64,000 nucleotides of DNA from Dentipellis sp. KUC8613. Taxonomy: Eukaryota > Basidiomycota > Agaricomycetes > Russulales > Hericiaceae. Shown one piece after another: positions 1 through 64,000 of the stretch. The stretch spans positions 286,331 through 350,330 of the forward strand of contig NSJX01000022.1 of the NCBI GenBank assembly GCA_002286715.1. Direction: 5' to 3'. The stretch's first letter is position 1. Each line of letters begins with the position of its first letter. The notes under the pieces are model-generated. The model searched no databases. It was not told the origin of the DNA and saw nothing but the letters and a program-made list of their open reading frames with translations. The translations under genes were made by a program, and so were the position numbers.

Positions 1-95
1 AACTTGACCGCTTTTTTTGACTCCGCCTTTGATCTCCGCTTGAATACCGGGCCGGGATACCGAGACGCCTCCCTGAACGTCTGGAACCGAGACTA
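1..95. mobile_element. Terminus of a second copy of the large DUF6589/RecQ element
   Basis: These 95 bases are identical, in reverse complement, to the first 95 bases of the element that starts at 22897. The match stops at ...GAGACTA (base 95), which is also the outer end of the element at 22897 and at 35659. The rest of this copy lies outside the window. If it also makes a 9-bp duplication, the flank 96-104 (acccggatg) should be repeated at its far end. Perfect identity over 95 bp suggests recent movement. Confidence 0.75.
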
Positions 96-243
96 ACCCG
101 GATGATGCCCTGTGTCCTACGTCTTTCAGCCTCCAAGGTCCAAGGTCCAACATTCTGCATACCGAAGACAAGAGCATATGTAATGTCAACAACAGCCTTT
201 CACAGCGCTTGATTGGGATCCATCGCTAGGACTTTCACCAGCC

Positions 244-1030
244 ATGCGCCCCACCAGCCGTCTCTACGCGCTGTCGAACGTCCATCGCGGGACCGCCTTC
301 GAGCAGCGCGCGCTTCGCATCCTCCAGGACAATATGTCCATGGAGCTCACGCGCGTCGGTGGGCGTGACGACCGCGGTGTCGACCTGCTTGGGTGGTGGT
401 GGTTGCCGGACACGCGAGCGGCGGCTTTGGTCGATCGGACGAGTGCGTTTTCGTTTCCACTGCATGTGCTACGTATGAGACGGGGTGCTAATGGCGCACG
501 GATATGTCCATACAGAAACCGGCGAGGAAAGGACGCTGGGCCCGAGCACCCCAATGCGCCGCTTACGCGTGCTCGCGCAGTGTAAAGCCGAGAAGAAGAA
601 ACTGGGCCCAGCATACGTGCGCGAATTCGAAGGCGTTCTTGCGCGACACAGCGCGCTCAGCTTCAATCCGACATCATCCACTTCCCCCGCATCCGCAGCA
701 TCGACCACCCCCGTGCCAACTATCGGCGTCCTCCTCTCCGAGTCCCCGTTCACTCGCGCATCTCTCCTCGCAGCGCACTCCTCCCCGGCACCCCTCGTTC
801 TCCTTCACCTCCCGCCTGCGCGGAGCGTGTCTATTGGCGCGGCGGTGTGGAATCCTGCCCTGGCAGCGTCGAATGGGCTGCTGAGGGGTGAGATTGAGCT
901 GAGGTGGGAACGAACAGTTGATGGAGAAGCGGGGGAGGATGCATATGGGAGACCAGGGCTTTGGTGGGAGGGGAGGAGGTTGGGTTCGTGGAAACCTGGG
1001 GAGAGTGGAGGCGTCGTGGGTGGTGAATAA
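244..1030 (+). CDS. RRG7: RRG7-like mitochondrial protein (DUF2034, restriction-endonuclease-like fold), copy A
   Basis: Two exons, 244-472 and 516-1030, give 247 residues; the 43-nt intron starts GTATGA and ends ACAG. The N-terminal part has GTAFEQRALRIL, then GGRDDRGVDLLGWWWLP. This is the pattern of the DUF2034/RRG7 family, whose fold resembles Mrr-type restriction endonucleases (E...GG.DDG.D..G). In budding yeast RRG7 is mitochondrial and needed for respiratory growth; its reaction is unknown. The first residues (MRPTSRLY) are basic and hydroxylated, compatible with a mitochondrial presequence. The middle is Ser/Pro/Ala-rich, which is usual in basidiomycete orthologues. An inverted paralogue lies at 49946-50753 and looks equally intact. 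The family call rests on the motif pattern only. Confidence 0.65.
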
Positions 1031-1398
1031 GCAGGGAGGCAGGTGGAACGTTCACGCATGCAGTCCGTATTGCTGCGAAGACAGATACGGACAATATGTG
1101 CGTGAGTAATTGATCCTTGTTGACGTCTCGCATCTGAGCTTACAGAATCTTTCGTAGCCTGATTACTGAGATAGATAATCATATACAATAGTCAAATTCT
1201 ACCATGAAGCCTCACGCTTTTTTGCATAAGTGACTCTCGCGGACTTAGTCAATATTCCACATCTCACATCTCGATGCGTAGTAATTAGCGGGTTGCATAT
1301 TATCTGCGTATAGTAAAACACCCTCGTCGACGCCAAGCATAGGTCCGATTTTAGCACGCCCTCCGCTCGCAAGACACGGAACTCAAAAGCACTGTTAC

Positions 1399-2876
1399 TT
1401 ATTGCCACCAGGTCGCTGGAGAACCCCATGGCCTCGACCCCGTTCCAAAATACTTGTCACTCCCCGCACGCCCTCGGAACGTTTCGAGCAGGCGCCGCAT
1501 CTCCTCCGCAACCCTACGCTTCGTCTCAACTTCTTGGCGTTTGTTCCAGCTTCCCTCTCTCTGCCTATTCCCAGCCCACAGGAAGCCGTCTCCAGAATGT
1601 CTCTCGCTGACCTCGGCGTGAATCTCGTCCACCCTTTCTGGAAAGCCCACGCGCTTGAGGTACTGCATTTCCTCGTGGCCAAGCTTGATTCCCCACTCCT
1701 CCGCAACGACCTGCAAGAACAACTTGCTCATATGCTTCTCGAAGATATCCTGCACCTGCACCTGGCACTTATCGCGGAGCTCCTTGCCGACCTCGCGTTG
1801 GATCCTGCGCTGCACCGCCTGCGGGTCCTCCATCGCGAAGATGTCGACATGGTGCCGCCAGTGCGTCATCATCTGCTTCTCCACCTCCCACCGGAACTTC
1901 TCCTCCATTGCACGCGCTTTGCCCTCGAGCATGCTAAAGAAGCCGACGCTCTCGAGGTATGCGCGTTGCTTGGCAGTGAGGGTCGGCAGGACTGCGAGCT
2001 CGACTTCGTTGTCTTTGTCGGTTTCGTCTCCGGATTCGCTGATGTACATCACGACGGAGACGTGCACTTCATTGTTGGGCTGCACACGGACGCGCGATCT
2101 AGGCTGGGACGAAAGTAAGATTTCGTATATGCTCAGAGACTACGTCCCATTGAATCTCACCTGTTTCTTCTTCAACTTCTTCAGGATGCTGCAAGGTTCC
2201 GGAGTCACCCTAGCCGGTATGTGTTTGGGAGCGGCCGATGCTCGCGGGGGCGGAGTCCAACCCAAAGACGATTTCGACTGCGGGAAATTGCAAGGCCGCC
2301 GCGGCGTCGGGCACCACAGCGGAAGACTTTGTTCTAGCGCTTTTTCTCGACGGTCAGTACGTGCGCAAGTCATGTTTCTGGAGTGTGATTGAGTACTCAC
2401 GTTTGATCTCATCGTCCAGCTTGGGCGTGCTGAGCAGCTTGTTGTATTTGGCGCGCTCCTTGCTCGTCATGTTACCCGTCACCTTCCAGTCCTCCTCCCG
2501 CAGTCCCGCCGCTGCGAGGCCGTACTTCCATTCCGCGCGTATGTGGGAAACCAGCGCTCGCAGTGTTTCCCTGGCATTGTGGACCTCCAACCTGCCCAAT
2601 CAATAATCAGTTGTCTATTGTGGTCTAAGCTGCGGAGACAGCAGTGGCTCACCCCCAGTCCATGCTCAACGGCGGCGTCCGCGCCTGGTCGTACTCCCGC
2701 TCGCGCTGCTGCCTCTCCCGACCATACCTCTTGCGTATCTGGTCGAATACCGCGCGTACCTTCTCAGCCTTCGCCAGCTCCATCGCCCGCTGCATGCTGC
2801 CGGCATTCGGGAGGCCGAAGTACGGGACGCCGGACGGGCTGGGAATTTGGTGCGTGTCGAAGTCGAAGTCGAACAT
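1399..2876 (-). CDS. Hypothetical protein, 434 aa, copy A
   Basis: Four exons read on the minus strand: 2876-2653, 2591-2401, 2345-2161 and 2103-1399, all phase-consistent, giving 434 residues. The N-terminus is acidic/aromatic (MFDFDFDTHQIPSP). It is followed by a basic helical stretch rich in RERQQRERE, a Pro-rich linker (WCPTPRRPC...RVTPEPCSILKKLKKK), and a long charged helical C-terminal half ending GSPATWWQ. I recognise no catalytic motif, signal peptide or membrane segment. The paralogue at 48129-49600 has the same length and exon plan, and the two differ by scattered substitutions. That supports a real, recently duplicated gene. It is divergent in direction from nothing nearby and converges on the RRG7-like gene. 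Confidence 0.75.
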
Positions 2877-3896
2877 GTTGGGTGTTACTAGAGGGTACTC
2901 GACGGGTGAATGAGCCGCCTCTTGTATCTATGCTCCATAGAGCGCGCCCACGCCACTGCCGTGGACCGAGCCTGATTTATACTGACTCTGCCAGGACGCA
3001 TAATGCACCGCTCGTCCTGGAACCCGGATCATCGCACCCCTATCGCGGCCCACCTGTACCGACACCCAGACTCGGGAAGTTTTCAATTGCGGTATTCCAG
3101 TGCCCTCTCGTGCACTGGCGCTGACAAGATCCTACCTGACGTCTACGTGGTTTGGCCGCCCACAGCTACTCGGCACAACGTAGACGTGTGCATTTTCACC
3201 AGTTCGCTGTAGTTTGTGATTTCACACTCCTGGATCCGAGTCGAAGCCTGGTGACGCGTCTACGTCGAACGTTACCGCATGTGCTTCAAGCGCGTTCCTT
3301 GGTACGTAGAATTTCGGTCATACACCCGTGGTATGGTCTGCTTATGGAAATGGATACGGGTACTAGTAGCTGGGATGATCGAGATCGCGACGAATGCGCC
3401 ACCTGTGTGTGCATGAGTAGTTTTCTGCGGATATCGATCCCGTGCGGTCGGCCTCGTGTCCGTGCTGCTGTCCATTGCCCTGGTGGCTTGGTGCGCCGCA
3501 TTGCAGATGGATCGGGGGCGTGCTGAGTAGCTCAGAGACGTGGAAGTTGGCCCGCGGGCTCGCTATACTCATCACCGGGGCGTAATTCATGTGTGTGTTC
3601 GTGTCTCGGAGTGAGACTCGGTCACTAGTCACTACGAACACAAGAGACATGTGAGCCTCGAATCATGGTGCCATTGTGCATAGACCCCTGGTGGCTTGAT
3701 CAGCCGCTCTATCGTGTGCCTCGAGAATGCACGAGCTAGGTGTTTTCAAGAGATCGAGGAAGTTGAACAAGGGAGAAGGCGACATGTTCGATGGGTGTTG
3801 ATATGGCCATGGGCGAAAGTCAGAGCGCTAGCTGTAGTACTACATGGAGACGACTTCGGCATATAGCTATATCGCTAATAAAGCACCCCTCATCAT

Positions 3897-3968
3897 GGCC
3901 GCCTGGCGAAATGGCATCGCGTCTGACTACGAATCAGGAGATTGCAGGTTCGACCCCTGCGGTGGTCA
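3897..3968 (+). tRNA. tRNA-Arg (anticodon ACG)
   Basis: A 72-nt cloverleaf folds with acceptor GGCCGCC pairing GGTGGTC (two G-T pairs). The D stem is GCGA/TCGC, the anticodon stem TCTGA/TCAGG and the loop CTACGAA (anticodon ACG). The T arm GCAGG-TTCGACC-CCTGC contains the B box GGTTCGACCCC. There is no intron. Two identical copies lie at 51146-51217 (minus) and 51412-51483 (plus). Confidence 0.95.
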
Positions 3969-5081
3969 AGTAAAGGCACATGTTGTTTAGTTTTGTAACG
4001 TACGCCGATTTATTTGTTTGCTCGCCAAAAACATCAACCATCCCTTCATGGCCAGGGGAGGTATGCCCGAGCTCAACGTCCTGCAATGAATTGTCCAAAG
4101 GATCAACGCCATTCCTCACTAGGCCAGAGTGACACTAGTACTCTAGCTTCCCCTGGCGGTAACTTAGTCCAGGTTTGGCCTTCCCCTCGTCCTGCATGCA
4201 TGAAATCCACCATTGACAGCATACAAATCAACTTCAAATCCCATTATTCCATTCCATTAACAATTCCATTCTTCAACAACAACAACAACAACACACGCAG
4301 AACAACACAAACGCGAGGGAAGAGAACGACTCGGGAGCGGGGAGGACGTAGGAGGGGGAGGGTGAGGGGTGATGATGATGAAGATGAAGGGGGCGGGGGG
4401 CGGAGGAAGAGGGAGGGGTACATACGACAAAGCATCACAGAGCAAGCGAGGATAATGCAGTACGGGGTACGTTGTACGGTACTCGACATCGAAAGCATAA
4501 TACGTATACGGGCGGGGCGGGCATGGCATGTACGGGTCGTGTCATGAGGGGACGTCGCAGAACGGGGCGAAGGAGAAGGGAAGAAAATAACGGGGGGTGC
4601 CGGCATTGTATGTACGATTGTATGGGGTTTGAAAAGAAGGAAGGATCATGTCGAATGATACTCTATAAAGCGTCGCTGGCGAGGAAAGAAGTTGGGTAGC
4701 ATACATAGCATACTAGTAGCGAGCAAAGAAAGAAAGAGAAAAGGTACCCGTGACCGAAGAAGAACCACCAAGAATCCATGGAATAGAATAACACCACAGC
4801 CGCGCGGCGAGAGGGCAAAGAAATCGAGGGACGATGGGGGAAAGCACAAGGGGTTTTGATGGATGGGTGAATGCTGTTGGAACACATGGTTGTATGAATG
4901 CATGGACGAGTGACGAGAGGAAAGAGATGCTTTTGACGCTGTTGACGACATTGACGGGAAACGATGGTGGTGATCACGACCAATAACAAAGAACTGAATG
5001 CAATGCGAGGCGATGCGAATCCGGACCTGAAAGGCGCAAAGACGAACGGGCGACCAAGGCACCCCAACAATCCCATGGAGC
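3969..5081. other. Intergenic; simple-sequence and purine-rich DNA
   Basis: No convincing gene is seen. A CAA microsatellite lies near 4278-4295, followed by a G/A-rich stretch from about 4315 to 4760. This probably includes the 3' untranslated region of the RING/RRM gene, which ends at 5082. Confidence 0.5.
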
Positions 5082-8039
5082 TTAAACCATGCCCGAGATC
5101 CGCTGCGCAAGCGCTTCGACCAGGTGAGTCTCAATGCCAAACTCGCGCGCAAGAACATCGTACGGGCCCTGCATGTTCTGTGCAGGTCCCTGGCTAGGAG
5201 GCTGATACGGACCGTATACGTTGACAGCGGACGACGTTGAGGCAGACGCCGAGTCGGGCGTCTGCAGGCGCGAGCTCGCGGACGATGGAGGGCTGACTAC
5301 CGGGACATGCTCCGCAAACTCTGCGAGACGCGATACTTGCTCGCGTGTGAAGGCTATTCGCAGGGAGGATGATCAGACCATGACACGACTAAGGAAGAAG
5401 CGGGACAAACCTTCGCAGTGCATAGCCGCCTGAAGAACCTGCATGAGCAAGTCGGGCTCGCTCGCAAGGGCCTTCTCCGTCTTGTTCGACATCAGAGTCT
5501 GAAGGGCAGCTGTAAAATCGTAACACATTAGCATGAGCACAATGAATCTCAAAGCGTACAACGTACTCATCGTCACATCTACAAGCCATAACCCATTAGT
5601 GACCATTGCACACAACGAAGAGTAAAGACAACGTACCAAACAGCATATCACGAGTCGCCGGACTCCACGCCGCGCGGCTCTCCATATCCGCCGGGAACTT
5701 GACCAAGATACCCACCAGCGAGTGGAACGGGAGCGTCGGAACCTTCACGAAATGCGACTACCAATCCACGACCAGTCAGCATGCGTCCAGTCCTCTTCCA
5801 ATGAGCACCAGGCTACTCACATCGGGAGCGCGAATCAAATGCAACAGCGCCTTCAACTCCGTCTCTCCCAACAACGCACCCTCCGCGGTGCCCTTGCCCT
5901 GCACAACCGGCCGCGCGCCGTCAAACGCGCCTCTCCACCCCGGGAACAACGCCCGCATAAGCTCCGCCTGGCCACTCCGGGTCACCGTCACCCCACGCGC
6001 ACGCCGCCCACGGCCGAGGACGGAGTTCTGCGCGGTGCGAAGGGCAGCACGTGCGGCGTCCTCGTCAGCCATCTCGGCATACGCATGGCTCAACGTCTTG
6101 CCCTTGCGGTCGAGAAGGACGTGGACGTGCTTCACGGGATGTTTGAGCCATGCGCGGATCGCAGGGGGCGTAATGTCCTGGATATTTGAAATATGATCAG
6201 AGGTAACTTTAGAGGATGTTGGCAAAGAAACGTACCCAAGGGACATTGTCGATCCTCAGCACCGGCACCTCGCCCGGCCGCCCCGACGCCGACGCCTGCC
6301 TGCGCGCGCCCACAGGCGTGGACGCGCGGGGCACCCCGCCGCCCAGATCAAACAAATCAAACCTGTCCATCATCGCGCCAAACTCGCTCGCGCCACCCTT
6401 GGGATTCGTCTTGGCCGCACTGCGCAACTTGAAGTCGTCGACGCCCTTCTTGCACACGGCACACTCCATGTCCTTCTCGCCGACGATGTTGAGGGCGCTC
6501 GTGAGGCATGCAGAGCACAGAATGTGCTTGCACGGCTCGAGCACCGCAAGCGAAGTCGGCGCGAGCCCGCATACAGTGCATGTGGACGTGTCATCTTCAC
6601 TAGCGCTCTTCGGGGGTGACACTGGCATGCACGGGAATGCAGCGGGAAGAGGCTGGAATGTGTCTTGCGTAAACCCGAATCCAAAGGACGGCGCAGGCGA
6701 GTCGAACGGGTCATTGAGGGCGAGCGAGTGCGTGCGAGGCTGGGACGGCGAGAACGAGGACGGGTACGGCGTGAACTCGTCCTCGTCGATGTCGAAGAGA
6801 TTAGTCGGCGTCTGCACAAGCCATATTAGGACCGGGTTGCTAGGCAAGTAAGGATAAAGTAGTGGGGCACGCACCTGACCGAACGCCGGGCGACGCCGGG
6901 GGTATGCTGGGTCTGACAGAGACCCTTTAAGCTTCAGCCGAGACACGTCTGCCGGGCGCGGTGGTGGGGTATTGAGCGCCTGCAGCGTGCGGCGTGCGGG
7001 TGTATGCGGGCCTTGGCTGGCCAGTGCGCGTGGCGCGGTCTGCGGGGCCTGGTGGACGACCGTGTGCGAACGCGCACGACGCTGAGCCTGGAGGAACGCG
7101 GGCTGGAGGAGAGCTGTATGGACCGACGCATACACATGGGCGTTGCAAGGCCGGAAAAGGCGCGGACGATCGATGGCATGTCAGCGTGGCGCGTGTATGG
7201 CGGGACCGGGAGACTCACCTGCGTCCAGCGGAATGTGAAGAGCAGAGAAGAGGACCAGGATGGACCGAGGACACGATGCAGGGGGGTGGGATGATGAGCA
7301 CACGTAACGTTATCCCGCATCAGGGCATCACAGATCACATACCGTCGTGGCCTTGGTTGTGCAAAAACAAGCCTGCGCCCGAGACATTCGACATGTCCGG
7401 AAAAGCCTGGTCGTTGCCTGAACCGCGGAACGCGATAGGAATAGAGCATATAGGGGCATAGAAGGCAGCGCTCGGTCAGCACGTGTCCCGCGAGATGAAA
7501 ACGCCGCATATATGCGCCTCTTCCAAGCGAAGGGGCGCACCACACGCCGCAGGAAGCAGAAAAGAGGGCGCGGGAAACACACACGCACCGTCATCGTCCG
7601 CAAAGTCGCCTACGCGGATGCCGTTCTCGCTCGCGCGCTCGCGCCAGTCGAGCTCGTCGCCCTTGCCGGGTGTGAACTGGAGCGCAAACGACTGCTGCCC
7701 GAGCGAGCCGGGAGTATTGAGCGCGGCGGAGCTGCTGGGGGACCACGAGCCACGGCTGAGCGGGGTCGTGAAGGGCGTCGAGAGCACGCTGGCGCTGGTG
7801 CCGGGCGTCGCGGGGTGGTGGTCGTGGAAGACGTTCTGCATCTGGTGCTGCGGGTGCTGGTTTTGATGTTGCGCTTGGTGCCGCTGGGTGCGGGGGATAC
7901 GCTGGGGCGTCGCGGGCTGGCGATATGCGGGCGTGACGGGCGCAGAGGCGGGGGCGAGCTGGGCGAAGGCGTGCGCCTGGGACTTGCTCGGGTGGACGGG
8001 GGTGTTGCTCGTCGTCGTGCTCGCCGTCGTGAAGGGCAT
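5082..8039 (-). CDS. RING finger plus RRM domain protein
   Basis: Nine phase-consistent exons give 733 residues: 8039-7589, 7417-7343, 7113-6875, 6811-6236, 6177-5821, 5757-5637, a 12-nt microexon 5578-5567, 5509-5411 and 5353-5082. The first 330 residues are low complexity (Gln/His, Pro, Ser-rich, with FTPGKGDELDWRERA). A RING-HC finger follows at about 334-380 (CTVC...CKHILCSAC...CAVC). An RRM-like domain starts near 441 (LRIDNVPWDITPPAIRAWL, then KTLSHAYAEMADEDAARAAL). The C-terminus ends with a short helix (REFGIETHLVEALAQRI). RING suggests ubiquitin ligase activity and RRM suggests RNA binding, so an RNA-associated E3 is the natural inference. I cannot name an orthologue. The exon 2/3 junction is the least certain boundary. 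Confidence 0.8.
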
Positions 8040-8959
8040 GATTCAGTCGGAGTCGGTCGTCGTCGTCGGGGGCGGGCGGTGTCGGTGGCGGGAGGAAGAA
8101 AGAGAGGCGGGCGGGCGTTGAGTTGAAGTTGAGTTGATGGTCGGGGTCTGGTGGCGGGGGCGTGCGAACCGCAGATCGAACCGGTCCTTTTTATGCGACG
8201 CGTCCCAACGCGGTCACGTGGAGCACCCTTCCCGTGCTTCCGCATCCCGGGCCTGCGTGCACCATATACAGGGAACAATGGCGTTGCGCCCATCCTCTTC
8301 CTGGAAGATACGCCGTGTCCGAGACAATAGTCGACCTCCTCCAGGAACTCAGTTCCATCGCCACGATCAGACGCACCCGGAGCCCGGCAGAACCAGCAGC
8401 AGAGGTAAGTGAAATCTGGAATGATTGTAGAAAATGTGCAGCTGTATGTACGCGCAAAAGAACGGTCTAAAATGCTGCTAACGTGTGTATGACGATGCTA
8501 TGATACTGTATGCATATAAAGAACGACTATAAGGATAAGTACCTTGTCCCCCTCGATCCTTCCAGAACCTCAAACAAACAAGACAAAAACGACGATGACG
8601 AGAAGACGAGCGGCTACGGAGGCGAGTGGATGAATGTATGTAATATAGAGCACAGATGCGGTCGATGAGCCGAGCCGATGAATCCAGATACGGGAGCAGA
8701 GACGGGGGCATAAGAGAATGGAAGCGGCGAGACGACGCAGCCATACGTACTCCCACCACCAAGCGAGTCACCCATACGAAGCGTACAATGAGCAGCGCGC
8801 AGTGCGCTCCACATGGGCAGCATCATCAGCGAGGAACACCCGCTGATCGATATGAGCACTCCTGAGGAGGAAGCCGATTAAGGAACCTAGGACAGCTTGA
8901 GAAGTCAGCGTCCAATTCCCCACACAGCACACGACACCCGACGTAGTGAAACTCACAGG
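8040..8959. other. Intergenic between two minus-strand genes
   Basis: The part next to 8039 is the presumed promoter of the RING/RRM gene; the part next to 8960 is the presumed 3' flank of the next gene. I see no RNA gene or conserved reading frame. Confidence 0.4.
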
Positions 8960-10606
8960 CTATCGCGCCGTCCAGTCCGTCCACGGCCTTGGAAGCCCCC
9001 GCCGTCGTCTACTTCCCCCCACCGCGACCCCGGTCGACCATTCCCCCTCTTCCACCGACGCTCTCCTCGAACTCTCCCCCCTCCGCGGTCTCCGCCCTGG
9101 CGGGTCACCGTCGTGGTCGTGCAGATCATCGTCCTCAGGCAGCCACGTCTTGGCACCGACACCTTCAATAGTGCTGGCCGGCCGCAAATGCCGCCTGAGC
9201 GACTGTATCGACTGCTGGCGCTTCGGGTGCACAAGCAGCCGCGCAAGATCCAGCTCGCCCTCGTCGTCGTCTTCGTCGTCCTCATCCTCGTCCGACTCCA
9301 CCCCATGCAGACTCACCACAACGCCCGGCCGCGGCGCCATCCACCCCTCGCCCTCATCCTCCACACGGCCCTTCAAACTCGGGCCCGCCTCCGCCCCTCC
9401 CCTCCTTGCCCTCGCCTTCCCCTTCCCCTTCTTCCCCCGCCCCCTCACCGTCCCCGTATCCGCATCCTCCAACCGCCGCACCGCCCCCTCCCTCACCCTC
9501 GACCCGTCCCTCGACGCCGGCGCCGAGCGACACACAACATGCCGCGCAACCACCACGCCCGGGCTCTCCCTCGCGCGCCCCGCACTCGCACCCATCATCA
9601 ACGCCGGGCGCGCCCTCCCCCTCTCCACCCCCCTCTCTCTACCCCTCCCCCTCTCCCCCGCACCCCCAAACGCCGCCACCCCGCGCACCGTACTCGCCCG
9701 ACTCGAGCCAGGGCCCCCCACGCTCGCGCCCACCGGCGCACCCAACAACGCGCGCGCGACCGTCTCGAGCCAGCTCGGCGGCATCGGCGGCACGTCGCCC
9801 TCGCACCGCGGCACGCGCTGCTGGACCCGGCGCACCATGTTCGGCGCGCTCGCCATGTGGCGCAGGTACGCGCGCGCGGGCGACGCGTCGCCCGGCATCG
9901 AGAACTGCGGGCGCATCGTCGGCGAGCCGCCGTCGCTGTCGTCGCCGCGCCGGTCCGATGCCGGGCGCTGCTGGCGCAGGCGGCGGAGTTGTGCGTGTGC
10001 GAGGGGCCGCGCGGCGCTGGAGGGCGCGGAGGAGGATGCGGAGGATGGTGAGGGCGAGGGCGAGGTCGTGAATATTGGCGGGGGGCGTGGTGAGGGCTTC
10101 GTCCTCTGCTGCTTGTGTGCGAGGGGCGATGCCGGCGGGGACCAGTGTGCAGCACCTGCGTCCTCTGCTGCCTTATGCTGTGGCTGTGATGGTGGTTGTG
10201 GCGTCGGTGTCGCCGTCTGCCCCTGCACGAGCCCCGCGAGAAACCCGACGACGGCACCGACGCCGCGCATGCTACCTCTTTCTTGCGCTTGAGCGGCTGC
10301 CTCGACGCGCTCTGCTTCGGGAGTGAAGACGCGGGTCTCCTTGTAGCCTGCCTCGCGGAGGAGATCTTCGAGGCGCTCGTAGGTCTTGGACGTACCGCGC
10401 CGGTGCAGAGGGACGCGAGACGGGTCGCGCGAGAGCGCGCCGTAGCGTGCGCGACCACGAGGTGGGGTATGTGGATTTGTGGTGGCTTGAAGGTTTGGGT
10501 GTGAGGGCGCGGGCATAGGCGGAGGTGATTGCGGCTGGGTGGAGGTGGAGGGGTGGGAGGCGGTGGAAGATGAGAGGAGGCTTGGGGGCGACACGGAAGG
10601 GGACAT
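8960..10606 (-). CDS. Low-complexity hypothetical protein
   Basis: A single open frame of 548 residues if started at MSPSVSPP; an upstream in-frame ATG at 10669 would give 569. The N-terminus is Ser/Pro/Thr-rich. A short conserved-looking segment follows (YGALSRDPSRVPLHRRGTS, then KTYERLEDLLREAGYKETRVF) and a small hydrophobic patch (VGAVVGFLAGLV). The C-terminal half is Arg/Gly/Glu-rich with an acidic run (ESDEDEDDEDDDEGE). No enzymatic motif is seen. The DNA is very GC-rich and long open frames also exist on the other strand, so the strand choice rests on the ordered acidic/helical segments and the Ser/Pro N-terminus typical of fungal disordered proteins. A small 3' exon cannot be excluded. 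Confidence 0.5.
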   Translation of the reverse strand: MSPSVSPPSLLSSSTASHPSTSTQPQSPPPMPAPSHPNLQATTNPHTPPRGRARYGALSRDPSRVPLHRRGTSKTYERLEDLLREAGYKETRVFTPEAERVEAAAQAQERGSMRGVGAVVGFLAGLVQGQTATPTPQPPSQPQHKAAEDAGAAHWSPPASPLAHKQQRTKPSPRPPPIFTTSPSPSPSSASSSAPSSAARPLAHAQLRRLRQQRPASDRRGDDSDGGSPTMRPQFSMPGDASPARAYLRHMASAPNMVRRVQQRVPRCEGDVPPMPPSWLETVARALLGAPVGASVGGPGSSRASTVRGVAAFGGAGERGRGRERGVERGRARPALMMGASAGRARESPGVVVARHVVCRSAPASRDGSRVREGAVRRLEDADTGTVRGRGKKGKGKARARRGGAEAGPSLKGRVEDEGEGWMAPRPGVVVSLHGVESDEDEDDEDDDEGELDLARLLVHPKRQQSIQSLRRHLRPASTIEGVGAKTWLPEDDDLHDHDGDPPGRRPRRGESSRRASVEEGEWSTGVAVGGSRRRRGLPRPWTDWTAR

Positions 10607-11754
10607 GGTACGAGACTGTGAAGTTCGTGAGTTACGTACAGTTTGGAACTTTGGAACTAGGTGCGTCATACCATTAGTGATTGCAAGTAACGGTTGTTCT
10701 ATAGATAATTAAGTCTCCCCAAGAAAGCAAGCTCGGTGCTGAACTTGCGCTTGCCACGACCCGGGCTGATGACAATGCGGATTGTTAATATCGTTCTGGA
10801 AGTATGGCGAATGTAAAGAATGCTCTGCCGCCGTATGCTGTCCTTCGAGGCCTAGGAGTACGAGAAGTGATGCCGGTTGTTCGAGTAGAGATTGCCAGTT
10901 TTGCGCAGGATGTATGCGCACGTGAAAATTGGATGCGCCGCGGCGGAGCGAGATATCGATGGCTTGCACGCAGTGAAGAGACTTGCACGAGGGCGTGGAA
11001 TGCACTCGAAAGATCGGCGAATTTGCGGGTAGCCACAAATCGGGCTCAGGAGCCGCGAGCGGGTCGAGGGCTCGCTTTGCGTCACGGCGGGGAAGGAGAA
11101 GGTCCGCAGTAGATTTCGAGTGCCACGGCCTTGCACGTAGCGGACGAACGACACGAACGATGAACGCTTGGGAGTCGCGCTGCTCAATGCTCCCCACACG
11201 CGGGAGTATAAACAGCCAGATTTGGGCCCCTAGCGCCGCGCCAACTCGCCCAACGTCGTTCGGTTCTTCCGGCTCGCGTGGCCGTCTTGTCGCTCGTCGG
11301 ACGTCTTGTGCGTCGCGGGTGTGTGTGGATGGGAGGGCAAGGCCGATGATGGGAGGACACAGGAGAGGACTTTCTCTCAGCCTCCGCATGATGACCTCGC
11401 CCCATAAACGGAATCGCGTTCGCACGCTTCCCCGAGACCCCCAGTGCTTTACATTGCTGTTCGCTCGCAGATCACTGTTTCCTTGGATTTCTCCATATGA
11501 ATCACTACCGTTGTCTGCACATCCATTAAGCTTTCTGACCAATGAGACGTGAATTAAAGGACTGCAGCACAACGCGCCCGGCAACCGACGCGCGGGAAAA
11601 ACGTGACCTCGCGTCGCTCCCACGTGACCCAGATCCGAGCAATAATTTGTCCAAGTAATTTCCGTGCAGACCGCGTCCATACATTGAGTCGTTCCACTCT
11701 TCGCTCAGCCGGCCTTCCTCCTTCCCCTCAACCGCCACCACGAGCACGAGCACA
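10607..11754. other. Divergent intergenic region
   Basis: This lies between the 5' end of the minus-strand gene at 10606 and the CBS-domain gene that starts at 11755. Long open frames exist on both strands (10709-11680 minus, 10983-11552 plus). Their translations show no domain or conserved pattern, and they overlap both presumed promoters, so I treat the region as noncoding. Confidence 0.5.
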
Positions 11755-12546
11755 ATGAGCGTCGCAACCGCCTCCGCGCCCTCTCTCAACACGCTGTCAG
11801 CCCTGCCGCCTGCAGACAAGTACCGCGGCGCTGTCGTCGAGGCATGTCTGCTTTCTATTCGTCCATAAATTCCGGATACGATCCGACTAATATGCGCCGC
11901 ACACAGGATCTGCAGCTGCCCCCCGCCTTTGCACTCCCGCAGGACGACGCCATCGCACGCGCGATGGAACTCGCCTTTGACCGTGATTTCTCGCACATCC
12001 CGTACGCCCCCCTCTCTGCATGCAGTAACGTGCTGTAAATAACTCATGCATGAATGTGATAACAGTGTTCTTGACCGCAAACGCAAGCCTCTCGGCTACC
12101 TTGACGTACCGAAGCTCAAGTCGAAGTGGGAAGCAGGCGAGCTGAACCCCGTACGTGCTTCCTTGCTCTCATGCGCCAATCACCCTGAACCTTTGTATGT
12201 ATCGTATGACAGTCGGACCCCGTCTCGGCTAGCATGACCAAGTTCAACCGCTCACCCACCACGAACCCTTACACGACAATCACGCCCGCGACGCCGCTTG
12301 CTGAGCTCGAGCACTTCCTCGAGACGAACATCTTCGCGCTCGGTAAGCACCCCTCGCTATATCACCCTCCTTACCATCCGTCTGACTTGACTCTGCCCGG
12401 GATGCAGTGACGGACTATGACCGTAAATTCGTGCTCGCAGTCGCAACCCCGCAAGACCTCGAGGTACGCCTACCACCCCTCTGTATGTATCTGAACTGAC
12501 GCGTCCCCGCACCCCGTAGAACTTTGTCACTCGGCGCGGGCACTAA
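11755..12546 (+). CDS. CBS-domain protein
   Basis: Six exons, 11755-11841, 11907-12001, 12066-12150, 12213-12342, 12408-12463 and 12520-12546, give 159 residues with every phase consistent. The protein is two CBS motifs and little else. The first runs LQLPPAFALPQDDAIARAME...SHIPVLDRKRKPLGYLDVPKL. The second runs TTITPATPLAELEHFLETN...VTDYDRKFVLAVATPQDLE. CBS pairs bind adenosine ligands such as AMP, ATP or SAM and usually regulate a partner enzyme or channel; a free-standing pair is a candidate adenylate sensor. Intron 1 starts with GC rather than GT (GAG|GCATGT), a GC-AG intron. A CT-rich stretch precedes the ATG. No signal peptide is seen. Confidence 0.9.
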
Positions 12547-14686
12547 CGTCACCTCCATCTTAACACATACCCATCCCTCTCTCCTCGCAGTTGCACCGAC
12601 CCTTGTACCACTAGTATCCATATCCGTGGACTCTCCCCCACCCCACCACGCCGCCTACTCCCTACCAGACTTGAATAGACGCACGAGAACTGTTCGAATC
12701 CTGACGTTGGCCGAGACCGCGATTGAGCCGTAAACCCCTTCTGCATATCGTAGGCACGGTGTAATACAGCTAATATCCACTGTGAATCCGACGTGCGTGG
12801 TGCTTGATGATCAAGTCCAGTGACTTCAGCCGTCACTGCACATGCGTACTGGTCACTGGTCACCAATGTGCATCCGGCGGGGAGCATCAGCATCCAGCAT
12901 GAGTGCAGCCTGAGACTGACCCCGGACTCCTATGGAGCGTAAGTAGGACCGAATGACCTCTGCTCCGGTCTTGCCGTCAGCGCTTCAAGTGCAGATTGAG
13001 AATCTTGAAACACGGGACTAGTAATCCAGTATCTATAAGTGACATTTTCTATAAGTGACATTTTCACGGGAAATTCCGCACGCGCTGGTCGCACTCTCGG
13101 CTGACCTACTTCGTACTTCTCGAACCTTAGTCAATACATATTTTGCACTTGCCACTCTGCACAGAAGTCATTCGGGGGCACTCAGATGCCCCTCTGAGCC
13201 CTCTCAAGTTGATGTGCCCCTAAAAAATGAAGAAAAGCACAAAAGTGAAACTGTCACACTGTGACATGTGACGAGATTGTGACTGGAGTGTTCCCGGAGA
13301 TGATCATCTTCCAGCACTTCCCTTGTCATTAGATAAACAGAAGAACATTAGGTGAGGACGAGTATCTCTCACAGGCTGCTTTGAATGAAATTTTACCATG
13401 AAGATACTGCACATTATGTTGGTGGCATCCTGGCAAGGTTTTGTCACATGGTGTCACAGGGGTCATTCACATCGGCCCGCAGTCGCTTGCTCTCGAATAT
13501 GTATCGCCCTCTGAGCAAGCTTGGAATCTCTAACACATGATTTTATTTTCATGCCAGATGAAGCTCTATGAGATACACGAGTAGGACCTGCGTCGAAAGT
13601 ACGGAGTACGACTTGCGACAACGCACCAAACACAAGCAAATACGCGTCGACTACGGAGTAAGTGTACGATCCAGCGTTCGACTACGGCGTGCGGAATTTT
13701 CCGCGATAACGCCCGTCATAAGTATCACTTCCCAAGTACTGACAGGTCGGAACCTGCAGACGTCACCGGTCCTCGTTTAGCATCCACGCGTGCACGGCGC
13801 CTCGCAACGGGTCCTCATAGACCTGCGCTTTGCGCCCTCCCGCCATTCGACACCTCACGCGTCAGCATCAAACCTTCCATACTTGCCCTGGACCACGCAC
13901 CAGTCCACCCACGCGCACGCTCAGCGCCCGCAGGCATTCAAGCCAGCAGTCGCACTCTACGCAGGTCGATGCGCATTAAGCCCAAAATACAGGTATATCT
14001 CCGGATCCACGCACCACCACCCCCAGGGCCTGTACTCGAGCACTAGTACTCAGTCTCGCTATACGTAGTTGTATCCTACAAACACATCCAGCGGTATTGG
14101 TATTGGTATCGGTATCGGTATATGAACTGAGATATGAGATATGAGATATGAGAATGGAGATAAGATTGAAAGAAGAAAGGAGAAACAGAAGCAGAAATAG
14201 AGATAGAATTGAAGAGGGAAGAGAGGAGAGGAGCCGAGAGGGCAGAACACGGTGACGTGACGGTGCGGCGAAATGACAGTGGGATGGGCATAGAAGAGCT
14301 GACTGGCGTCGTAGCGGTCGCGTCGTGCAGGAGGGGGCAGTGTGTGGGGGTGAGCGAGAGTGAGAGTGAGAGTGGGGACTGGGAAGCGGGAGGGAGCGGG
14401 GGTTGGGGTTAGCCGGGCGAATGGTGAACGGTGAATAGTATCGAAGCGGGGTTCGGCGGAGTGGTGTGAGGGAGCGGCAGGGTGTAGAGTTGAGCTGATT
14501 GAGGGATCGAGGGTATGTGCCCGCAGAGCGGGGCCGTGGGCACACGTCGGTGCCGGTGCCAGTACCGTCGTCGACGGGCATTGTCGACGAACCGGCCCGC
14601 TAGGCACATCGTGTATCGGTGCATATTGGCGGGCGGGCGGGCGAGCAGATCGCGCACGCAATCGCTGCACGATAAGGCGGCGGATG
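12547..14686. other. Gene-poor stretch, about 2.1 kb
   Basis: No supported gene. It holds a direct repeat of TCTATAAGTGACATTTT at about 13033-13066, several degenerate short repeats around 13590-13700, and the simple-sequence tract at 14094-14150, followed by a purine-rich stretch to about 14400. The right part is the 3' flank of the receptor gene that ends at 14687. Confidence 0.5.
14094..14150. repeat. Simple tandem repeats
   Basis: A run of the 6-mer GGTATT/GGTATC (five to six units) is followed directly by three units of an 8-mer (GAGATATG). This is ordinary microsatellite sequence. Confidence 0.85.
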
Positions 14687-17063
14687 CTATCGCTGCAGAT
14701 GCAGGCGCCTGCGCACGCCCGGGAGGTGGCCTGTGAAGTATGAGACGAGGACCGAGCGGACGAAGGAGGTAGAGTTTAGCACGCACCGAAGACAATCCCT
14801 GGGCCCCATGCTGCGAGTACAAGTGCGACGTGCTGCGTGCCGAAGGCCGTCGGCGGGCGGTTCCGGATGAGGTCAATGAGCGTCGACAGTGCCGCGAGGG
14901 CGATCGTTAGTAGGAAGGCACTATATCATCGCGTCTCGTCAGCCCTGCCTGTGTACTAAATGGCTATAAAATTACGACGCGTACATCTGGAAAGTGACAA
15001 TCCGCCATATCGCGGGATACAGCACCGAGCGCGGGCTCGAGCGCATGCTCTGTCTCGAAAATCCTACAAAGCAATCCACACCCACAATCAGTCCATGCAG
15101 ACGAGCACTGAGACGTCGGGAAACCAGACACGCACGTTTAAATATCGACGCCCTCCGCCCCTCATTATACTCCAACGCCTCCTTGATCACACTCTCCCCA
15201 TCCACATCCGCATCCCCCTCCTCCTCATCCCCCGCCCCAACGCCCCTCCTCACCTCCCACGGCAACGCACTCCCATGCCTCAGCGTGACCTCCTCCTCGT
15301 CCTCCTCCCTCACCGCCGCCGGGGGCTGCCCAAGCCCAAACCCATACGCCCCCGGCGCGGGCGACTGGTACTCCGGCGCGGGCGGGAGCGGGAGCGGCAG
15401 CTCGAGGCTCGCGCGCAGGGGCAGGTGGAACGCGCGCACGCCGCCGAGGTCCGGCGACACGGGCGCGCGGCGCGACGGCGAGAGCGGCGGCGGCGCGTCC
15501 GTGTCCGCATCCGGGAGGAAGCTCGGCGCGCGCTGCAGCGCGCCGGGGTCGGGGAACGGCGGGGAGTAGTGGTGCGGCGCGGCGGGCGCGGCGGCGTGCA
15601 TCTGCGACTGCGACGGCGTGCGCGCGTGCCCGCTCTTCGACTTCGGCGGCGTCGGGACAGGCGCGAAGGTGATCGGGGACGGCGTGTCTGCGGAGCGGTG
15701 CGTGTTGATGGAGCCGGCGGTGTGCATCGTCTCGACGGAGGGGATGGGGGAGGGCGGCTGGCCCGGGTGAGGCACGGGCACGGGCGGCGGCGGGAGCGCG
15801 ACGGGGTCGAAGGGCGCGTAGATGGTCGTCTCGGACGTCTTAGCGGAGAGCGAGTGCGCGTGGTGCCCGTGCGGGTGCGTGGCGGTCGTGCCGCTCATGC
15901 TGTGCAGCGACAGCGACGTCGCGCCGTCGTTCTTGAACTTGAGGTCGCGCTCCGTGCCCGGGTACGACTCGGGGTTGTGGTCGAGGCTCGCGGTGACGGT
16001 GACGGTGCCGAGCGCGTTCGCGGGGACGAAGATGTTTGTCGGCCGCGTGCGGGGGCCTGCGTTTCCGGAGGTGCGCTTCGAGGTGCGCCGGGGGCCGCGG
16101 ACGGGCAGGCGGGTAAACGAGGGCGTGTCATCGTTCGAGTAGCGGTAGCGCTGGCTCTGCGAGTGCGCCTTCATCACGCGGATCGCGGTGAATGTGGAGA
16201 CAATAAAGCAGGGAATCGCGATGAGGAGCGGCAGGCCGGCGTAGCTCAGCAGCCGAGGCCTAGAATGCAAGAAATGCGTTTGGTGATTAGCTTTGGGGCT
16301 CGCTCGGGAATCAATGATACGCGTATTGGGGGGAAACAGAGAGGAGGACGAATTGGGCATGAGGAGCATGTGACGTACCAGAGAGGATCATTGGCATCGC
16401 AGTGCATATCACTCGACGGCTTGACGGCGCCTGTCTTGAGAATCGCGGCCAAGTTTGCGGCGAACGCAGCGGCGGGATACACAACGACCAGAAGAATATA
16501 CTGGGGCCGCCATGAGAGTGTTCTGCGGGGGAGAATGACGCCATCACGTCAGCGAACGGAAATGATCCTCGGGAGGTTGGGGATCAAGGACGTACGAGTG
16601 GCTGCTCTGAGTGAGCTGCTGCGCCTTGAAGACGGATAAATAAGTAGCGATAGTAAAGCATGCACAGATCCCCGTCAAGATATTAGACGAGAGACCGATA
16701 AGCGCCGCCTGGGCGACACAGAATGCGTGGGGCATGCGGGTCGTGTCCATCTTCCAAATCATGCCTGGAGAGTAGAACGATAATGAGAAGAGCCGTGGCG
16801 ATATTCTAGCGAGGAGTGAATCCACATACCAAGACAGAAAATCCCCTCGAGCACGGTGACCGCGCCGCAGTACAGCAGCGGTGCCCATAGCACACCGATA
16901 GCCCTAGAAAACGGGAGGAGGATGATCCACGACGCAATTATCCCTGCGAGCGCACACAAGCGGTGGAAAGGTGAGAACTCCCTCGCAGGCCTCAGCGCAC
17001 GGACGCGCACTCACCCAGAAAAGCGATCACAAACCAGACGATTTTGAGCGCAAGGGGCAGCAT
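14687..17063 (-). CDS. Seven-transmembrane receptor (putative fungal GPCR) with a very long third loop
   Basis: Seven phase-consistent exons give 642 residues: 17063-17015, 16943-16830, 16764-16596, 16522-16379, 16259-14985, 14920-14787 and 14730-14687. Hydrophobic helices in order: LPLALKIVWFVIAFLGIIA, VLWAPLLYCGAVTVLEGIF, IGLSSNILTGICACFTIA, QYILLVVVYPAAAFAANLAA, AGLPLLIAIPCFIVSTFTAI, then WRIVTFQIAFLLTIALAAL and VALVLAAWGPGIVF. Helices 5 and 6 are separated by about 380 Pro/Ser-rich residues, a cytoplasmic loop where G-protein coupling and phosphorylation would occur. The C-terminal tail is short (GHLPGVRRRLHLQR). It is not a recognisable STE3 pheromone receptor; the ligand is unknown. Exon 5 encodes helix 5 plus the whole loop. 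Confidence 0.75.
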
Positions 17064-18099
17064 GCTCCGCACCCGACGCCCGTCCAGCCGGCTGGTGAGT
17101 GCCCGCGGCGGTCGGGGGTGCTGGTGTCTCGCTGCGCGTCGTACGCCCGCCTGTCCGCGCTCGGGGAGCGTCCGGTCGCAGGTGTCGGCGTCGTGGTCGT
17201 GGTGGTCGTCGCAGAAGAGAAGGAGCGGGAAACACGCCGAGCGCACCGCGAGCCGTGGGCCGCAAGTCAATTGCGGCTTGCGCACGGCAGCGTTGATCCG
17301 ACGCTGGGCTCATGACCTCGCCATCCGCGCAATGAGGAATCCAGGGCCCGGCGCCGTGGGTTGCCTCCGTCACCTCGATCGCTCTTTCCACTCAGCAACC
17401 ATCACTTCTCACGCATGACCATACTCGCCCACAAAGCAAGCCGCATCCCCTTCTCGGACCCCATGCATCCCACCTCTGTCGAACGGCAAGTTCTAGTTCA
17501 AAATATCGACGACATCGAGATGCCAAATTCGCTGGACAGGCAGGTAAAATCCAGGAAGGGAGGCCGCGAAGATTTCTGCTGCTTCTGTAAAATTTAGGGA
17601 ATTTCTCGGTCGCTCGGGCATGCCATACGGGGCAGCAAAGGACCACAATCAAACGTCTGTTCTAGGTCAAGCACGGGAGAAATCTCATACGGCGCCTTTG
17701 CTTGTTGCAGGGGTCCTACGCACTTCCCGCAGCTCCATCCGTTCTAGCGCACCTACGCGAATAACTGCACAGATGGTGGCGGATCTGGAGGCGCTCCTTA
17801 GCTTGTTCGAAGGCGGAGGAGTGGCGGGGCGTTGATTTTATATGTCGCGAAGTCGCCGTCCGGATTTCTCGCCCGACCTCTTCGCTGATGTTATCCGGAA
17901 TTCCAGTCGCCTGCTGCACCCTCTGCAACTGGTTCAAGCCGAAAGCGCAGATAAGTGTCCGCCGTCGCAAGGCACGGAGGCACACACGGCATTAATTTAG
18001 CAAGCTGCCAATTACAAGCAGCATCGATTCATATCATATCGCACGGCCGAGCCTAAGCAAAATTAAATGAATCTGTCAACGCAGCCTGCGCAAGGTACT
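17064..18099. other. Intergenic, receptor promoter side
   Basis: This is 5' of the minus-strand receptor and left flank of the Harbinger element. The right 250 bp become AT-rich. No gene seen. Confidence 0.4.
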
Positions 18100-18102
18100 A
18101 GT

Positions 18103-18141
18103 GGATGACTTGCCACAGCATAAAAAATATGATAATCTATG
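18103..18141 (+). repeat. Harbinger left terminal inverted repeat
   Basis: 39 bp, perfectly complementary to 22794-22832. The outer end is GGATGACTTGCCACAGC. Inside the repeat the sequence becomes A/T-rich. Confidence 0.95.
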
Positions 18142-18787
18142 ATTTTGATCCCTTAGCCGAGCTGCCCTTAATTTAAAAATAATTATTGCAAATACAACCA
18201 TATTTTGACCCCTTGTATAGACGAAGTTAGATGCAAAGCCCGATGCGGTGATGACGAGCGTCTATTCCGTCAAGCACGCCATCATCAAATCGTGACTGTA
18301 ACCGCTGGCTCCTTTGCCTTTGACTGTCGCCACCGCACACGACGTTCTCTGGGATTCATGCTGTATCCTCAACGTTCTCTGGTCTTGCAAAAGGTATGTC
18401 ATCTGTTCATGTCCCGGGATGTAGCCAAATCTAATGTTGACTTGCCAAGCAATCTCACATTGCACCCGGGATTTGCATATTTTCACGAGCACGGCGACAT
18501 CGCTCCCCGTGTCGCTTGCGCTATCGATCCTCCCCCCAATTTCCATGGCAAAGCAACTAAGAGCTTGACCTGCTGATCATGCAAACGATCACAGCCCGGC
18601 AAACGACTGCGCACGGTGCTCATTGGCTCGAGGTTTGTGCCCGTCATCGAGTTCTGGTCATTCCGAGCGGGGAACTTACCATTTCGATTGATCAGACGAC
18701 CTCAAAGCAATAAGTGACCCGCAGGTGATCCCACCGCGATGCCCGACTAGGCCACCCAAATTCTGGGGCGGAGAGATCTGGATGCAC

Positions 18788-18793
18788 TATAAG
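18788..18793 (+). promoter_or_regulatory. Candidate TATA box of the Harbinger Myb gene
   Basis: TATAAG lies 99 bases upstream of the ATG at 18887, with a CT-rich stretch between them. This is the usual fungal core-promoter layout. Confidence 0.5.
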
Positions 18794-18886
18794 AGAGCAT
18801 CGAACGACAGCGGTACGGTTCTCTACCCCCTCCACCATTTTCTCTCTAACTTACATTTGTTCCCTTACATTTCTTTGTGCTCTTCG

Positions 18887-20971
18887 ATGGCTGAACCGCC
18901 GCCCGATGATCATCCTCGTCGTCTGCCGCCATTCTCGTACCTTGACGATGCGGCGCGTTCTGGCGACACTTCTCGTTTTTCAAGCTCTCGGCCGTTAGAA
19001 GATCGTGGTACACCTGTAGGCGAGCCCTTCGCTTTGTTGTTCATCGTGTCTTACTCATTTTTATAGCCAGACGATCCTAATTTGCGGCAGGAGATTATTT
19101 CAAGGAATTTCCATTATCCTGTGTATCCTCTCGTACGTCATCTCTCCTCCTGCCGATTCTGTCCATTGCCCTCATCAATGACTTACAGATGCATGACCAA
19201 CAGCTTGAACAAAGCACCCAGCCGCACTATCACGCAGCTCGTAGCGTAAGTCTTATCTTCAGTACTTTGTACGTGTCTGTTTGCTGAAGGTGCTTGTAGG
19301 CCCATACTTACCCCGACCCAGTCGCGTCTCAGCCTCCTGTCGCATCATCTTCACGTGTTCACGTTGAAGACCATCGTCTTGACCCGGCGCAGGTTCCCCT
19401 GCCTGCTACCCACGACGATGACTTGTCGGAGCCGGCGGCGATCGCTCATGCTACGGGACACGCTGCTTCCACAAAGGTGGCTGGGTCTCGGCGCAAGGGC
19501 AAACAGCCTATGACGACGTCAAGTCAGTCTCGACGGAAGTCAAAGGGCAAGCAGCGTGCTGAGGACGAGACGCCTGCGCAGCTGCGAGGTACTAAACGAG
19601 CACAACCTGATCACCCGGATGATCTTGACGACGAGGATGCTCCCTTGCCAAAGCGGGGGCGCCCTGCCAGTTCTCGCAACTACTCGTTTGACGATCAAGA
19701 GGCTCTTTTGGACCTTGTCGCAGAGGAACTGCCTCTGGGTCAGCGTGGTTGGGCGAGGATCGAAAAGGCTTTTGCTAAGTGGGCGAAAGTGAAGGGACGG
19801 CCTGTCCGAAAGCTGACTTCACTTGAGACAAAGTACAAGCAGGTAAGGTGCACCATCTAAGACTAGGCCCCTACTAAACCCCCTGTACTAGCTCGTGAAG
19901 ACAAAGAAGCCGACGGGGACTGGGGTTTGCCCGCCACTTGTGGCACGTGCGCACTCGATTGAGGACCTCATCAACGAGAAGGCGGGGACTCGTGACCTTG
20001 ACGATCTGGAGTATGTGGAGGAGGTTGCTGATCAAGAATCCGGGCACGATAGCGGAGACGACAATGAGGAGATGGGTGAAGATGAGGTGGTCGAATCTCA
20101 GGCTGTTCACCCGATGCACCGTGAGGCGACCTTCTCAGCAACTGTCATGCGTCCTGCTGTGCCTTTGGATGCTCCGAGCTCTGGGGCTCGTCAGCGTGCT
20201 CGTCGCTCTCTCGGGAATGATCTTGCTTCCAAGTTGTCTCATGCTTTCGACCCTGAAGTCCAGCGTCAACGCGATGCTGAACGCTCCACCCGATCCTTCC
20301 AGCAGACGCAGTTGTTCTCTCTCACACAGCAGCTTCGAGATGCGAATACTCTCACTGAGGCTTTACGGACACAGCTTGCTGAACTTCGGGAGAGGCTTCA
20401 TCATACAGAGCGTGCCCTTGATCGCGCCGAGTTTCGCCTTCAGATTGCGGACTTCAACTCATCGACCTGCAACCTGTTACATGGCAACGGTCAGTCAGCC
20501 GCAGAACGCACTCATAACCGCCATCAGCTCTCGCCATACCACCGACAATTCAGCCGCGACAACCCGCCAGTGGACTATCGGACACGGGAAAAGCGGAAGC
20601 GTCGGTTCAACATCGAGTATCCTGACGGCGGGGGTTATAGTGGATTTGTGTCTGATCCATCAGAAACGGACGACTATGCTTGGCCACCCCAACCACCCCG
20701 AGCCCGCTCATCGTCGCCTCCACTTCCTCCGACCCCAGGCCCTTCACGGCAGGCAGCAACTGTGGAACAGTCTTCTGGCCCCTCGCAGTCAGCAATTCTT
20801 TCTGCGCCCCCAACGCATCGTCAAAACTCGGTTGAGGTTACAGTGACACCTCGTCATGGGCGATCTGTTTCATTTCAGGTTGGGTCCTCAAAAGGTAAAG
20901 GCAGGCAGGTGGCCGGTCTTGATGATGATGACAGCGATGCGATCACGGATTGGTCGCCGAGTCCCAAGTAG
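18887..20971 (+). CDS. Harbinger accessory protein (Myb/SANT-like DNA-binding)
   Basis: Five exons, 18887-19015, 19067-19132, 19189-19245, 19300-19842 and 19892-20971, give 624 residues. A basic nuclear-localisation-like region (KGKQPMTTSSQSRRKSKGKQR) precedes a Myb/SANT-like domain at about 180-260 (YSFDDQEALLDLVAEELPLG, RGWARIEKAFAKWAK). A coiled coil follows in exon 5 (QQLRDANTLTEALRTQLAEL), then a Pro/Ser-rich tail with acidic patches. In Harbinger elements this partner imports the nuclease into the nucleus and recruits it to the element ends. No frameshift or stop was seen, so it may still be functional. Confidence 0.88.
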
Positions 20972-21202
20972 ACTTACTTTTGTCTTCGTGTTTTTTGCTC
21001 ACTCGTGCAGTATCACTCATTCAATCTACTTACTCTATCAAAATTTCTAATACATTAATCCTCATAGTCTTCATTACCCGTACATTCATTCCTTCCTCTC
21101 CTTTCAGATTGGCTTTTCAGCCGTCGTGCCTCTCAGACAGATACATATACTTACGCTGCTGCATAATCCTTGGTCTTTGACCGAACACTGTGCCTTCATT
21201 CA

Positions 21203-22656
21203 TTAAGACTCGTATGACGGTAAGGTATGAAATCGAGAGACGCGATCATGCTGTCGCTGCTCTCTAAACAACATATTCTCGAATGTCTTCCAGACAGTGT
21301 CGTCCTCCGCTGTATGCAACCAATGTCCCATATATACTGTACGGATTTGATTGATACCCACCTTGAGTGTGCGGAGGTTATGAAGCCGCAAACAAAGTTC
21401 GAGGATGTCTGCGCGCTTCGGTATATGACTGATATTCAGAGGCACGCGAAGCCGTCCAAAGGAGCCCTGAAGTGCCCGCATACCCCATTCTGCCGTCTGC
21501 CTATAGGAGAGGATCTCGCGATCAAATGCGAGCCGCTCTGCAATCTCCATAGGTGTGCCTTCAAGCTGGTGGCCGACCTTCAATGGAGCCCGTATACGAC
21601 CTTCAATCTGCGATGTTCCCCGCGGAAAGGCAGTGTCTGCTACGATGTAGTACCCCGGCGGTGTCCTTGTACGAAGCTTCTCGTATATCCCTTGAGCGAC
21701 ACGTGAATCGTGCCAACTCCCGGGAGCATTGAGGCGTGCAGCAACAACAAGACCTTCAGGAAAGAATCAGAAGAACACCTTATGCGATATCGAAAGAACA
21801 CACCCTTTGGCGAGTACACGATTACCGAGCTAACCATGTGCTCAGACATCCAACCGTTATATGTCGCGTTCTCGACATCCAGATCCTCCGATGTTTGAAC
21901 GAGCAGATTGAGACCATCCACAGTTGCGAACGCGCCTTCAAGACGTGGGTGCCGAGCCATCACCAGTTCCGTCAACTCTTGGAACTCCAAGGCTCCATGC
22001 GGCCATGCAATCCGAGCCTCATTTATCTCCCGCATGCTTTCCAACAGTATGTCGAGACAAAATGAGACATAGCGAGAGACGGTGGCAGGTATGAGCGCAA
22101 ACACCTGCCCCAGCAGCATCTCGCATACGGTGGAATTGAGATAGTGAAGGGTGAGGCCGAGCGCACCCTCAGCATCGAGCGAGCGACGATCCGGCCGTGC
22201 AGCAAGAGCGTCACTATCGGGGCGCGGTATTGGCCTCGTCACCCATCGATAAGCAAACCCTTTCTCAAGGAGGAAGATGAAGGTCGTCATATCGATGCCC
22301 ATGGTCGTGATGAAGGCCCGGTCACTACGGCTGTCGAAAAGAGCTGACCAGGGTGTCGTGCCCCGGGGATCGGGGAGGAGGTGGAGGCGTTGGAGGTATT
22401 GCCGAGAGAACTGGCGCTGGAGATTGCGGGACAATTGAGCTTCTTCAGCGCCCGCAACGATGGCAGCAGCCAAAGTACGGCGTTCAGCATCGTCGTCTAT
22501 ATCGTACTGCTCGTCTTCTGATAGAAAGAGATTGAAGATGAACCAATCGAAAGCTGCGTTGTATGACATCAGCGAGTATACAGGGCAAACGATGTGGGCG
22601 GAAGTCGCAAGATACACTGGGGGAGACGATGGAGAAGTGGTCGCTATTGGGGACAA
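21203..22656 (-). CDS. Harbinger transposase (DDE_Tnp_4-type nuclease)
   Basis: Two exons, 22656-21804 and 21753-21203, with a 50-nt intron, give 467 residues. The N-terminal part is helical (the helix-turn-helix region of the family). DDE landmarks are visible: ATVDGLNLLV (first Asp), NAPGSWHDSRVAQGIYEKL (second Asp), VADTAFPRG, and EWGMRALQGSFGRL (Glu). A shorter start at MSYNAAFDWF is possible. The gene converges on the Myb-like gene; the two stops are 231 bp apart. No disabling change was seen, so with the accessory protein and intact ends the element is a good candidate for an autonomous copy. Confidence 0.9.
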
Positions 22657-22721
22657 TGCGGGCTGAGCACCATGCCTATGCTACGATAATTTGCAATAAA
22701 TTAGTCCATACGGTGCTGTGG

Positions 22722-22727
22722 TTTATA
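22722..22727 (-). promoter_or_regulatory. Candidate TATA box of the Harbinger transposase
   Basis: TATAAA on the minus strand, about 66 bases upstream of the ATG at 22656. Confidence 0.5.
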
Positions 22728-22793
22728 CAGTCTCATAGATCTGGGTTATTATTTTCATTTCAAAATCGTAAATGAACTCGCGTATCGCGATAA

Positions 22794-22832
22794 CATAGAT
22801 TATCATATTTTTTATGCTGTGGCAAGTCATCC
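22794..22832 (-). repeat. Harbinger right terminal inverted repeat
   Basis: 39 bp, perfect reverse complement of 18103-18141, followed by the AGT duplication. Confidence 0.95.
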
Positions 22833-22896
22833 AGTCGCAGATGACGTCGACAAACGTTCGTCGAGCCTGTAACAATCGCAAGAGCACATGTACATG

Positions 22897-23054
22897 TAGT
22901 CTCGGTTCCAGACGTTCAGGGAGGCGTCTCGGTATCCCGGCCCGGTATTCAAGCGGAGATCAAAGGCGGAGTCAAAAAAAGCGGTCAAGTTTCGAGTGGG
23001 GACGCCTCCCTGAACGTCTGGTGCACTTCGTATAGAGAACCGTACATCGGTGAC
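22897..23054 (+). repeat. Left terminal inverted repeat of the large element, with hairpin arms
   Basis: 158 bp. After the outer TAGTCTCGGTT, arm 22908-22928 is a perfect 21-nt reverse complement of 23001-23021 (start GACGCCTCCCTG). A conserved core between the arms reads CGGAGATCAAAGGCGGAG followed by AGTC and seven A. The inner part (ACTTCGTATAGAGAACCGTAC) is shared with the right end. Confidence 0.88.
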
Positions 23055-23134
23055 CATCAGTCACAGAATGTGCCTGATCGTCACATAAGTGACCGTTATC
23101 CGCGTGATGCAATCGACTGTGTTGGCATACTCTA

Positions 23135-23853
23135 CTGTCCCTGACCCGGTAATGCAAACGGGCCTAGTAATGCAAACGCTCGATTTCTGCAATTACGACT
23201 CGCATCTAAGACACACAAAAAATCAGGGATGTAGAACTATACCTGTTGATACGGGATCCAGAAGTAGTAGTTGTGAAACGGAATATTTCAAGAGAGAGAA
23301 ATCGAAAGGTGTGTTTTGGAAGATCTCAGGCAGGTGTAACGAAATTTCGGAGGGCCCGGCATCGTCTTGAAGATTCTCCGATCTACACCAAATTCACCAT
23401 GCTTGCTTATACATATCTCAGGTATCCTCTTGTCAAATTTGAAGAGCTCACGACAGCGGGAATGTGCCCGTTTGCACTGTTTTGCACAAGAGCAATGCAA
23501 AAGCTCGAGATTTCGACGGCTTTCGCCGGTGCCGAATGAAACTCCGCCCACGCAAGGCTTGATTTGCCTCAGTCGCCCGCAAACATGCACGCATTCGGCA
23601 TTGCGGCAAGTCATCGGAGCTTCAATTCCGTTGATGCGATTTCATCGCACCTCCATGCTTTGGCGTGCAAACGGGTCTCTCGTTTGCAACGCTGCCGAAT
23701 GTAACTTCCTGTCCTCAAAAATATTTGAGACAACGAGGAAGCATGACCAAGATGCATAAAAGCTCATTTTTGAAGTTAAACGGGAAGATTTCAATGAAAT
23801 TGAGGGCACGGGACAGTAATGCAAACGCGTTTGCATTACCGGGTCAGGGACAG
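23135..23853. mobile_element. Short non-autonomous TIR element (TA target)
   Basis: 719 bp with perfect 26-bp terminal inverted repeats beginning CTGTCCCTGACCCGGTAATG, each flanked by TA. There is no credible transposase frame inside. The motif GTAATGCAAACG recurs just inside the left end, and the right end forms a second local palindrome (TGCAAACGCGTTTGCA), so the tip motif is iterated. A TA duplication fits Tc1/mariner/pogo-type elements, but the family cannot be settled from the ends alone. Confidence 0.75.
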
Positions 23854-23950
23854 TACAGATCTACAGAACAACATCGGTGTACACAGAGAGATGGGCCATA
23901 ATAAATGGCTCGTTAAATTAGCGTGACCCGATCAAGGCCTTGAAGCTTTG

Positions 23951-24109
23951 AAAAAAAGATCATGCAAGACTTGAACCGACCACGTCTGCAGTAACCGTCA
24001 CTGAAACCAGCAAAATTAGCAACTGAGCCACAGTGCCGCATTGGGATCGAACCCAGACCCCGTGCAAGCTGACAAATGTTGCAACGCTACTAACCACTGG
24101 CCTACGGAA
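23951..24109 (-). ncRNA. Tandem tRNA-like Pol III unit (candidate SINE or tRNA relic dimer)
   Basis: Read on the minus strand, unit 1 (24109-24035) has an A-box-like TAGGCCAGTGG and a B box GGTTCGATCCC. Unit 2 (24040-23959) has an A box TGGCTCAGTTG and a B-box-like GGTTCAAGTCT. A run of seven T (minus strand) at 23957-23951 follows directly, as a Pol III terminator would. Neither unit folds into a clean acceptor stem, so these are not ordinary tRNA genes. No second copy was noticed in the window. Confidence 0.55.
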
Positions 24110-24408
24110 CTGACATGCAAGCTCTGCCAACATGTCCTATGTACTATACGACGATTGATGATTACATCATCATCCAAATGCGGAATTCCGAGTGAAAAGT
24201 CTTTGAACTGTTACCATCATGTCAACAACAACACCTTCTCCTGAAGTTGACACCTCATTTGACAGCCTCTTCGATGATCTTGACTCTGACATGGACCTGG
24301 ACAATGTCGATAACATGCCAATTGAAGACCTTGATGGATCCGACAACTTCTCCGACATCGATCCTGAGGTCACACCTCCACCGATACAGCATGCTCGGAC
24401 TGCAGCAC

Positions 24409-24766
24409 TGTTGAAACGGGTAACCTCCTAGTAGGACGCGCGGGTCGCGTCTCTCAGTGATGGGGATAAATCACTATATGGATATGTATGTACCTAGTAG
24501 GACGCGCGGGTCGCGTCTCTGTGTGCTCGTTAGTTACATGTCGTATCTACGATCGAGAAGCGTAGAAGCTCACCTCAGTGATGGGGATAAATCACTGAGG
24601 AGCTTTCGGTCCGATCGCGCACGCTATGTCTCAGCGCGCGCGGTGGCTTGGAACTGTACAGTACCAAGCCACATATCTAATCAGTTCGATAGCGAGTATA
24701 GTAAGATAAGATAAGGTCACCATGACTTCACGGTGGTTTGCCTTTCGGCGTCCATGGGTTCCAACA
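24409..24766 (-). repeat. Copia 3' LTR (element orientation)
   Basis: 358 bp, starting TGTTGAAACGGG and ending GGTTCCAACA on the plus strand. It contains two copies of CTAGTAGGACGCGCGGGTCG and two of CAGTGATGGGGATAAATCAC, giving internal direct repeats. Confidence 0.95.
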
Positions 24767-24833
24767 CGCCCCCTCAAACCTCCTGAAGTCCAACATCGCT
24801 CCTTCTAACACGCCCCCTCCAACATGTGTCCCC

Positions 24834-27800
24834 TCACATCTCCTGAAGCCCAACTAATGATCGCATCCATTGAATCTTCGGGCGTGCGAGTGCCTTCGTG
24901 AAGACATCAGCAGCCATATTGTCTGTCGGACAATAGTCCACCTCGACGTCGCGTTGCTCGATATGGTGACGGATGAAGTGGTATCGGAGGTCAATGTGTT
25001 TTGTGCGAGGGTGGTAGACAGTTTCGAGGGCTAGGAGTATGGCTCCCTTATTGTCGGCATAGATGAGTGTTGGGTGTTGTAGGGTGCCCAGGGTCTCGCT
25101 AATGAGGTTGCGAAGCCACAGCGCCTCTTTCGTTGCCTCTGCCATGGCGATGTATTCAGATTCCGTGGTCGATTGAGCTACGGCGGATTGCTTCCGCGAG
25201 GCCCATGAGATGGCGCCGCCGTCAATCAGGAATGTGTACCCAATGATAGAGTTCTTGTGCTCGGGGCCTCCCCAGTTTGCATCGGAGTATCCAACAATAC
25301 CATCGCTTGTTTTACCGTACGTGAGCCAGAATTCACGTGTCCCTTTGAGATAGCGAAGAACACGCTTGGCTGCCTCCCAGTGCAGGCGGCCTGGGTTTTG
25401 CGAGAATTGTGCGAGGGTGCTCACAGCAAAAGCGATATCGGGCCGGGTGCCCACAGCGGCATAGTTGAGTGCTCCTACAGCTTCGCGATATGGAACATCG
25501 CGCATATCTTCGAATTCGCGTTGCGACGTGGGTCCTTGGTGCTTGCTTAGGACACTCCCGGGCTCCATTGGGGCAGAAATGGATTTAGCGTCCTCGAGAT
25601 TAAATCGGGAGAGCATAGTGTCGATGTAAGCATGCTGCGATAGAGAGATCTTCCGCCCCCTGCGATCCCGTTTGACCTCGAGACCTAAGATCCAGTGGAG
25701 CTCGCCAAGATCCGTCATTTCGAAGTGTTTACACAGGCCGGTCTTAACTTCAGTCAGAAGTGCGACAGAGTTAGCGATGATCGTCAGATCGTCAACAGCA
25801 GCCGCCACGATCGCGATGCGATCGCCAGATTGGAGAATAAATATGCCAGGATCCGCAAGAGAGCGTTTGAATCCGAGGGCTAAAAAGACGGCGCACAGCA
25901 TCTTGTACCATTGGCGGCCGGATTGTTTCAGGCCATAAATGGGACGTTTCAGTAGACAAACAAGGTGTTCCAGGCCTGGTTTCTCAAAGCCGGGCGGTTG
26001 TCGCATGTATATGGTTTCGTCGAGTTCGCCGTGCAGGTATGCGTTCTTCACGTCCATTTGATGGATTTCCCAGTCGAAGCGAGCCGCAATCGCGAGCAGG
26101 AAACGTAGAGAGCCGAGCTTTGCAACAGGTGCGTACGTATCGGTGTAATCGAGGCCAGGAACTTGGCTAAAGCCCTGCGCCACAAGGCGCGATTTGTATT
26201 TGACAATCTCGTTCTGGGCATTGCGCTTCAGTTTGAAGACCCAGCGGCATCCGATGACGTTCACGCCTTTGGGGCGCTCAACGAGAACCCAAGTCCCCAG
26301 CTTGTCCAGCATACCAAGCTCGACGCCGATGCTACTGCGCCAGTACATCCAGTGGTCACCGCGACGAGCCTCCTCAACGGTACGCGGCTCAGTGGGTTCA
26401 GCAGGTTCGGCTGCCATGGCGTATTCAACACCTTGCATCGTGAGGTAGTAGCCGGCTTCGTCGGCGTCCGTGGATTCCGACCAGTCTAATGATAGCTCGA
26501 GCGCGGCAAATGCGTCGGCGGTACTCGCGGCATCCGCAGGCGGCGGTGATGGTGCACGAGTGACAGGCGCACGGGCCGTGGTCGTTGGAGCCGTCATGCC
26601 CCGCGGGAGCGTGCCGGAGCGAGTGCTTGCCGTGCCTCGCCCTGCTTCGAGGTTGCGCACGTAATCACTGCCATAACGGATCCGAGTGGATCGGCGTGGG
26701 GCGTCGGGTGGTGCTGGCGTGGCAGGGTGAGTGCGAGGTGGGGTGCGTGGTAATGCGGGCGGGGGGTCGTCGTCAGCGTCGTCAGTGGCGTCCTCGACTG
26801 TCGCCGGAGGAGGCACTCGTGGCGCGGCAAGTGGTGCTACAGCGGGGATGGCTGCGTCGGTGCCAGCAGCATCAGGGGCTTCCGGGATGGCTGGCGCTCC
26901 GTCCGCATTGGGCGCTGCAGGCGCTCTGAACGGCGGGTCGTCATGGAACCCGTCGGTTATCCATGCGAGATCGTCGCTGGGCTCGGTAGCTGTTGTATTG
27001 TCTGGCCTTTCCAATGCTGCGCGTTCATCCCAGACCACATTGCGCTCTACGCTGATGGTGCGCTTGCCCGGCCAGTAGACAAGGATACCTTTGCTAGCTG
27101 AGCTGTAGCCAACAAAGCGCCCTTCGTCGGCCTGTGGTTCAAGCTTGCGGCGGTCCTCAACACGGACCCAAACTCGGCAACCCCATTCGTGTAGGTTTGT
27201 CAAATCGGGCACTACACCCGTCGCACGTTCGATCGGGGCGGCACCAGGGAGGGAACGCGATCCAGTTCGGTTCCAAACCCAGACAGCATATTGCATTGCG
27301 GCGGCCCAGAGGAATTTCGGAAGCTTCGCGTCAAGTAGCATGGCACGTGCACGGCCCACGCTAGTGCGGAAAAATCGTTCCGCCACGCCGTTCTGGGCTG
27401 AAGAGTCGTGAACGGTCATTTCGTGATGCGTACCACGGTTTTTCAGGTATGCGATGAACTCGTTACTGAGGTATTCCCCGCCACGGTCCGTGCGTAAGGT
27501 TTGAATGTGTTTGACATGGCGTTGGACTTCCGCAAATTTCTCATACTGCTTGTATAGCGTGAATGCTTCGTCCTTCGATTTGAGGAAGCTGATTGCAATT
27601 TCGTACGTGCTATCATCCACGAATGTCATCGCATATGAGTGACCGTGTAACGAGCGGACCTGTGCCGGCCCCCAAAGATCGGATTGTACTAGTTCGCCAT
27701 AGCGTGTTGCTCGAGGACGAGTTCGCGCTTTCGGGAAAGGGGCACGTATAGCTTTTGCACGTGTGCATGCCGTGCAGATGGCACCTGGGGGATCGGGTGT

Positions 27801-29447
27801 CAATTCAATTCCCTTGATGGTTCCATTCGCAACGAGACGTCGAACCGAGCTGACTGAGACATGTCCGAGGCGGCGGTGAAGATCGAGGGCAGTCATTTTG
27901 ACAGTAGATGCAGCAAGCGCATGAGGGGATTCTGAAGTGCGATCCATGAACGCGGGGCTCCGAAATAGATATAGCGAGTCTCCACGCGGTATACGTGCGA
28001 TCGGAATGGCTGTCGGGGAGTAGACAGTGCAGTATCCCCCTTTGAACAGTGTGCTGTAGCCGGCCCGATCGAGTTTCGGGATGGACACGAGTGTCATGGA
28101 TATCGTGGGTGTGTGCAGTACATTGCGAAGGACGACGCGCGTTTTGGAGTCGCCGAACGGTAAGTCGATCGTGAGCGTTCCGCGTCCAATCGCTGTGAAT
28201 GTCGTCTTGTTTGCTGCACGAACGGCGAGGGGTTTAATCGTCACGTAATCCGTCAGTTCCTGTCGGTAGCGCGTGAAATGTGAACTAGCGCCTGCATCCA
28301 TGCATCGGATCGGCTCGACATAGTTGGAATCCTCTGAGATTGGCACCATCGCGTGATCTATCGAATGACATTCAGTCGTAGCTGCGAGTGCAAAGGGGGA
28401 GGGGTAGCAGTCGACAAATTCGTCGATCTCTACGACGTTGGCATTCGCTTCACTGTCCTCGGCCGCCAAGGCGTCAGCCTCCTTCTCCTTCCCCTTTTCT
28501 TTCTCTTTCTGCTTCGGCCCTTGCCCCTCCTTGCCACCTCCTGGTCCATAGCAATCCGCGGCGAAGTGGTTGAGCTTCCTGCAGTTGTTGCACGTCTTCC
28601 CATACGCTGGGTTGCTTGCCCCCTTTCCTCCGCGCCGGCCCTTCCCTTTCTGTCCTGCGTACAGTGCCGTCTCGTCAGACGCACTGCCTTGTTGGAGGCG
28701 ACGGCGGTCATATTCATCGCGCACGTGGTACATGACGTCGTCCGGGGTGAGCGGCTTGCGGTTCATGCGCGCTGCGGCGGTGATGGTCGAGATCGTGGGG
28801 TCGAATGAACGAGGGAGGGATGACATGATGACGGCTGCATAATCGTCGTTTGAGAGTGGTGCGTTCATCGTGCTGAGCTGGTCTTGCAGTGCGATCAGAC
28901 TGTCGAGGTGCGCGCGGACGTCCGCACCCTCGGCGCAACGCAGTTCCATCATCTTGCGGCGGATGTCGATCTTGAACAGATCGGATCTGCCTTCGTATTC
29001 GGCACAGAGCTGGCGCCAGATCATGGAGGTCGGCAAGTCCTTGAACTTGATCAAGAGGGATTCCGGGATCGTCGCGAAGAGTTGTGCAAGGATCATACAC
29101 TCCCGCTTGAAGTACTCGTCCCAGTATTCGACTTGCTTCTCGAAGGCCTCCCAGTCTGCATCCGTAGGCTCAACAAGCTGCTCAGGGGATGAGGATCCAG
29201 CGTCCGTTCCATCGCCCTTCGCTTTACTATCCTTCCCGGCGGGCCTCGGCTCCGGCGGCGATGGCATAGTTGCAGGAGGTACCCTCACGGCACCCATGAT
29301 GTGTCGCATCAGACCCTTGGCGCCTAACACCGCTAGGGTGCACGCCTTGTACGTCGTCCAGTTGCTGCCGTCGGCGGCGAGCTTCGGAACGACGCTTATC
29401 TTCGAGTCGACGGCGAGCGACATATCAATTTCGGGGCCAGGGCCCAT
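24834..29447 (-). CDS. Copia gag-pol polyprotein
   Basis: 1537 residues without stop or frameshift. In order: a gag region (about 1-290); a CCHC zinc knuckle CNNCRKLNHFAADC; an aspartic protease motif DAGASSHF; a pre-integrase region LHRRLGHVSV; integrase catalytic landmarks QSDLWGPA, LRTDRGGEYLS and QNGVAERFFRT; reverse transcriptase (WVFKLKRN, DVKNAYLHGELDE, LKRPIYGLKQSGRQWYK); and RNase H (YSDANWGG, QSTTESEY). The RT active-site box reads AAVDDL where YVDD is commonest, keeping both aspartates. The ATG is only 4 bp inside the 5' LTR. All enzymatic landmarks are present, so the element is potentially active. Confidence 0.97.
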   Translation of the reverse strand: MGPGPEIDMSLAVDSKISVVPKLAADGSNWTTYKACTLAVLGAKGLMRHIMGAVRVPPATMPSPPEPRPAGKDSKAKGDGTDAGSSSPEQLVEPTDADWEAFEKQVEYWDEYFKRECMILAQLFATIPESLLIKFKDLPTSMIWRQLCAEYEGRSDLFKIDIRRKMMELRCAEGADVRAHLDSLIALQDQLSTMNAPLSNDDYAAVIMSSLPRSFDPTISTITAAARMNRKPLTPDDVMYHVRDEYDRRRLQQGSASDETALYAGQKGKGRRGGKGASNPAYGKTCNNCRKLNHFAADCYGPGGGKEGQGPKQKEKEKGKEKEADALAAEDSEANANVVEIDEFVDCYPSPFALAATTECHSIDHAMVPISEDSNYVEPIRCMDAGASSHFTRYRQELTDYVTIKPLAVRAANKTTFTAIGRGTLTIDLPFGDSKTRVVLRNVLHTPTISMTLVSIPKLDRAGYSTLFKGGYCTVYSPTAIPIARIPRGDSLYLFRSPAFMDRTSESPHALAASTVKMTALDLHRRLGHVSVSSVRRLVANGTIKGIELTPDPPGAICTACTRAKAIRAPFPKARTRPRATRYGELVQSDLWGPAQVRSLHGHSYAMTFVDDSTYEIAISFLKSKDEAFTLYKQYEKFAEVQRHVKHIQTLRTDRGGEYLSNEFIAYLKNRGTHHEMTVHDSSAQNGVAERFFRTSVGRARAMLLDAKLPKFLWAAAMQYAVWVWNRTGSRSLPGAAPIERATGVVPDLTNLHEWGCRVWVRVEDRRKLEPQADEGRFVGYSSASKGILVYWPGKRTISVERNVVWDERAALERPDNTTATEPSDDLAWITDGFHDDPPFRAPAAPNADGAPAIPEAPDAAGTDAAIPAVAPLAAPRVPPPATVEDATDDADDDPPPALPRTPPRTHPATPAPPDAPRRSTRIRYGSDYVRNLEAGRGTASTRSGTLPRGMTAPTTTARAPVTRAPSPPPADAASTADAFAALELSLDWSESTDADEAGYYLTMQGVEYAMAAEPAEPTEPRTVEEARRGDHWMYWRSSIGVELGMLDKLGTWVLVERPKGVNVIGCRWVFKLKRNAQNEIVKYKSRLVAQGFSQVPGLDYTDTYAPVAKLGSLRFLLAIAARFDWEIHQMDVKNAYLHGELDETIYMRQPPGFEKPGLEHLVCLLKRPIYGLKQSGRQWYKMLCAVFLALGFKRSLADPGIFILQSGDRIAIVAAAVDDLTIIANSVALLTEVKTGLCKHFEMTDLGELHWILGLEVKRDRRGRKISLSQHAYIDTMLSRFNLEDAKSISAPMEPGSVLSKHQGPTSQREFEDMRDVPYREAVGALNYAAVGTRPDIAFAVSTLAQFSQNPGRLHWEAAKRVLRYLKGTREFWLTYGKTSDGIVGYSDANWGGPEHKNSIIGYTFLIDGGAISWASRKQSAVAQSTTESEYIAMAEATKEALWLRNLISETLGTLQHPTLIYADNKGAILLALETVYHPRTKHIDLRYHFIRHHIEQRDVEVDYCPTDNMAADVFTKALARPKIQWMRSLVGLQEM

Positions 29448-29451
29448 AACC
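29440..29451 (-). other. Candidate Copia primer-binding site (half tRNA-iMet type)
   Basis: The sequence next to the 5' LTR reads GGTTATGGGCCC on the minus strand. Its complement, GGGCCCATAACC, resembles the anticodon stem-loop of initiator tRNA-Met (GGGCTCATAACC), differing at one base from the version I know. Copia-type elements often prime from such an internal tRNA fragment. The sequence overlaps the gag start codon. Confidence 0.45.
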
Positions 29452-29809
29452 TGTTGAAACGGGTAACCTCCTAGTAGGACGCGCGGGTCGCGTCTCTCAG
29501 TGATGGGGATAAATCACTATATGGATATGTATGTACCTAGTAGGACGCGCGGGTCGCGTCTCTGTGTGCTCGTTAGTTACATGTCGTATCTACGATCGAG
29601 AAGCGTAGAAGCTCACCTCAGTGATGGGGATAAATCACTGAGGAGCTTTCGGTCCGATCGCGCGCGCTATGTCTCAGCGCGCGCGGTGGCTTGGAACTGT
29701 ACAGTACCAAGCCACATATCTAATCAGTTCGATAGCGAGTATAGTAAGATAAGATAAGGTCACCATGACTTCACGGTGGTTTGCCTTTCGGCGTCCATGG
29801 GTTCCAACA
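29452..29809 (-). repeat. Copia 5' LTR (element orientation)
   Basis: 358 bp and identical to 24409-24766 except for one base near the GATCGCGC tract. It is followed by the AGCAC duplication. Confidence 0.95.
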
Positions 29810-32287
29810 AGCACTACGTGCCAACATTCAAGGCAATATTGCAACCAAAATCACAAAGGTACTGGCCTGCATGGCTGAAGAAGGTCTTGATGTGGTGCTT
29901 TTTCTCGAATATCTGAGCTGGGGCGACAAGGACTGCATTTCAGATCGACGACTGGTCTATGAGCGCACAGCGCTTTTGTCAAGTGTGGAGCTTCCAATGA
30001 TTCTGCGGAGATGGTGGAGCCCACCTGGAGGACGGGCTGAGAGGCATCGGGGTGCTCTGAAGGAATTTGTTGTGGAATGTGCAGCTGATTTGGCCAAGGA
30101 AGAAATGGCACGTATCGCTCCGATGATGACCCCTTCCCCAGACCCCTTGTCCATGGAATCATTGACATCATTGGACTTTTCCAAGCTGTCTCAGCAGCTG
30201 CAGTCACCTCAGGGATGCCCTATACTGTGGTCAATCTTGCGCCATGCAGGGTGGAGCAAAGAGCAGGCTATGCACAATTCTCATAAAACACCAGAAAATG
30301 TATGTATCCTTTGTTCTTATTTACATCCTGTTCTCAGCAATAATTTCAGGTCATCATGAACATCCTTTCTATGCTATCATATACAAGATCTCATCGCCGT
30401 CACCGTTTACCCATGCTCTGGTCAATTTACCTTAAATCCTGTGGTCTTTCTGCTCGTGCATTTGATGCACTCCATGCAATTGGACTTCTAATGAGCCACA
30501 AGTGGACAACAATAGCATACAGCAATATTGCAAAGACAGCAGAACGTGCTGCACAAGACGCTGTCCGGAATCAAGCTACGTTCATTTCACACGACAATCT
30601 GAATATCCCCAAACGGGTATTTTCTATGCGGCTCGACAATCAGAGTCATTTTCACAGTGCATGTGCAGGAACATTATGGGTTCTTCCTGACCACATTTCC
30701 TTTCCTTCAACCTTAAACTGGGAGCTCCGAGAGACACGTCGTGAAGGCAGCAAGACACCATACAACTTCACCGAAATCCTTGATCCGAACCCGGCACTGC
30801 ACCGTCGTCTTCGCAACCAAGGTATTCATCGTATCCTACGCTTCTTGCTGGATTCCCCTGCATTTGTTAATTATCAAGAACACAATGATCCTGTGCTCTC
30901 ACCTCCTCCACCGGTCAACTTGTTGCCTTGCGGACCTACCCATGTCATCAAGCAGTTCATCCTACGCACCACAGACATTGATGAAGCCAGCTATGAAGGC
31001 AACGAGAAAGTCCTTGAAGAATGGCAACATCAGCTAGGGCTTGATTCATTGGAAGAAAAGAAAGAAACATCAATAAATCGTCTCATTCCGATTGTCGGAG
31101 ATCAACTCACAGTCGAATGCCTCCGTGGTTTGGCAAAGTATCGCCATGATGACATCAATGGCTTGGAACGACTTGACTGGCTGATCACTGTCAATGGGTT
31201 CTTTCATTTAGAAATTGCCTTTGCAAACTCTCTGCACAAACAATATGTTGGAACGTCAGGCGGTATCGGTCTTCACAGAGCATTCGACTTACTCAACCGA
31301 AAAGGCCTTCTTTTGACCCAAGTCAAGGGCCCATTCTGGCACCATCTCGATGAGGCACTCACACACATTGCGGAAGCCCACTTTTGGGCATTGTGGATGA
31401 TTGTCGGGAAGGTCACAAGACTTGAAGATCTACTCCAGCAACCACCTGAAGCACTTGTTTTGCTCGCAGAGACAATCTATGATGAATATGCTTCTCGGCG
31501 GGCTCTTCGGCTGATGCAGCATTGTGGCGAGAAGGATGAAGTCAAATACCAATCCATCCTGTTCAATACCGATGTGCTCTCGTACCTTGACCTGCGCGAA
31601 GCTACACGCACAGGAGACGTTGGCCGTCTCGAGGATCTGTTTCCATATCTCCTGATGCGCTTCGCTGGTGGAGGAAACAACAAGTATATGATCGAAATGT
31701 TGGAGATCCTGCAGGGGCTACACAGAGAATGGCCCGATACATTGAAGTAAGTATCTCCTTGTATTCTCAACACACAGGAAAGCTTACTTTCGAATTTAAA
31801 GGCATATCGTCCGCAATCACTGCTGGTTGATTAACCGAACGGGGAAGCGTGATGGCTTCGTTCCTGTTGACCGAGCCCAGGAGCAGAACATAAAAGATCT
31901 TAAGGTTACATACCATTCATTTGGTCCCGGCGCAACACTGGCATACCTCACAAAGATCTCGCCTGCAGTCCCTGTTCTTCGAGAAGTCAAAAAGCATCTG
32001 AAGTGGCAACTGAATACACTACTCACCCGTGGAGACCGACATTCGTCACCCGCTAAGGAGAAAGATGTCGCAATGTACGCCAACATTGTTCTCAATGAAG
32101 GATGGTATACATACGAAGCAGGCCGCACGGTGAAGAAACCAGACGACCGCGCGAAAGACTTCGTAACTCAGGGTATAATCACCCTTTTTCAAGAGAAGGC
32201 AATCGAGCGCTGGTGGAATGGGCGGTCTTTCCCTCGTGCAACACAGGAGAAGTGGTTAGAAGAACATTGAATTAGATCAGTTGTACT

Positions 32288-32997
32288 TTAAACTAGTTTC
32301 TGCAGCGACGGCCCGGGCACCTGAACACTTGAAGGAGTAGGCGACACCGAGACTGGAAGTCTCGGCGACACAAAAGGAGGAGGGTCGACGGAAGGTGCCT
32401 GCCGCGTAAGCACATTCCGCTCATAAGGCATGTAGAACATTGGCGACGAGGGCAGCATGCGGCCGTCGAATGATGTGTGCGAACTTGATGCCGGAGGAGT
32501 TGGCAATGATGAGGTGGCAGATCTGCCCGGTGTCACGAAGGCCGAAGGATGGGGAGGGTAAGGCAAAGCAATGTTGTGGGTGGTTCTAGGCATGCTTTCG
32601 TGTGAGGGAGACATGTCCGGCAGATATTGCCCAGTCGCACGGGTCGGATATGATGCCGTTGAGTAAGGCGAGTGTGGCGTAGATGGCGCAGCTGTGTGGG
32701 ACAGATGCAGAAGAGACCGGTCTGAAGGGGCGCTATCAGTGTCACTAACATGTTGGTCGTGCAAACGGTACTGTACCTGAGCTGCCTGTCAGCCCTGTTG
32801 GACTCTCATACGAGCGGGCGGAGTGATATTGCGGAGCGAAATTCATGGTATACGTTGTAACAGGCTGTGAATGATCTTGACGAGAGAGTGGCAGGAGACG
32901 AGACTGATACGTGGTAGGTGACCCTGGAAACGGGGTGGACGTGGGCATCCGCGGCATCTGCGCATCGTAAGTACAGTTCAGGAAGATAGATATACAA
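32288..32997 (-). other. Pro/Ser-rich open frames of uncertain status
   Basis: Between the convergent stops of the DUF6589-like and RecQ-like genes, the minus strand has adjoining Pro/Ser/Tyr-rich frames (PSRSATSS-like and SPTPSSVQVPGPSL). They could be a downstream exon of the helicase gene or a separate small gene. I could not find a phase-consistent splice linking them, so no coding call is made. Confidence 0.3.
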
Positions 32998-33083
32998 CTT
33001 ACATTGGCAATATTACTAGTTTCAACTGCCTTCGCGCGAGCACGCGAAGGTCGCGGCTGGCGCGGCTGGCGTTTGCGCTCCTC

Positions 33084-33547
33084 TCACCGCTGTTCTTGCT
33101 CCTCTTTCTTGGCACGCTTCGCTTCTGCTTTCTTTTTGACTGTTTCCGCCTTCTTCGCATCCATCTTGAGTCGATGAGCTTCTTCTTTGGCCGCCCGTAC
33201 CTGGTCATCGACGCCTCGCAGCAGGTTCAGCACCTCGGGACCATGTCGCGAAAGCCACACCCAGTTCGCCGCTGGTGGACCGCCGTTCGTAACGTCCTCG
33301 ACTGTTCGCCAGCGCCCATTTGATGCGAAAGCGGTGAGAACCGTGTCGGGCATGATACCCTGGACGCCGTATGGCACCGTCGAGTAGCGCTCGAACCATA
33401 TGTCCGAACGCCACTTCTCTACCACTGTCCTCGCTTGGGCGAGATGATCCTTCTGCCGATGTGCAGGACCTTGCTCGGGATCACGCATGACGCGCTTGCC
33501 ACAAGCGTTCCGGTTCTTGCTGGGTGTCGGGTGGGAAACAATGGACG

Positions 33548-33579
<32 letters not shown>

Positions 33580-35324
33580 CCGTTGTTGTCGCCGTCAGCG
33601 CGAGGCCGGACAGGTGTGTGAGGGCGGGCATCAGTGTGCATGTTTGGTTGACAGACGTCACAACAGACGCCGAGAGGCACTGCGATGGTGATGTAAGAAA
33701 TTTCGTACTGCAGAATCGGAAGGAGGCACTCACGATCTCGAACCGGCGGGTTGAAGAAGTACTCGTCTGCGATATCGCGACGACAACGCTCTCCCTCGGT
33801 CCAGGTGCGCAGGCCATCCTCGATTGTCTTCACATACTCAATTTCATCTCCTTCCTGACGCTTTGTTTTCCCTTTCTCTTGGAAGACGGTGGGCTGAACC
33901 AAAAGGTAAGCCGTCCCTTGGATATCTTTTTGTCGAGCCGTGCGGCCCGCGCGCTGAAACCAAATTGACAGTGAACTCGGTGCCATAAATTGCACGCTGT
34001 TCTTGATTCCCGGAAGATCACATCCCTAGGTGACGTATGCTTCAGTACCTGCAAAAATCACAGAGCAGACTAACATACTATACCAGCTGCTTCAGAGGCG
34101 AACCACACGTCTGTGGAGCCATCTCGAAAGCGCTCATAGCTGTCACGTTTGGACTGTGCCCCGCGCCGCGCATTGTAACACGAGACGCGCTCGCGCAGAT
34201 GCTCAGGCAGGCGCTCGCGAAACCAACGACACGCTTCCATCGACACCTGTATGTCATCAAAAAACACGATCGTGCGTTCGAGGTTGGGTCTTTCTTTCGT
34301 GGGGAGTAGGAAATTGAGGCTGTCGAGGTCAGATTTGCCGGCTTTCATGTGAACAACATGCCACTCGAGATTCGGTCGGTCGTTCCCTAAGTTCAGATGG
34401 TATGTGTTTGCCCTATTGATGTGAACAGATTTTCGTATTGTGCATAGGTCCGTTGGCGTCAAGGTAGCGGAAGTCACGAGGAACGGCACGCGCGCGGACA
34501 CGAATGCACGTAGAGTCCCAAGCTGGAGGTATTCATTGCGAAACTTCTCCCCCCACTGTGTGATACAGTGCGCCTCGTCGATAATGAATGCCGATATTCT
34601 CTGCGCGAACGCGGGCGCGCTGAGAAGCGCGCGAAATTTGTCATGTTGGAGGCACATATTCGGTGAGGTGACGAGTATCTGATATTTTCCCTTCTCAATA
34701 TCCTGTTTTGCACAGGTCAGGACGTCATCGCGCCTAGATAACGAGCATGCACACCTCTCGAAGGTCTTCGGTGTAGGTTGTGCCGTTCACAGCCTGCGCG
34801 GAGAGGCCCATTGCACGGAAGCGACGAGCCTGTCGGTACATCCTTGTCGGTCAGTTATCAATCGTGATTGTTCTCGCTAGCATACTAACCTGGTCTTCCT
34901 CGAGAGCATTAAGAGGTGAAATTATGATGATTATCTTGTCATGCTGGTAAAAGAGTGGAAGCATAAAAGGAATGGTCTTGCCTGCACCCGTTGGTGCGAT
35001 AAGCTCGCAGTCCACGCCGAGAACAAGACATTCGGCGATATCCAATTGCCAACCATGAGGAACTATACTGCCATTAGATCGCTTTTTGCATTCTTCAGCC
35101 ATGGTAGCCCTGGCTTTGACAGGGTTGTAATTGAACTTTGCCTTAGCCAGTTCCCGGGCGTCTTTGAGCAAGGCTTCGGACGCCTCTTTCTGCCTTTTGT
35201 GGGCTGCTGCTCGGGCTGACAAGGAGTCGGAGGCTAAGGGTGTCCCGGCATCCGCGGACTCCGGCTCGCAGGGCGACAGCGTGGTGTTGCGCTCTGCGGG
35301 CTCGGAGTCGACGTCGGATTCCAT
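33084..35324 (-). CDS. RecQ-family DNA helicase carried by the large element
   Basis: Five exons, 35324-34890, 34829-34755, 34702-34079, 34025-33734 and 33679-33084, give 673 residues, all phases consistent. Helicase motifs appear in order: Walker A APTGAGKT, motif II IIDEAHCI, motif III VTSATLT, motif V ASEAAGIGCDLP and motif VI FQRAGRTARQ. A Cys-rich stretch follows (ECERCRR-like, then LGVCCDVC), matching the RecQ zinc-binding region. A polymorphic Asp/Asn repeat (GTTGTC units near 33549-33592) and a Lys-rich tail (KKAEAKRAKKEEQEQR) end the protein. RecQ enzymes unwind DNA 3' to 5'. In fungi, RecQ-like genes also occur at telomeres (TLH genes), so a subtelomeric origin is an alternative to transposon cargo. 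No lesion was seen. Confidence 0.88.
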
Positions 35325-35455
35325 GGGCGTAGTGGTAGAAAGCTAGTGCATGCCAAAGTCTTACACTAGTCTCATTTTCGTCAGCAACAATGCGTAAAAT
35401 TCGACGCGAACGCGACGCGTTTCCCTCACATGACGCTCAACATCGATTATATAAT

Positions 35456-35659
35456 GTCACGGTGTACGGTTCTCTATACGAAGTACACCAGACGTTCTAG
35501 AGGGGGATCCATGCGCGCGAACTGACCGATTTTTTTGACTCCGCCTTTGATCTCCGTCTCGGTAACATCCGGTTGCGCCACTCGATATCTCATCGGTACC
35601 ACTCTCCTCGGATACAGAGCGCAAGGATCCCTCCTCTAGAACGGCTGGGAACGAGACTA
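35456..35659 (-). repeat. Right terminal inverted repeat of the large element, with hairpin arms
   Basis: 204 bp, ending ...GAACGAGACTA before the ATGTACATG duplication. Arms 35488-35510 (CCAGACGTTCTAGAGGG...) and 35625-35648 are near-complementary, with one bulge and one mismatch. It shares the CGGAGATCAAAGGCGGAG core and the inner ACTTCGTATAGAGAACCGTAC with the left end. It has a longer spacer between core and outer arm, hence the greater length. Confidence 0.85.
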
Positions 35660-35962
35660 ATGTACATGCAGGGCTCGGAAGTGCAAGAAAACGACTATAG
35701 TGAGTGACTGTCAACATGTTGCTTGGAAGCAGGGGCCTTCTGCAGCGGACGCGGAGATAGACGGGGCACGCGCACTTAGAAGCCAAATCCAAAGCCAAAG
35801 CGGAACCGCTGCCGTTACCCATTACCATTACCATTCTGCTTCGCTTCACGGTTTCCCGAACTAAACATCATCACATCCCCACAATCCCCGCAGGCTGCAC
35901 ACTCACCAGATTCTCCTTCTCCCCCACAGCCCCGCACTGATCACCCGTCCCAAGTCCGAAGA

Positions 35963-38933
35963 CTAATCCTCCAACCCCTGCCCCACCTCCACCCCTTGCC
36001 GAATCCCCGTCTGCCCCTCCAGCGCGCCAACCACGCTCCCCACAACCCCTGCACTCTTCTCCCCCTGCCCGACGGCACTCTCCCCCGACGGCACCCGCGC
36101 AGGCGGCTCCAGCGCCCGCTCCCCTTCGCCCGACGCACCGAGCGGGAGCTGCTCGAACGTCAACTCAACATCGACCAGCGCAGACCCAAGGCCGATCGGG
36201 AAGTCGAGGTCCGCGCGTGTAAAGCGCAGCGTCACCGGTGCACTGCTGGCGGCGCTTTCGGGGTACGGCGGGAGTGCGAACGCGGGGATGAGCCACATCC
36301 ACGCCATGAATACCTGCGCGGGGAGATTAGAGATACGGAGGAGGGTATGTGTGAAGAGGATGTAGGGCGCACCTTGCCCATGTACAGCTTGAACCGCACC
36401 TCGCGGTTCGCGTTGAGCACGATGCCCGCGTCGTCGTCGTGCGGGCGCAACACCTGCGTCACGATCTTGCCCTCCTGTTTCTAGCACACACGTACTCCGC
36501 ATAAGCATCACATACACATCGCATCGAACCATAAACACGCGTACCTGCTCCGCGGGCACGACGCCCAGCCGCGCAAAGCTGCGCACCATCTTCTTCTGGT
36601 CCCATCTGCCACCCGCAAACAGATCCCTGATCTCCCCGCCCAGATCCACCTCACCCTCTCCCGTCACCTGCCCACCCTCACCCTCTCCCGCCTTCGCCCT
36701 TGGCATCACCTCCCCGCCCTTCCTCCTCCTCCCAATCCCGCCCACGCCGACCTCGCGACTCCACCTCTCCCACCGCTCGAGCTCCTCCACAAGCCCGTCC
36801 TCATACCTCGCCAAGCTAACCCACAAATCGCCATTCCCATACCTAGCCGCCTGCGCGGCCTTGTCGCCCGCAAACAGGCCCGCGCGCTCGAGCAGGTGGC
36901 TCGCGGCCTTGACGACGCCAAGCTTGAGCCCCTTCGTCTCGTGCATGCGCACCTGCGCGCCGAGCAGCCGCACGCGCGGGCGCGGCGCGGCGGCGCGGTC
37001 GTAGTCGGGCGACGTCGGCGGGTGCGGGAGCGGCGGCCAGAAGCCCTTCGGCCCTGCGTCGGCGAGCAGGAGCGACCAGTAGCGCAGCCAGCGCCGCTGT
37101 GAGGGGATCGAGACGCCCTGCTTGGGCTTTTTGGGCGCTTTGGATTTGGAGCTGGACGAGGAGGAGCTGGAGGATGAGGAACTGGAGGATGAGCTGGACG
37201 AGGATGAAGAGGAGGACGAGTCGCGGCGCATGCGGCGCGCGGTGTGCAGGTCGAGCACGCTCGTGAGCGTTGACTCGGCCTTGGACGTGCCGTCGCCTTG
37301 CGCAGCGGTTCTGGTCGGCGTGGTGTCTGTCCGCGGCGCGTTGAACGATGGCGATAGCTGGGGACCTTGATGAGGACACTCACCACCCTCGTTCTCATCT
37401 GCCTTCTTCTCCGAGCCCTCTGAGCTCTTCACCGGCCCCGCCGTCGTAATGGACTCCCCATCCTCCGCCTCCGCCTCGGACACAGGTGCCGTCTCAGGCG
37501 GCACCGGCGCCTCGTCGTTCGGCATCTCGTTCATGAACTCCTCCGCGCGCTCCTTTGCCCACTCCTTCTTCGCCTTCTCCTCCGCCTTCTTCTCCACCTC
37601 GCTCGCATCCTTCGCGTCGAGCCCCAAAGCCTCGCGCTCCTTCTTCGCCTTCGCCCATTCCTTCTTGTTGTAGTTCCGCTCGAGCATGGGTGGGGTGGGC
37701 GGGCTGTCGAGCGAGAGCAGGTACGCGCATGCGAGCGTCCCTGAGCGGCCCTTGCCAGCTGTACGCAGATCGGTGTCAGTGTGTGAGATGACATGATTAT
37801 CAGTGGAAGTAAGGGTCTGCGGTTCGCCAATGATACATCATTCTTGGCGGATGGGCCTGTCGTGCGGGGGATGGAATGGGTGTGACGAACCTTTGCAGTG
37901 GAGGACAGCTACGCGATCCGGCGAGCCTTCGAGCCAGAGCCGCATTTCGCGCGCCGCAAGCGCGAGTATGGCCAAGGGAGGCGCACTGCAGTGGAAAAGC
38001 CATGTTAGCACTGGGTGTAACGAATATAATAACAAAACGAATGAGAATGCGAAGAAAAGGCAGGCGGCAACAGTTCATCTCGTGTAGGTTCTGATAGGAA
38101 GGTGCACGACCCTGAAGTGAGCCGAAGGTCATGATACCGCGTCGCATCGCGAACCCAACAAGTGCTGAGGCGTAGATCTGTCATACAACCATAGCAGCCT
38201 CGGAGATGAACCGACATCATAACAGACATCGTGGGTGTGCCAGATGCCAGAACGAATCCAGTGATGAGTAAATTCCGTAGGTTGTATGATGTCATCGCCT
38301 CGCTTTGAGGCACCCGAGAGCTTGTCATGAAGGCATTACAAGGGATGCATGAGAATATGCAGGCCTATTCGGCTTGGCCGAAAACATGGCCGCACAGCTC
38401 TCAAAATACCCTGACAAGGGCCTGTTACACGGATGGAAACCAGCTCCGGACAGGACACTCGCCCAAAGATAGGCATCGCCCTCTTTTCATATGTGGATAA
38501 CCCGTAGCCGTGCCAAACCGAATAAGACCGAAGTGAAATAAGAGGTACTCACTGGTGGTCAGGGAACGGGTACCTGCTCACCCGCCCATCAAACACGTCT
38601 GCGTCATACGAGTTCTCTCTGAGCGGGCAGAAATTGAACACCCAGTAATTCTTGCCATGCCGATGCTCGAGGAACTTCTTCGCGTCCTCGCGGCGGTTGC
38701 GATACAGACCCTCGATGCCTACGGCCGGGTATCCCATGACGATCACGTGGTCGGTGATATACGCCAAATCTGCGATAGCAACAGAAAACCAGACATGAGT
38801 TCAGAAGGACCTTGCAACGGGGGATCGCATGCCGGCACGCGCGTAATCTGCACGCACCGAGCTCCAAGTCGAGTTCGCTATCTTTGAAACGCGCTTTGTT
38901 GCCGGACACGAGACGACGGATAAAATCGGCCAT
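35963..38933 (-). CDS. PTEN: PTEN-type phosphoinositide 3-phosphatase
   Basis: Six exons, 38933-38858, 38769-38553, 37985-37891, 37758-36545, 36480-36373 and 36313-35963, give 686 residues. The start MADFIRRLVSGNKARF, then DHVIVMGYPAVGIEGLYRN, NYWVFNFCPLRENSYD and the active-site loop HCKAGKGRSG (split by an intron at the first Gly) identify PTEN. It dephosphorylates PIP3 at the 3 position at the plasma membrane and opposes PI3-kinase signalling. A disordered insert of over 100 residues with a run of about two dozen Ser follows the phosphatase domain. The rest covers the C2 region (RWLRYWSLLL, VRLLGAQVRMHETKGLKLG, REVRFKLYMGKVFMAWMW, LTFEQLPLG). It is longer than human PTEN (403 residues) because of this insert. 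The 3' end lies about 300 bp from the large transposon. Confidence 0.93.
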
Positions 38934-40747
38934 CGTGTCTATGCTTGGATTGAGGAGGATGGCGAGCAGGGGAGAGAGGAAGTAGGTGGACAAGCGAAAG
39001 AGGCGCCGGGAGCGTTGATAAAGGGCTGATCATGGCGCCCGGGGCGATGATGTCATTACGGGGCGACCAGGAAAGGCAATCAAGAGTCCTCACCAACTGC
39101 CGCAGACCACATCCTTTGAACGACGACGACAGGATGACCTAGAGGCAGATCTTGCGATGTACCGCGGGACATGAAGGCGAACGAGATGTCTCTCAACAGG
39201 TATATATGCTATATATCATACTTGAACTTGCTGCCAGCGGGGAATGTTCATGACACGCGTGTCATTTGGGACGATGCGGTTGTTGCAGCGGATGTCGCAC
39301 CGTGATGAAACGATGTCTAGGGAATGCAGAGAATGTTGTAAGCGTGCTTGCCAGACAGGAGGATGGACGTGTATGAAGGGTGCCAAAGGAAAGGATAGTC
39401 AGTTTTCCGTTCTTGATAGCATTCCCTGACGGTTCCATCCCGTATTTCTACAGGTGTATACCAGAAAGAGTCCGCTACCTTCGCCTCATCGAGGAGCAAT
39501 GTCCTCTCTGCGAAGCGTGAGGTTGTCATCATACAGGCCTTGTCGCGTGCAGACGCGTGGCAGTAAAAGGGGATGGTGTGAACACGGTTATGAAGATCAG
39601 AACCCACCTCATTTGCACTAGCGATACACGTAGTTCACCCTCTTGCGCGCGAAAAAGCCTGGGTCCTTCTTATCATGGTTCTTGCGACGATCGACATTTC
39701 CTCGTTCGGTGGTTTGAAATCGTGAGGAGAGATATTTGTCGGGAGTCGTGACGCGCGTTGTTGGTATTGATATCCATGGAATGATGCTTGGCGTGTATTG
39801 TAGGATACGAACAAGCCAGGAGCAAGAATGACGAGCAAGGAGAGCAACACGTCGAAGAGAACGATTGCACGCGCCTTTGAGCGCTGGAATATGGGATTAG
39901 TCAGCAGGTCGTAGCGAGCTCAAGTCAGGCACGCCGGCAACTTGCCCCTGCAGGAACTTCCGTCGCCGGCCTCACTTGTTGCAATGTGCCTGCTCTTCGC
40001 CAGACAAGGTGTGTATAAGGCCGTAGCAGGCCGCAAGAAAAATAATATCTGCAGAGCTTTGCAGTCCATCGATGCTGCCAACTTGATACAGAACAGGTCC
40101 TCCTCGATGAAGATACATCCTGCCCATCCAGGTCGACTACTGGGTTTAGGTGATCTATCTCATACCCGAGCCCCGCAAATTTTCTACATCTCGCGTACCA
40201 TTGGTCCAGATTACCGATGGGCTGGACTGTATTGGATCATACACGATGCATCATTTCCCTGCCATGTCGGCTTAGCCCCCCTCCTTCGGTTTCCCACTGC
40301 CCTCCATAACATGCATGCTCTGATACCGTATCCGACCCTGGACAATGCTGAGAATTACCTTTACCTGCTTCGGAGAGCAATGACAGATACCATCACGGAC
40401 GACATCCCGCAGCGAACGTCTCAAGGCAACGCCGCTCCCAACACTCCATCCCTCTCCCTGGATCTCACCGAGCCGGCCAGGCCAAGGCTGACTTACGCGG
40501 GCACCCCTGTGCAGGCGAGGTGATCGACCGGCATGGTGGCTGGGGCGTCACGGCATCCGAGGATCGAGCTATATCAGTTCGCGTCGCCCGCTGGAGGCCA
40601 GGGTACGCTGCGCGTTCCCATCGACGTTCCCCAGAGCTGGTCTCTGCCCCCCTGCACGCCCTAGCCCTTCCCGACGCGGGTCGTCGCACCATATCTCAAC
40701 AGTTCCTTTAATCACTTCTCTGTATCTACAAGTGAAAGACACTCTTG
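38934..40747. other. Intergenic, about 1.8 kb, divergent PTEN/receptor promoters
   Basis: No gene is convincing. The longest open frames (39942-40523 plus, 193 codons; 39317-39607 minus) have no domain, signal or paralogue. The ends serve as promoters for PTEN (left) and the receptor gene at 40748 (right). Confidence 0.45.
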
Positions 40748-42947
40748 ATGGGTGCCGCGCTCTCCCGCAAAGACTCGCCGGTTGAGGGCGAAGAGTACGT
40801 TGGTGCGCTACCCGGACTCACGGGAGGCATGAGTGGGTTCCTCGAAGGTTCGTCTGAGTCGTCGAGGGTGACCATAGTGGAGTATAACGATTTGTCACGA
40901 GACTTCATCACGGTGCGTGTCTTTGCCTTATGCGTGTGCTCAAGGTTGCGCCCTCACACGACCTCCAGTCCATCATCTTCGTGGCAGCCCTATCCTTATT
41001 ATCTGTATTCCTAATCTGGCTCGTGAGTCACGATCCTTCTCTGTAATACCTGCACCGACATCTGGCGTCCCCTTTAGCTATCCGCTTTCTACAACCGCAC
41101 CTCTCGAACACACATCCTCACATACCTCAACTCGCTACTCCTCGCCAACGCAATACAAGCTATCGGCACCCTCATAAGCACGCAGTGGGTAGTCCAGGGC
41201 GCAGTGACTCCCGGCACATTATGCAGTATCCAGGGTAAGCAATGCCCGCCTCACCGCGAGATCTATACCCATTTGGCTTGCACCCTGCAGGCGGCGTCAA
41301 ACAGGCCGGGAACGTGGGAGCAGCACTATGGTAAACATCTCACTTTCATCTTGGGTTGCACATCATCTGAGAATGACGTGCTGCGGCTCCCAGGTCGTTC
41401 ATGCTCGCCGTGCACGCGTTCAACCTCATCTTCCTGCGCGTCGACGTCTCGACGCTCGCGAAGTGGATCACGATAGTCGTCGGCTGGCTTGCAGTTGTTC
41501 TTGTAGTCATCATCGGCCCCCTGGCAATCGAGAACAAAGCGCGTGGGCCGTACTTCGGCATCTCCGGTTACTGGTGAGAAACCTCGCATTGCACAGCGCA
41601 TCATCCGGACATTCTGAAATAACCGTCTATGTCTTAGGTGCTGGATCACAGACGAGTATCCTGCGGAACAGACGTTCTTGGAGTACTTCTTTGTGCGTGC
41701 ATTTCTTCGAGCATCTATCTACTCGTGACTTATATGGATGTCGACAGGAATGGCTCTCCGCGTTTCTGAGTTTCGTGCTGTACACGTTCAGCCTGCTCCG
41801 CGTACGGGGAAATCTCATCCGGGATATCAACGGCAGGTGGCGCCTGCGCTTCGTGCCGCGCGGGGAGAGCTGGCAGCTCGCTATCGGGCGGGACATGATT
41901 GACGCTGCGATGGTGCGCGTCGCGTCCATCGTTGTTTGGTGAGTCGACTTGTTCTACGATACCGACTCCTAATATTGAAGCCACATTTTCTACAGGTATC
42001 CGGTACGCACACGTCGTTTCTTTGAAAGTTGCACATTTTGTTGAAGTTGAGCTGTTTGGATAGGTCGCATACACACTCCTTATCCTTCCTATTACCATCG
42101 CGCGTTTCGCGAGCTACGCGGGTGCACAGGTCCCAACATGGGCCACCCTCCTCTGCGACGTCATATTCAGCCTCAGCGGTACGCATGCCCCCCTCAACCC
42201 CTTCTCTCCTACTCCACCAGTAATGATACTCACGCACCCGTCTGGCAACTAGGGTTCGTCAACTTCATGCTCGCAATCATCACAAGCCGGATGTTCCCCG
42301 ACTTCCGCGCGCTCCCGCACTTCGCGACGCCCCGCCGCGGGCTCGACAACAGCGGGCCGGGCGCGCTCGGGATCACGCCCTTCATGCTGACCGCGGCAGA
42401 CCTCGACCCGGACCTCGAGAAGGACCTCGCGACGGCGATGCGCACCGCGCGCGAGATCCCCGGGTTCTCGCTGCCCTTCATGCGGCGCGACCGCGACAGG
42501 GAAGGCGGGGGCGAGACGCCGCGCTCGGCGACGTTCGCGTCGCGCGCGCGCTCCGCGTCGATGCCCTGGGTCTCGTTCGTCCCGCGCTCCGCGTCCGCGC
42601 TGCGCTCCGTCTTCGTGCCCAAGTCCGCGCGGCCGTTCCGCCAGCCGATCCGCGAGGAGGACGAGGGCGAGACGCCGCGGGAGAAGGAGCACTGGGCGCC
42701 CTCTGACTTCGAGAAAGGCAGGGACAATGAGGCGGAGGCGCGAATCGAGACAGAGGCGGAGATGGAGACGGCGAGGGCGCAGGAGAAGGGGCAGTGGCAG
42801 CCCGCGCGCCGCTCGCGTGCGGGGTCGCTGGGCTCGATAAAGTCGTCGTGGTCCGGGAACTCGGGGACGAGCTTTGACTCGCGGGCACCGCTGGCGCGGG
42901 CACAGGACGACTCGCCGCTGTATGTGCGCTCGGCCTCGTATATCTGA
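40748..42947 (+). CDS. Seven-transmembrane receptor, Git3/cAMP-receptor-like
   Basis: Ten exons, 40748-40912, 40945-41022, 41078-41234, 41291-41330, 41394-41573, 41638-41692, 41748-41938, 41996-42002, 42064-42178 and 42253-42947, give 560 residues with all phases consistent. Helices include SIIFVAALSLLSVFLIWLL, LNSLLLANAIQAIGTLIS, AALWSFMLAVHAFNLIFL, ITIVVGWLAVVLVVIIGPLA, EWLSAFLSFVLYTFSLL, IVVWYPVAYTLLILPITIA and LLCDVIFSLSGFVNFMLAII. Motifs such as GYWCWIT and WYPVAY are those of fungal glucose/cAMP-type receptors (Git3, Gpr1, CAR-like), which act through a G-alpha to set cAMP levels. The ligand is unknown. The C-terminal tail is about 200 residues, Arg/Ser/Glu-rich. Oddities are a 7-nt microexon (41996-42002) and an apparent 32-nt first intron; exon 1 is therefore the weakest part. 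Confidence 0.85.
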
Positions 42948-43481
42948 TGTTCGGTATCTTTGCTGTGGGCTTGAGAAATTGCATCGGGCCGCAGAAATGC
43001 AGTCCTGGGGAACGTACCAAAATGCAGCGACTGGGTGGCATATTTGTTGCCATTCTGGAGGCCAGAGATAGCATTGGCTGTGTAGGTCTGTGCTATATGT
43101 CACCTATGTGATATGTTGTACTCTACACCAGCCTTTTGAAGGTACACGGCATTGGCCGACCCGGCGCTTATTTAACTTACGGTGGTCGGCCTGAGCGAAG
43201 TTCGCATGTACGTGTGCTAGCGGATTACTGTCAAATGAACCTCAACCGTGTGTGGTGTGCACCTGTCCTTTACCGACCTGCATAAACGACGCCGTGACAT
43301 GCTTCCTCGCGCAAATCGCCTGACACACTCGATACAGAGGAGCCTGGTCTTAGAGTCAAGATATCCCGATGGCCTGGGGAATTGGGGTAGACATTGCAAT
43401 TCATCCTCACGGACTGCACCCATACGCTACGTGTGCATCTACTTGCTGTTTATTCCCTTTGACAGCTCGGAATGCTCACAG
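42948..43481. other. Intergenic between receptor and pseudogene
   Basis: No supported gene. The frame that leads into the pseudogene is open from 43248, but the upstream residues do not look conserved. Confidence 0.4.
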
Positions 43482-44924
43482 ATGAAATCACAGGTTTCAC
43501 CGTTGATAGACAAACCAAAGGCAAAACCGAACAAGACCCGCCAGCCGTACCGTCATCGGCCGTGGTTCTCTACTCTTGACCCAAAGCACCTCACACGAAC
43601 CGACTTCTGTGACGTGTCTGGGCTCCTCACCATCTCACCATTCCCCAAGTTCGGCCACGGCGAGCTGACGAAACATTACCTTACAAGCGCGGACCGCGTG
43701 AATCCCCATGTACTCCCCTTCCCCCCGCAGACGCAGGGGTTCTTCTACTACATCCAAATCCAGCCCGGTGTACTCGGCGAGGTTCGCTTCCGGATCGTGC
43801 CAGATGGAGACCCCGCGGGATTCGCGGCCGGGAAGGACTTATGCAGTGCCCCGGACACGCCCTGGACGATCTCCACCAAGGTCATAGCTACGTCCGCCTT
43901 TGCGGAACCCTTGCACCAGATACTCCTCCGCGACGGGCTCGTCACCACAGACATGCTTGCCGATGCGCGGAAGCATTTCTCGGCACGCTATACGGACCAT
44001 GATTGGGAACACGCAAGCCTCGTCAGCGGACTTGGCCAGCCATTTCCCGTCGATTTCCATGTGAAGCGCTGGCCCGTGACGGTCAGCGCTGGCTGGGATA
44101 GATATAGATGCAAGATCGCCAATGCATGGGGGCAGCGTGACCCCATCTTTCGGGGTGAGTGTGTTCGTGAGTCTGCGTGCTGCGTCGAATGCCTGCTGAT
44201 CACGTCCGCACGAAGGGAGTGCAATCTGTTGCTTCGAGGGTTCGCGTCTGCCCAATGATCCTAGATCGCCCACTCTTGTTATCAGGGTGCTCAAGATTCT
44301 TAGGCCGGTGGTGCCACTCATTCCTCTTCCTCCTGAACGGGCTGCAGATGCTCCGAAGGAGGGGGCTCTGATCACAGTTGCCGGCCGTCCACATCATATA
44401 AGAAGGTTTTCTTTCTCCAAAGCTCTCCAGATTCTCTTTGATCAAGTAGAGCAGAAGGCGCGAACTCCCGTTTAACCGCGAGCTGTCGCGGCAGGACGTG
44501 CATATGGGAAATGCTCAGCGGATTCTGTGTAGTTATAGCATCACGGACGTATGGTAAGAGCTGGTGCTGTCTTCTTTATATCCTATTTTCGATGCTTAAC
44601 GAAATTTTCTCTATAGGCGAGGGCCGGAGATTGACTTTAATGCTTCCAAGATCATGTCGTTTGCCACTCGCGTTGCTAAAAACAATACGCCTTTTCGAGT
44701 ACAAGGAGTTCGTCTGCACAGCATCTCTCAATATGACGTGTTCAAGGCTATGTTTGGTCCTCTCCGCACGCTTTGTGCACGATATGGAAGGCGCCTCCGC
44801 TAAACCTTTCATCCCGCCGTCGGTGACCCTCATCTATCTTGAGCCATATATTGGCCTTCATCAGGGGCCTGCCGCTCTACAGATCGGCCTCTACGCCTTC
44901 TTACGGGAGGCGTTGCTTGCTTAG
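43482..44924 (+). pseudogene. Frameshifted gene of an unrecognised fungal family
   Basis: A coherent protein is spread over several frames. It begins MKSQVSPLIDKPKAK and continues with FCDVSGLLTISPFPKFGHG, GFFYYIQIQPGVLGEVRFRI and WEHASLVSGLGQPFPVDF up to about 44150. It resumes near 44287 in a frame not reachable by a phase-consistent intron (RPVVPLIPLPPERAADAP, ITVAGRPHHIRRFSFSKAL). It shifts again near 44470 (FNRELSRQDVHMGNAQRIL, with one good intron at 44557-44617) and once more near 44800 (PFIPPSVTLIYLEPYIG). The motifs remind me of large hypothetical families in Agaricomycetes with no assigned function. Sequencing error could explain single shifts, but three in 650 bp favour decay. Confidence 0.6.
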
Positions 44925-45325
44925 GCATCTTCAGGGAGTAGCGCCTATATTCCAAATTTTGCGTAAAAGGGGAAATCACTTGTCGACCGCCTCGCCTCTC
45001 GCAGGATTCATCGCACAGTACAAAGTTGGTCCTATTCATTTGCAGCTCTACCTAGAACATCCCCCCTCCTTATCGAAAGCTTCGGGTAACGATCCATCAT
45101 CGTCGGCGGCCTCTGGTCAAACAGGTTTAGGACTAGTCATTTGCGCCATCAAGTGCCACAGCACCGCGACGAGCGACGTACTCAGGCCGCTCTCACTGCT
45201 ACATATACCGACAGTCGATCCATTCCAGAGGGAAATCAAGAGAACAACGAGGATCGGATATAAAGTCGGCAGTGCATCATCATATTTCTAGTTTTATTGA
45301 CTCACATCTCCTTCCTAGTATCATT
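44925..45325. other. Intergenic upstream of the F-box gene
   Basis: No gene. GATATAAAG at about 45256-45264, some 65 bases before the ATG at 45326, is a candidate TATA box for the F-box/LRR gene. Confidence 0.4.
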
Positions 45326-46669
45326 ATGCAAGTTGTGGTGGCGCGATTGAACCGTGACGTTCTGTTCCAGATCGTGACTTTTGTTTACCTTTCAGATCCA
45401 TACAACCCACTTCCATCGCATGTTTCGCCATCGCAGTTCCATGAGTCGGCCCGAGCGGAAGGATGTTCAACCTTGGCGGCTCTTGCGCGAGTATCGAAAA
45501 TGTGCCTAGAGGAGAGCTCGGCTGCTCTGTGGGGAGACATGTCGTCCCTGCTGCCTTTCCTTCGCTTGCTGTCTGACGACGTCAACAACCAATGGGATCG
45601 CTTCGACTACTATGCTCATCGCCTTAGAACTCTGTGGATGCACGATCGGGACGGAATCAGGATGAATGTCCTTCGCTCGTTGAAATCTTTCGATGAGGCG
45701 CATTTCAAGTTCCCGAGATTGCAGCATCTGCACTGGGTCTATAGTGACGGAAAAAAGATGGAACATCTGCCATTGTTCTATGGGCCTCAACTCGAGAGGC
45801 TTTATGTGCATCCCGGTCTATGGCTTGCCAATGCACTTTCGTCACTACCGATCTGTCTGAAAGAGCTGTGTATTGTGCACCATCCGGGCATTCACAACCC
45901 ACAGGTACATTCTGCATGCTTGGACTTGAAATTAGGCAACCTGAAGCTTCAATCATTCGCATCCAAAGCGAAGCTCACAGCTGCAACTTACGAACGTCTT
46001 GGAAACATGTCTACACTCCATTCTCTGGACACGGTTGTGCATGATACGAAACATCTCACCTTCGGGCCAGAAAACTTTGCCTCGCTCCAAAACCTTATAA
46101 TTCGCGTCAATACACTTGAGATGGTGATCAATTTCATCATGAATAATAGTCATCTCAAAAGCCACCCACTGGAAGCATTTGAAGCATATGTTCTCCGAGG
46201 CCACACTGAGAACCATGTCGATAAAATAGACTTATTTAATGCTGTACGCCAGAATTTGAACTCAAACACACTTCGAAAATTCAAGATTGAAGGCTGCCAA
46301 CCTTTGATATCTCATCTCTTATTAGATACCCAAGTCGGGCAGCATGTATTGTGCCATGGGCAGTCACTTCCCTTGCTTGATAAATTTTGTCATCTAGAGT
46401 CATTCACAGTCGTTATCTGTCGTATACTTTGGGATGATGACTTCCTGCAGAATACCGTCTCGAAGTGGACCCATCTGGAAATGCTTCACCTCGACTCCTT
46501 ATCATCCAGTCCATCAAGAATTACAGAGGACGGCTTGTCGTTTCTCAAAGAAACCTGCTCAAAGCTTCATGACATTAGACTCAGCCCGGTTGATGGAGCA
46601 CGGATGGTTTGCGAAATATGTCGTAAGCCTGAGACGGAGGTCCCTTCTGTATGTATCCAATGCCTGTAG
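45326..46669 (+). CDS. F-box/leucine-rich-repeat-like protein
   Basis: A single exon of 447 residues. The N-terminal 60 residues (LNRDVLFQIVTFVYL, then TLAALARVSKMCLEESSAALW) match the degenerate F-box pattern of the large Agaricomycete F-box families. The rest is a series of Leu-rich units (FPRLQHLHWVY, LERLYVHPGLW, LKELCIVHHPG, LQNLIIRV, LHDIRLSP) as in an LRR solenoid. Four Cys near the C-terminus (VCEICRKPETEVPSVCIQC) are arranged like a small zinc site. The likely role is substrate recognition in an SCF ubiquitin ligase. The substrate is unknown and these families expand and decay quickly. Confidence 0.75.
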   Translation: MQVVVARLNRDVLFQIVTFVYLSDPYNPLPSHVSPSQFHESARAEGCSTLAALARVSKMCLEESSAALWGDMSSLLPFLRLLSDDVNNQWDRFDYYAHRLRTLWMHDRDGIRMNVLRSLKSFDEAHFKFPRLQHLHWVYSDGKKMEHLPLFYGPQLERLYVHPGLWLANALSSLPICLKELCIVHHPGIHNPQVHSACLDLKLGNLKLQSFASKAKLTAATYERLGNMSTLHSLDTVVHDTKHLTFGPENFASLQNLIIRVNTLEMVINFIMNNSHLKSHPLEAFEAYVLRGHTENHVDKIDLFNAVRQNLNSNTLRKFKIEGCQPLISHLLLDTQVGQHVLCHGQSLPLLDKFCHLESFTVVICRILWDDDFLQNTVSKWTHLEMLHLDSLSSSPSRITEDGLSFLKETCSKLHDIRLSPVDGARMVCEICRKPETEVPSVCIQCL

Positions 46670-47539
46670 TTTCTAGTACACGAGATCCTACCATACCGCT
46701 CTGAGAGCCACTCAATAGAACAGCGAGCATGAAAGCTTCCCAGCGCTGTAAATGAGAGGTAAATGCGCAAATGGTTGAAGTCCGATCGGCCGTATATATC
46801 TCGGACACGAGCCTAGGCCAGACACCAAGACATCGAGTCAAATGCGTATGGTGCCTTTCGCTGCAGCAAGGATGCAGTGAGAATTTTTCTTGAGGACAGC
46901 CTCCCTATGCTGCGGAACGTGCGGTTATCGAAGAGGGCTCTGCCGACCCGGCGTATGACAAGCTGCAGGCTTCTTTAGAACGCATAAGGGAGCGGGCGAT
47001 GCTCAAGGGGACCGTCTTGTTTGGTTTGAGGTGCGATCCTCGTGTCTTGGGATTGCCAGGAACAGGGCGTCAACGGACTGTCTGTCTAGGAGGATCCCGA
47101 TATGGATTCTGCGCCCGTTCGAGTTGTTTGATGTTTGAGCAGAGCGGGAGGCGCTGAATGTCCTAGGACGCAGTTCATTGGTTTCAACAAGCCGCTATAC
47201 CCGTGCAGATTGGAGCTCATCGACGATTTCCAGTGTACCATTCGTCACACTTTCAGTTCAATTGTGATTTGACGATACTATCATCGAGATCTGTAACACT
47301 CACCAGCCTCCGATTTGATACACCCCACAAGTCCCGGAAACCATTGACTCGAAGTGTATATAGATCGTTCCGACGTTCGTACCGGTCGATCTTCATGTAG
47401 TCGCGATATGTACGTCTCGACCAAGCGATGACAGGTGGGCAGAACGCAACGCGATCACAAGACACTATGATTGTAGCGAGTCCCTTCCACGTTCCTGAGC
47501 CACCCAGCATCCCTCCGTTTCGAACCACCGGAACTCGGA
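46670..47539. other. Intergenic left of duplication copy B
   Basis: No supported gene, RNA or repeat. Open frames here are short and lack patterns. Confidence 0.45.
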
Positions 47540-48128
47540 CAATGTACAGCATCCCGGATACGAGGGCCGACCGCACGGGATCGATATCTAAACAAACCTA
47601 CTCGTGCACACACAGATGGTGAATTCGATCATCCTAGTTACTAGTACCGGTGCCGTTTCCATAAGCAGACCATACCACGGGTGTATGACCGAAATTCTAC
47701 GTACCAAGGAACGCGCTTGAAGCACACGCGGCAACGCTCGACGTAGACGCGCCATCGGGCCTCGCCTCGACTCGGATCCAGATTCCCCGCAGCCAGAGGA
47801 ATGTGAGATCACGACCATGGTGTACTGATGAAAATGCACACCCGTGGACTGCGGGCGGCCGAACCACGTATGCCTAGGACAGCTGCTCGCATCATGATAC
47901 CGCCAGTGCTGGAGAGCGCACCGGAATATCGCACCTGAAAACTTCCCGAGTCTGCGTATCGGTACAGGTGGGCCGCGATAGGGAGACGCTGGTCCGGGTG
48001 CTAGGACGGGCGGTGCATTGTGCAGTCTGGTGGATTAGGACTCGGTCCACGGCAGTGGCGTGGGCGCGCTCTATGCAGCCCAAGTACAAGAGGGAGCCTG
48101 CCTTTTGAATATTCAGCACTTCTCTCCC

Positions 48129-49600
48129 ATGTTTGACTTCGACTTCGACACGCACCATATTCCCAGCCCGTCCGGCCTCCCGTACTTCGGCCTCCCGAAT
48201 GCCGACAACATGCGGCGGGCGATGGAGCTGGCGAAGGCGGAGAAGGTGCGCGCGGTGTTCGAGCAGGTACGCAAGAGGTTTGGCCGGGAGAGGCAGCAGC
48301 GCGAGCGGGAGTACGACCAGGCGCGCACGCCGCCGTTGAGCGGGGACTGGAGGTGAGCCACCGGAGTCTCGGCATCTGCAGCCAATGGATAATGTATTGA
48401 GCAGGTTGGAGGTCCACAACGCGAGAGAGACGCTGCGGGCGCTGGTCTCCCACATTTGCGCAGAATGGAAGTACGGCCTCGCAGCGGCGGGATTGAGAGA
48501 GGAAGACTGGAAGGTGACGGGCGATATGACGAGCAAGGAGCGCGCGGACTACAAGAAGCTGCTCGGCACGCCCAAGCTGGACCACGAGATCAAGCGTGAG
48601 TTCTTGATCACATCCCATAAACGTAGCTCATACCAACTGACCTTCGAGGAAAGCATTGGAGCAAAGTACTAGTCATCCGCTTTGGTGCCCGACGCCCCGG
48701 CGGCCTTGCGATTTCCTGCACTCAAAATCGCCTCTATGTTGGACTCCACCCCCGCGAGTGTCTCCCGCTCCTAAACGCACACCAGCTAGGGTGACCCCCG
48801 AGCCGTGCAGCATCCTAAAGAAGCTGAGGAAGAAACAGGTGAGATCCACTGCAGCGTAGTCTCCGAGAATATAAGAAATCTTACTTTCATCTCAGCCGAG
48901 ATCGCGCGTCCGAGTGCAGCCCAATGACAAAGTACACGTCTCAGTCGTCATGTACATCGACGAGTCCGGCGACGAACACGACAAGGACAACGAAGTCGAG
49001 CTCGCGGTCCTGCCTACCCTCAGTTCTAAGCAACGCGCATACCTCGAGGGCGTCGGCTTCTTCAGCATGCTCGAGGGCAAAGCGCGTGCGATGGAGGAGA
49101 AGTTCCGGTGGGAGGTGGAGAAGCAGATGATGACGCACTGGCGGCACCACGTCGACATGTTCGCGATGGAGGACCCGCGGGCGGTGCAGCGCAGGATCCA
49201 GCGCGAGGTCGGCAGGGAGCTCCGCGATAAGTGCCAGGCGCAGGTGCAGGATGTCTTCGAGAAGCATATGAGCAAGTTGTTCTTGGAGGTCGTTGCGGAG
49301 GAGTGGGGAATCAAGCTTGGCCATGAGGAGATGGAGTACCTCAAGCGCGTGGGATTTCTGGAAAGAGTGGATGGGATTCACGCCGAGGTCAGCGAGAGGC
49401 ATGCTGGAGACGGCTTCATGTGGGCTGGGAATAGGTGGAGAGAGGGAAGCTGGAACAAACGCCAAGAGGTTGAGACAAAGCGTAGAGTTGCGGAGGAGAT
49501 GCGGCACCTTCTCGAAACATTCCGAGGGCGTACGGGGAGTGGCAAGTATTTTGGAACGGGGTCGAGGGCGTGGGGTTCTCCGGCTGCCTGGTGGCAATAG
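48129..49600 (+). CDS. Hypothetical protein, 434 aa, copy B
   Basis: Exons 48129-48352, 48405-48595, 48654-48838 and 48896-49600 give 434 residues, the same as the copy at 1399-2876. The third exon keeps frame only if its acceptor is the AG at 48652-48653. The site equivalent to that of copy A (GAG ending at 48648) would shift the frame, because this copy has gained and lost bases just after it. The coding sequence is otherwise closely similar, with the same acidic/aromatic start (MFDFDFDTHHIPSPSG), basic helix, Pro-rich linker and ending GSPAAWWQ. Function unknown. Confidence 0.7.
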
Positions 49601-49945
49601 GTTCAATGACTGTCGAGTTCTGTGTTTTGCTTTCGGAGGGCGCGCTGAAATCAGACAGATGCGCTACGTCGACGAGTGTTCGTTACTATACGCACATAAT
49701 TTACAAACTTCTAATTACTAGGCATCGTCATGTGAGATGTGGAACATCGGCCAAATCTGCGAGAGAGACTTACGCAAAAATAGCCTGAGGCTTCACTATA
49801 GAGTAATAAACTATGATATCTGACCATCCAGTCCAGCAGTCAGGCTGCGAAGACATCCGTTAGCACAAATGCGAGACGTCCATAACAATCATTCACTCAC
49901 ATTCATTTGGCACGTATCTTATTCGCAGCGCCAAAGACCGCGCCT

Positions 49946-50753
49946 CTATCCTCCTCCTCCTCCCGCGACGCCTCCACTCTCCCCCGGCTTCCACGCACCC
50001 AACCTCCTCCCCTCCCACCACAACCCCGGTCTTCCATCCCCTCCCGCGTCAACCGACCGCTCCCACCGCAGCTCAATCTCACCCCTCAGTAGCCCATTCG
50101 ACGCCGCCAGCGCAGGATTCCACACCGCCGCGCCGATAGACGTGCTTCGCGCGGGCGGAAGGTGCAGCAGGACGAGGGGTGCAGGGGAGGAGTGCGCTGC
50201 GAGGAGGGACGCGCGGGTGAAGGGGGACTCAGAGAGGAGGACGCCGACGGTTGGCACGGGGGCGGCGGGTGCTGTGGATGCGGGGGTCGATGCTGCCAAT
50301 GCCGAAGGGGTGGATAGGGTGGGATGGAAGGGGAAGGCGCTGTGCCGCGCAAGAACGCCTTCGAATTCGCGCACGTAGGCCGGGCCCAGCTTCTTCTTCT
50401 CGGCTTTACACTGCGCGAGGACGCGGAGGCGGCGCATTGGGATGTGAGGACCTAGCTTCCTTTCCCCACCTATTTCTGTGTAAACACGCCCATATGCCAT
50501 CAGCAACCCGCCTCATACCTAGCACATGCAGTGGAAACGGAAACGCACCTGTTCGATGGACCAGAGCCGCGGCGCGCGTATCCGGCAACCACCACCACCC
50601 AAGCAGATCGACACCGCGGTCGTCGCGCCCGCCGACGCGCGTGAGCTCCATGGACATGTTGTCCTGCAGGATGCGACGCGCGCGCTGCTCAAATGCCGTC
50701 CCACGATGGACGTTCGACAGCGCAGGGTGGTATAGCCGGCTGGTGGGGCGCAT
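49946..50753 (-). CDS. RRG7: RRG7-like mitochondrial protein, copy B
   Basis: Two exons, 50753-50519 and about 50475-49946, with a short intron matching that of copy A. The N-terminal part has three extra residues and then GTAFEQRARRILQDN and GGRDDRGVDLLGWWWLP, so the nuclease-like core is kept. The Ser/Pro-rich middle is longer and partly different (TPASTAAPAAPVPTVGV), and the C-terminus ends in a run of Gly. No lesion was found. With copy A intact as well, both may be expressed; selection cannot be judged from sequence alone. Confidence 0.63.
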
Positions 50754-50756
50754 GGC

Positions 50757-51145
50757 GCTGACTGGGGATGTGGGCCGTTTGACACGGATACGCTGGTCGA
50801 CCGCTGCTGCTACCTAAAGGGTGGTCCACATGTGTTCAATGGAGACGCCGTGCTCTTTTCTTTTTCTTTTGTATTCGGGATGTTGGGTGTTGAACGGCGA
50901 ATTGTGGATGTTGAAAGGCAGGACTCCAGGAGACCAGGCAGACAGACAGACGCGCGGTGGGATTTTGGAACCCAAGAATCCGGCTCCCGTATTGATGAAT
51001 GGACTCGTACAACTCAACGGGCTCGAACAGTCGCACTCGGACTACAATTTAACTCTTTGCTTCAAGCTTCGAAGTAAGAGTAGCGGCTGCAAGCTGACAA
51101 CGACTACAAGACCCAAAAAAACATCGATAGATAGGACTTCTTTCA
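50757..51145. other. Short intergenic stretch next to the tRNA pair
   Basis: No gene. A TTTTCTTTTTCTTTT tract is present near 50857-50873. Confidence 0.4.
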
Positions 51146-51217
51146 TGACCACCGCAGGGGTCGAACCTGCAATCTCCTGATTCGTAGTCAGACGCGATGC
51201 CATTTCGCCAGGCGGCC
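51146..51217 (-). tRNA. tRNA-Arg (anticodon ACG)
   Basis: Reverse complement of the same 72-nt sequence as at 3897-3968, with identical arms and anticodon. It is divergent from the copy at 51412-51483, with 194 bp between them. Confidence 0.95.
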
Positions 51218-51411
51218 ATGTTTAGCTGTACAAACATCTACTTCCGAGCACCTGGCCATGGTGTGGTGATAGATATGTGTCGAAGAGTTTCTTTCGCACT
51301 GGATTCTGAGTAGTGCACCGGTTCTGATACTTGTGACTTGAGGATGAACGACTGCGCAACTTCCGGAAATTTACATAAGGACTGGTTCCTAATGTTGCTC
51401 TCCATCTGTAT

Positions 51412-51483
51412 GGCCGCCTGGCGAAATGGCATCGCGTCTGACTACGAATCAGGAGATTGCAGGTTCGACCCCTGCGGTGGTCA
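51412..51483 (+). tRNA. tRNA-Arg (anticodon ACG)
   Basis: Identical in sequence to 3897-3968. With 51146-51217 it forms a head-to-head inverted pair. Confidence 0.95.
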
Positions 51484-51735
51484 ATAGGTTCGAGTATTCA
51501 CATTTTGTTTCTTCCGTATTCATAATTTGCTACGTGATGCGACAGAGTTGTGCACGATCTCGGCTGCAGCAGCTGGTGCACGGAATCGCGCGATGCTGGT
51601 GCAAGCTGCGATAGTCTACACTAAGTATAGTGAATATTCTAATTCGTGAAAATAGTCACGGCGCGCCAACCGGCGCCAACACCTGCTCAAACTCCACATC
51701 CACATCCGAGTCGCTGAGGGGTGCCAGCGCCGGGC

Positions 51736-53913
51736 ATGGGCCTCCCATCGTTCCTCCTCGGTCTAACTGTCCTTTGGCTTGCCATCCATTCTCTCCCCGC
51801 ACTCCTACACCGCATACGCGCATCCGCGTCACGCACTTCTCTCCTGCCGGCACCACTACTTTCGCAATCACAGCATGCTAGCACCTTTACGACCGCGCCA
51901 ACAACTTTGTATCGATCAGACACGACAAGCATCACGCTTTCTCCGTTTCACATTCGACTGTCAACGACTGCTTTGAATGCAGCTTATGATAGACTTGCAG
52001 GATGGCTAGTACGCGCACCGCGCACTCGACGCGCGCTGTCGATTGCGTATGACCTGGGGACAGTAGTCGGAGTGCTAGGGATGATTTTATCCATTGGTTG
52101 TGCAGCGTGGACATGCTTTCAACTCGCGGGACTACTATTCGCGACGCCTACATCCGCCGAGCCACCTAATGGACTCGCCAAACGCAGTTGGGAAGACGCG
52201 CCGGCGGGAGATATACCCTACTCTGACTCTGGTCTTCAGCTGCATATCCTTGTGAGCCACCTCATCACCTTTTTTTTTTTTAACTTACTGGTCTGACACT
52301 GTTCAGATTCCCGGGATAACCCTTCCACTTTCGCATCTCCCTCCGTTGTTCCTTGGACTTGTGTTTTCACAGGCGTTCCATGAAGCAGGACACGTTCTCT
52401 GCGCCGCCCTGTACGTGAATTTTCTTCATCTTAGGCCAGGACACTCGGACCTCGTCTCTGAGGGACAATGCAGTCGGATTGAATAGTCGAAGCGGTGAAC
52501 TGGAGTTGAATTGTGTGGTGCCGCAGGGTACTGTCTAGGTTGCTTCCCCGTGTCAAATGTTCGTCCAGGGCTATATGTTGAGCCTTGCCTGGACTGGTTT
52601 GACACTGGCACGCGTGCTACAGCCTTCAGAGCGAGTCCGACTCTCAAAGTCCGACCAGCACATCCCAAATATCTTACTAACTGAGAATCTAGCGACCAGA
52701 TACCCCTTCAATCTCTCGGTGCCTCCTTCGCGCTCCTCTTCCCTTCTCTATTCACCGCACTCCCCGCCACCACCTCGGCGCGTCTCCCCGCAGCAGGGCC
52801 GCTGCACAACCTTATTCTCTTTCTGCTCCTGTTGCTCCCACTTCCACTACCAATACCTAAAAGTGATGCGCTGGCTGTCACTGCCGTGGACTCAGGCAGT
52901 GCACTCGTCGATTTCGTGCGAAGGGGCGATGTCATCGTTGCTCTGGATGACACGCACCTTGATAGTGCAGATACTTGGCATGAGTACCTCCTACATGGTA
53001 ATCCGCAAAGGGAGTCTGGGATGGGGTGGTGCACCGACGCGTCTTTGTTCCTGAGTAAGTCGCATTCTACAACTAGCACAAATACTCGGGCTGATCTCCC
53101 GAATGCGCAGGTCAACCTTCCATATGCTGTGACTTGAACTCAGGAGAGAGCCCGGACGCGTGCTTCACATATACTACGCTCTCCGAACCGCATCTCACCG
53201 TGGAGCGGTGCATCGATCCCTTGCCGCTACTCGCGCCATCGATGCAGAGTGACATCCCGGCACGATGCAGTCTGTCATCTGCAGCGCCCAACACGCGTGG
53301 CCAGAAAGAAGAATCAGAGAGTCCCTGTGCCTGTGTGCGCCCGCGGCCAGATCAGCAGTTATTGCGACTTGTTCTTGCATCGGGCGAGAAGGGCATACAG
53401 CGCGTGATACTGTGGCGCGGCCCACGCTGGGAGGTGTACGAGCAGAGTGAGTATACTTCCCACCTTATTCGTCAGAACACTATTAACGGAGAAACGCTCT
53501 CAGTATCCGTGTCCTCGTCTCACTTCACCTGGATGCCGCTGTGGGTTTCAGATGCGATTGATCTTTTCTTGACGTAGGTCAATTTGCTTGTTTTTAAACT
53601 GGGCTTAAACTGGGCTAATCTCTACCCACATAGCTACACGCGCACGCTCAGCCTCACGCTGTTTATCCTGAACCTACTCCCTCTTGCGCCCCTTGATGGA
53701 TCGCATCTGCTCGATGCCCTGCTCTCCACAGCCCCAAGCGCCACTGATATCGAGCTGGATGACGTGGAGACTGGGAAGACCAGACGTCGGAGACCTGTCT
53801 GGATCATGCGGGAGGGGAGACGTGTCTGTTCGGCGGTCAAGCGCGCCACACAGGCTTTGGTAGGCACTGGCATTGCGCTCGGGGTGTTAGTCGTATTGCG
53901 TGAAGGGATGTAG
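51736..53913 (+). CDS. Site-2 protease (M50 intramembrane metalloprotease)
   Basis: Six exons, 51736-52251, 52307-52410, 52693-53054, 53111-53446, 53504-53573 and 53634-53913, give 555 residues. The zinc motif HEAGH lies in a hydrophobic helix (SQAFHEAGHVLCAAL). The second conserved block is AAGPLHNLILFLL, and the LDG motif is in NLLPLAPLDGSHLLDALL. A PDZ-like stretch (VDSGSALVDFVRRGDVIVALDD) and a Cys-rich luminal region (SICCDLNSG...DIPARCSLSS) sit between them, as in animal and fungal S2P. S2P releases membrane-tethered transcription factors such as SREBP after a first cut, in the Golgi. In fungi this supports sterol and hypoxia responses. The second intron (282 nt) is several times longer than its neighbours. 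The P450 gene follows 311 bp downstream on the same strand. Confidence 0.9.
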
Positions 53914-54223
53914 TAATAGAGCACGTGAGGTGCGAGAGAGGAAGCGGGGCTGCCGTTTGTGGACGGGAAAGACGAATATGGACATCGAGATGCGGGATTG
54001 GGACGATGTGCGCATAACCAGCTCCTTATTTCAACTTCTATACACTGATCCATCCCTCGGCAAGGTAGCTGCCGTATGTTATTTACCGAATAGTACTGGC
54101 AGGACGTGCCCTGACATTCCGTAAGTACCACATATATTAATACTTAATTGCTTGGCTAACGAGAGCACTATAAGTATACCGCTTTGCACGGACCTTGCCT
54201 GCCATAGCCACACCGTGCCCACT
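53914..54223. other. Intergenic between S2P and P450
   Basis: Short spacer. TATAAGTATA near 54169-54178, about 50 bases before the P450 ATG, is a possible TATA box. Confidence 0.4.
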
Positions 54224-56021
54224 ATGTCTCTGCCTTTCACTCCTGCGAAATTTCAGGATTTTCGGCACCTTATTTTCGTCCTCATTGTCGGACTCTGCAC
54301 CGCCTTGTTCGTGCGCTATATCCGAAGTCCATTCCGCCATCTTCCTCCAGGGCCCACCGGTCTTCCATTCCTCGGCAACTTCTTCCATCTCCTTGAAAGA
54401 CCGCAGCATCTGGCCTTCAGCCGATGGGCTAATATCTATGGTAAGCGGAGTGCATATTCCGAGTGACCGACCTAATCGTTTCCGCAGGAGATTTATTTTA
54501 CTTGAGTGTTCCTGGACGCCGTCTTCTCGTCATCAACTCGCGCGAAGTAGCGATTGACCTACTTGAGCGCCGCTCCACGATATACTCCAATCGCCCGCAA
54601 AGCATCGTCGAAGATCAATTCACCGGCGGCCTTTCGATCGTCTCCAAGCCTATCGATGCTACGTATGTCCTTCTTACCTACTCTTCTATCCTGCTCAGCC
54701 TCACGATAGCACTAGATGGCGCCGTATGCGCCGCGCCGCACATGACGCCCTCAATAAGGACGTGGCGCCTCAGTATCGCCCGATGCAGACCACCGAAGCG
54801 GTTTTGCTCGCAACACACATCCTGCAGACGCCTCAGAAATGGCAAGCCCAGATCCGGCGGAGCGCAGCGTCGCTCATCATGTCCATGGTATACGATCACG
54901 CGCCAATCGCCTCCGAGGAGGACAAGACCATCAAAGACATCAACGAGTTCGTGAGCAGGCGCACACAGGCACTCAAACCTGGCACATTTTGGGTGGAGTT
55001 TTTCCCGTGGATGATGTGGATACCAGAAAGGTATGTTATCAGCTTGACGTTGATGCAACATGCCACTGAAGAAGCCCGGCCTAGGTTTGCCAAGTGGAAG
55101 CGCGAGGCGACCTACTGGTTCGAGCACGACAATCGGATGTTCGAAGACCTTACGCACGGCGTCCAAACTCGCCTGGTATGTTTTCCTGCGTTTCGACACC
55201 TAGATCCCGCACATCTGACTTTCACGTTTTTCAAGGCCGCTGGCAAAGCCCGCTCGTGTTTCGTATCCAATCTCGTCGACAACGCAAAGTCCGGACTCTC
55301 ATACCGCGAAAATGCCTGGCTCGCCGGGGTGATGTAGTACGCATGCGCATCTCTGTCCTTCTCTTCTATCTCCTGAATCTGACTCCGACCTGACAGTGCC
55401 GCAGGCTCCGACACCACCGCACTCGCGCTCACCTGGCTCGTCGTCGCCCTCGCCGCCTACCCACACACGCAAGCCCGCGCCCAAGCCGAGCTCGACGCCG
55501 TCGTCGGGCGCGCGCGCATACCCTCCTTCGCCGACTTCGAGCACCTGCCGTACCTCCAGGCTCTCGTGAAGGAGCTCCTGCGCTGGCGCTCGCCGAGCCC
55601 GTTCGGCCTCCCGCACTGCACCGCGCAGGACGACTGGTACGCGGGCATGTTCATCCCGCGCGGCACCGTGTGCCTGCCGAACATCGCGCGCATGAACCAC
55701 GACGTGGACGTGTACGGCGCGAATGCGGGCGAGTTCGATCCGGGGCGGTATTTGGATGAGAAAGGCGGTCTGAAGGAGGGCCCGGGCGCGTTTGAGGAGG
55801 ACCATAGGACGTTTGGGTTTGGGCGCCGCGCCTGTGTGGGGAAACATGTGGCGAATGCGGCGCTGTTCATCAAGGCTGCGGTGTTGCTGTGGGCGGCGCG
55901 GGTAGAGCCTGCGAGGGATGAAGATGGGAAAGCAGTCCGTGTGGATCCGGACGCGTTTGTGGAGGATGGGCTTGTTTTGTGCGTTGCCTTAATGCCTTTT
56001 CGTCCTTGGGTGGTCTGCTGA
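54224..56021 (+). CDS. Cytochrome P450 monooxygenase
   Basis: Six exons, 54224-54440, 54488-54662, 54716-55030, 55085-55175, 55236-55336 and 55397-56021, give 507 residues, a normal length for a microsomal P450. An N-terminal anchor (LIFVLIVGLCTALFVRYI) precedes the Pro-rich hinge LPPGPTGLPFLGN. The I-helix motif AAGSDTTALAL, the K-helix ExxR (KELLRWRSPSP), FDPGRYLDEKG and the heme loop FGFGRRACVG with its axial Cys are all present. The overall style (RHLPPGP, YSNRP, FGRR.CVG.H.A) is that of the large basidiomycete clades annotated as O-methylsterigmatocystin oxidoreductase-like; the substrate cannot be predicted. No cluster of biosynthetic genes surrounds it. Confidence 0.95.
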
Positions 56022-56512
56022 TTGTTCGACATTTGATCGTAGGCGACCGGCGCATTCGGATTGCGAGATCAAGCCACGGTTTGCGGAAGTGATGGATATT
56101 CTTTCTCAAGAGCGCGAATTATTGTGAATGGGCAACGGGTGACGGGTACGTGGAACGCCTAAAGCCGACCCATGCGCGAGTACATTCACATGCAACACAT
56201 ACAATAGCATCGTTTCCGGTTTTCTGGATTTGATTACTTCGTGCTGGAAGTTGGTTGGGTTGGGTTAGACCTTTGCTCGATATATCAACAATTGCGTCTA
56301 ATATCAGCTCGGAAAACATGCAGTATTGTGACCCGGGCAATCGTCCTCAGCTATCATATCCAAAGCGGAAAGCGAAGCCGATAAAAGAAATCCACGCTGT
56401 CTTACATTTACGACTTCCCGAACCACCCTACACAAAGCCTTCCAAATCTCTGTGCATGGCTGAAAGCGACAAGAAGTATAATTTTACTGTCCATCTGACT
56501 ATCGCAACACAT
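56022..56512. other. Convergent 3' intergenic region
   Basis: The 3' flanks of the P450 and of the minus-strand secreted-protein gene. No gene seen. Confidence 0.45.
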
Positions 56513-57500
56513 TCAATCCAACTTGTTGATCTCACGAGCCCCGGAACTAGTCTTCAGCATCGCGCGGCGAGATCTGTAAACCAGACTGAACGTTAGCGTC
56601 ATTGTGTCGCCCCGGGTACATCTACACCTACCGGCGTTGCATTCCTCTACGAGATTGGCCCATGATATCATCGGCAGAATCTTGCGCACTCTCAGCAGCC
56701 TCGGAGTCACTCGTGGTGTCCGACCCAACCGCCTCCACTCCAAGCCCAGCAGCCGATACAACAACGCCAACAGGGACCTTCGAGACGACTTTGTGAACCT
56801 TGAACTTTGGCTGCCGCTCCGTGATTCCGCCCATGTCACGACGACTTGGAGCGGCCTGTGTGGTATTAGTAGTCTTTTCTTCATCGGCCGCACCGTCATG
56901 CCCTGCTCCTGCTAAGCTGGCGATGTCCTGAGCGATACTAGCCACGTCCGCAACACCCGACACCACTTTGCCAGCCGTGGAGATCTTGTGCCTCAGTCTT
57001 GGCTCGCGCGCGAAGAGCTCGTTGGTATCACCACGGCGACGCTGGGCCTGTGTATTGTCGGCGCTGTCGTCGTCGTCGGCATCGGCGGCAGCACCCTGGA
57101 CTTCGGATTTGATGGACTGGGCGCCGTGGAACACGGCTTCGACCGCATCGACACCGTCGATCACGGGTCCTACACCGGGGAGGACTTCGAGAGGGTTGAA
57201 CTTGGGGTCGCGGGACTGGATGTCGACGTCATCGTCAGCGACCGTGCTTGGTATGTTCAGTTCTGGCACTCCATCCCCGATGGGCTCGCCGATGACGCCA
57301 TGGTATGCCTTCGGAATTTTGGGTAAGAGCCCGTGCTCCAAGAATGGTGCATCTTCCTCCGAGCTGCGAGAGACGCGTTAGCTCAGAAGAGAAAAGAGGG
57401 TGAGAAGGAAAGGTGGGGACTACATTATAGGCGCGGCGAGCGAGATATGGACTGCCGAGGAGAGCAGGATGTAGGAGATGAGAGCGGTAGAAAGATGCAT
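56513..57500 (-). CDS. Small secreted protein, family of the 59897 gene
   Basis: Three exons, 57500-57424, 57363-56632 and 56573-56513, give 289 residues. Exon 1 encodes a signal peptide (MHLSTALISYILLSSAVHIS, cleavage near LAA-PI). The mature protein has a Pro/Ile-rich start, then SRDPKFNPLEVLPGVGPVID and GVDAVEAVFHGA. An acidic Asp run follows, then QAQRRRGDTNELFAREPR and HKISTAGKVVSGVADVASIA. The ending is rich in dibasic pairs (SRRGMQRRSRRAML). Dibasic pairs may be Kex2 cleavage points in the Golgi. The paralogue at 59897-60897 has the same exon plan and is oriented the other way. I do not recognise the family and cannot assign a function. Confidence 0.8.
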
Positions 57501-57665
57501 TTTTGAGAACGAAGGGGTTCAAAATGGTAGAGAGATGTTAAAAGTGGGAATAGGAAGAAGGAGCGAAGAATGACGAGTAGGAAGTGAAGACAATGATTAA
57601 TGAGTACTTGAGTGGAGACGAGGATGAGCGACCAGGCTGAGGAACAGAGCACGCAGCACGGTGTG

Positions 57666-57673
57666 CTTTTATA
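57666..57673 (-). promoter_or_regulatory. TATA box of the minus-strand secreted-protein gene
   Basis: TATAAAAG on the minus strand, about 166 bases upstream of the ATG at 57500. The surrounding GGTATAAAAGCACACCGTG is closely similar to the other paralogue's GGTATAAAAGCACGCCGTG. Confidence 0.75.
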
Positions 57674-58359
57674 CCTATTGAGGTCTACATCTTTGTTCCC
57701 CATTTCTCTAACCACACGATGAGGGCGGTTCCCGTCGACCAGCAGCTACGCTTGCTGCCTCGAATTTGGCACTAGCTTTGCGAAAAATAGATAATTGCGC
57801 ATGTCGCATCGTAGCTCAGCTTGTCGAGTGGATGGAGGATTATTAGATGGTTTCAGCACTGCAGCCACCGCTTTATCATGGAGCGCATGGAAAGATGCAG
57901 ATGAGAATAGCGCGAGAAGCCAAGCTTAAAGAAATGTGATCGAACCATATAAAACCTAAGATGCGTTTTTCTGTAGCGAAAGTAGGTATCAGTTCTCTGC
58001 TCGCTATAGCGACTCCAGCTCTCTGAGTCTAGCCTGCCGAGAAAAAGTCCTCCATAACTCACCTCTATATCTATCAAGTAGTGATCCAAGTCAAAACGTC
58101 CCGAGAACGACGAGAAAGTGAATGACGAACACTGGCAGTTGGGAGGATCGGGGCATCAAATATGTGCTCCAGGGGGTAAACCCACCGGAGTGAATGGAGA
58201 GCTTCCTAGCTCTGTTACAGTAGTTTGAAGTATTCCCACAAATAGTATATAGTTATGGAACCGGAGATAAACCCCAATAAACTTTGCAAAAGACAAAAGG
58301 TATGTGAGGGTATGTGCCAAGGCTTCCTGGGTTCGGGTGTTCAATAGAGAGTTTCTGAA

Positions 58360-58739
58360 NNNNNNNNNNNNNNNNNNNNNNNNNNNNNNNNNNNNNNNNN
58401 NNNNNNNNNNNNNNNNNNNNNNNNNNNNNNNNNNNNNNNNNNNNNNNNNNNNNNNNNNNNNNNNNNNNNNNNNNNNNNNNNNNNNNNNNNNNNNNNNNNN
58501 NNNNNNNNNNNNNNNNNNNNNNNNNNNNNNNNNNNNNNNNNNNNNNNNNNNNNNNNNNNNNNNNNNNNNNNNNNNNNNNNNNNNNNNNNNNNNNNNNNNN
58601 NNNNNNNNNNNNNNNNNNNNNNNNNNNNNNNNNNNNNNNNNNNNNNNNNNNNNNNNNNNNNNNNNNNNNNNNNNNNNNNNNNNNNNNNNNNNNNNNNNNN
58701 NNNNNNNNNNNNNNNNNNNNNNNNNNNNNNNNNNNNNNN
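58360..58739. other. Assembly gap (380 N)
   Basis: An unbroken run of N. Any frame crossing it is meaningless. The true length is unknown. Confidence 1.
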
Positions 58740-59738
58740 GAGTCGCGTTTCCCACGGGGCGGCCATTTCTGTCTCACGGGGAGGCCATGTTCCCACGGCG
58801 GCGCAAACGGTTTTCGACGCCCTACCCCAATCTTAGGGGAGCAAGCTCCCCAATTAGATGACATCGAGTCTCGAAGATGTAGCACATACCCTGGCGATGT
58901 CCGTTTTCCCAAATGCGATTTTCGAACAGTCATCAAAGTCTGTGGCGGTGAGATCTTTTGGGAGCACTAAGTGTCTAATGGCAGCAGAAACATACTGCTA
59001 GTACTCGTACGTATTCTGCCATACAGAACGCCTTGTTGTGTTTGAACCTGCTTTCCTACGAGACCCATAAAATTATATCGCACGTGGATACAATTGCGCT
59101 CATAGGTTGTAGAGAGGGTAAGTGACAGCGAATAAGATGCTTCGGACTGAATGATAACAGGGATCCATGAGGGTCGCAAGAAGATCACGTTTGGGAAGCC
59201 AAGGCATGCGGCGGGCTGTCCGGGCCGCGTCACATCTTGAAGATCGTTGATGCGGCTACTTGGCCTTCCTGGTCCTCCACCATTCACTGATCACGACTGT
59301 TCGTCACTGGATGTCTCTTCATCCTTGAAACGCCTTTTAATTCTTCACCACTTGATATTGAAACTGAATTATGAAGGCTCTGCGAAGTCGTGGGAGCGAG
59401 CCTGGCTGGGAACTGACCAGAACTGACGCTTCTCGCCGCAGTAAAATAAACAGCACCAACTCCTGCACGATCGCTGTGCTCAATCGTGTGGCCGCCCTGC
59501 CTCGGTTTTTATCAGCTTATGGATTCACTACACAGGAAGTGTCTGCAAAGCTGAAACCGTCCAACAATCCTCCATCCCTTCGATGACGATGATATGGATT
59601 ACGATCTGGCCGCACAATCTTCTGTTTATCGTCAGCCTAGTACTCAATTCGAGGACGTAGGCATAGTTGCCTGTCGAGGCAGTACTTCTCATCGTTTCGC
59701 AACAGCAAGACGGGGACAGAGATGTGGGCCTCGTCAGG

Positions 59739-59746
59739 TATAAAAG
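59739..59746 (+). promoter_or_regulatory. TATA box of the plus-strand secreted-protein gene
   Basis: TATAAAAG, 151 bases upstream of the ATG at 59897, in a context conserved with the paralogue at 57666-57673. Confidence 0.75.
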
Positions 59747-59896
59747 CACGCCGTGTTGCGCGCTCTGTTCTTTAGCCCGGTTGCTCACCTTCGCCTTCAC
59801 TCCGAATACTAGCCACTCATCGCCTTCATTTTGCACTCTTCATCACTAAAATTAATCCGAATCGCTTCTACCATCCACAACCTCTCGCTTTCAAGA

Positions 59897-60897
59897 ATGC
59901 GCACCTCCATTATCCTCATCTCCTCCGTTCTGCTCTCCTCGGCAGCACATATCTCGCTTGCGGCACCGATAGTGTAAGTCATACGCTTTATTCCTCGACG
60001 TCTTTCCTTCTCTTATCAACGCGTCCCTCTATAGCACAGAAGAAGGCGCAGCTTTCCTCGAGCGCGAACACTTGCCCAAAATTCCCAAAATCCCAAAACT
60101 ATCTGATGGTGCCGCAGGCGGTATCATCGAGGGCGGCGCACCAGTGGCCCATATCCCAGTTCCGATATTCGACAATGACATCAACATCGAGTCTCGCGAT
60201 CCCAAATTCAACCCCTTCAAGTTCCTTCCCGTCGTTGGACCCGTAATCGAAGGTGTCGATGCAGTCGAAGCCGTGTTCCATGGCGCCAAAGAGGCCATCG
60301 AACATAAAATTCACGGTGCCGATGCCGATGCCGACACCAAGGCCAAGACCGACGACAGCACCGACAGCACACAGGCTCAGCGTCGCAGTGGTGATACCAG
60401 CGAGCTGTTCGCGCGCGAGCCGAGATTCAGGCACAAGCTCTCTACGGCTGGCAAAGTACTTTCAGATGTTGCAGACGCGGTCAGCATCGGTCAGGGCATT
60501 GCTAGCTTAGCAAGTGCCGGACACGATGGTGCGGTCGACGACGAAAAGGCTACCAATACCACACAGACCGCTCGTCGCGACACCGAACTTGTGGAGCGTG
60601 GGCATAAATCCAAGCTTCACAAGATCATCTCGAAGGTGCCCCTGGCGAAGGTTGCGTCCGCGGCTGGGCTTGCGGTTGATATCGGTGGGATTATCGGGTC
60701 GGAAACTACGAGCAACTCCGATACCGTCGGCAGTGCGTCAAATGCTACTGATAGCAACGCTGGCGAGACCCGTAGAGGAATGCAACGCCGGTACGTGTAG
60801 AGACATGCTGGTCCAGAGCAACGATCTGACGCTCACCTTTACTAGCAGGTCTCGCCGTGCGATGCTGGGGGCTCATGCAATGAACGACCTCGATTGA
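59897..60897 (+). CDS. Small secreted protein, paralogue of the 57500 gene
   Basis: Three exons, 59897-59973, 60035-60790 and 60849-60897, give 293 residues. The signal peptide is MRTSIILISSVLLSSAAHIS with likely cleavage near LAA-PI, and its intron sits at the same codon as in the paralogue. Shared blocks are SRDPKFNPFKFLPVVGPVIE, GVDAVEAVFHGA, QAQRRSGDTSELFAREPR, HKLSTAGKVLSDVADAVSI and GMQRRSRRAML. Compared with the paralogue it has an extra Lys-Ile-Pro repeat (LPKIPKIPKL) and an extra Ala/Asp stretch. There are few Cys, so it is not a disulfide-rich effector type. A strong TATA box suggests regulated, possibly abundant expression. Function unknown. Confidence 0.82.
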
Positions 60898-62436
60898 ATG
60901 TGGATAGGCACTTGACTAGACAGCGGAACAATATCATTTGTCATTCCAAAATGCCATCTTTGCAGATGCGGCAATGAAGCCAAGGTCTATGTACGCCATA
61001 TTCAGTTATGGGAATTAGCGCCAACGTGTCGACCTCACACTGCGCCTTTTAATGTCTATCTAATGTCTCACCAGAGATTTCATAAGGTCCAGTCCTCACA
61101 GCAGATGTACTTACCTCTTCGCATTCACCGGCAAATCCAACGCATATAAAGTCATAGACTTGCACCACCCGCCGGTTCGCTTACACGCCAACCTCGATGC
61201 CGTCATCAAGCAAGCGCACACTCTCCTAGACTTGAATGTGAGCGCCGGCCGCGTGCCTCTAAACAATCGCGAAAGAGTTCTTACACTGATGCTGATCTTC
61301 CCTGAAGAAACTGGCGTACGAGGAGTGTGCAGCGAGTGTCCAGGCTTGGACATGTGTGACGGTGCGTGGGGCATCATACTGCAAATGACCGTAACTGTTC
61401 ATCAAGACGACGGTATTGCTAGTGGAGCCTGCGGAAGATGTAGTAGATGAGAAAGCATTCTAGGTGGATCCAGAGACATGTGCAGCGGACGGGATCGTTC
61501 TACAGACTGTAAGTCGTCCTTTTTGTGCCTGAGGGCTGTACATGTACTGATACAGTGACTTGACTTGCGTTGGGCGGCCAGCACATTCTGATGAGTCGTG
61601 GGATTCGTAGACGCTGAGCGAACGTGGTGTGCTTCCATGCGAGAACACGGGCCCTTGCGAATGAAAGCGTCGTCTGAATTTGTGAGTATCGGATGAGAAG
61701 CAATACTTTCACTGGGAGGGTGCGCCGTGTAATCCATAAAGTATGATTGCCACACTGATGTATCATCAGCAGATCCACAGTCGTTCATATCTTTCAGATG
61801 GCTCCTTCTTGGCTTGTAACCATCCACATAGGCATTTTGACATCTTTATTGTTGCCGATCTACATCGCTCATATTCTGCTCGCTCATCGCAAGGTAGGTA
61901 TGCACTCCTGCTCAACTCTCAAGTCAATCATTGATACCAGAAGCAGTGGACATCAGCGACGCAATGCTTGGCTTCACTTTGCTGCTGCGAAGTATGAATG
62001 TTCGATGATGGCGTGTGTACATCTTCGAGGCACGGCATGCGCTTCCGCTCCCAGAATCGATGCTCGGTTCCTAGGCGGCATGACCCAGCACTCACCTGTC
62101 GCGATGGCGCCGAGGTTGAGCTGTGTTTTTCCCTTCGTCGCGAAGTCGGTTCCGCAGCACTTATTGCATGGAATCAGACATCTGGTTGCTAGCGCTGGAC
62201 GGCCACAGGCCATGAACATGACCGTTCGACGAGGATTGTCCAGTATAAAGGTAGGAATCGCGGCGTTGGAACTCCATCTTCATCTTCGCCTTCATCTGCA
62301 GCTCGGCCTGTAATCTCCATTACCTTCTACCAAGTACAGGCTACTTCGGTCTCCTTTTTGCTATTCACATACTGCTTACTCCCGCCCTCTCTTCACGTCC
62401 TTCATTCACCCAAACCCACCGCCACTCTCATTCACC
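60898..62436. other. Intergenic, about 1.5 kb, with two weak open frames
   Basis: A frame from about 61080 to 61450 reads sensibly (TGKSNAYKVIDLHHPPVRL, then VCSECPGLDMCDG and a GACGRC ending) but has no proper start and may be a gene relic. The frame 61798-62313 (171 codons) starts MAPSWLVTIHIGILTSLLLP, signal-like, then loses pattern. Neither is supported enough to call. Confidence 0.4.
62244..62250 (+). promoter_or_regulatory. Candidate TATA box of the repeat secreted-protein gene
   Basis: TATAAAG, 193 bases upstream of the ATG at 62437. The intervening sequence is C/T-rich. Confidence 0.45.
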
Positions 62437-63125
62437 ATGATCGCTTCTACGCCCTTCATCCTCGCCGCCACCGTCCTCTTCTCGCTGGCTGCTCCTTCGC
62501 TGAGCGCACCCATCGCGTAAGCTCTTCCTTCTATTCTGCCATCCGTACAAAGACACCAATGCTCACATATGTTCTGCATATTCGCAGCGATGTATCGCTC
62601 TCCGCACGGACCCCAGAGAGCCTCGAAGACCAGATCAAGGAGATCGAGGAGCACGGCGGCCCGCTGAAGCTCGCTCCCGGTACCTCACCCTCAATCTTCA
62701 CGCGCAACGACCTCGCGGACCAGATCAAGGAGATCGAGGAGCAATTCGGGCCGCTGAAGCTCGCGCCTGGTACCTCGCCCTCGATCGTGGCGCGCGAGAC
62801 CATCATCGAAAAGCTCAAGGAGATCCTCAGCAAATTCGGCAACCTCAAGCAGACGCGTGCTCTCGGCAGCCCAGTCGAGGCGCGCGAGACCGCCATCGAG
62901 AAGCTGAAGGCCCTCCTGGCGAAGCTCGAGAACCAGAAGCGTGCGCCGATCGAGGCGCGCGAAACCGCTTTCGAGAAGTTGAAGGCCATCCTGGAGAAAC
63001 TGCAAAACCAGAAGCGGTCGCCCGAGCCGCTCAGCCCGGCGGAGCTACAACAGGCGTTGAAGGATATCCTGAAGAACCTCCCGGGGCCGGGTAAATCGCG
63101 TTCAGTCATCGATGAACTTGATTGA
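62437..63125 (+). CDS. Secreted protein with internal repeats and Kex2 sites (KEP-like)
   Basis: Two exons, 62437-62516 and 62588-63125, give 205 residues. Signal peptide: STPFILAATVLFSLAAPSLS, then APIA. Two units of about 30 residues follow, each containing DQIKEIEE and then GPLKLAPGTSPSI. Next come three units of about 28-34 residues, each containing EKLK(E/A)(I/L)L and starting ARET. Dibasic KR occurs at two unit ends (NQKRAPIEARET, NQKRSPEPL). Repeats bounded by KR after a signal peptide are the hallmark of Kex2-processed repeat proteins in fungi, whose products include hydrophobin-like repellents, toxins and pheromone-like peptides. Here the units are amphipathic helices, so small helical peptides would be released. 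Only two KR sites are present, so full processing is not assured. The intron lies in the same place (end of signal peptide) as in the two neighbouring secreted genes. Confidence 0.82.
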
Positions 63126-64000
63126 TCGGTCCATTGGCGAAGTGGTGATGTTTGTTGAGTATGTGAGCTTAGGAGAAGGTCTTTCGGGCGCAGTTGGGAT
63201 AGCTGTTCGTATTTATTTGACGTATTGTTATTATCATGATGAAGCAGAGAATGAAGAACCAGCCATACACAAATGTCTGAAATGAGTACTGAATGGGGTT
63301 GGGTTGGGTTGGTATCAGGGACGCGCAGCCTCGAGCGCGCCGTTCTTCCACGCACAGACTGAATCTGCATTTTCCCTACGTGACTCTGCTGGTGTAGACG
63401 GAGATCAGGTTAGATCAAGGAGCGACGGGCCCGGGACTGGTTCCTAGCGGTGGTGAACAGGGGCACTATTCTAGTAACGCACGCATGGTACAGTGGCGCC
63501 AGCGACTCATGGAGACGGTGCCGAGTGCTTCCGGTGTACATACGCACCTACTCATTCACGCGACCGTCACGGCTCTTGCAAGGTCTCATATTTTGTTCCG
63601 GGGTACGACGGATCCGCAATTTGCTTCCGCATGCTCGCGCGTACGGGACCGATCTACAGGAATCCCAATCCAGATATTCAGATCTGGGCGGTTCGATTTT
63701 TAGTCTCAGTCGTAGCAGCAAGATTGATAAAGGAATTGGTCAGATGAGATCTGAGATTCCAGACAGGAACAATGCTACTTGCCGTATGCGTGGTGCAGAA
63801 AGACTCTCAAGCAGCTAGCGCGCAGTGTACAGGCCGTTTCAATTGATGATGGCTGCCGGTGGACAAGATTGAGATTATCCTCGCAGCAGCTCTTGCAAAA
63901 CACATCCGGTATCTCAATGGCAGCGACGTGTAAGTGACAATACGAAGGCAGGCGGAAGACAAAGACACATGCCGCTGCATTGGCCGTAACTTGAGTTGAC
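63126..64000. other. 3' flank and intergenic sequence
   Basis: No gene is supported. A GGGTT-type run (four units) is at about 63296-63315. Open frames at 63450-63818 lack pattern. Confidence 0.4.

Follow-up and report, generated by a model that had tools for sequence, protein, structure and literature searches.

What kind of mobile DNA carries a gene of the DUF6589 family and a gene for a RecQ-type helicase between matching inverted ends, and which of its products moves it? The locus that raises this question lies in a window of 64,000 nucleotides (the whole stretch of DNA that was analysed), which corresponds to positions 286331-350330 of contig C86 in a 34.1-Mb genome assembly of 171 contigs. 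The initial annotation of this window had described a mobile element with inverted ends, the same 9-mer directly outside both tips and two convergent genes, and each part of this description was borne out. The element, hereafter copy A, is delimited by the following features.

22897-35659: whole element, copy A (12763 bp), with matching ends, a 9-bp duplication and two convergent genes
22888..22896, + strand: left 9-bp target-site duplication ATGTACATG, directly outside the tip
35660..35668, + strand: right 9-bp target-site duplication ATGTACATG, directly outside the tip
22897..23056, + strand: left end, with the tip TAGTCTCG, an internal palindrome and the conserved inner block TGCACTTCGTATAGAGAACCGTACA
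35488..35659, - strand: right end, with the tip TAGTCTCG, an internal palindrome and the arm CCAGCCGTTCTAGAGGAGGGATCC with its inner partner
1..95, - strand: end belonging to another copy, with all 95 bp as in the left end of the window element

The left and right ends of the window element share 83-85% identity over approximately 102-104 bp, align a second time at the tips, and have in common a strongly conserved inner block besides the tip TAGTCTCG. The 8-mer TAGTCTCG is found in the window at 22897-22904 (+), 35652-35659 (-) and 88-95 (-), and at least three matches were also obtained in 18 of 100 shuffled sequences, which makes it weak evidence when taken alone. Genome-wide it has 278 forward and 273 reverse exact matches, the reversed control having 480 and 539. 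Since the 8-mer is of no use as a query, the genome was searched with 160- and 210-bp end queries. The left-end query gave 18 genome matches, comprising both ends of the window element and 16 others, and the right-end query gave 21, many of them at the same places. The matching end at 1-95, which had been noticed previously, proved to be the left end of a separate element, copy B (C86:285023-286425), with the duplication ACCCGGATG on both sides and its other end just beyond the window.

Copies with paired ends, as anticipated in the initial annotation, were counted in the element's own genome, where both tips are present on one contig in nine cases: A in the window, B on C86, C on C9 (1424 bp), D on C1, E on C150, G on C22 (6875 bp), H on C11 (6906 bp), I on C121 (260 bp) and M on C88. 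Perfect 9-bp duplications flank eight of the nine (A, B, C, D, E, G, H and I) and are all different (ATGTACATG, ACCCGGATG, GTCCTCATA, CAAGAATTG, AAATAGAGC, CCCTAGAAG, GTGGAGCGC and AGGACATCT), the chance of each being approximately 3.9e-6. The miss is copy M, which was kept in the count and whose flanks match at six of nine positions when the tip is set where TAGTCTCG begins. Left out of the count were the single-ended F (C90) and N (C61), a piece on C105, and the J/K pair, in which contigs C128 and C67 share the 9-mer CCCGAACAG with rearrangement. Both the DUF6589 and the RecQ helicase genes are present in three copies, namely those in the window, on C22 (G) and on C11 (H). The short copies C and I are without most of both genes, and their ends and duplications are as in the longer copies. 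Copies B, D and E have the appearance of 1.4-kb elements, but as N accounts for 1100-1145 of the bases in each (the interior of B being a run of N), they were not counted as short copies. Identity is 89% between G and H, and approximately 70-71% between the window copy and G over the genes. It is the perfect duplications in this genome-wide set that lift the mobility of the family above chance. A search of the genome for an empty site, using the joined flanks of four of the nine copies (A, G, H and E), gave no junction-spanning match elsewhere.

The two genes of the window element, and the insertions nested within it, are arranged as follows.

23135..23853: nested inverted-repeat element of 719 bp, with TIR CTGTCCCTGACCCGGTAATGCAAACG and TA on both sides
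24219..24408, + strand: putative transposase exon 1, first part, from the predicted ATG up to the Copia insertion
24409..29809, - strand: nested Copia LTR retrotransposon, with LTRs of 358 bp (one difference) and the duplication AGCAC
29810..30299, + strand: putative transposase exon 1, remainder, starting at the second AGCAC, with the predicted splice donor GTATGT at 30300
30350..31746, + strand: putative transposase exon 2, the DUF6589 core (PF20231, E = 3.5e-91), with predicted splice sites
30593-30595 and 31100-31102, + strand: candidate catalytic Asp codons in exon 2
31802..32270, + strand: putative transposase exon 3 (PF20231, E = 7.8e-22), with a predicted splice site
31881-31883, + strand: candidate catalytic Glu codon in exon 3, in AQEQNIKD
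33084..35324, - strand: RecQ-type helicase gene of at least four exons, its 3' end uncertain

In copies G and H the DUF6589 gene has three exons, which the window exons match with consistent splice sites. The window copy is not intact. Because the Copia element interrupts exon 1 of its DUF6589 gene, the copy is broken and no longer able to make its own transposase; an enzyme supplied by a different copy might still mobilise its ends. The 719-bp inverted-repeat element is not part of the Academ-type element discussed below, and the window copy is approximately 770 bases longer than G at this location. When both inserts are subtracted, the window copy measures approximately 6.6 kb, near the lengths of G and H.

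Pfam still lists PF20231 (DUF6589) as a family of unknown function. The predicted structure of the protein has a DDE transposase fold (pLDDT 88.5) with the conserved acids D309, D478 and E720, and the solved folds nearest to the model are those of Hermes and the P element, followed by ISCth4 and RAG1. On the evidence of this model DUF6589 is probably a transposase of the DDE kind, whose RNase H fold contains a large helical insertion, as had been suggested when a DDE-like recombinase was proposed for comparison with RNase H folds. The catalytic residues were at that time placed in SHDNLN, IVGDQLTVE and FHLE; the first two placements stand, whereas FHLE is excluded and the third acid most likely lies in exon 3 (E720). 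In the DUF6589 alignment a GxxH motif, with G510 and H513 invariant, sits near where a C/DxxH motif would be, the latter being defined in PMC9587614 as a motif between the second D and the E of hAT, P, MuDR, Kolobok and Dada transposases. A sequence search of solved structures with the DUF6589 alignment gave a best match at E 0.81, to an unrelated structure. The term DUF6589 is absent from the literature that we searched. One of the newer points of our analysis is that this domain, as predicted from its modelled fold, is probably the cutting enzyme. DUF6589 proteins occur in many mushroom genomes; if the function suggested here for this Pfam family is right, gene counts in mushrooms would include transposase genes entered as hypothetical proteins.

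The helicase gene encodes the Walker A motif APTGAGKT together with DEAH, TSAT and QRAGR, and PF00270 is matched in two of its exons. In the structure database, the spliced helicase from copy G has matches to RecQ (E 6.6e-29), BLM and WRN. The DUF6589 gene (+) and the helicase gene (-) are convergent in the window and likewise in G and H. Across the genome there are 19 DUF6589 matches, at 12 places, eight of which have a helicase relative within a few kb; seven of these eight pairs are convergent and the pair on C112 is divergent. Both this association and the presence of the two genes in three copies agree with the earlier proposal that the helicase travels with DUF6589. Helicase relatives are also found without DUF6589, on C36, C163 and C106.

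One of the remaining DUF6589 loci belongs to a second family with ends of its own. At C161:398800-407000, a gene for DUF6589 is located together with a helicase relative between positions 1048 and 6851, with the tips TAGACTGG and TAGGCTAG and the perfect 9-bp duplication GTACCAACT; we estimate that approximately 0.15 chance 9-mer matches would be expected in this search before the demand for TAG at both tips. In the two pieces examined of the DUF6589 locus at C161 (177.8 kb), neither an inverted match nor a pair of TAG tips flanked by a 9- or 10-bp duplication was found. On C7, the piece examined, which stops short of the far left side, gave no end pair when it was compared with itself and searched for tips. 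The end search left out the DUF6589 places on C112, C68, C93, C82 and C164.

Because its 9-bp duplication, predicted DDE transposase, RecQ-type helicase and fungal host all match existing descriptions, the element is in our judgement very probably a cut-and-paste DNA transposon from the AcademH lineage within the Academ superfamily, an assignment made by comparing features, not sequences, with published descriptions. AcademH was reportedly introduced as a lineage of this superfamily by Kojima in 2020, in Mobile DNA 11:15. These features are already in print, and the undescribed transposon type put forward in the initial annotation is not supported. AcademH is the helicase-encoding Academ lineage, present in animals and fungi and characterised by 9- or 10-bp duplications, whereas those of AcademX are 3 or 4 bp, a difference in length that is related to the encoding of a helicase rather than a nuclease (PMC10045372). 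Other papers report low-copy AcademH in Basidiomycota (PMC10799480), fungal Academ elements with PF00270 and recQ_fam helicases (PMC6416283) and, from another mushroom, Academ elements described as putatively non-autonomous (PMC8290104). The likeness to AcademH extends to the duplication length, which is found in eight of the nine two-ended copies and in the C161 family, to the RecQ-type helicase encoded by the window element and its relatives, and to the DDE transposase, here predicted from the modelled structure and the conserved D, D and E. AcademX, of the same superfamily, differs in having a nuclease instead of a helicase, and shorter duplications. The predicted DUF6589 catalytic fold, with its helical insertion, may also resemble those of hAT (Hermes), the P element and RAG1, none of which, to our knowledge, comes with a helicase gene. 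The duplications of hAT elements are 8 bp long. MuDR elements have 9-bp duplications; they were dropped from consideration as Pfam gave only DUF6589 in the core exon.

Other readings of the locus have to be weighed against AcademH. The DUF6589 elements could form a separate DDE transposon superfamily, as yet unnamed, whose likeness to AcademH is limited to the length of its duplications and the presence of a helicase, as might be argued from the listing of PF20231 as a family of unknown function, from a link to AcademH made through features rather than sequence and from the lack of any mention of DUF6589 in the literature searched. This would, however, require a second group to have the same set of features (helicase of the RecQ type, duplication of 9 bp, occurrence in a fungus) by coincidence, and we consider it improbable. 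Far less probable still is a KolobokH element, in which a RecQ helicase accompanies a Kolobok transposase: according to PMC9587614 KolobokH is known only from fungi, and one red-algal Kolobok has its RecQ helicase on the complementary strand. KolobokH resembles the window element in being a DDE transposon of fungi that encodes a RecQ helicase. The same paper gives Kolobok duplications as the 4-bp TTAA, but the duplications here are 9 bp and never TTAA, and the helicase of the window element is a separate convergent gene. We give almost no credence to a subtelomeric RecQ (TLH-like) segment moved by recombination and not by transposition, which the initial annotation had offered as its alternative. 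The helicase is indeed a RecQ, but the proposal is unsupported because this gene lies between paired ends flanked by target duplications. Moreover, paired ends with perfect 9-bp duplications occur on several contigs, among them large ones such as C11 and C1, where they lie deep inside, and the short copies C (1424 bp) and I (260 bp) share both ends and duplications.

Returning to a transposon of the AcademH type, the element was inserted with a 9-bp duplication. We infer that the DUF6589 transposase would bind the block-structured ends through the inner block and through GAACGTCTGGTG, a block that the ends share, and that its predicted DDE catalysis would excise the element and join it to the target at strand positions separated by 9 bp. 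The 9-bp duplication would then arise by gap repair. The helicase may act as a helper that unwinds or resolves the ends, perhaps as terminal hairpins, or else repair intermediates. Such hairpins could be formed by the palindromes within the ends, of which that of the left end is placed as follows.

22908..22928, + strand: left-end palindrome, outer arm CCAGACGTTCAGGGAGGCGTC
23001..23021, + strand: left-end palindrome, inner arm, the exact 21-bp reverse complement of the outer arm

The four end types (A_L, A_R, G_L and G_R) all have an inverted repeat of 20-24 bp with a loop of roughly 65-115 bases, and the inner arm keeps its first 10 bp, CCAGACGTTC. The distal 11-14 bp of the arms vary between end types and fit their own partner best, the outer arm beyond CCAGACGTTC reaching scores of 8-11 against its own inner arm and no more than 7 against the others. 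When folded as DNA hairpins, A_L (22897-23031) gave z = -5.16, A_R (35485-35659) z = -4.24, G_L z = -3.26 and G_R, with its outermost 8 bases omitted, z = -3.44, and for each none of 200 shuffled sequences folded as well. In a wider table the pattern is present in 13 of 14 ends, the exception being K_R, which is without an outer arm; these 13 repeat the four types almost unchanged and are thus not independent. A palindrome whose distal part changes between ends and remains self-complementary, as if the hairpin were selected, is possibly a new observation, made in one genome. By titles and abstract openings, none of the matches listed in a literature search for Academ palindromes or hairpins was on point.

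The palindromes could instead be a pair of inverted sites at each end to which the transposase binds, their likeness maintained by gene conversion or by the specificity of binding and no hairpin ever arising, a reading to which we give just short of an even chance. The constancy of CCAGACGTTC in the inner arms of all four end types fits a protein-binding site; against this, a single transposase should prefer one site on the left and right, but the ends are unlike in their distal 11-14 bp, which match their own partner best. The other reading, that the ends of DUF6589-RecQ transposons are selected as hairpins, with a distal part that varies from end to end and from family to family through paired changes in the arms, and that their own RecQ helicase opens or resolves them in the course of excision, integration or repair, is put forward tentatively and as rather unlikely. 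The case for hairpins is suggestive only, because it draws on four types from one genome in which left ends are kin to left ends and right ends to right ends. If it were correct, this would be a DDE transposon of the cut-and-paste kind in which recognition of the ends depends in part on their shape, and self-complementary arms that differ by end type would offer a concrete idea for the presence of a RecQ helicase. In the C161 family the right end has no hairpin (z = +1.25, with 179 of 200 shuffled sequences folding as well), and the left end has one with z = -3.69.

The transposase gene of the main element, which carries DUF6589, is interrupted in exon 1 by a Copia element (window 24409-29809) that itself contains a long open frame. 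This Copia element is young; its LTRs differ at 1 of 358 bases and the insertion is accompanied by the duplication AGCAC. An inverted-repeat element of 719 bp also sits inside the left part of the main element, and in appearance it resembles a short element of the Tc1/mariner type:

23135-23853, nested inverted-repeat element, TIR CTGTCCCTGACCCGGTAATGCAAACG, TA at each side

The left flank of the main element begins with a repeat of 34-39 bp, present in the window at 22797-22833 and 18102-18138. Matches in the genome form inverted pairs approximately 390 bp apart on contigs C98, C100 and C69, and represent a distinct short inverted-repeat family. The window also holds an open frame of 346 codons (21640-22680, minus strand), with no Pfam match; judged by eye from a motif, it is similar to HARBI1/Harbinger-type nucleases.

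Elsewhere in the Dentipellis assembly (G000), a DUF6589 gene and a helicase relative are divergently arranged at C112:124226-128580, in contrast to the seven other places where the two are co-located. Two element ends located on separate contigs, at C128:1046159 and C67:7592, are flanked by an identical 9-mer, CCCGAACAG, as if they derived from one insertion that was rearranged or split.

Most of the DUF6589 proteins matched in the protein search (P0001-P0120) bear names such as hypothetical or DUF6589 domain-containing protein, and a single entry, P0022, is annotated as a transcriptional regulator with an aminotransferase domain.
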